From: a virus
Strand: one strand, 5' to 3'
DNA: 22,597 bases
IMG/VR virus record: IMGVR_UViG_3300010296_000101
Span: 1-22,597 of that record
Of the stretch, positions 1 through 22,597 are shown one piece after another. The notes under the pieces are model-generated. The model was not told where the DNA came from. It saw only the letters and a program-made list of their open reading frames with translations, and did no database searches. The translations under genes were made by a program, and so were the position numbers. Position 1 is the stretch's first letter. The number at the start of each line of letters is the position of its first letter.

Positions 1-600
1 GCAGAGGAACTCAACAACAAAGCTGAGGACCTCAAAGAGGATATGAACAAGACGTTGAATGACATGCAGGAGGATACTCCTAAGACTCCTGAGGAATTCA
101 TCAACAAGAAAGGTTTTAATGCTTGGGTGACTGCCGAGAAGATCAAAGAGAAGGAAGCACAGAAAAAAGCAAAGCAAGGTAAGAAGGAAGAACGTTTCCG
201 TGTTGACCTTGACAAGTATCTGGACTTTGCTGACTCCACTTGCTCTGAACCTAGCAAGGATCAAGCAAAGTACATTGAGCGTCTCCGTGCTCTGCATGAC
301 GATGGTTGCAACATTGCACGTCTCGATACTGCTGCTGCTGGTCTCTCCGCTGAGTCTGGTGAGTTCATGGAGATCGTCAAGAAGTTGAAGTTCCAAGGTA
401 AACCCTGGAACGATGCTAACAAGGAACACCTGGTCAAGGAACTCGGTGACATCCTATGGTATGCTGCACAGGCATGTCTTGCTCTGGATGTTACAATGGA
501 TCATGTTCTCTACATCAACTCTCTGAAACTTGCTGCCCGCTATGCTGACGGTAGTTTCTCTATTGAAGAGTCTGAGAACCGTGCTGAGGGAGACATCTGA
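1..600 (+). CDS. mazG: MazG-like nucleotide pyrophosphohydrolase (5' end outside window)
   Basis: The C-terminal half is a MazG-type all-alpha NTP pyrophosphohydrolase domain. Counting from the ATG at 43, the metal-binding helix pair is visible as LSAESGEFMEIVKK (about 101-114) and ELGDILWY (133-140), with acidic residues at E104, E107, E133 and D136. Family members hydrolyse (d)NTPs or ppGpp-like nucleotides to monophosphates; in cyanophages MazG is thought to tune host nucleotide or alarmone pools. The frame stays open to the left edge and the upstream codons give a charged, coiled-coil-like peptide, so the true start is probably outside the window. The ATG at 43 has AGAGG only 2 nt away, too close for a normal ribosome site. 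The Lys/Glu-rich stretch before the MazG domain is longer than I expect for phage MazG. The last base overlaps the next start (TGATG). Confidence 0.85.
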   Translation, partial: AEELNNKAEDLKEDMNKTLNDMQEDTPKTPEEFINKKGFNAWVTAEKIKEKEAQKKAKQGKKEERFRVDLDKYLDFADSTCSEPSKDQAKYIERLRALHDDGCNIARLDTAAAGLSAESGEFMEIVKKLKFQGKPWNDANKEHLVKELGDILWYAAQACLALDVTMDHVLYINSLKLAARYADGSFSIEESENRAEGDI

Positions 601-818
601 TGACTGATCCTATTACAGTTGAAGATTACAAGAACGTATCTGACGAGTTCTTCGGTAAGTATAATTACGTTGTAGAACGTATGGGTCCTGGTCCTACCAA
701 GGCAGAAGATGTGCTGAAAGTTATGGAAGCACTGTCTGCACAGGTGATCAAGGAACGAGTCAAGGATAAGTTGGGTCCCTTTGGTTTCAACAAGCAACCT
801 AAGGAAGAGAATAAATAG
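600..818 (+). CDS. small hypothetical protein downstream of mazG
   Basis: 72 residues, acidic and lysine-rich, predicted mostly helical, with no membrane segment or motif I recognise. Its ATG shares one base with the mazG stop codon (TGATG), which points to translational coupling. The end of the gene reads N-K-stop as AATAAATAG, so its stop codon lies inside a T4-type late promoter motif that would serve the next gene. Function unknown. Confidence 0.7.
   Translation: MTDPITVEDYKNVSDEFFGKYNYVVERMGPGPTKAEDVLKVMEALSAQVIKERVKDKLGPFGFNKQPKEENK
810..817 (+). promoter_or_regulatory. T4-type late promoter motif AATAAATA
   Basis: AATAAATA matches 7 of 8 bases of the T4 late promoter TATAAATA, recognised in T4 by RNA polymerase carrying gp55/gp33 with the gp45 clamp. 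It lies 22 bases before the ATG at 840, a normal distance for a short leader, and overlaps the stop of the preceding gene. The same AATAAATA context recurs at 4399, and exact TATAAATA copies occur at 6609, 13473 and 20279. Confidence 0.6.
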
Positions 819-839
819 TCTCGACGATTCAATTCTTCA

Positions 840-2168
840 ATGGCAAGAACAATCAAAGAAGCATGGGACGACTACAAGCGTCACTACATGAAAGGATTTG
901 AGATTCTTGCCAAGAAAGATATCCCAGTATATGATGGTGCCAAGAGTACAACGAAGGTAGGGACTGTTGCCAAAGGAAGTGGGGTTCATGTGAAACCCAT
1001 CAGTGGCAACAGTTACCAGGCTAGAATAGAAGTCATCTATGACAATGACAAGACAGGGTGGATCTCCACCCCCATGCTGGGTAAACCCAGGTCTGCCACA
1101 GGGAAGAAGAAGATGCCTGAGTTAAAACCTCAGGAGTTTGACATTCCCTTGGACACTAAGATGTCATTTGAGACTTACTATAAGAAAGTTCTTGCTGCTA
1201 TTGAGAAGCGTGATGATCTACAACTGGTCATCAAAGAATACTTGAAAGAACTGACTGAGTTCTGTATGCATCATGGTGCTACTGAGAAGAAAGAACTAGT
1301 CAAAGCGTACGCAGACCTAGCAGCGTCTGAGTATATCGATATCATGAATAACATTGAGAAGGACTTCTCTGAGATCACTGCACCTCTGTGTGTCCTAGAA
1401 CGTGGTGCTGCTGAACTTGACAAATTAGGGTATGGAAAACTAACCAAGAAGAATGCACAGGTCTTTCTTCCTGGTGCTGGTAATGAACCATTGATTGACT
1501 TCATGATTTATGACGATGAGGATAGAGAGTATCCTTTCTCAGTGAAGAAGATCAGCAAGACTACTAACGTTGTCAAACCACAAGACATTATCAGTCTGCT
1601 TGACAAGAAGAAAACATCTAAGTGGGTTAAAGATTATAAGAAGACTGTTGAGTTTAAGATCCTACAAGTCTTGGCCGACAATAAAGTCAAGCAAGGATCG
1701 TTCTTGGCACTAGAAGTTATCGCCAAAGACACTACTCTCAAAAGTAAACTACCACGTAACGTGGTGACCAACATTGATAAGATGATTAAAGGTGGTGACC
1801 CAGAGGAGTCAGATGTCAAAGCGGCACAAGCCTGGTGGTTAGAGCTGGCAGACATGTACTATACTGATGCTAAGGACTACTGGAACGCACCCAAGCACAG
1901 CAGTGGAAAAGTTGGTATCGCATCTCTCATCTGCCAGATGGCACTTCGTAAGATCAGCAAGGAGGGTGCTCTGGTCTACCGTAACGTGATTCAGAACTTT
2001 GTGATGCAGGAGGTGACCTACTACAAGTTCGCAACGAACAGAGGAATGCCTGTCTTCTACATGGAGAACCACTTGAAGAACAACCTCAAACCTAACGATG
2101 AGTATTACCTGAGAGAGAAGTCATCCATCGGCAACCCTTATCGCGATAAAGTCGGAGTCCAACCATGA
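840..2168 (+). CDS. late protein with SH3-like N-terminus and PD-(D/E)XK-like core
   Basis: 442 residues, name unknown. Residues about 20-80 look like a small beta-barrel of the bacterial SH3 type (KDIPVYDG..., GTVAKGSGVHV, TGWISTPM). A central segment has the order expected of a PD-(D/E)XK nuclease fold: a helix with E187 (VLERGA), then LIDFMI with D220, then FSVKK at 233-237, where Ser replaces the usual Glu of the ExK motif. The rest is helical and rich in Lys, Trp and Tyr. It is preceded by a late promoter motif, so it is probably made late and could be packaged or act during DNA maturation. The stop overlaps the next gene by 4 bases (ATGA). The nuclease reading is inference; an inactive structural relative is equally possible. 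Confidence 0.75.
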   Translation: MARTIKEAWDDYKRHYMKGFEILAKKDIPVYDGAKSTTKVGTVAKGSGVHVKPISGNSYQARIEVIYDNDKTGWISTPMLGKPRSATGKKKMPELKPQEFDIPLDTKMSFETYYKKVLAAIEKRDDLQLVIKEYLKELTEFCMHHGATEKKELVKAYADLAASEYIDIMNNIEKDFSEITAPLCVLERGAAELDKLGYGKLTKKNAQVFLPGAGNEPLIDFMIYDDEDREYPFSVKKISKTTNVVKPQDIISLLDKKKTSKWVKDYKKTVEFKILQVLADNKVKQGSFLALEVIAKDTTLKSKLPRNVVTNIDKMIKGGDPEESDVKAAQAWWLELADMYYTDAKDYWNAPKHSSGKVGIASLICQMALRKISKEGALVYRNVIQNFVMQEVTYYKFATNRGMPVFYMENHLKNNLKPNDEYYLREKSSIGNPYRDKVGVQP

Positions 2169-3361
2169 GCAAGAATACTCACCTCGAACACCTGGAAGAT
2201 GACATCTTCAACAACGGTTATGCTGGTGCTGAGAACGCACTAGAATTCCTAGAAGGACTCAAAGGTATGCTGACCACTGGTAAAGGTGGTGGTAATACTA
2301 AGGTGACGGTGAAGTGGGACGGTGCTCCTGCTATCATCTGTGGCATCGACCCTGAGACTGACATGTTCTTTGTCGGCACTAAGTCTGTGTTCGCCAAGAC
2401 TGAACCTAAGATCTGCTACTCACATGAAGAGATTGACATGTGGTACGGTGGCACAGGTGTGCATCCTAAGTTGATCGCTGCCTATGACTACCTGTCGAAA
2501 CTTCCTATCACTGGTGTGCTGCAAGGAGACCTGCTCTACACAGACACTCCTCCTCTGACTGTCATGGGTGGTAAGCAGTGCTACAAGTTCAAACCCAACA
2601 CGATTACTTACTGCGTTGAGAAAGCAACCGAGATGGGTGCTAAGGTAGGTAAGTCTAAGGTTGGTATCGTCTTCCACACAACATACAATGGACCCACACT
2701 TGCTCAAATGGCGGCATCTTTTGGTGCTAACGTTCGTGGTCTTCAAAGTGTTTCTGATGTGGCAGTATTCTCTGCCGAGTTCCAGAACACCAACGGCATC
2801 GCAAACCTCAGTCCTGCTGAGATGAGCAAGATCAATAATAGTATGCGTGTCGCTAAGCAGAACCTCAGGGCGTCTCGTAACTTCCTGAACCAGATCGGTG
2901 GCAGACTGACTGGCATGGAACCTGCTGCTCTGTTTAAGATTTTCTTCAACCAGAAGATCAAGGAAGGTAGGATCCCTACCTCTACTCAACAGATGTTAGT
3001 TGAGTTCAAACTGTTTGTTGAGTCTCGCTATGCCCTCAAAGAAGCAGGTGTGAAGACACCTAAGGCAAAGGAGAAGTGGCAGATCAAGAAACAGGAAGCG
3101 ATTGATTACCTAAATAATAATAAGTCTGAAATATATCGTGCGCTGGCAGGATTCAAGAATCTTATCACCGCGAAAGAACAGATCATCAACCGTCTCAAAA
3201 AGATTGAGGGGGTTGGCACATTCCTAGAAGATGAGAAAGGTTACAAGGTTACAAGTCCAGAAGGATTTGTGGCAATCAAGGATGGCACTGCTGTCAAACT
3301 TGTTGATAGACTTGAATTCTCTCGTGCAAACTTCACCGTAGCAAAAGATTGGGGCAAATGA
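2165..3361 (+). CDS. ligase-like covalent nucleotidyltransferase (putative)
   Basis: 398 residues. The motifs of the DNA/RNA ligase and capping-enzyme superfamily appear in order: motif I KWDGAP at 50-55 (K50 the candidate adenylated lysine), FFVGTKS at 68-74, a motif III-like GVLQGDLLY at 117-125, motif IV-like EGFV at 366-369 and motif V-like VKLVDR at 377-382. A long lysine-rich helical segment (about 215-350) sits between motifs III and IV, which is unusual. If functional it would use ATP or NAD+ to form a lysyl-AMP intermediate and join or modify nucleic-acid ends. It overlaps both neighbours by 4 bases (ATGA), forming a unit with the nuclease-like gene before it and the adenylyltransferase-like gene after it. 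The substrate cannot be read from sequence. Confidence 0.8.
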   Translation: MSKNTHLEHLEDDIFNNGYAGAENALEFLEGLKGMLTTGKGGGNTKVTVKWDGAPAIICGIDPETDMFFVGTKSVFAKTEPKICYSHEEIDMWYGGTGVHPKLIAAYDYLSKLPITGVLQGDLLYTDTPPLTVMGGKQCYKFKPNTITYCVEKATEMGAKVGKSKVGIVFHTTYNGPTLAQMAASFGANVRGLQSVSDVAVFSAEFQNTNGIANLSPAEMSKINNSMRVAKQNLRASRNFLNQIGGRLTGMEPAALFKIFFNQKIKEGRIPTSTQQMLVEFKLFVESRYALKEAGVKTPKAKEKWQIKKQEAIDYLNNNKSEIYRALAGFKNLITAKEQIINRLKKIEGVGTFLEDEKGYKVTSPEGFVAIKDGTAVKLVDRLEFSRANFTVAKDWGK

Positions 3362-4407
3362 GATTTCGTCAGTTCATTATCGAAGCAGTACAAGCTGCCA
3401 AGAAATCAACTTCAAAGAAGAACGAAGTAATCGACAAGCATGTTGCCATTACTTTTGGTAGATTCAACCCACCCCATGCTGGTCATGGTAAGTTGTTGGA
3501 TGCTGTGAAGGCACACGCTGGTGATTCTGGTAACTATCGTATCTATCCTTCTAGATCTCAGGACCACAAGAAGAATCCTCTGCACCCCGAGCAGAAGATT
3601 GAGCACATGCGTGGTATGTTTAAGCAACATAAGGATGCTATTCAGAACTCTGAGGCGCATCGAAACATCTTTGACATCCTTCGTGACCTCCATGATGAGG
3701 GACACGAGCACGTTACTATGGTAGTGGGTGATGATCGTGTGAAGGAGTTTGAGAAACTTACCCAAAAATATAATGGTAAGCATTATGACTTCAAGTCAAT
3801 TAACATTAAGTCTGCTGGCGCTCGAAGTGATGATAGTGATGATCCTATCGAAACCCTGTCTGCTTCCAAGATGCGAGCCCACGCCCAAGGGGGTGACCAT
3901 GACTCCTTCCATGCAGGCACTGGTGGATACAAGAAGTCTAAGGAGATGATGCAGCATGTGCTGGACGGTATGGTCCCGCCGAAAAAAGAAGAGAAGAAAC
4001 CTGCCGCTAAGAAGAAAGCAAAGGCAGTTGCAGAATCTGTTTGGGACTATGCTCCTAAACTAGATCTCGAATCCTTCCGCGACTACTACATGCTCGAACA
4101 CATCTTCAAGGTGGGTGCTATCGTAGAGCATGATGACAGTGGTATGGTCGGTAAGATCGTTCACCGTGGTCCTAACTACATCATCATGGAAGATGGTCTT
4201 GGTGGTGAGCACCGTGCATGGTTGCAGCATGTGACCGAGGTAAATCAAAACAACCAAAGCAATTATTCTGCTGACAATGGCAGTGGTAATGACTGGAAAG
4301 TCGGAACCGATACATATAGAATGGCGGTCCAAAACATGACTCCTGGACAGGAAATTAAGAAGTTCAGTGAGTTCACCAAGAACCAAAAGTCTATCAAGAA
4401 TAAATAA
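3358..4407 (+). CDS. NMNAT/cytidylyltransferase-like nucleotidyltransferase with C-terminal SH3/KOW-like domain
   Basis: 349 residues from the ATG at 3358, chosen because it forms an ATGA overlap with the upstream stop; a TTG at 3349 is in frame but unlikely. The N-terminal half carries the HxGH nucleotidyltransferase signature GRFNPPHAGH (34-43) and a second-site motif LSASKMRAHA (about 167-176), similar to the ISSTxxR motif of NMN adenylyltransferases. This family transfers AMP or CMP from NTPs onto phosphorylated small molecules such as NMN. A lysine-rich linker (about 209-223) leads to a small beta domain (about 250-295, FKVGAIVEHDDSGMVGKIV) of the type often seen in phage structural proteins. 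The fusion and late position suggest a virion-linked role. The substrate is unknown, and NAD metabolism is only one option. Confidence 0.8.
   Translation: MRFRQFIIEAVQAAKKSTSKKNEVIDKHVAITFGRFNPPHAGHGKLLDAVKAHAGDSGNYRIYPSRSQDHKKNPLHPEQKIEHMRGMFKQHKDAIQNSEAHRNIFDILRDLHDEGHEHVTMVVGDDRVKEFEKLTQKYNGKHYDFKSINIKSAGARSDDSDDPIETLSASKMRAHAQGGDHDSFHAGTGGYKKSKEMMQHVLDGMVPPKKEEKKPAAKKKAKAVAESVWDYAPKLDLESFRDYYMLEHIFKVGAIVEHDDSGMVGKIVHRGPNYIIMEDGLGGEHRAWLQHVTEVNQNNQSNYSADNGSGNDWKVGTDTYRMAVQNMTPGQEIKKFSEFTKNQKSIKNK
4399..4406 (+). promoter_or_regulatory. T4-type late promoter motif AATAAATA
   Basis: AATAAATA overlaps the stop codon of the nucleotidyltransferase gene (N-K-stop) and lies 23 bases before the ATG at 4430. 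That is almost the same geometry as the motif at 810, which also overlaps an N-K-stop end. One mismatch to TATAAATA. Confidence 0.6.
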
Positions 4408-4429
4408 TACTATACTTTCCCCTAGATCA

Positions 4430-5947
4430 ATGCTCGATATCAAGGTATCTGCCGCCCTGCTTGGGTTTTCTGAGGCAGAGCAAAGAACTATTCTTAACTG
4501 CGTATATGAATGCAAGAAGGCACCAACTGCCAGAATGCATGAAGCAGTTCTGACAGTAGCAGACATCATCGACTCCCATGAGGAAGTCGTTGAAGGGTAT
4601 GCTGGGTTCCCGATTGATAAGGCATTGATCGACAAGAACAAGGCTGCGTTCAAAGATGATCGCAACATTGGTCGTGTTGTTACTCAGGGTGGTCAGTCCA
4701 TGGTCATCACTGGTAAGAAAGCAGACGGTCGTTATTCGGTTGTTGGTAAGAAAGGGGAAAAGACTGCCAAGGCACCCGAGGACATCGGTCTCAACATGCA
4801 ACGTGAGCACGTTGACATCGACGAACTTCACGAGGGTATGAAGCAAGCACGTAAGAACGTGGGTGCTAAGACATGCTGGGCAGGTTACAAGGCACAGGGA
4901 ACCAAGATCAAAGGTGGCAAGGAAGTCCCTAACTGTGTCAAGGAAGAGGAACAGATTGACGAACGCTACAAGGGTAAGCATGGTCAGTCCTCTGCTGAGT
5001 ACAAGGATGACCGTTCCCCTGGTGGTAAGATGGTCTCTGGTGACTCCAAGCAGTCGGGTGCTGAATACACCCATGGTCGCAGAGTCAAGGCAGCAAACCC
5101 TGGTTCTCAACCTGACGAAGGTGGCAAGACTAAGCCCAAGTCCCAAGGTAAGATGGACAAAGGCACCAAAGCAGATCTTGCATACCGCAAAGCGAATTTG
5201 AAGAAGGAAGACTTTGAAGCATTCATCGAAGATGTTATCTCTGATGAAGCATTCGATTCTTTCTCCTTTGAAGAACTCCATGACATCTGTGTTGAGGCAC
5301 TGATGGAACTGGATGGTGAGTATCTCACCGAAGCACTGGACATGATCGATGATGTAGAACTGCTGACTGAGGTCACCAGTCCTGCTAAGGTCAACGCCGC
5401 TCGCTTGAAGAACAAGAACTCTGCTGCATCTGGCGAAGGTCAGACCGCAGGTAAGGACGCTGGTGCTGAGGCACGTAGTCGCCTTGGTAGTGGTTCTGCT
5501 TCTAGCAGCAGCCGTGGCGAGAAGATGAAGGCAGCATTGAAGTCTGCTGGATCTGCCGTCAAGTCTGGTTTGAAGAAGGTAGGTGCTGGTGCTGCTAAGG
5601 CAGCAGGGTACGCTGCTGGTGCTGCTGGTCGTGCTGCTAAGGCAGGTGTCAGCAACTTTAAGAAGGGATACGAGCGTGGTGCAAGTGGATCTGGTGGCGG
5701 CAACAGCAAGCCCGCTGGTGGTTCCTCTGTCTCCAAGTCTCAGTCTCCTGGTGACTCCTCGTCGTCCTCTACCTCTGGTGGTGGCAACGAGAATCGTGTA
5801 CGACTGCGCGATAGAATTAAGTCAGGTATTAAGAAAGTCGTCGGTGGTGCTGCCCGTGCAGTATCCCGTGGTGCTCGTAGCGTTGCAAGACGCATGGGCG
5901 AAGAGACTACATATAACTGGCGAGTAGAATTAGGAATCAACGAATGA
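4430..5947 (+). CDS. large low-complexity virion/prohead-type protein
   Basis: 505 residues from the first ATG after the late promoter motif; an in-frame non-ATG start at 4367 would sit inside the upstream gene. The N-terminal third is a compact mixed domain. Around residues 145-170 is a Lys/Gly-rich segment ending in GGKEVPNCVKEEE, a signature I associate with structural proteins of marine T4-like phages. An acidic helical part follows (about 261-308). The C-terminus is rich in Gly, Ser, Ala and Lys, with two copies of a basic module (VKSGLKKVGAGAAKAA and IKSGIKKVVGGAARAV). It ends with TYNWRVELGINE, typical of phage prohead or virion proteins. Probable role: late structural, scaffolding or DNA-contacting protein. 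It overlaps the next gene by 4 bases. Confidence 0.75.
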   Translation: MLDIKVSAALLGFSEAEQRTILNCVYECKKAPTARMHEAVLTVADIIDSHEEVVEGYAGFPIDKALIDKNKAAFKDDRNIGRVVTQGGQSMVITGKKADGRYSVVGKKGEKTAKAPEDIGLNMQREHVDIDELHEGMKQARKNVGAKTCWAGYKAQGTKIKGGKEVPNCVKEEEQIDERYKGKHGQSSAEYKDDRSPGGKMVSGDSKQSGAEYTHGRRVKAANPGSQPDEGGKTKPKSQGKMDKGTKADLAYRKANLKKEDFEAFIEDVISDEAFDSFSFEELHDICVEALMELDGEYLTEALDMIDDVELLTEVTSPAKVNAARLKNKNSAASGEGQTAGKDAGAEARSRLGSGSASSSSRGEKMKAALKSAGSAVKSGLKKVGAGAAKAAGYAAGAAGRAAKAGVSNFKKGYERGASGSGGGNSKPAGGSSVSKSQSPGDSSSSSTSGGGNENRVRLRDRIKSGIKKVVGGAARAVSRGARSVARRMGEETTYNWRVELGINE

Positions 5948-6336
5948 AACCTGATCAAAACAAAGAGGTGACGACTACAAAGAAAAAAGGAAACGTCATC
6001 ATTAACCCTAAGAAAGAGGACCTTATGTCTGAATCACTAAGAAAACTTGTACGTTCTGAGGTGGAGGGACTAAGGGAATCCGCCAAGAAGAAAGCCAAAG
6101 AGAAGCACATTAAGGCTGCTAAGGCTGGAAAGCGTTGGCAGGACTCTGATGGTGATGGTAAGTGGTACGAACCTGGCGATGATGTTCGCAAGGAAGAGAC
6201 CGAAGCAGTTGCCGAAGCATCCTGTGGATCCAAGGTGGACGACTCGAAAGCAAAGGAGAAGTCCAAGGAACGTATGAAGCAGAAGATGATGCAGATGACG
6301 ATCGACCACGACCGTAAGGCAAAAGGGTACAAGTAA
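5944..6336 (+). CDS. small lysine-rich protein with EF-hand-like DSDGDG loop
   Basis: 130 residues, extremely Lys/Glu-rich and probably helical or disordered. Residues about 60-75 read RWQDSDGDGKWYEPGDDV, where D-x-D-G-D-G resembles a calcium-binding EF-hand or dockerin loop; the position-12 acid is displaced, so binding is uncertain. The C-terminus is a Met/Lys-rich helix. The ATG overlaps the previous stop (ATGA), so it is probably co-translated with the large structural protein and may be another virion or prohead component. Function unknown. Confidence 0.7.
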   Translation: MKPDQNKEVTTTKKKGNVIINPKKEDLMSESLRKLVRSEVEGLRESAKKKAKEKHIKAAKAGKRWQDSDGDGKWYEPGDDVRKEETEAVAEASCGSKVDDSKAKEKSKERMKQKMMQMTIDHDRKAKGYK

Positions 6337-6341
6337 GCCTA

Positions 6342-6364
6342 TATAGAATATAGTCTATTCTATA
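6342..6364. repeat. perfect 9-bp AT-rich inverted repeat
   Basis: TATAGAATA and TATTCTATA are exact inverted repeats separated by TAGTC, in the 33-base gap between a stop (6336) and the next ATG (6370). It could be an operator-like palindrome or an mRNA hairpin at the start of the next gene. There is no T-tract for termination. Confidence 0.6.
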
Positions 6365-6369
6365 AGGTC

Positions 6370-6573
6370 ATGGTATCTTTTCTTCTGCCTCTGGCATACA
6401 AAGTTGTAGATGCTGCCGTTGCTAAGATCCCTGATGATGCAGAACTCGGTGAGAAACTCATCGACCTCTGCCTTCTGATCGTAGGCAAGGCAGTTAAACT
6501 CACAAAGACAACTGCTGACGACGATCTCTTTGAGAAAGTCAAGGCAGCAATTCAAACCCGCGAAGAGGGTTGA
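6370..6573 (+). CDS. small hydrophobic helical protein
   Basis: 67 residues. The N-terminus MVSFLLPLAYKVVDAAVAKI is hydrophobic or amphipathic, and a second hydrophobic stretch LIDLCLLIVGKAV follows near residues 30-42. The tail is charged. It could be membrane-associated, but the Lys and Asp residues within the segments make a true transmembrane call weak. It is the last gene before a strong terminator, so it closes the late operon. A holin-like or capsid-associated role cannot be told apart from sequence. Confidence 0.7.
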   Translation: MVSFLLPLAYKVVDAAVAKIPDDAELGEKLIDLCLLIVGKAVKLTKTTADDDLFEKVKAAIQTREEG

Positions 6574-6579
6574 TACACT

Positions 6580-6609
6580 GAGACCGACCAGTTCGGTCTC
6601 TTCTTTTTT
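6580..6609 (+). terminator. Rho-independent terminator
   Basis: An 8-bp stem GAGACCGA / TCGGTCTC with loop CCAGT is followed by TTCTTTTTT. It lies directly after the stop codon of the 67-residue gene and ends where the next late promoter begins. Confidence 0.9.
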
Positions 6610-6616
6610 ATAAATA
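6609..6616 (+). promoter_or_regulatory. T4-type late promoter, exact TATAAATA
   Basis: Perfect TATAAATA placed directly after the terminator T-tract and 31 bases before the ATG at 6648, with a GGAG ribosome site at 6635-6638 between them. This is the best-formed late promoter in the structural part of the window. Confidence 0.8.
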
Positions 6617-6647
6617 AGTAATAGGAACCGAATTGGAGTAAGCGAAC

Positions 6648-7274
6648 ATGTCTCTTTATGGGAGAACCGACGCAACAGCAAATCGTGACAAGGTGGCACT
6701 CACCCGTGGAAACGGTAGTGGTTCATCCAGCGAGACGATTGTGTTTGTTGACGACACAGAAGCAGGACTAGCAGAAAACAAGTCCCGTGGTATCACCGCC
6801 CCTGGTTGGTGGGCATACCGCACATACACTGACGCATCTGGCAAGACACGTCACAAGGCAGAGCATCTGATGGTGCTTGCTAATCCTGATCTCAACGCTA
6901 ACGAGACTCTTGCTGATGACACCATCGCAGCAGACGTAGCATCGGCAGTCATCATCGACGTACAACCCGCTGCTTCTACATCCGCTTCTGGTGCTGGTAC
7001 ATTCACCCTCACCACTAGCACAACTGGAACCCCTGGTGCTCTCGCTTACCAATGGCAACGTCAGACCGCTAACGCTACCACACGTTGGGTCAACATCGCT
7101 GCTGACACTGATGCAGGTATTACTTATGCAGACTTCACGACCGCAACTCTTGCTTACAGTGGTCTCGCTGATGATTCTCTCGATGGCTACAAGTATCGCG
7201 TCAAGATTACCTCAGCGGGCGGTACAGAAGAAGTCATCAGTGACGGCGCTGCAACTCTGACCTTCGGCACCTGA
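6648..7274 (+). CDS. virion structural protein with C-terminal Ig-like domain
   Basis: 208 residues. The N-terminal 75 residues (MSLYGRTDATANRDKV..., ITAPGWWAYRTYTDASGK) resemble a small structural module of cyanophage virion proteins. After a Ser/Thr/Ala-rich linker, residues about 105-207 form a predicted all-beta Ig-like domain with the YQWQRQ tryptophan strand and a YKYRVKITSAGG strand near the end. Ig-like domains commonly decorate phage capsids or tails and bind weakly to surface sugars. Its own perfect late promoter, a good ribosome site and an upstream terminator suggest high late expression, as for an abundant virion protein. Which virion part it belongs to is not visible. Confidence 0.8.
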   Translation: MSLYGRTDATANRDKVALTRGNGSGSSSETIVFVDDTEAGLAENKSRGITAPGWWAYRTYTDASGKTRHKAEHLMVLANPDLNANETLADDTIAADVASAVIIDVQPAASTSASGAGTFTLTTSTTGTPGALAYQWQRQTANATTRWVNIAADTDAGITYADFTTATLAYSGLADDSLDGYKYRVKITSAGGTEEVISDGAATLTFGT

Positions 7275-7292
7275 TATTGATTACACTTTACT

Positions 7293-7658
7293 ATGAGATT
7301 TGATGAACTGAACGAACATAACCACTTGATGTTTGCCATCAAGCACTACGAGAACCCCCAGTCTGTGACGGTGGACGACTTCATGGAGGACATGAAGAAG
7401 TTTAAGTATCTCAAACGATTACTTAAACGCTATCACAGTTCTGGGGTTCTTAGAACCAATCTTATATTGAATCACTTGATTGTTCTCTTCAATGTATTTG
7501 GTGATGGTACTCTCCCTCTGCTCATGTACAAGTTGGAACGAGAGTATTGGTCATCTTTGAAGACCTTTGTAATCTATCTGAATCGTTATCCTGACGGTGG
7601 GACCCTGGACATGGTTCCTATCGACACACTAATAAAAGATACTCTGGACAAACTGTGA
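7293..7658 (+). CDS. conserved-looking cyanophage hypothetical protein (121 aa)
   Basis: 121 residues, helical, beginning MRFDELNEHNHLMFAIKHYE, with basic and hydrophobic helices (MKKFKYLKRLLKRYH, LILNHLIVLFNVFG). I recall similar proteins in T4-like marine phages but know of no function. No catalytic motif or confident membrane segment is seen. Its stop overlaps the GTG start of the next gene (GTGA), so the two are probably co-translated. Confidence 0.75.
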   Translation: MRFDELNEHNHLMFAIKHYENPQSVTVDDFMEDMKKFKYLKRLLKRYHSSGVLRTNLILNHLIVLFNVFGDGTLPLLMYKLEREYWSSLKTFVIYLNRYPDGGTLDMVPIDTLIKDTLDKL

Positions 7659-8035
7659 TCAACGAAGACGCTCCTACTAATTCAGTTGGTACTGGTGCTG
7701 AGACTGCCCTTCCTCCGTCTCATGAACCACCAGGTATCACCAAGCTTACTCGTAAGAAACCAAAGAAGCGTCGCTTTGAAAAGTCTGTCGGTGAGATGTT
7801 GAAGACTGAGGAGTTGCAGGAACATGGTCCTGCAAACTACCTCCCCTTCCGAGTACAGTACGATGATGCCCAAGACTTTATTCTCTATGGCAAGTCTGAG
7901 GCACAAGTAAAGATTGAATTGAGAAAGATGTATCGCCCAGAGGTGGCGAAGAAGTTCAAGGTAACCAGACTTTACCCTAACCAAGTTATAAAATTTTATT
8001 GGGATAAACGTCAACAAGCGTTGCAGGCACAGTAA
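7655..8035 (+). CDS. hypothetical protein (126 aa), GTG start
   Basis: 126 residues starting with GTG at 7655, chosen because GTGA overlaps the previous stop and no ATG lies nearby in frame. The first 35 residues are Pro/Thr/Gly-rich and likely disordered, then comes a basic patch KLTRKKPKKRRFEK (about 30-43). The C-terminal part has a mixed alpha/beta look (YLPFRVQYDDAQDFILYGKS, VTRLYPNQVIKFYWDKR). The basic patch could bind nucleic acid. Function unknown. Confidence 0.7.
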   Translation: MINEDAPTNSVGTGAETALPPSHEPPGITKLTRKKPKKRRFEKSVGEMLKTEELQEHGPANYLPFRVQYDDAQDFILYGKSEAQVKIELRKMYRPEVAKKFKVTRLYPNQVIKFYWDKRQQALQAQ

Positions 8036-8036
8036 A

Positions 8037-8501
8037 ATGGCATTCGGTCTTGGTAAACTTCAAGTCCTGGAATCTAAACTAGACATATACGAAGACTTGT
8101 CCAAAGAGATGTTGGATAAGTTGGAACGAGCTGTCACAACTATATCTGACAACAGTAATAAGATTGCCATCGTTCTCGAAAGGCATGAGAATAGACTCGA
8201 TGAGGGTGAGCGTACTAACATGACTATTATTGAAATGATTAAAGATCATCAGAAGTATGATGATCGTATGTTTAAGGCCATGGATAGTAAGTTCAATGAG
8301 TTAGATAAGAAGGTAGAAAGAAATACTAAGTTTGTTATTGGTGCCACTGCTGTGCTCGCAACCATCGTGACGATCGCACAGGTGGCAGTCCCCATCTGGA
8401 CAAGGGTGGCATCTCCTGCTACACTGACAGGCAGTGGAGTGCTTGGTCATGCTGGACGAGATGTATATCTCCCGATTGTCGTGGAGACTAGAAAAGTTTA
8501 A
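8037..8501 (+). CDS. coiled-coil protein with one membrane segment
   Basis: 154 residues. Residues about 8-96 are a long charged helix suited to a coiled coil; residues about 98-120 (FVIGATAVLATIVTIAQVAVPIW) form one clear transmembrane helix; a short tail follows. The coiled-coil-then-anchor layout resembles XhlA-like or lysis-accessory membrane proteins, but no direct motif supports that. The last 53 bases overlap the primase gene in another frame, which raises the question of whether the tail is conserved. Confidence 0.75.
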   Translation: MAFGLGKLQVLESKLDIYEDLSKEMLDKLERAVTTISDNSNKIAIVLERHENRLDEGERTNMTIIEMIKDHQKYDDRMFKAMDSKFNELDKKVERNTKFVIGATAVLATIVTIAQVAVPIWTRVASPATLTGSGVLGHAGRDVYLPIVVETRKV

Positions 8502-9438
8502 GAAGGTCAAGAACGGACTCTACAACTTCCGTTGTCCATACTGTGGTGACTCACAGAAGCATAAGAACAAAGCACGAGGATACTTCTTTGAGATGAAGGG
8601 TCGCTATGTCTACAAGTGTCACAACTGTGGCATGGGTAGAACGCTGCCTAACTTCTTGAAGGACATCGATCCTACCACGTACTCTGAGTACCAGATGGAG
8701 AAGTATCGTCAGGGTAGAACTGGTAAGGGTACAGTCACCGCTAACCCAGTCATTCCTGATAGCAAACCACACTTTGCGAAGAAGGATGTATCAGGTCTTA
8801 CATGCATCACGGACCTAAATAATGCACATCCCGCCAAGCAATACCTGATCGACAGACAGATACCTGAGGAACAACTCGGTAGGTTTTTCTATGTCGATAA
8901 ATTCAAGAGGTGGGTCAACACACAGAAACAGACCTTTGAGAACTTACAGAACGATCGACCTCGAATTATTATCCCTCTCCTTCGCGAGGACGGTACTTGG
9001 TTTGGATGCCAGGGTCGCTCTCTGGCACCAAAGTCGAATCTACGATACGTTACTATAATCTTTGATGATCACCTGAAACTATTTGGGTGCGACCAAATCA
9101 ACTCTGAGGAAACTGTCTATGTCACCGAAGGACCCTTCGACTCCACTTTCATTAGGAACTCTGTCGCTATGTGTGGTAGCGATGTTGACCACCGCACTCT
9201 ACCTTATCGAAGTAGGGTCTGGATCTTCGACAACGAACCGCGTAACCGACAGATCGTGCAGCGGATTGACGCTGCCATCGGAAGCAAGGAGAAGGTGGTT
9301 ATCTGGCCAAGGGAAGTAAAACAAAAGGACATCAATGATATGGTGTTGGCAGGATTGAATCCTTCTGATATAATTAAACGCAACACCTACTCTGGTTTAG
9401 AAGCCAAACTAAAATTCACAGACTGGAAACAAGTATGA
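8449..9438 (+). CDS. gp61: DNA primase, T4 gp61-like
   Basis: 329 residues from the ATG at 8449; an ATG at 8461 and a GTG at 8434 are alternatives. It makes RNA primers for lagging-strand synthesis with the gp41 helicase. The N-terminal zinc ribbon has C29/C32 (CPYCGDS) and C57/C60 (CHNC). The Toprim catalytic region shows the EGPFD glutamate motif at 227-231 and the metal-binding IFDNE at 259-263. The length is close to T4 gp61. The ATG lies 53 bases inside the preceding gene, and the stop overlaps nrdA (ATGA), tying primer synthesis to dNTP supply. No truncation is seen. Confidence 0.92.
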   Translation: MLDEMYISRLSWRLEKFKKVKNGLYNFRCPYCGDSQKHKNKARGYFFEMKGRYVYKCHNCGMGRTLPNFLKDIDPTTYSEYQMEKYRQGRTGKGTVTANPVIPDSKPHFAKKDVSGLTCITDLNNAHPAKQYLIDRQIPEEQLGRFFYVDKFKRWVNTQKQTFENLQNDRPRIIIPLLREDGTWFGCQGRSLAPKSNLRYVTIIFDDHLKLFGCDQINSEETVYVTEGPFDSTFIRNSVAMCGSDVDHRTLPYRSRVWIFDNEPRNRQIVQRIDAAIGSKEKVVIWPREVKQKDINDMVLAGLNPSDIIKRNTYSGLEAKLKFTDWKQV

Positions 9439-11726
9439 GCACTACGGTTGTAAAGAGAGACGGCACAGTTGAAGAACTTACTCTCGATAAGATTCATGTA
9501 ATGGTAGAACATGCTTGCAAGGACCTTGCTGGTGTGTCTGAAAGTCAGGTTGAGATGAATGCTAACCTGCAATTCTTTGATGGTATTGCTACGGCTGATA
9601 TTCAAGAGATCCTGATTCGTTCTGCTAATGATCTGATCACTCTTGACGCTCCTAACTATCAGTATGTTGCTGCACGTTTGCTCCTCTTCTCACTGAGGAA
9701 GTCTGTGTACTGGGACCACCCTGACAACCATCCGTCTGTCTATGACCAGGTGGTGCGTGGTGTTGAGTGGCAGGTGTATGATGCTGACCTCCTGAACTAT
9801 TACTCTAAGGAAGAGTGGGAAGAACTGGATGGTTACATCGATCACGATCGTGACTTTCTGTTTACATATGCTGGACTGAGACAGGTCACAGATAAATATC
9901 TGGTACAGGACAGAAGCAGTGGGCAAGTCTATGAGACCCCACAGTTCATGTACATGTTGATCGCTGCTACTCTGTTCGCACAGTATCCCCACGACACCAG
10001 GATCGAATATGTCCGACGATACTACGACGCAATCAGCAGACACAAGATCAACATTCCCACACCTATCATGGCGGGGGTTAGAACTCCACTTCGACAATTT
10101 GCGAGCTGTGTGCTTGTTGATGTTGATGACACCCTCGATAGCATTTTTAGTTCTGACATGGCTATCGGTTATTATGTTGCTCAACGCGCAGGAATCGGCA
10201 TCAACGCAGGCAGAATCCGTGGCATCAACAGTAAGATCAGGGGCGGCGAGGTTCAACACACAGGTGTTGTACCATTCCTCAAAAAGTTTGAGAGCACTGT
10301 CAGATGCTGCACTCAAAATGGCATCCGAGGTGGAAGCGCGACTGTCCACTTCCCAATCTGGCACCAAGAAATAGAGGACATCATCGTCCTTAAAAACAAT
10401 AAAGGAACGGAGGACAACCGTGTTAGAAAACTCGACTACTCAATCCAGATTTCAAAACTATTCTATGAGCGTTTCATCTCAAACGGAGAGATTTCACTTT
10501 TCAGTCCTCATGATGTCCCTGGCCTTTACGATGCTTTCGGGACTGACAGCTTTGATTGGATGTACATTAATTACGAATCAGACGATCGCATTCCTAGAAC
10601 AACAGTCAACGCCCAAGCACTTATCCTCGACCTTCTGAAAGAGAGATCTGAGACTGGTCGTATCTACCTGATGAACCTGGACCACTGCAACTCACACTCA
10701 TCCTTCAAGGATAAGGTGAACATGTCCAACCTGTGTCAGGAGATCACTCTCCCTACTGATCCTATCAATCACATCGATGAAGAGGCAGGTGAGATTGCAC
10801 TGTGTATTCTGTCTGCTATCAACGTTGGTAAGTTGAAGAGTCTGGATGAGATGGAAGACCTCGCTGACCTTGCTGTTCGTGGTCTCGAAGAACTCATCGA
10901 CTACCAAGACTACCCCGTCAACGCAGCACGTCGTAGCACCCTCTCTCGTCGCTCCCTAGGCATCGGTTTCATCGGTTTGGCACACTACCTTGCCAAGAAA
11001 GGTTTTAAGTATGAAGATCCCAGTGCCTGGCAAGAAGTACACAAACTGACAGAATCATTCCAGTACAATCTTCTGAAAGCATCCAACCAGATTGCTATCG
11101 AGAAGGGACCATGTGATGGTTTCGCACGTACTAAGTATCATGATGGAATCCTCCCCATCGATACATATAAGAAGGAGGTAGATGAAATCGTAGCACCTGA
11201 GTATCAGTATGATTGGGATTCTCTACGGGATTCTATCCAGAAGCATGGACTCCGACACAGCACACTGTCGGCACAGATGCCATCGGAGAGCAGTTCCGTT
11301 GTGTCAAACGCAACCAATGGAATCGAACCACCTCGTGACTTCCTGTCCATTAAGAAGTCCAAGAAAGGACCTCTTAAACAGATTGTTCCGCAATACAATA
11401 CATTGAAGAACAACTACACCTTACTCTGGGACATGCCTTCTAACGAAGGATACATTAAGATCGTTGCTGTTATGCAAAAGTTCTTTGACCAAGCGATCTC
11501 TGGTAACTGGTCTTACAACCCGACTCAGTTCCCCAACAATGAGATCCCAGTCTCGGTTATGGCACAGGACTTCCTGACTACATACAAGTATGGTTGGAAG
11601 ACTTCTTATTATCAGAACACATACGACAACAAGAAGGATGAAGACAACGTAGAGGAGCAACTCCAAGCATTGCTTGCTGATATTGATTCAGGAAGCGAAG
11701 CAGACTGCGACGCATGTAATGTCTAG
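9435..11726 (+). CDS. nrdA: class Ia ribonucleotide reductase, large (alpha) subunit
   Basis: 763 residues, full length. It reduces ribonucleoside diphosphates to deoxyribonucleotides with NrdB. The N-terminal ATP-cone (VVKRDGTVEELTLDKI) carries the allosteric region. Active-site residues are present: C225 (FASCVLV), N432-C434-E436 (NLCQE) and C457 (ALCILSA). The radical-transfer tyrosine pair is in WKTSYYQNTY near the C-terminus, and the thioredoxin- or glutaredoxin-reducible pair C758/C761 lies in DCDACNV. The ATG overlaps the primase stop. The stop lies inside the start of a small ORF that leads to nrdB. Having the full Cys set suggests an active enzyme. Confidence 0.97.
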   Translation: MSTTVVKRDGTVEELTLDKIHVMVEHACKDLAGVSESQVEMNANLQFFDGIATADIQEILIRSANDLITLDAPNYQYVAARLLLFSLRKSVYWDHPDNHPSVYDQVVRGVEWQVYDADLLNYYSKEEWEELDGYIDHDRDFLFTYAGLRQVTDKYLVQDRSSGQVYETPQFMYMLIAATLFAQYPHDTRIEYVRRYYDAISRHKINIPTPIMAGVRTPLRQFASCVLVDVDDTLDSIFSSDMAIGYYVAQRAGIGINAGRIRGINSKIRGGEVQHTGVVPFLKKFESTVRCCTQNGIRGGSATVHFPIWHQEIEDIIVLKNNKGTEDNRVRKLDYSIQISKLFYERFISNGEISLFSPHDVPGLYDAFGTDSFDWMYINYESDDRIPRTTVNAQALILDLLKERSETGRIYLMNLDHCNSHSSFKDKVNMSNLCQEITLPTDPINHIDEEAGEIALCILSAINVGKLKSLDEMEDLADLAVRGLEELIDYQDYPVNAARRSTLSRRSLGIGFIGLAHYLAKKGFKYEDPSAWQEVHKLTESFQYNLLKASNQIAIEKGPCDGFARTKYHDGILPIDTYKKEVDEIVAPEYQYDWDSLRDSIQKHGLRHSTLSAQMPSESSSVVSNATNGIEPPRDFLSIKKSKKGPLKQIVPQYNTLKNNYTLLWDMPSNEGYIKIVAVMQKFFDQAISGNWSYNPTQFPNNEIPVSVMAQDFLTTYKYGWKTSYYQNTYDNKKDEDNVEEQLQALLADIDSGSEADCDACNV

Positions 11727-11895
11727 ACAAGTTACAATCACATTATCCAAGGCACTCCAAGAGGAATTCGATTCCTACTTGGAGTGTTGTAAATCTTTGG
11801 GGTGTTCCCCAAGGATTAATTCATTTCTATACTATGAGTCAAACTACGGCACGAGCACAGATGGGAGTAACGGTATTCAACAGCAAGAAGGTTGA
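11719..11895 (+). CDS. small ribbon-helix-helix-like ORF between nrdA and nrdB
   Basis: 58 residues. The pattern fits an Arc/CopG-type ribbon-helix-helix protein: a beta strand MSRQVTITLS, helix A KALQEEFDSYLECCKSLG, a turn CSPR and helix B INSFLYYES. Such proteins dimerise and bind operators. Its ATG overlaps the end of nrdA by 8 bases and its 3' end runs 62 bases into nrdB (35 if nrdB starts at 11861). Two hairpins lie inside the coding region, so the sequence could instead be a structured RNA with a chance ORF. If real, an autoregulator of the nrd genes is a reasonable guess. Confidence 0.45.
   Translation: MSRQVTITLSKALQEEFDSYLECCKSLGCSPRINSFLYYESNYGTSTDGSNGIQQQEG
11753..11786 (+). other. 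15-bp stem-loop in the nrdA-nrdB junction
   Basis: CACTCCAAG then AGGAAT pair with ATTCCT and CTTGGAGTG around a TCG loop, with one bulged A at 11777. The 15 base pairs in 34 nt make this one of the strongest hairpins in the window. No T-tract follows, so it is not a simple terminator. It may control nrdB translation, mRNA processing or stability, or be a DNA palindrome. Confidence 0.7.
11795..11814 (+). other. second stem-loop upstream of nrdB
   Basis: CTTTGGGG pairs with CCCCAAGG (one G-T pair) around a TGTT loop. It ends 19 bases before the ATG at 11834 and uses up the only AAGGA near that start. The following ATTAATTC is AT-rich but not a T-tract. Confidence 0.6.
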
Positions 11896-12997
11896 CACGA
11901 AAAAACAACCAATGTTTTTCGGAGCACCTCTTGGGATGCAACAATATGCAGAGTTCAAGTATCCTGACTTTGACAAACTAACTCAGACACAACTTGGTTA
12001 CTTCTGGCGTCCAGAAGAAGTCTCTCTCCAAAAGGATAGAGCAGACTATAAGACATTGAATACCCAACAGAAGCACATCTATACTTCTAACTTAAAGTAT
12101 CAGATCCTTCTGGACTCTGTGCAAGGTCGTGGACCTGGCATGGCATTCTCACCTTACTGCTCACTGCCTGAGTTGGAAGGTGCCATGGGTGTGTGGCAGT
12201 TCATGGAACAGATTCATTCTCGTTCCTATACTCACATCATCAAGAACGTGTACCCCGATCCTTCTGAGGTTCTGGACACCACTCTGGATAATGAGAAGAT
12301 TATCAAGCGTGCTGAGTCTGTGACCAAAGCATACGATGAGTTCCTTGAAGCAGCAGGTGACTGGGCACAAGGTACTATGTGGCAGTCTGACTGGAAGGAC
12401 TCTCCTTCTTCTCAGTGGACACTTCGTGATCTTAAACGTAAACTTTATCTTGCTGTTGCCAATGTCAATATCCTGGAAGGAATACGCTTCTATGTTTCTT
12501 TTGCTTGCTCTTTTGCTTTTGGCGAGCTCAAACTCATGGAGGGGTCCGCAAAGATCATTTCCCTCATCGCCCGTGATGAGTCACAGCATCTGGTCCTGAC
12601 CCAGAAGATCTTGAAGAAGTGGGCAGACGGTGACGATCCTGACATGCAGCAGATTGCAGCAGAAGAAAAGGAGACTGTTCGTCAGATGTTTGCTGTCGCA
12701 GTTGAAGAAGAGAAAGAGTGGGCGAACTACTTGTTCACTGAGGGTAGCATGATCGGTCTTAACGAACGACTGCTGTCTCAGTATGTGGAGTGGATCGCCA
12801 ACCGTCGCATGAGATCGATTGGTCTCGCTCCCCTGTATGATGTCCCTGCTAAAAACAATCCGTTACCATGGACAGAGCACTGGCTAAATAGCAAAGGGCA
12901 GCAGAACGCTCCTCAGGAAACTGAGATTGAGTCCTATGTAGTCGGGGGAATTAAACAGGATGTCGGAGCAAGCACCTTTGCAGGATTCTCACTCTGA
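11834..12997 (+). CDS. nrdB: class Ia ribonucleotide reductase, small (beta) subunit
   Basis: 387 residues. It holds the diiron-tyrosyl radical that starts catalysis in NrdA. Visible features are the radical/iron segment EQIHSRSYTHIIKNVYPD and the second iron-ligand helix ARDESQHLVLTQKIL; the C-terminal tail that docks on NrdA is present (GASTFAGFSL). Two starts are possible. ATG 11834 has no close ribosome site, and ATG 11861 gives MGVTVFNSKKVDTKKQPMFFG, which matches the usual beginning of phage NrdB better. Two hairpins lie just upstream. Its last 38 bases overlap the next gene. Confidence 0.95.
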   Translation: MSQTTARAQMGVTVFNSKKVDTKKQPMFFGAPLGMQQYAEFKYPDFDKLTQTQLGYFWRPEEVSLQKDRADYKTLNTQQKHIYTSNLKYQILLDSVQGRGPGMAFSPYCSLPELEGAMGVWQFMEQIHSRSYTHIIKNVYPDPSEVLDTTLDNEKIIKRAESVTKAYDEFLEAAGDWAQGTMWQSDWKDSPSSQWTLRDLKRKLYLAVANVNILEGIRFYVSFACSFAFGELKLMEGSAKIISLIARDESQHLVLTQKILKKWADGDDPDMQQIAAEEKETVRQMFAVAVEEEKEWANYLFTEGSMIGLNERLLSQYVEWIANRRMRSIGLAPLYDVPAKNNPLPWTEHWLNSKGQQNAPQETEIESYVVGGIKQDVGASTFAGFSL

Positions 12998-13436
12998 TCC
13001 TCGCAACGAGGAAGATTACGATACATGGGAGTATGGTACTGAACCACTCCCAGGTGATACAACATGGCACTATGAGTTCGAGCACCACTGGGGTGGGGAG
13101 CGGACACAACTCCAAAAGATAAAGGGGTGGATCTCTAAACAGAAACCACCCCTGAATACAATCTTAAAATACTTGTTCTCCTACGTTGAAAAATGGTACT
13201 GGGATGGCAAGGTACAACAAACGATGTCTGGTGTTGACAGACAGATAGACGAATTGCAGGAAACGTGGGATGAGCAAAAAACCATGGAAGAAGAATACAC
13301 AACGGAACCGTCCGAGGTGGAGGGACTCGACACAATCAGTGTCAAGTATAATTGGCCTGGACCCGATCAGTGGTACAAGGGACCACTTGAAGTTTTTGAA
13401 GAACTTGAAGGACGACCTAAGGAGACCAGGGACTAG
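12960..13436 (+). CDS. acidic, tryptophan-rich hypothetical protein
   Basis: 158 residues, strongly acidic, with many Trp and Tyr residues (DTWEYGTE, WHYEFEHHWGG, EKWYWDGK, WPGPDQWYKG). The middle looks helical, possibly coiled coil (about 80-115). No catalytic motif is recognised. It overlaps nrdB by 38 bases and is probably translated from the same mRNA. A Trp-rich acidic protein could be a protein-binding inhibitor or a DNA mimic, but this is speculation. Confidence 0.7.
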   Translation: MSEQAPLQDSHSDPRNEEDYDTWEYGTEPLPGDTTWHYEFEHHWGGERTQLQKIKGWISKQKPPLNTILKYLFSYVEKWYWDGKVQQTMSGVDRQIDELQETWDEQKTMEEEYTTEPSEVEGLDTISVKYNWPGPDQWYKGPLEVFEELEGRPKETRD

Positions 13437-13472
13437 GATGAGAAAACGGTAATTTGTGATACATTTGAGTTG

Positions 13473-13480
13473 TATAAATA
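13473..13480 (+). promoter_or_regulatory. T4-type late promoter, exact TATAAATA
   Basis: Perfect TATAAATA in a 79-base gap, 35 bases before the ATG at 13516. It starts the cluster of very small genes that ends at the terminator at 14417. Confidence 0.75.
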
Positions 13481-13483
13481 GTA

Positions 13484-13503
13484 ATGTCATGTTAGTATGA
13501 CAT
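13484..13503 (+). other. 7-bp stem-loop at the predicted late transcript start
   Basis: ATGTCAT and ATGACAT are inverted repeats around GTTAGT, beginning 4 bases after the late promoter. A T4-type late start would fall at about 13486, so this could be a 5' terminal hairpin protecting the mRNA. Confidence 0.45.
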
Positions 13504-13515
13504 CACGTTCATCCA

Positions 13516-13716
13516 ATGGTATCTCTACTGTTGGCTTTGACCTTAGCCCATCATCAAGACGGTTCCCCCTATGGGTGGCACATGTCATGTGAAAGGTTCC
13601 TACAACAACGAATTGAAATCCTTATGGATGACAATTTGGATCGTCGATCAAAGTATAACCTTATTGGTTATCTTAAATCGAAAGTAGAAGGTCGTTGCGA
13701 CGGTACTTATACCTGA
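13516..13716 (+). CDS. small protein with hydrophobic N-terminus
   Basis: 66 residues. The first 11 residues (MVSLLLALTLA) are hydrophobic and resemble a short signal sequence or half a membrane helix. The rest is charged, with two cysteines (MSCERF, GRCDG). First gene after a perfect late promoter. Function unknown; small exported or lysis-related peptides can look like this, but there is no specific evidence. Confidence 0.6.
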   Translation: MVSLLLALTLAHHQDGSPYGWHMSCERFLQQRIEILMDDNLDRRSKYNLIGYLKSKVEGRCDGTYT

Positions 13717-13740
13717 GGACGCAAGTAAATCGCGGAACGG
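13717..13740 (+). repeat. spaced repeat GGACGCA-N10-GGAACGG, copy 1
   Basis: First of two 24-base units with identical 7-mers at both ends and exactly 10 bases between. It starts one base after a stop codon (13716) and ends 12 bases before the ATG at 13753. Confidence 0.5.
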
Positions 13741-13752
13741 AGCGTTCATCCC

Positions 13753-13923
13753 ATGTTAGAGTTACTGCTCTACTCACAAATGGCCTGTGCAGATGCTGAT
13801 GCATTACTGTTCAGGATCAAAGCAAACAAATCAGAACTATCTCCACAAGTGGTGGTAGAACTGGTAGAGACCGTAAAGGAATCTGTGCCTGAATGTGATT
13901 TCTATTGGGACGCACACGATTGA
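13753..13923 (+). CDS. 56-residue small protein (MLELLLYSQ...)
   Basis: 56 residues, beginning MLELLLYSQMACADADALLF and ending ECDFYWDAHD. The N-terminal helix is hydrophobic with a cysteine; a second Cys sits near the acidic C-terminus. I recall similar short proteins with a WDxxD tail in other cyanophages, which supports it being a real gene, but no function is known. Its 3' end lies within copy 2 of the spaced repeat, while copy 1 lies just upstream of its start. Confidence 0.6.
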   Translation: MLELLLYSQMACADADALLFRIKANKSELSPQVVVELVETVKESVPECDFYWDAHD

Positions 13924-13931
13924 AGGAACGG
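13908..13931 (+). repeat. spaced repeat GGACGCA-N10-GGAACGG, copy 2
   Basis: Second unit, 191 bases after copy 1 with the same 10-base spacing. It spans the stop codon at 13921-13923, so its first half encodes the end of the small protein and its second half is noncoding. Confidence 0.5.
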
Positions 13932-13993
13932 GGAACACGGATCCACCGAAAGGTGAGAAGGTTAATTTTTCCATTCATTCAGGAGTTACTATC

Positions 13994-14137
13994 ATGCTGA
14001 ATCTTTACAGCGAGCACACCGCCTATCGCGGCGTACCTACCTCTGCCCGTAAGGTCAAAGAGGAAAAGGAGACCAGAACTGTTACCATGAACTATCGTGG
14101 TATGGTTTACACCAAGCAAGTGGAGGTCGCAAAATGA
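13994..14137 (+). CDS. small YRGxxY-motif protein, possibly DUF4278-like
   Basis: 47 residues from the ATG at 13994, which has AGGAG at 13981-13985 (8-base spacing). A longer in-frame reading from 13895 lies in the previous gene and is unlikely. The C-terminal part reads TVTMNYRGMVYTKQVEV, resembling the YRGxxY core of the cyanobacterial DUF4278 family; an earlier AYRGVP gives a second YRG. No function is established. The stop overlaps the next ATG (ATGA). Confidence 0.65.
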   Translation: MLNLYSEHTAYRGVPTSARKVKEEKETRTVTMNYRGMVYTKQVEVAK

Positions 14138-14253
14138 AGACTACTAATTGGCTACTTGTTATCAAGCAACAAGAGGTCAAGAAGAAGAAACTTCACGACG
14201 CTCAACTTTGCTTTGCTGGTCACTGCTCTTCTACTACCAATAGGAGCAGGTAA
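14134..14253 (+). CDS. 39-residue basic ORF
   Basis: Short ORF starting at an ATG that overlaps the previous stop (ATGA) and ending directly before the next ATG (TAAATG). The product is basic (KQQEVKKKKLHD) with two Cys residues (LCFAGHC). Support comes only from the tight spacing; it could be a spacer ORF used for coupling. Confidence 0.4.
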   Translation: MKTTNWLLVIKQQEVKKKKLHDAQLCFAGHCSSTTNRSR

Positions 14254-14418
14254 ATGTGGAAGGTCAGATTACATTATGATCAACAAGACCTTCCCGAATA
14301 CGATCCAGAGAAACACGATCCAGATAAAACCTTCGGGTTCATGACGTATCGTGGAATACACTACGCCAAATGGGTTGACTTAAAATCCAGAGGCACCAAA
14401 AATTGGAACGTCAGATAG
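14254..14418 (+). CDS. second small YRGxxY-motif protein
   Basis: 54 residues, with FMTYRGIHYAKWVDLK in the middle. This is the same YRGxxY core as the gene at 13994, with a different N-terminus rich in Asp/Pro (LPEYDPEKHDPDK). The ATG follows the preceding stop directly. Its TAG stop is part of the terminator stem. The pair suggests duplication of a small DUF4278-like module. Confidence 0.6.
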   Translation: MWKVRLHYDQQDLPEYDPEKHDPDKTFGFMTYRGIHYAKWVDLKSRGTKNWNVR

Positions 14419-14441
14419 AGGGGTTGTACCCCTCTTTTTTT
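14417..14441 (+). terminator. Rho-independent terminator
   Basis: An 8-bp stem AGAGGGGT / ACCCCTCT with a TGT loop is followed by TTTTTT. It overlaps the stop codon of the previous gene and separates the small-gene cluster from talC. An AT-rich TATATAAAG at about 14449-14457, just downstream, could be a -10 region for talC, but no good -35 was found. Confidence 0.9.
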
Positions 14442-14478
14442 ATGCTACTATATAAAGTAACCTCTATGGTCCGAACCA

Positions 14479-15141
14479 ATGAAGATCTTTCTCGACAGTA
14501 GTAATGTTGATGAAATTCGTGAAGCAGTAGATACTGGTCTCATTGATGGTGTAACCACCAACCCTACACTCATGCTTAGATCAGGCAGGAATCCTGCCGA
14601 TGTTCTTGCAGAAATCACAGACATGTTCTCATGGAATGCATCTGTTTCAGCAGAAGTATCTGGGGACACCTGGGAAGAGATGCTAGAAATGGCAGACGAG
14701 TATATTCAGATTGCTCCCAACATTACGATCAAAGTTCCATGCAACGTTCAAGGATTGAAAGCATGTAAGAACTTATCAGAAGATGATATTCCTACCAACG
14801 TAACGCTTGTGTTCTCTGTGGCACAGGCAATCCTTGCCGCTAAGGCAGGTGCTTCATTCGTCTCTCCTTTCGTGGGCAGATGTAATGACAACTCATTCTC
14901 AGGTGTTGAACTTGTTCGTGCCATCTCTGGTACATACAAGGCACACGGTGTGAAGACAGAGATTCTTTCAGCATCTCTTCGTGACGTACACCATGTGTCA
15001 CGTTGCTTCCTCTATGGATCCGACGTAGTGACTCTTCCTCCGAGTGTATTCTGGAAGATGTACGATCATGTTCTCACCAGAGAAGGTCTCGCACAGTTTG
15101 AGAAAGACTGGGCACAAGTGGAGAAAGCATATGAACTATGA
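14479..15141 (+). CDS. talC: transaldolase (TalC/fructose-6-phosphate aldolase type)
   Basis: 220 residues, the short TalC form. It transfers a dihydroxyacetone unit between sugar phosphates in the pentose phosphate pathway. K85 in NITIKVPC is the Schiff-base lysine at the family position; the barrel motifs FLDSSNVDEI and GVTTNPTL at the start and SPFVGRC are all present. In cyanophages TalC is an auxiliary gene thought to favour the pentose phosphate pathway over the Calvin cycle, supplying NADPH and ribose for dNTPs, which fits nearby nrdAB. It follows a strong terminator, so it has its own promoter or depends on readthrough. Its end overlaps the next gene by 11 bases. Confidence 0.95.
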   Translation: MKIFLDSSNVDEIREAVDTGLIDGVTTNPTLMLRSGRNPADVLAEITDMFSWNASVSAEVSGDTWEEMLEMADEYIQIAPNITIKVPCNVQGLKACKNLSEDDIPTNVTLVFSVAQAILAAKAGASFVSPFVGRCNDNSFSGVELVRAISGTYKAHGVKTEILSASLRDVHHVSRCFLYGSDVVTLPPSVFWKMYDHVLTREGLAQFEKDWAQVEKAYEL

Positions 15142-15295
15142 TAAGGTAAAACTAATCGCACATAACCTGAAACTCCTGGCACAGTCTCTCGAAGACGCCA
15201 TCAAGGAGAATCCAGATTCATACACAACTCCATACGAACCACGTACTAGACTTGGTTATCAGTTGGAGGATGACGACGACGGGTATGCCGATTAG
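15131..15295 (+). CDS. small acidic hypothetical protein (54 aa)
   Basis: 54 residues from the ATG at 15131, overlapping the end of talC by 11 bases. The N-terminal half is an amphipathic helix (VKLIAHNLKLLAQSLEDAI) and the end is acidic (LEDDDDGYAD). No motif known. The next gene starts inside its last codons. Confidence 0.6.
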   Translation: MNYDKVKLIAHNLKLLAQSLEDAIKENPDSYTTPYEPRTRLGYQLEDDDDGYAD

Positions 15296-15506
15296 ACCAC
15301 AGTGGAACATAGACCCAGAGTCCCCTATACCTATCCTGACACTCATCTCAGAGATGGAGGGGACCTGTGTCTATCTCGCTGCTCTGGTAGGGACCGAGCA
15401 CGAGGATTATAAGTATATACGTGCAGCGTGTGATCGTTGGTACAAAGTATACTTCAAAAAGAAGAAAGAGTATGAGACCTCAAAGCGCGAAAGCGAAGGG
15501 ACGTAG
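15285..15506 (+). CDS. small hypothetical protein (73 aa)
   Basis: 73 residues from the ATG at 15285, overlapping the previous gene by 11 bases. A hydrophobic helix (PILTLISEMEGTCVYLAALVG) is followed by a basic, aromatic helix (WYKVYFKKKKEYE). The last 35 bases overlap the nuclease-like gene. Function unknown. Confidence 0.6.
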   Translation: MPIRPQWNIDPESPIPILTLISEMEGTCVYLAALVGTEHEDYKYIRAACDRWYKVYFKKKKEYETSKRESEGT

Positions 15507-15819
15507 GTTCCAACAATGGGTTAGAGATATGCTCATCGAGCACAGAGGTATTCATCGTGAGGATATTGAATCACGATCCATGGGTGCTGGTGGTGAAGAT
15601 CTGATCATGGCAAGAGATGCTAGACAGAAGTTCCCATTCAGTATAGAGTGTAAGAACGTAGAGAAATTAAATGTCTACGATGCATACGATCAAGCGTGTG
15701 CTAATGCAGGAGACCACACTCCCATCCTCTTCATGAAGAAGAATGGAAAGAAACCTCTTGCTGTTGTTGATGCTGAATGGTTTATTAAACATGTTCACAA
15801 TCCCGATCGAGAAATTTAG
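15472..15819 (+). CDS. PD-(D/E)XK nuclease-like protein
   Basis: 115 residues from the ATG at 15472; the longer frame from 15421 lies inside the previous gene. The core reads SMGAGGEDLIMA (D43) followed by FPFSIECKN (E59-C-K61), the D...ExK metal site of the PD-(D/E)XK fold. The N-terminal helix (KGRRFQQWVRDML) fits the usual first helix. The size and GAGGED motif resemble Holliday-junction-resolvase-like or small endonuclease proteins of marine phages. Probable role: DNA repair, recombination or host DNA breakdown; the exact substrate is unknown. The following gene overlaps its end by 29 bases. Confidence 0.75.
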   Translation: MRPQSAKAKGRRFQQWVRDMLIEHRGIHREDIESRSMGAGGEDLIMARDARQKFPFSIECKNVEKLNVYDAYDQACANAGDHTPILFMKKNGKKPLAVVDAEWFIKHVHNPDREI

Positions 15820-16408
15820 CGTACCCAACTGGGACGTATGGCGTGACAGAATCCTCTCTCAGTGCGACGAGAATAGTCCTCAGGCGATCATTAGCAATGG
15901 TAGGGTGTCTCTCCATGAGATGGACACTGATTACCATGACCTAGTTGCTAACAAAGCAATGCCCAAATACTATTGGGATGTGATGGATGCTTGTGCTCCT
16001 ATCCTAGATCAGATGGCACATGAGACTGGACTCGATATGCAGAGAGTCGTGGCAATGTGGCACCAGACTACTGCCAATGGTAAGTTTCATGGTGTCCACA
16101 ACCATGGTCCAGTGGGTGTGACTGCTGTGCTGTATGTGCAGTACGATCCCTCAGTACACAAAGCAACAACCTTCATCGCTCCGTTTACAAACTTCATTAA
16201 CGGAGAGGTCATTGACTTCATTCCTGATGTGCAGGAAGGTGACATTGTATTCTTCCCTTCCTACCTGGCACACCTGCAAGAACCTAACTTCACAGACGTT
16301 CCTAGGACCATCATTTCCTTCAACGTGATGGGTAAGGAGATGATCCCACACAAGGTTGTGCCACGGGTCCAGCTGCAACAGCCCCCCTTGACACCCCACT
16401 TTCCCTGA
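15791..16408 (+). CDS. 2-oxoglutarate/Fe(II) oxygenase-like protein 1
   Basis: 205 residues from the ATG at 15791, in an overlap with the nuclease-like gene. A double-stranded beta-helix region shows GKFHGVHNHG (H103/H105 region), GDIVFFPSYLAH (H161) and PRTIISFN (R172), the layout of the phage 2OG-Fe(II) oxygenases with a distal His and a 2OG-binding Arg. The proximal site reads HNH rather than HxD, so metal binding needs confirmation. Such enzymes hydroxylate proteins or small molecules; the target here is unknown. The 3' end carries the -35 box of the next promoter. Confidence 0.7.
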   Translation: MFTIPIEKFSVPNWDVWRDRILSQCDENSPQAIISNGRVSLHEMDTDYHDLVANKAMPKYYWDVMDACAPILDQMAHETGLDMQRVVAMWHQTTANGKFHGVHNHGPVGVTAVLYVQYDPSVHKATTFIAPFTNFINGEVIDFIPDVQEGDIVFFPSYLAHLQEPNFTDVPRTIISFNVMGKEMIPHKVVPRVQLQQPPLTPHFP

Positions 16409-16416
16409 TATATATT
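16388..16416 (+). promoter_or_regulatory. sigma70-type promoter TTGACA-N17-TATATT
   Basis: A consensus -35 TTGACA (16388-16393) is 17 bases from TATATT (16411-16416, one mismatch to TATAAT). The -35 lies in the last codons of the oxygenase gene. A start near 16423 would give a 22-base leader for the gene at 16445 and could also drive the downstream oxygenase and tRNAs. Confidence 0.7.
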
Positions 16417-16444
16417 ATAAGAGTTCTGAAACATTGAGCGACCC

Positions 16445-16579
16445 ATGGAAGACTATCTGGAAGACTTCTCTTTGCTAGAAGTTTTGATCGATGAACTCCA
16501 TGAACACTTGGAGGACGGTGCCGAAGTACAGGCACACGCTGTTAATGAGAAGATTAAATCCATCTATGAACTATCGTGA
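16445..16579 (+). CDS. 44-residue acidic helical protein
   Basis: 44 residues, very acidic, one long helix (EDYLEDFSLLEVLIDELHEHLE...). First ORF after the sigma70-type promoter, and it overlaps the next gene by 14 bases, which suggests translational coupling. No function recognised. Confidence 0.55.
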   Translation: MEDYLEDFSLLEVLIDELHEHLEDGAEVQAHAVNEKIKSIYELS

Positions 16580-17084
16580 TCGTTATGTTACTGTTGATCT
16601 GAACGATGAAGAGTTCGATGAGATCAAATCTATCCTCCAACGCTATCAGAACTTTGAGCACACTGAGATCGAGAACGTCCGAGACTGCGAGGTATCCTTC
16701 GTAGAAGATCAGACTCTCTATGATCTTATTTTGTCATACGCATCAAGAGTAAACGAGGCAGCAAAGTGGTTCTTCGATATTGACTTCGTAGAACCACTGC
16801 AACTCACCAAGTATGAGAAAGGAAACAGCTATGATTGGCACCAAGATGAAAGTGAATGGTCCCGCAACAAGAGAAAAGGTGAAAAGGTTCGTAAGATTTC
16901 TTTCACTCTCCTGCTAAACGAGGACTTCCAAGGTGGTTACTTCCACCTTATCAATCAACCAATCGAAATGAAAACAGGTCAGATGATTTTCTTTCACTCA
17001 GATGATTACCATAGAGTCGCCCCAGTAGAGGACGGCACACGATATTCTCTCGTTGGATGGGTACAAGGTCCCGCCTGGCGTTGA
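16566..17084 (+). CDS. 2-oxoglutarate/Fe(II) oxygenase 2 (prolyl-hydroxylase/PKHD type)
   Basis: 172 residues from the ATG at 16566; an earlier in-frame start at 16491 would overlap the 44-residue ORF more. The Fe(II) triad is clear: H92-x-D94 (DWHQDES) and H149 (DDYHRVAP), with R159 as the likely 2OG ligand (DGTRYSLVGWVQG). The architecture matches the PKHD/PiuC-type hydroxylases common in cyanophages. It lies directly before two tRNA genes and probably shares their transcript. The substrate is unknown. Confidence 0.85.
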   Translation: MNYRDRYVTVDLNDEEFDEIKSILQRYQNFEHTEIENVRDCEVSFVEDQTLYDLILSYASRVNEAAKWFFDIDFVEPLQLTKYEKGNSYDWHQDESEWSRNKRKGEKVRKISFTLLLNEDFQGGYFHLINQPIEMKTGQMIFFHSDDYHRVAPVEDGTRYSLVGWVQGPAWR

Positions 17085-17091
17085 GTCTCCT

Positions 17092-17166
17092 GGTCCAGTA
17101 GCTCAGTTGGATAGCAGCAACTGCCTTCTAAGCAGTCGGTCGTAGGTTCGAGTCCTACCTGGATCG
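17092..17166 (+). tRNA. tRNA-Arg (anticodon TCT)
   Basis: Acceptor GGTCCAG pairs with CTGGATC; T arm GTAGG-TTCGAGT-CCTAC; anticodon stem ACTGC/GCAGT around CTTCTAA, anticodon TCT at 17127-17129 reading AGA. Discriminator G, no encoded CCA. The D stem GCTC faces CAGC, leaving a C-C mismatch, and the D arm appears one base longer than I expect for related tRNAs. The AGA tRNA may support phage codon use. Confidence 0.9.
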
Positions 17167-17169
17167 TTC

Positions 17170-17241
17170 GGGAGATTAACTCAGCGGTAGAGTGGTTGCC
17201 TTACAAGCAATAAGTCACTGGTTCGATCCCAGTATCTCCCA
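17170..17241 (+). tRNA. tRNA-Val (anticodon TAC)
   Basis: Acceptor GGGAGAT pairs with ATCTCCC; D stem ACTC/GAGT; anticodon stem GTTGC/GCAAT around CTTACAA with anticodon TAC; T arm ACTGG-TTCGATC-CCAGT; discriminator A, CCA not encoded. It starts 3 bases after tRNA-Arg ends, so the two are probably processed from one transcript. Confidence 0.93.
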
Positions 17242-17242
17242 C

Positions 17243-17258
17243 TCGGGCACCTGCCCGA
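17243..17258 (+). other. GC-rich hairpin after tRNA-Val
   Basis: TCGGGC pairs with GCCCGA around ACCT, one base after the tRNA-Val discriminator. With no T-tract it is more likely a processing or stability element than a terminator. Confidence 0.5.
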
Positions 17259-17282
17259 CCAACAGTAGAATAGGAGGCGATC

Positions 17283-17492
17283 ATGACGATCCAATCTAAG
17301 TTTGCAGACAGTCTGCAAATTCTTCGGGACACTGCCAACGGAAACATCCAGTTGGAAGTACAGTATCCATCTCTCTTCTCACAAGTCTGCCGCTTTTATG
17401 AAGATAAAGGAGTCAGGTTCTGGGGGGTAGATATCGAAGAAGATTATGCCTACCTTATTGATCACCTAGTCGCAGACAACGTTCTTGCATAA
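17283..17492 (+). CDS. small hypothetical protein (69 aa)
   Basis: 69 residues with a strong AGGAGG ribosome site at 17272-17277. Mixed alpha/beta, with no motif known to me (YEDKGVRFWGVDIEEDYAYLIDHLV). Its TAA stop overlaps the next ATG (TAATG), so it is probably translated together with the downstream oxygenase. Confidence 0.65.
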   Translation: MTIQSKFADSLQILRDTANGNIQLEVQYPSLFSQVCRFYEDKGVRFWGVDIEEDYAYLIDHLVADNVLA

Positions 17493-18112
17493 TGAAATTA
17501 AACCCAGAGCCAATATTCTACGACGGTCGAGTAGCATATCCCAGAACCGATTTTATCTATACAGAGAAGATTGACGAGGGCATTGTTGACGGCATTACTG
17601 ATTTTTATCATACTCAAACAATCTTTGAGAAATGGCCTGGGGAAACCATTGACGACAATGGTGGTGGGATGGTAGACCCTAGCATTAAAGATTCCATGGA
17701 CAATCCTGTCTTCATTGGAATCACTGATACTAGGGTCCGTGATTTCACTGGGGAAGTGAACCGTGTAATGAATAATTATGTGGATCACTTCCCTCTTTGT
17801 GCTAAGACAAACATTTGGAAGATGGAAGAGTTCTTCAATCTTCAATACTACAAACCTGGTGGTGGGTATCACATGTGGCATTGTGAACGCCAGTCAAGTA
17901 GTCGATCTAATACATATAGACATATGGTATGGATGACATACCTTAATGACGTTCCTGACGGCGGCACCGAGTGGTTCCACCAGGACCTTTACATCCCTGC
18001 CGAGAAAGGACTGACAGTAATCTGGCCAGCGGACTGGACCTACCATCATAGAGGTCGCAAATCAGACACATCAGATAAACTAATCGCAACAGGGTGGTAT
18101 CATTTCCTTTAA
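17492..18112 (+). CDS. 2-oxoglutarate/Fe(II) oxygenase-like protein 3
   Basis: 206 residues. The likely iron site is YHMWHCERQ (H130-C-E132, an HxE variant of HxD), with a distal His in DWTYHHRG (H185 or H186) and a basic residue further on. The region between (WMTYLNDVPDGGTEWFHQD) fits the 2OG-Fe(II) jelly-roll, where NDV.GGTEF-like motifs are common. It differs clearly from the other two oxygenase-like proteins nearby. The role may be protein or small-molecule hydroxylation, unknown. It is coupled to the preceding small ORF by TAATG. Confidence 0.75.
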   Translation: MKLNPEPIFYDGRVAYPRTDFIYTEKIDEGIVDGITDFYHTQTIFEKWPGETIDDNGGGMVDPSIKDSMDNPVFIGITDTRVRDFTGEVNRVMNNYVDHFPLCAKTNIWKMEEFFNLQYYKPGGGYHMWHCERQSSSRSNTYRHMVWMTYLNDVPDGGTEWFHQDLYIPAEKGLTVIWPADWTYHHRGRKSDTSDKLIATGWYHFL

Positions 18113-18124
18113 CCGTGCTATCCT

Positions 18125-18403
18125 ATGCCTAGGTTATCCCACCGATACATGAAACCCATCGTCCTCCTGACCCGCTTCCCTTACCGTTACGTGGAAGCAG
18201 GCATCCTTGACAACGGTACACCTGACTATCGCATCCAGAAAGCAGACGAATACACTGGAAAGTACAGGGACATGTACCTCTGCGACAACGCCATGCAGTT
18301 AGACACTGCCATGGATGACTTTGAGTACACCAAGTGGCTGGACCCAGAAGGAGTTCCATGCTATATTAAAGAGGAAGTTTCTTCACACGATACTGACCGA
18401 TGA
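18125..18403 (+). CDS. hypothetical protein (92 aa)
   Basis: 92 residues from ATG 18125; ATG 18149 is a second in-frame option, and neither has a clear ribosome site. The product is Tyr- and Asp-rich with no known motif (KPIVLLTRFPYRYVEAGIL, YTGKYRDMYLCDNAM). The stop overlaps the next ATG (ATGA). Confidence 0.6.
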   Translation: MPRLSHRYMKPIVLLTRFPYRYVEAGILDNGTPDYRIQKADEYTGKYRDMYLCDNAMQLDTAMDDFEYTKWLDPEGVPCYIKEEVSSHDTDR

Positions 18404-18684
18404 CCCGTAATGTAAAAGTCGAATTCGAGACCGCTGTTCATTCCATGCGGTCTGCTCTTAAAGCAGCACTCGATGACCCTGAGTTTAACCGTGGCACCTT
18501 GACTGAGGTGTGGCGAGCATACCTTGGTTGGTTGGCAATCTATGAAGCACTGCCTGCTCCCAAGTCAGAACCTCCTGCCTATGAGTATTTCAACTCCCCT
18601 TCTGAGGGACTTGACTTCACTTATGCAGCAGGACCAGTTGATCTGCCTGGTGCCCTAGGTCAGGATGTCATCACATTCAGTTGA
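18400..18684 (+). CDS. hypothetical protein (94 aa)
   Basis: 94 residues. An N-terminal amphipathic helix (about 8-50) has Trp residues (WRAYLGWLAIYEALPAP), and the C-terminal tail is Pro/Gly-rich. No motif recognised. The start overlaps the previous stop (ATGA), and the stop lies within the -35 box of the hli promoter. Confidence 0.6.
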   Translation: MTRNVKVEFETAVHSMRSALKAALDDPEFNRGTLTEVWRAYLGWLAIYEALPAPKSEPPAYEYFNSPSEGLDFTYAAGPVDLPGALGQDVITFS

Positions 18685-18709
18685 CAAACCTTAACATTTA
18701 CTATATAGT
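18681..18709 (+). promoter_or_regulatory. sigma70-type promoter TTGACA-N17-TATAGT for hli
   Basis: TTGACA (18681-18686) is 17 bases from TATAGT (18704-18709, one mismatch). The -35 overlaps the previous stop codon. A start near 18716 gives a leader of about 20 bases before the hli ATG at 18737. Confidence 0.75.
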
Positions 18710-18736
18710 TAGTAAGTGTTGCATTTCTTAACAATC

Positions 18737-18955
18737 ATGACAGTCACAACAAACGAGCACGGTCAAAACAACATGTTTGCAGTCGAACCTGCCATGTACA
18801 TGACCGACGAAGACCGTGCCCGCTACGGTTTTGAATCTCATGCCGAACGTGCTGAGAAACTAAACGGTCGTACTGCTATGCTTGGTTTCGTTGCTGCCGT
18901 GGTGTCTTATGCCACCACTGGTAGTCTATTCTTCTTCGGAGCATTCGGATTCTAA
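18737..18955 (+). CDS. hli: high-light-inducible protein (Hli)
   Basis: 72 residues. A single chlorophyll-binding helix carries the family signature AEKLNGRTAMLGF followed by VAAVVSYATTGSLFFFG. Hli proteins bind chlorophyll and carotenoid in the thylakoid membrane and protect photosystem II from excess light. The N-terminal 40 residues (MTVTTNEHGQ..., MTDEDRARYGFESHA) are soluble. An in-frame non-ATG start at 18716 is unlikely because it coincides with the predicted transcript start. The stop overlaps the next gene (TAATG). Confidence 0.93.
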   Translation: MTVTTNEHGQNNMFAVEPAMYMTDEDRARYGFESHAERAEKLNGRTAMLGFVAAVVSYATTGSLFFFGAFGF

Positions 18956-19200
18956 TGAGCCAAACACTTACACAGGAAAGTCTTGCCAACACCCTAGCCG
19001 ATCTCGGTTGGGATGTTCGTCACGATGACATCCGCATTGATATTGGTGGCACCTCGGTTTATGAAATCGATGGTGATGGCACCAAGTGGGCACCCTTGAA
19101 AGGTACACGTAAGTACAACAAGGATGCCTTCATCGTCATTAAAAATGTAAGTCGTACACCTTTTGAACCATCTAAAATCAATGACACACCTAGTACCTGA
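18955..19200 (+). CDS. hypothetical protein between hli and peroxiredoxin
   Basis: 81 residues. A helical start (ESLANTLADLGWDVRHDD) is followed by beta-like segments (IRIDIGGTSVYEIDGDG, DAFIVIKNV). No motif known. It is coupled to hli by TAATG and overlaps the peroxiredoxin gene by 20 bases. Confidence 0.65.
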   Translation: MSQTLTQESLANTLADLGWDVRHDDIRIDIGGTSVYEIDGDGTKWAPLKGTRKYNKDAFIVIKNVSRTPFEPSKINDTPST

Positions 19201-19678
19201 TGTAACTTTCAAGTATCGCAATGGCGGTGCTTGGGTTGATGTACCCTACGACAAATTGTTTGCTGGCAAGCGTGTCGTAGTCTTCTCACTTCCTGGTGCT
19301 TTTACTCCGACATGTAGCAGCAAGCAACTTCCTGGATACGAAGAACTGTACCCTCAGTTCGTTAAGTATGTGGATGATGTCTTCTGCCTCTCTGTGAACG
19401 ATGCTTTTGTAATGGATGCTTGGTTCAGAGATCAAGAGATCAAGAATGTAAAGTACATTCCTGATGGTAGTGGTGAGTTCACCTATGCCATGGGCATGTC
19501 AGTCAACAAAGCAAACCTTGGATTCGGTTTCCGTTCCTGGCGTTATGCTATGGTTGTAAACGATGGAGTAATTGAGCAGATGTTTGAGGAACCTGGCCGA
19601 GTGGGTAACTGCCCTGCCGATCCTTATGAAATCAGCACCCCCGAAAACGTACTAAAATGGTTGGAGGAAAACCAATGA
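19181..19678 (+). CDS. peroxiredoxin (Prx5/type II-like)
   Basis: 165 residues from the ATG at 19181. It reduces hydrogen and organic peroxides. The peroxidatic motif PxxxTxxC is perfect (P38, T42, C45 in LPGAFTPTCSSKQ); other Cys residues at about C69 and C143 could act in resolution. FRSWRYAMVV and the GNCPADPYEISTP end are typical of the Prx5/type II branch. Its place between two hli genes, before psbA, points to protecting photosystem II from oxidative damage during infection. A longer reading from 19163 is possible but less likely. Confidence 0.88.
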   Translation: MTHLVPDVTFKYRNGGAWVDVPYDKLFAGKRVVVFSLPGAFTPTCSSKQLPGYEELYPQFVKYVDDVFCLSVNDAFVMDAWFRDQEIKNVKYIPDGSGEFTYAMGMSVNKANLGFGFRSWRYAMVVNDGVIEQMFEEPGRVGNCPADPYEISTPENVLKWLEENQ

Positions 19679-19782
19679 ACGAAAACGCAGAACGTATTAA
19701 TGGTTGGGCAGCAATGCTCGGCATCATTGCAGCAATGGGATCCTATGCTGTTACAGGACAACTCATTCCTGGCATCTGGTGA
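19675..19782 (+). CDS. hli: mini high-light-inducible protein (Hli-like, 35 aa)
   Basis: 35 residues: NENAERINGWAAMLGIIAAMGSYAVTG and a short tail. This is the Hli helix almost alone. The arginine of the ExxNGR chlorophyll-site motif is replaced by Trp (ERINGWAAMLG), as in some other short phage Hli proteins I recall. The ATG overlaps the peroxiredoxin stop (ATGA). It probably forms a dimer in the thylakoid membrane. Confidence 0.85.
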   Translation: MNENAERINGWAAMLGIIAAMGSYAVTGQLIPGIW

Positions 19783-19794
19783 TCTAAATATCTG

Positions 19795-19803
19795 TGCTAT
19801 AAT
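19795..19803 (+). promoter_or_regulatory. extended -10 promoter candidate (TGCTATAAT)
   Basis: A perfect TATAAT with the extended TG element. No -35 hexamer fits upstream. A start at about 19810 would coincide with ATG 19812, giving an almost leaderless message for the small ORF. Confidence 0.4.
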
Positions 19804-19811
19804 GCATGGGT

Positions 19812-19976
19812 ATGGAAAGGTACGCACTAGAATTTAACCTCGATGGAAAGTGGATCCGACTAGTCCACTACACCAACCTCAGCAAACACAAGGCAGAGTT
19901 CTACATGCATCTCTGCCATGCAATGTGCGAAACCCATGCTACAATGAAACGAGAACTACGTTGTGTATCACTATGA
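19812..19976 (+). CDS. small hypothetical protein, possibly leaderless (54 aa)
   Basis: 54 residues from ATG 19812; ATG 19806 in the same frame adds two residues. The product is basic and Cys/His-rich (YMHLCHAMCETHATMKRELRC), which could bind a metal, though no standard zinc pattern is formed. A TATAAT box ends 9 bases before the ATG. The stop overlaps the next ATG (ATGA), and a terminator-like hairpin begins 25 bases after it. Confidence 0.5.
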   Translation: MERYALEFNLDGKWIRLVHYTNLSKHKAEFYMHLCHAMCETHATMKRELRCVSL

Positions 19977-20266
19977 ATGAAGATTGGAGATACAACCCTG
20001 AGCGCCTGGATGACAGGCGCTTTTGTTTGGCTGCTCTTATTTTGAAGGGAGTACAGGTAGACAGGACTGTCTATGCATTCTGTCACGACTTCACTTCGAG
20101 TGGTGCTTGCGAGGGTATGCTTAAAAAGTATGAAGGCAGTCATGCTGATCCTCGTGCCTTCACGGATGTCCATGAGGCATACCTGTCCTACTGCCATGAG
20201 ACAGGACAGACTAGACCAGAAGATGATCTGGTCTATCCCGACCAAGAAGGGGTTGACACCGAGTGA
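19973..20266 (+). CDS. hypothetical protein upstream of psbA (97 aa)
   Basis: 97 residues from the ATG at 19973 (ATGA overlap). It begins MNEDWRYNPERLDDRRFCLA and is helical and acidic, with several Cys residues (FCHDF, GACEGM, YCHETG). No motif known. A terminator-like hairpin covers codons about 10-19, so full expression may depend on antitermination. Its last codons contain the -35 box of the psbA promoter. Confidence 0.55.
   Translation: MNEDWRYNPERLDDRRFCLAALILKGVQVDRTVYAFCHDFTSSGACEGMLKKYEGSHADPRAFTDVHEAYLSYCHETGQTRPEDDLVYPDQEGVDTE
20001..20028 (+). terminator. terminator-like hairpin inside a coding region
   Basis: An 8-bp stem AGCGCCTG / CAGGCGCT with a GATGA loop is followed by TTTGTTT. 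The shape is that of a Rho-independent terminator or attenuator. It lies 25 bases after the small ORF stop and within the first 20 codons of the following ORF. Confidence 0.6.
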
Positions 20267-20286
20267 GGTTTCCCGTATTATAAATA
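20253..20286 (+). promoter_or_regulatory. overlapping sigma70-type and T4-late promoters for psbA
   Basis: TTGACA (20253-20258), 17 bases, then TATTAT (20276-20281) gives a near-consensus sigma70 promoter. A perfect TATAAATA (20279-20286) overlaps its -10 box. Predicted starts for the two fall within a few bases of 20288-20292, right before the first leader hairpin. This would allow psbA transcription by host-type polymerase early and by modified polymerase late. Confidence 0.75.
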
Positions 20287-20290
20287 CATG

Positions 20291-20400
20291 AACGGTTACG
20301 AAATGTAACGTTCTTCTGCCGCTTGACGGAGACTAGGCAGACCAATCCGTCTCTCATATCCTCGCTAAGGGTGCGAGGAAATAGTAACTCCACCATTTCC
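20291..20400 (+). ncRNA. structured 5' leader of psbA, possible PhotoRC-type RNA
   Basis: Four elements can fold. First, a hairpin of AACG+TTAC with GTAA+CGTT and one bulged G (20291-20312). Second, an H-type pseudoknot in which TCTGCC (20315-20320) pairs with GGCAGA (20336-20341), while GACGGA (20325-20330) pairs with TCCGTC (20346-20351). Third, a 7-bp hairpin TCCTCGC/GCGAGGA (20359-20379). Fourth, GGAAAT/ATTTCC (20377-20400), which competes with the third stem. PhotoRC RNAs are known structured leaders found upstream of psbA in marine cyanobacterial and phage sequences; membership here is inferred from position and structure. Confidence 0.6.
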
Positions 20401-20429
20401 CTGATGGTCTTACTTCACGTTAACTCTCA

Positions 20430-21512
20430 ATGGCAAGTTCAACTCTCTCAAATCGTGGTGGCGTATCCACCTGGGAATCATTCTGCGAATGGGTCACAAG
20501 CACCAATAACCGTCTGTATGTCGGTTGGTTCGGTGTCCTGATGATTCCGACGCTGCTGGCAGCAACAGTATGTTTCATCACTGCCTTCGTTGCAGCACCC
20601 CCCGTCGATATTGACGGCATTCGCGAACCAGTTGCTGGTTCACTCATGTATGGTAACAACATCATCTCTGGTGCTGTTGTTCCCTCTTCTAACGCAATCG
20701 GACTTCACTTCTATCCCATCTGGGAAGCAGCCTCTCTCGATGAGTGGTTGTATAACGGTGGTCCTTACCAACTCGTAGTCTTCCACTTCCTCATTGGCGT
20801 CTTCTGCTACATGGGTCGTGAGTGGGAATTGTCCTATCGTCTGGGTATGCGCCCTTGGATCTGTGTTGCTTACTCCGCTCCCGTCGCTGCCGCAAGCGCC
20901 GTCTTCCTCGTCTACCCCTTTGGTCAAGGTAGTTTTTCTGACGGTATGCCTCTTGGTATCTCTGGTACGTTTAACTACATGCTGGTCTTCCAAGCTGAGC
21001 ACAATATCCTTATGCATCCGTTCCACATGCTCGGTGTTGCTGGGGTATTCGGTGGATCTCTTTTCTCTGCTATGCATGGAAGTCTCGTTACTTCCTCGCT
21101 CGTTCGTGAAACGACTGAGACAGAATCGCAGAACTATGGTTACAAGTTTGGTCAAGAAGAAGAGACCTACAACATCGTGGCAGCTCATGGATACTTCGGT
21201 CGCCTGATCTTCCAGTATGCATCCTTCAACAACTCCCGTTCACTGCACTTCTTCCTCGCAGCATGGCCTGTTGTTGGCATCTGGTTCACTGCTCTTGGTG
21301 TTAGCACCATGGCATTCAACCTGAACGGTTTCAACTTCAACCAGTCTATCCAAGATAGTCAGGGCAAAGTCCTGAACACCTGGGCTGATGTGCTGAACCG
21401 TGCTGGTCTGGGCATGGAAGTGATGCACGAGCGTAATGCTCACAACTTCCCTCTGGATCTTGCTGCTGCTGAGTCCACTCCTGTGGCACTCACCGCACCT
21501 GCTATCGGTTGA
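20430..21512 (+). CDS. psbA: photosystem II reaction centre D1 protein
   Basis: 360 residues, full length with no intron. D1 binds the reaction-centre chlorophylls and the Mn cluster in the thylakoid membrane and turns over fast in light. Five membrane helices are present. Key residues seen: TyrZ in [11 protein letters not shown], the SDGMPLG aspartate, [10 protein letters not shown] (His ligands), and the C-terminal [14 protein letters not shown] Mn-cluster ligands followed by the processed tail after DLA. The residue at canonical position 130 (131 here, GREWEL) is Glu, the high-light D1 type. It has its own dual promoter, a structured leader and a strong terminator. Confidence 0.98.
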
Positions 21513-21532
21513 TAGTATACTCAACCCAACCC

Positions 21533-21559
21533 AAGGGTCCTTCGGGACCCTTTCTTTTT
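21533..21559 (+). terminator. Rho-independent terminator of psbA
   Basis: AAGGGTCC / GGACCCTT (8 bp) closed by a very stable TTCG tetraloop and followed by TCTTTTT. It separates psbA from psbD. Confidence 0.92.
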
Positions 21560-21577
21560 CTCCAACAATGTAAAGTT

Positions 21578-21715
21578 ATGCTAACTTCGGAGACACCTTT
21601 CAAACTTGCCGAGATCATTCAAGATACTTGGCCGCAACTGTACTACTTAAAGGATAGAAAAGATGGTCGCTTCAACTCTCAGTCCCCCAAGGAGGGGGTG
21701 GTTCGATGTCCTTGA
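21578..21715 (+). CDS. 45-residue ORF overlapping psbD start
   Basis: Begins [20 protein letters not shown] and runs 53 bases into psbD in another frame. The first 25 codons lie outside psbD and look coding-like (helix, TWPQLYYL); the rest may be forced by psbD. It might couple translation into psbD or be a chance ORF. Confidence 0.35.
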
Positions 21716-22597
21716 TGACTGGCTTAAACGGGATCGCTTTGTATTTGTGGGCTGGTCTGGACTTCTTCTTTTTCCCACTGCTTATCTTGCAATCGGTGGC
21801 TGGCTTACGGGCACGACATTTGTCACAAGTTGGTTCACCCACGGACTTGCAAGTTCGTACCTTGAAGGTGCTAATTTCCTTACAGCGGCTGTGTCAACGC
21901 CTGCTGATGCTATGGGTCATTCTCTTCTTCTACTTTGGGGTCCTGAGTCTCAGGGGGACATTATCAGGTGGTTCCAACTTGGAGGACTCTGGAATTTTGT
22001 GGCGCTCCACGGAGCCTTTGCTCTCATAGGATTTATGCTTCGGCAGTTTGAAATCAGTCGTCTCGTAGGGATTAGACCGTACAATGCAATCGCTTTCTCT
22101 GGTCCTATCGCTGTGTTTGTCAGCGTGTTCCTCATCTATCCTCTTGGGCAGTCAAGTTGGTTCTTCGCACCTTCCTTTGGAGTTGCAGCAATCTTCCGCT
22201 TCCTGCTCTTCCTGCAAGGGTTCCACAACTGGACCTTGAATCCCTTCCATATGATGGGTGTAGCAGGTATCCTGGGTGGTGCATTGCTCTCTGCTATTCA
22301 TGGTGTTACAGTAGAGAACACTCTGTATCAAGATGGTGAACAAGCAAACACTTTCAAGGCATTCGACTCTACCCAAGAAGAAGAAACGTACTCTATGGTC
22401 ACTGCCAACCGTTTCTGGTCTCAGATCTTTGGTATTGCTTTCAGCAATAAGCGTTGGTTGCACTTCTTTATGCTTTTCGTTCCTGTTATGGGACTTTGGA
22501 CAAGTTCTATTGGTATCATTGGTCTCGCACTCAATCTTCGTGCTTATGACTTTGTGTCTCAGGAAGTTAGAGCAGCAGAGGATCCAGAGTTTGAAAC
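21663..22597 (+). CDS. psbD: photosystem II reaction centre D2 protein (3' end outside window)
   Basis: About 311 codons are seen, with no stop before the window end; roughly 40 residues of the usual 350 are missing. D2 pairs with D1 in the photosystem II core. The start ([20 protein letters not shown]) is the standard D2 N-terminus after a short variable [10 protein letters not shown]. TyrD lies in [14 protein letters not shown], the chlorophyll/iron-ligand region in [14 protein letters not shown], and the FNxNK-like loop is visible later. The frame has no interruption. A weak AAAGGA precedes the ATG. No promoter motif was found between the psbA terminator and this start. Confidence 0.96.

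Follow-up and report, generated by a model that had tools for sequence, protein, structure and literature searches.

The closest described counterparts of the locus reported here come from several bodies of work. The internal proteins IPI to IPIII of bacteriophage T4 are packed in the head and carry an N-terminal peptide of the type found on one of our genes; the relevant part of one T4 review (PMC3012670) presents them as a highly diverse set with the targeting sequence alone in common. The detection of NMNAT-like proteins in cyanophage virions is already published. Such proteins, or cytidylyltransferases, are reported for S-SZBM1, S-SCSM1, S-CBWM1 and S-CREM2; the first two are relatives of our gene C, while those of S-CBWM1 and S-CREM2 correspond by label only. 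In the available excerpts of these four accounts there is no mention of a targeting peptide, a link to DUF6267 or a nuclease slot. Work on conflicts over NAD+ and RNA repair in jumbo phages and myoviruses proposes NAD synthesis, RNA ligases and head-packed NAD-ADPr enzymes as early-acting tools, and the excerpts of this literature mention neither DUF6267 nor the gene set described below.

The window, i.e., the whole stretch of marine cyanobacterial virus DNA that was analyzed (22,597 nucleotides), contains three consecutive plus-strand genes, which we call A (840..2168, 442 aa), B (2165..3361, 398 aa) and C (3358..4407, 349 aa from the ATG at 3358). The preliminary description of this DNA had claimed that these genes are coupled by ATGA overlaps behind a late promoter motif, and this is confirmed: the overlaps lie at 2165-2168 (A/B) and 3358-3361 (B/C), and a late-promoter core, ATAAATA (811..817, plus strand), stands just 5' of A, overlapping the stop of the preceding gene. 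Another copy (4400..4406, plus strand) precedes the gene downstream of C (4430..5947, plus strand; phrog_27523), which by gene order is the counterpart of S-SZBM1_139, a protein given as found in the S-SZBM1 virion (PMC9146016). The window holds six copies of ATAAATA, all on the plus strand, compared with a mean of 1.6 on both strands of 100 shuffled sequences, none of which reached six; at least one copy (9892) falls within a gene.

The preliminary description had also guessed a fold for each protein, and these guesses hold to different degrees. The assignment is firmest for C, whose fold is firmly predicted by Pfam to be that of an HxGH nucleotidyltransferase (PF01467, 34.1 bits, cut-off 21), followed by a further C-terminal region that is common to other phage families (phrog_22379, phrog_4808). 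Its motif GRFNPPHAGH (3457..3486, plus strand) has the form G-R-x-N-P-P-x-x-G-H in 100 of the 101 distinct relatives with 200 aa or more, and a second nucleotidyltransferase motif, LSASKMR (3856..3876, plus strand), is of the same type in 98 of these 101. With the profile for NMN adenylyltransferase itself (TIGR00482), C scores 24 bits, far from the equivalog cut-off of 112.45. Judged by its sequence, C would therefore resemble NMNAT in its way of working only, and is not an equivalog member.

C begins with MRFRQFIIEA (3358..3387, plus strand), which resembles the peptide MKTYQEFIAEA of T4 IPII and IPIII and, by pattern match, is a T4-type capsid-targeting peptide; the preliminary description did not contain this feature. 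The pattern was modelled on IPII, IPIII and the N-termini of C proteins and was fixed after these had been inspected, and with it the peptide is found in 81 of 113 distinct C proteins versus 15 of 665 background ORFs, where the 15 include two slot genes (L003 and L101, see below) and five P-loop kinase-type genes near B. Whole-genome scans, run later with the pattern unchanged, matched one of 248 ORFs in S-WAM1, namely C, and 3 of 250 in T4, namely IPII, IPIII and one 72-aa ORF; T4 IPI was not matched. In the window, C is the only match among 36 ORFs. Long C proteins mostly lack the peptide, which is present in 2 of 21 with at least 450 aa and in 74 of 84 shorter ones. A targeting peptide belonging to A or B themselves was considered for this lineage and rejected, given that none of 41 members of the A family has one and that the window scan found C only. 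In other lineages, 20 of 133 distinct B proteins carry the peptide, and among the 40 distinct B N-termini that have an extension, 19 show it. A search of open-licence literature for 'capsid targeting' together with cyanophage gave one T4 review only, and the term 'cytitidyltransferase' was not found there.

Published proteomes bear on the suggestion, made in the preliminary description, that the products are packaged in virions. Relatives of C were detected in virions of S-SZBM1 (PMC9146016) and S-SCSM1, according to the relevant parts of these reports, and we confirmed that the S-SCSM1 protein is a C family member; for S-CREM2, a C-type protein is given for the virions by label only. The 14 virion proteins given in the excerpts on S-CREM1 do not include an NMNAT, and the proteome authors warn that proteins of this kind may be carry-over from CsCl preparations. 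From the targeting peptide and the proteomes of relatives, C appears to be packed in the head. The suggestion extends to a protein in the position of A in S-SCSM1, SSCSM1_90, which the sequence record calls a virion protein (label only) and which matches other proteins of that position (L140, 1.7e-105; L133, 1.1e-104). It is not supported for A and B of the present lineage, whose orthologs are both missing from the table of 30 S-SZBM1 virion proteins in PMC9146016. In S-SCSM1, B is encoded far from C and has no virion label.

B belongs to Pfam family DUF6267 (PF19782; 444.8 bits, cut-off 27, E 4.2e-133), a name that was not found in literature restricted to open-licence texts. The ligase motifs claimed earlier for B are present and strongly conserved. 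Motif I, K50-W-D52-G53 (2312..2323), contains the candidate nucleotidylated lysine; it is invariant in 69 aligned sequences, as are motif IV, E366-G367 (3260..3265), and motif V, K378-L-V-D-R382 (3296..3310), all on the plus strand. Of the distinct relatives with 380 aa or more, 122 in number and including neither split B genes nor the Syn9 B of 320 aa, every one has KxDG, Q(G/A)D and EG(F/Y/W), and 120 have K(L/I)V(D/N)R. B thus has, in order, motifs I (KxDG), IV (EG) and V of the covalent nucleotidyltransferase/ligase superfamily. When the predicted structure of B was realigned against the PDB, nine of the top ten matches were entries of Naegleria RNA ligase, reaching Z 8.1 across 179 residues, and the other was T. 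brucei REL1 (Z 7.3), with lower scores for T4 Rnl2 (6.8), Trl1 (6.3) and DNA ligases (5.0-5.8); unrelated helical proteins are intermixed from rank 11 (Z 6.9). A plain Foldseek search of the PDB gave no significant match (best E 0.09), and hhalign gave no match to T4 DNA ligase or to T4 Rnl2, whether B was compared with one Rnl2 sequence or with a 16-sequence alignment (probability 0.1, E 0.41 for the latter). B shares with Naegleria Rnl, T4 Rnl2 and TbREL1 the ordered motifs, the absence of an OB domain past motif V and, tentatively, a catalytic-domain fold (moderate Z), but it differs in a long helical insert (approximately residues 217-345) before motif IV and in the lack of a profile match to T4 Rnl2, and on this last comparison we rejected membership in the T4 Rnl2 sequence family. 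A classical DNA ligase, having an OB domain with motif VI, was likewise rejected: only 16-29 residues follow the motif V lysine in B proteins, which leaves no C-terminal OB domain, and Pfam up to E 1 gives only DUF6267. With moderate confidence, based on the motifs and a moderate structural match, we predict that B is a ligase-type covalent nucleotidyltransferase whose model is nearest to RNA ligases. A tblastn search found relatives of B in 467 of 50,697 phage records, duplicate records included, of which 60 are listed.

For A, the fold guess is weakly supported. Its predicted structure combines an SH3-like N-terminal domain (approximately residues 17-87) with a part resembling PD-(D/E)XK nucleases, and it has the D...(D/E/S)xK arrangement of such active sites: D220 (1497..1499) and S234-V235-K236 (1539..1547), both on the plus strand, do not vary among 31 aligned sequences, of which the window's is one, and neither does F233-S-V-K236 as a whole. 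Structure realignment against the PDB gave weak matches (Z <6) to the restriction enzymes MspI (Z 5.7) and HinP1I (Z 5.1), which, among the 50 matches listed, are the only ones to cover A beyond its SH3 domain, extending over residues 135-442. The active site of MspI and HinP1I is of the D...x-x-K type. Unlike them, A has the SH3-like domain, and there is no sequence match; when the PDB was searched by sequence, neither the three proteins themselves nor profiles built for A and for B returned anything meaningful. We therefore consider A, weakly, as a putative restriction-endonuclease-like PD-(D/E)XK protein.

The arrangement of these genes in other genomes was analyzed in loci that were retrieved by searching with A and B and whose ORFs were called mechanically. 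Because of these queries A's family is over-represented, and because many loci are related the counts are not independent. In sets that include the best 80 of 595 matches, C lies directly 3' of B in 75 of 107 distinct B loci and within 3 kb of B in 68 of 74. In S-PM2, the second half of B and C share one reading frame, S-PM2p139, which is matched by the profile of B (5e-46) as well as by that of C (2e-67). It is followed by p140 (T4-like GC 841), whose best match to A relatives is 2.6e-6 and which, as Q5GQJ7, is matched by the structural model of A (E 8.8e-12, 15% identity).

The position directly 5' of B, which we call the slot, contains an ORF of 200 aa or more in 97 of 105 loci, but this ORF is of A's own sequence family in only 38 of the 105 (both counts from a set that includes the best 80 of 595 matches). 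Rare adjacency of the three genes had been named in advance as evidence against the cassette; this is in part what we find for the A family, and it is not the case for B with C. Altogether, 14 sequence families fill the slot in 92 loci, an exchange between lineages that goes beyond the preliminary description. Most slot proteins examined have a D...SxK core in common. In an alignment of 50 slot proteins that we picked by hand from those available, the D is conserved in 98%, the S in 76% and the K in 86%; a faster aligner gave 88%, 80% and 84% for the same set, compared with 50-74% for the best column in six shuffled sets. The window's own SVK falls outside the shared S/K column, in our opinion because of a variable spacer. 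A regular expression for the whole slot was discarded as too loose (47/70). Among 50 slot proteins, Pfam found no confident nuclease family: PDDEXK_5 was matched by only two (E 0.026) and HNH_4 by one member, not named (E 0.076). Exceptions among the slot genes are those of the L139/L142 type, which lack a nuclease core, L176, which is HNH-like by eye, and L101, which has no Pfam match and in which we see, by eye only, a Pol-beta-like motif. PADLOC, applied to eight proteins, gave no match. Related viruses often keep B and C and exchange the cutter. This suggests a set of tools for repairing nucleic acid or taking over the host, part of which is carried in with the viral DNA.

Given these observations, the interpretation in the preliminary description is partly supported, and we lean, with some reserve, toward a kit of nucleic-acid end-processing and nucleotide/NAD enzymes that is made late in infection and of which at least C is packed in the head. 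Made with its targeting peptide, C would enter the prohead core, where the prohead protease would probably trim it after I-x-E (FIIE/A); it would then be packed alongside the DNA and delivered into the next host, in which its NMNAT-like domain could at once make NAD+ or a related adenylylated product. B, with its RNA-ligase-like build, would seal strand breaks, and A would cut or trim nucleic acid. The exchange of the slot between lineages, with B and C retained, is what one would expect of a nuclease that has to fit changing targets such as host or rival genomes or host defence. The enzyme activities and substrates, the cleavage of the peptide, injection and the joint action of the three proteins are our inference.

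Among the alternatives, an RNA repair kit directed against host defences that cut tRNA is one that we consider unlikely, although several observations fit it. B would then be an RNA ligase, working in some lineages with partner kinases and a Pol-beta-like protein, and A a nuclease against host or rival nucleic acid. Apart from the structural matches of B, adenylate-kinase and AAA_33/Zeta-type kinases with targeting peptides adjoin B in other lineages, and jumbo phages are described, in excerpts of the relevant work, as having RNA ligases with Pol-beta partners. However, the four peptide-tagged kinases that were scanned best match adenylate kinase, not polynucleotide kinase, and the Pol-beta-like protein of the slot is the L101 reading above.

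The cassette lies within the replication cluster, between mazG and gp61/nrdA, and might instead serve replication and packaging: A would be a junction resolvase or debranching nuclease and B a nick-sealing ligase, replacing T4 gp49 and gp30, with C an unrelated head protein on the same late transcript. The DNA ligase family PF01068 is indeed missing in all five of the named Kyanoviridae genomes and all three of the related contigs that were scanned (T4 and DLP6 are positive), RNA_ligase PF09414 occurs in T4 only (1/10), and the NAD-ligase PF01653 in 0 of 7, its control being positive in 11 of 14 genomes; a review, in the section concerned, places gp30 and gp49 in a group many of whose quasicore genes are absent in at least one of the marine cyanophages. 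However, B ends without an OB domain and is nearest to RNA ligases, DLP6 has B despite keeping a canonical ligase, and the authors of S-CREM2 list a ligase among its replication genes, which means that some cyanophages may have a ligase in addition to B. The frame shared by B and C in S-PM2 also argues against this reading, as does the head-targeting peptide on some B proteins, which would be odd for a replication ligase. We judge it rather doubtful.

C could also act alone, as an injected NAD+ supply against NAD-depleting host defences or for host takeover, with A and B being merely co-transcribed late genes of other function. It is C that has the targeting peptide and is seen in virions, and phage NAD+ synthesis against host NADases is, in the literature excerpts, an established proposal. 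Nevertheless, the position of C directly after B in most loci, the shared frame in S-PM2 and the virion label of the S-SCSM1 slot protein make this explanation improbable. That all three are enzymatically dead components of the head core is very improbable. C does occur in virions, as does one slot protein according to its record label, but the catalytic motifs persist in 97-100% of the distinct proteins of B and C and do not vary in 31 A sequences.

In a broader form of the kit reading that we favor, which is speculative and which we would not expect to hold in full, T4-like marine phages would carry a modular system for cutting and repair, part of it inside the head. It would consist of a restriction-type nuclease that can be exchanged, a conserved ligase from a new family (DUF6267) that mends broken strands of the phage itself or of the host, and an NAD-making protein that supplies the system from the first minute of infection; the nuclease would be replaced much as restriction specificities are, with the ligase and the NAD enzyme retained. 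C would differ from T4 IPI*, a small restriction-enzyme inhibitor, in that it is an HxGH nucleotidyltransferase whose gene is linked to those of a ligase-like and a nuclease-like protein. DUF6267, a family common in T4-like marine phages without an assigned function, gains a testable one. The targeting peptide would explain the NMNAT-like proteins in several cyanophage virion proteomes and predicts which further proteins are packed, and the exchange of nucleases next to a ligase that is itself conserved gives a way to study how nucleic acid of hosts or rivals is handled by marine phages.

The window comes from the genome of a T4-like cyanophage; its gene order matches that of the phages S-WAM1 and S-SZBM1, and ORFs resembling psbA and psbD were read by eye at its right end. 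The preliminary description spoke of three ATGA-joined genes behind a late promoter motif, and this was borne out: the ORFs at 840-4407 (+ strand) overlap at ATGA and lie 3' of an ATAAATA late-promoter core. We refer to them as A (nuclease-like, 840-2168), B (ligase-like, 2165-3361) and C (nucleotidyltransferase, 3358-4407). The block is flanked by mazG and gp61/nrdA, within the replication cluster. All six copies of ATAAATA in the window are on the + strand, on which the genes described here are also encoded. A low-complexity gene follows at 4430-5947 (+), with pieces common to several PHROG families, one of which (phrog_764) is labelled cytidyltransferase. Further along the + strand, a small protein (15421-15819) has a GEDLIMA...FSIECKN stretch that by eye resembles a classic PD-(D/E)XK nuclease, and three ORFs in a run (15743-18112) appear, also by eye, to be of the 2OG-Fe(II) oxygenase type, of which many are annotated in the S-SCSM1 record.

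The strongest new point concerns C, which appears to be an internal protein of the T4 type, packed in the head. C is an HxGH nucleotidyltransferase (PF01467, E 3.6e-8); its closest named models include NMN/NaMN adenylyltransferases, with scores far below cut-off, so "NMNAT-like" denotes a resemblance only. Its N-terminus, MRFRQFIIEA, resembles that of the T4 internal proteins IPII and IPIII, which start MKTYQEFIAEA in the T4 record, where the start of IPI is somewhat different. According to the available part of one paper, the T4 internal proteins have a common capsid-targeting sequence that is able to bring foreign proteins into the head (PMC3012670). We modelled a targeting pattern on the N-termini of C, IPII and IPIII. 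This pattern singles out C among the 248 ORFs of S-WAM1 and among the 36 ORFs of the window; among 250 T4 ORFs it finds IPII, IPIII and one ORF of 72 aa, and misses IPI. It occurs in 81 of 113 distinct C sequences versus 15 of 665 background ORFs, and within C it is found in 74/84 proteins shorter than 450 aa and 2/21 longer ones.

The preliminary description also suggested, as one option, a virion-packaged system; this is supported for C but not for A or B in this lineage. In S-SZBM1, gene order identifies S-SZBM1_140 as C, _139 as the next gene, _141 as B and _142 as A; the virion table of 30 proteins, in the part of the source available, includes S-SZBM1_140 (2 peptides) and _139, but neither _141 nor _142 (PMC9146016). 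An NMNAT, ORF91, is reported from the S-SCSM1 virion in the accessible text (PMC9602691), and our comparison shows ORF91 to be a relative of C. The accessible account of the S-CREM2 virion includes a cytidylyltransferase (3 peptides), tied to C by its label alone (PMC10665884), and no NMNAT is among the 14 virion proteins described for S-CREM1 in the portion available (PMC9964418). The gene before ORF91, SSCSM1_90, carries the label "virion protein" in the S-SCSM1 record. It belongs to the slot, i.e., the gene position directly before B that A fills in the window, and is of the NKWSPADIY...GVSLKK type (matching the slot protein of locus L140 at 1.7e-105). ORF90 is not named in the main text of the S-SCSM1 paper (PMC9602691), so its virion status depends on the label in the record. 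In S-SCSM1, B sits elsewhere in the genome and is not labelled "virion protein".

B matches Pfam DUF6267 (E 4.2e-133). Columns K50-W-D-G, Q120-G-D, E366-G and K378-x-x-D-R382 are invariant in 69 aligned sequences. In a set of 26 sequences in which named phages are represented, Syn9 and DLP6 among them, the invariant residues are K50, D52, G53, E366, G367, K378, V380 and R382. Of 122 distinct relatives with a length of 380 aa or more, all carry the first three of these motifs and 120 carry the last. B ends 16-29 residues past the motif V lysine, and therefore lacks a C-terminal OB domain. For its AlphaFold model (pLDDT 81, pTM 0.66), plain Foldseek gave no significant match. Realignment of the 1000 best Foldseek chains put RNA ligases in each of the first ten ranks, namely nine Naegleria entries (best Z 8.1, 179 residues) and T. 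brucei REL1 (7.3); unrelated helical proteins are intermixed from rank 11 on. T4 Rnl2 scored Z 6.8 versus 5.0-5.8 for DNA ligases, and a profile comparison of B with T4 Rnl2 gave no match. We take B to be a ligase-type enzyme that is closer to RNA ligases than to DNA ligases, and assign it no substrate. One alternative is that the set is an RNA repair kit. Another is a packaging or replication set, consisting of a resolvase plus a ligase. PF01068 DNA ligases were absent from the five named Kyanoviridae genomes and three contigs searched, and PF01653 from the seven records searched, so B may still have a DNA role; the S-CREM2 authors' gene list, in the part available, includes a ligase, which counts against such a role.

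The model of A (pLDDT 89, pTM 0.82) has an SH3-like N-terminal domain; among the 50 matches listed, the rest is covered only by the restriction enzymes MspI (Z 5.7) and HinP1I (Z 5.1), to which the likeness is weak. D220 and S234-V-K236 are invariant in 31/31 sequences. Among predicted viral structures, ten proteins matched A at E ≤ 0.001; for nine of these the identity was 10-15%. One of the ten is S-PM2 protein GC 841, encoded directly 3' of the cytidyltransferase gene, whose sequence also matches relatives of A (best 2.6e-6).

Among the 105 loci with enough upstream sequence, 97 have an ORF of at least 200 aa directly 5' of B, which belongs to A's family in only 38. Slot genes fall into 14 sequence families (E < 1e-4) across 92 B-distinct loci. 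Pairs of loci share a slot family in 119/120 cases at 80-90% B identity, 242/301 at 70-80% and 298/707 at 60-70%; L131 and L133 have slot genes from different families, while the likeness between their B proteins is 89%. We aligned 50 slot proteins of our own choice and found a D kept in 98%, an S in 76% and a K in 86%. For the same set with a faster aligner, also run on shuffled controls, the values are 88% (D), 84% (K) and 80% (S), and the best column in six shuffled sets reached 50-74%. These results support a slot held mostly by one nuclease superfamily and swapped between lineages. A few slot genes look like other things (L176, L139, L142 and L101).

The pairing of B with C is well supported. 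B belongs to PHROG 455, and the other half of that long profile matches C. S-PM2p139 matches, in one frame, the profiles of both B (5e-46) and C (2e-67). The S-PM2 record has B divided over two frames (103025-104804; L249:4526-6305): the first half lies in a different frame just 5' of S-PM2p139, and the second is in frame with C. A third alternative, C as an NAD supply with unrelated neighbours, has this linkage against it. At six loci (L139, L142, L155, L160, L162 and L167), B is preceded by a gene with an MKxNEVxTEA-like start, and no C was detected beside B within the flanking sequence covered.

Outside C, the targeting pattern is present in 20 of the 133 distinct B sequences and in 3 of the 54 slot genes that are not of A's family; none of the 41 members of that family has it. 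Where B has an extension ahead of its conserved HLEH stretch, 19 of 40 distinct N-termini match, and many of the remainder are similar just loosely. In some lineages the targeting peptide is also found on a Zeta/AAA_33-type kinase adjoining B and on adenylate kinases (PF00406) beside B (L161:2954-3541, L166:5480-6043, L145:4464-5048 and L178:1864-2439). At L101:2787-6031, each of three consecutive genes has a targeting peptide. B is the last of them; the second, without a Pfam match, has a GSxxxxxxxGDID...QLDLMI stretch that by eye is like a Pol-beta-type nucleotidyltransferase. In the portions of the sources available, proposals have been made for NAD-ADPr enzymes packed in phage heads and for RNA repair by phages (PMC7824862, PMC9503650). 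By analogy to these, we infer that the A-B-C set may be an early-acting kit, which would combine end processing with a nucleotide/NAD function.
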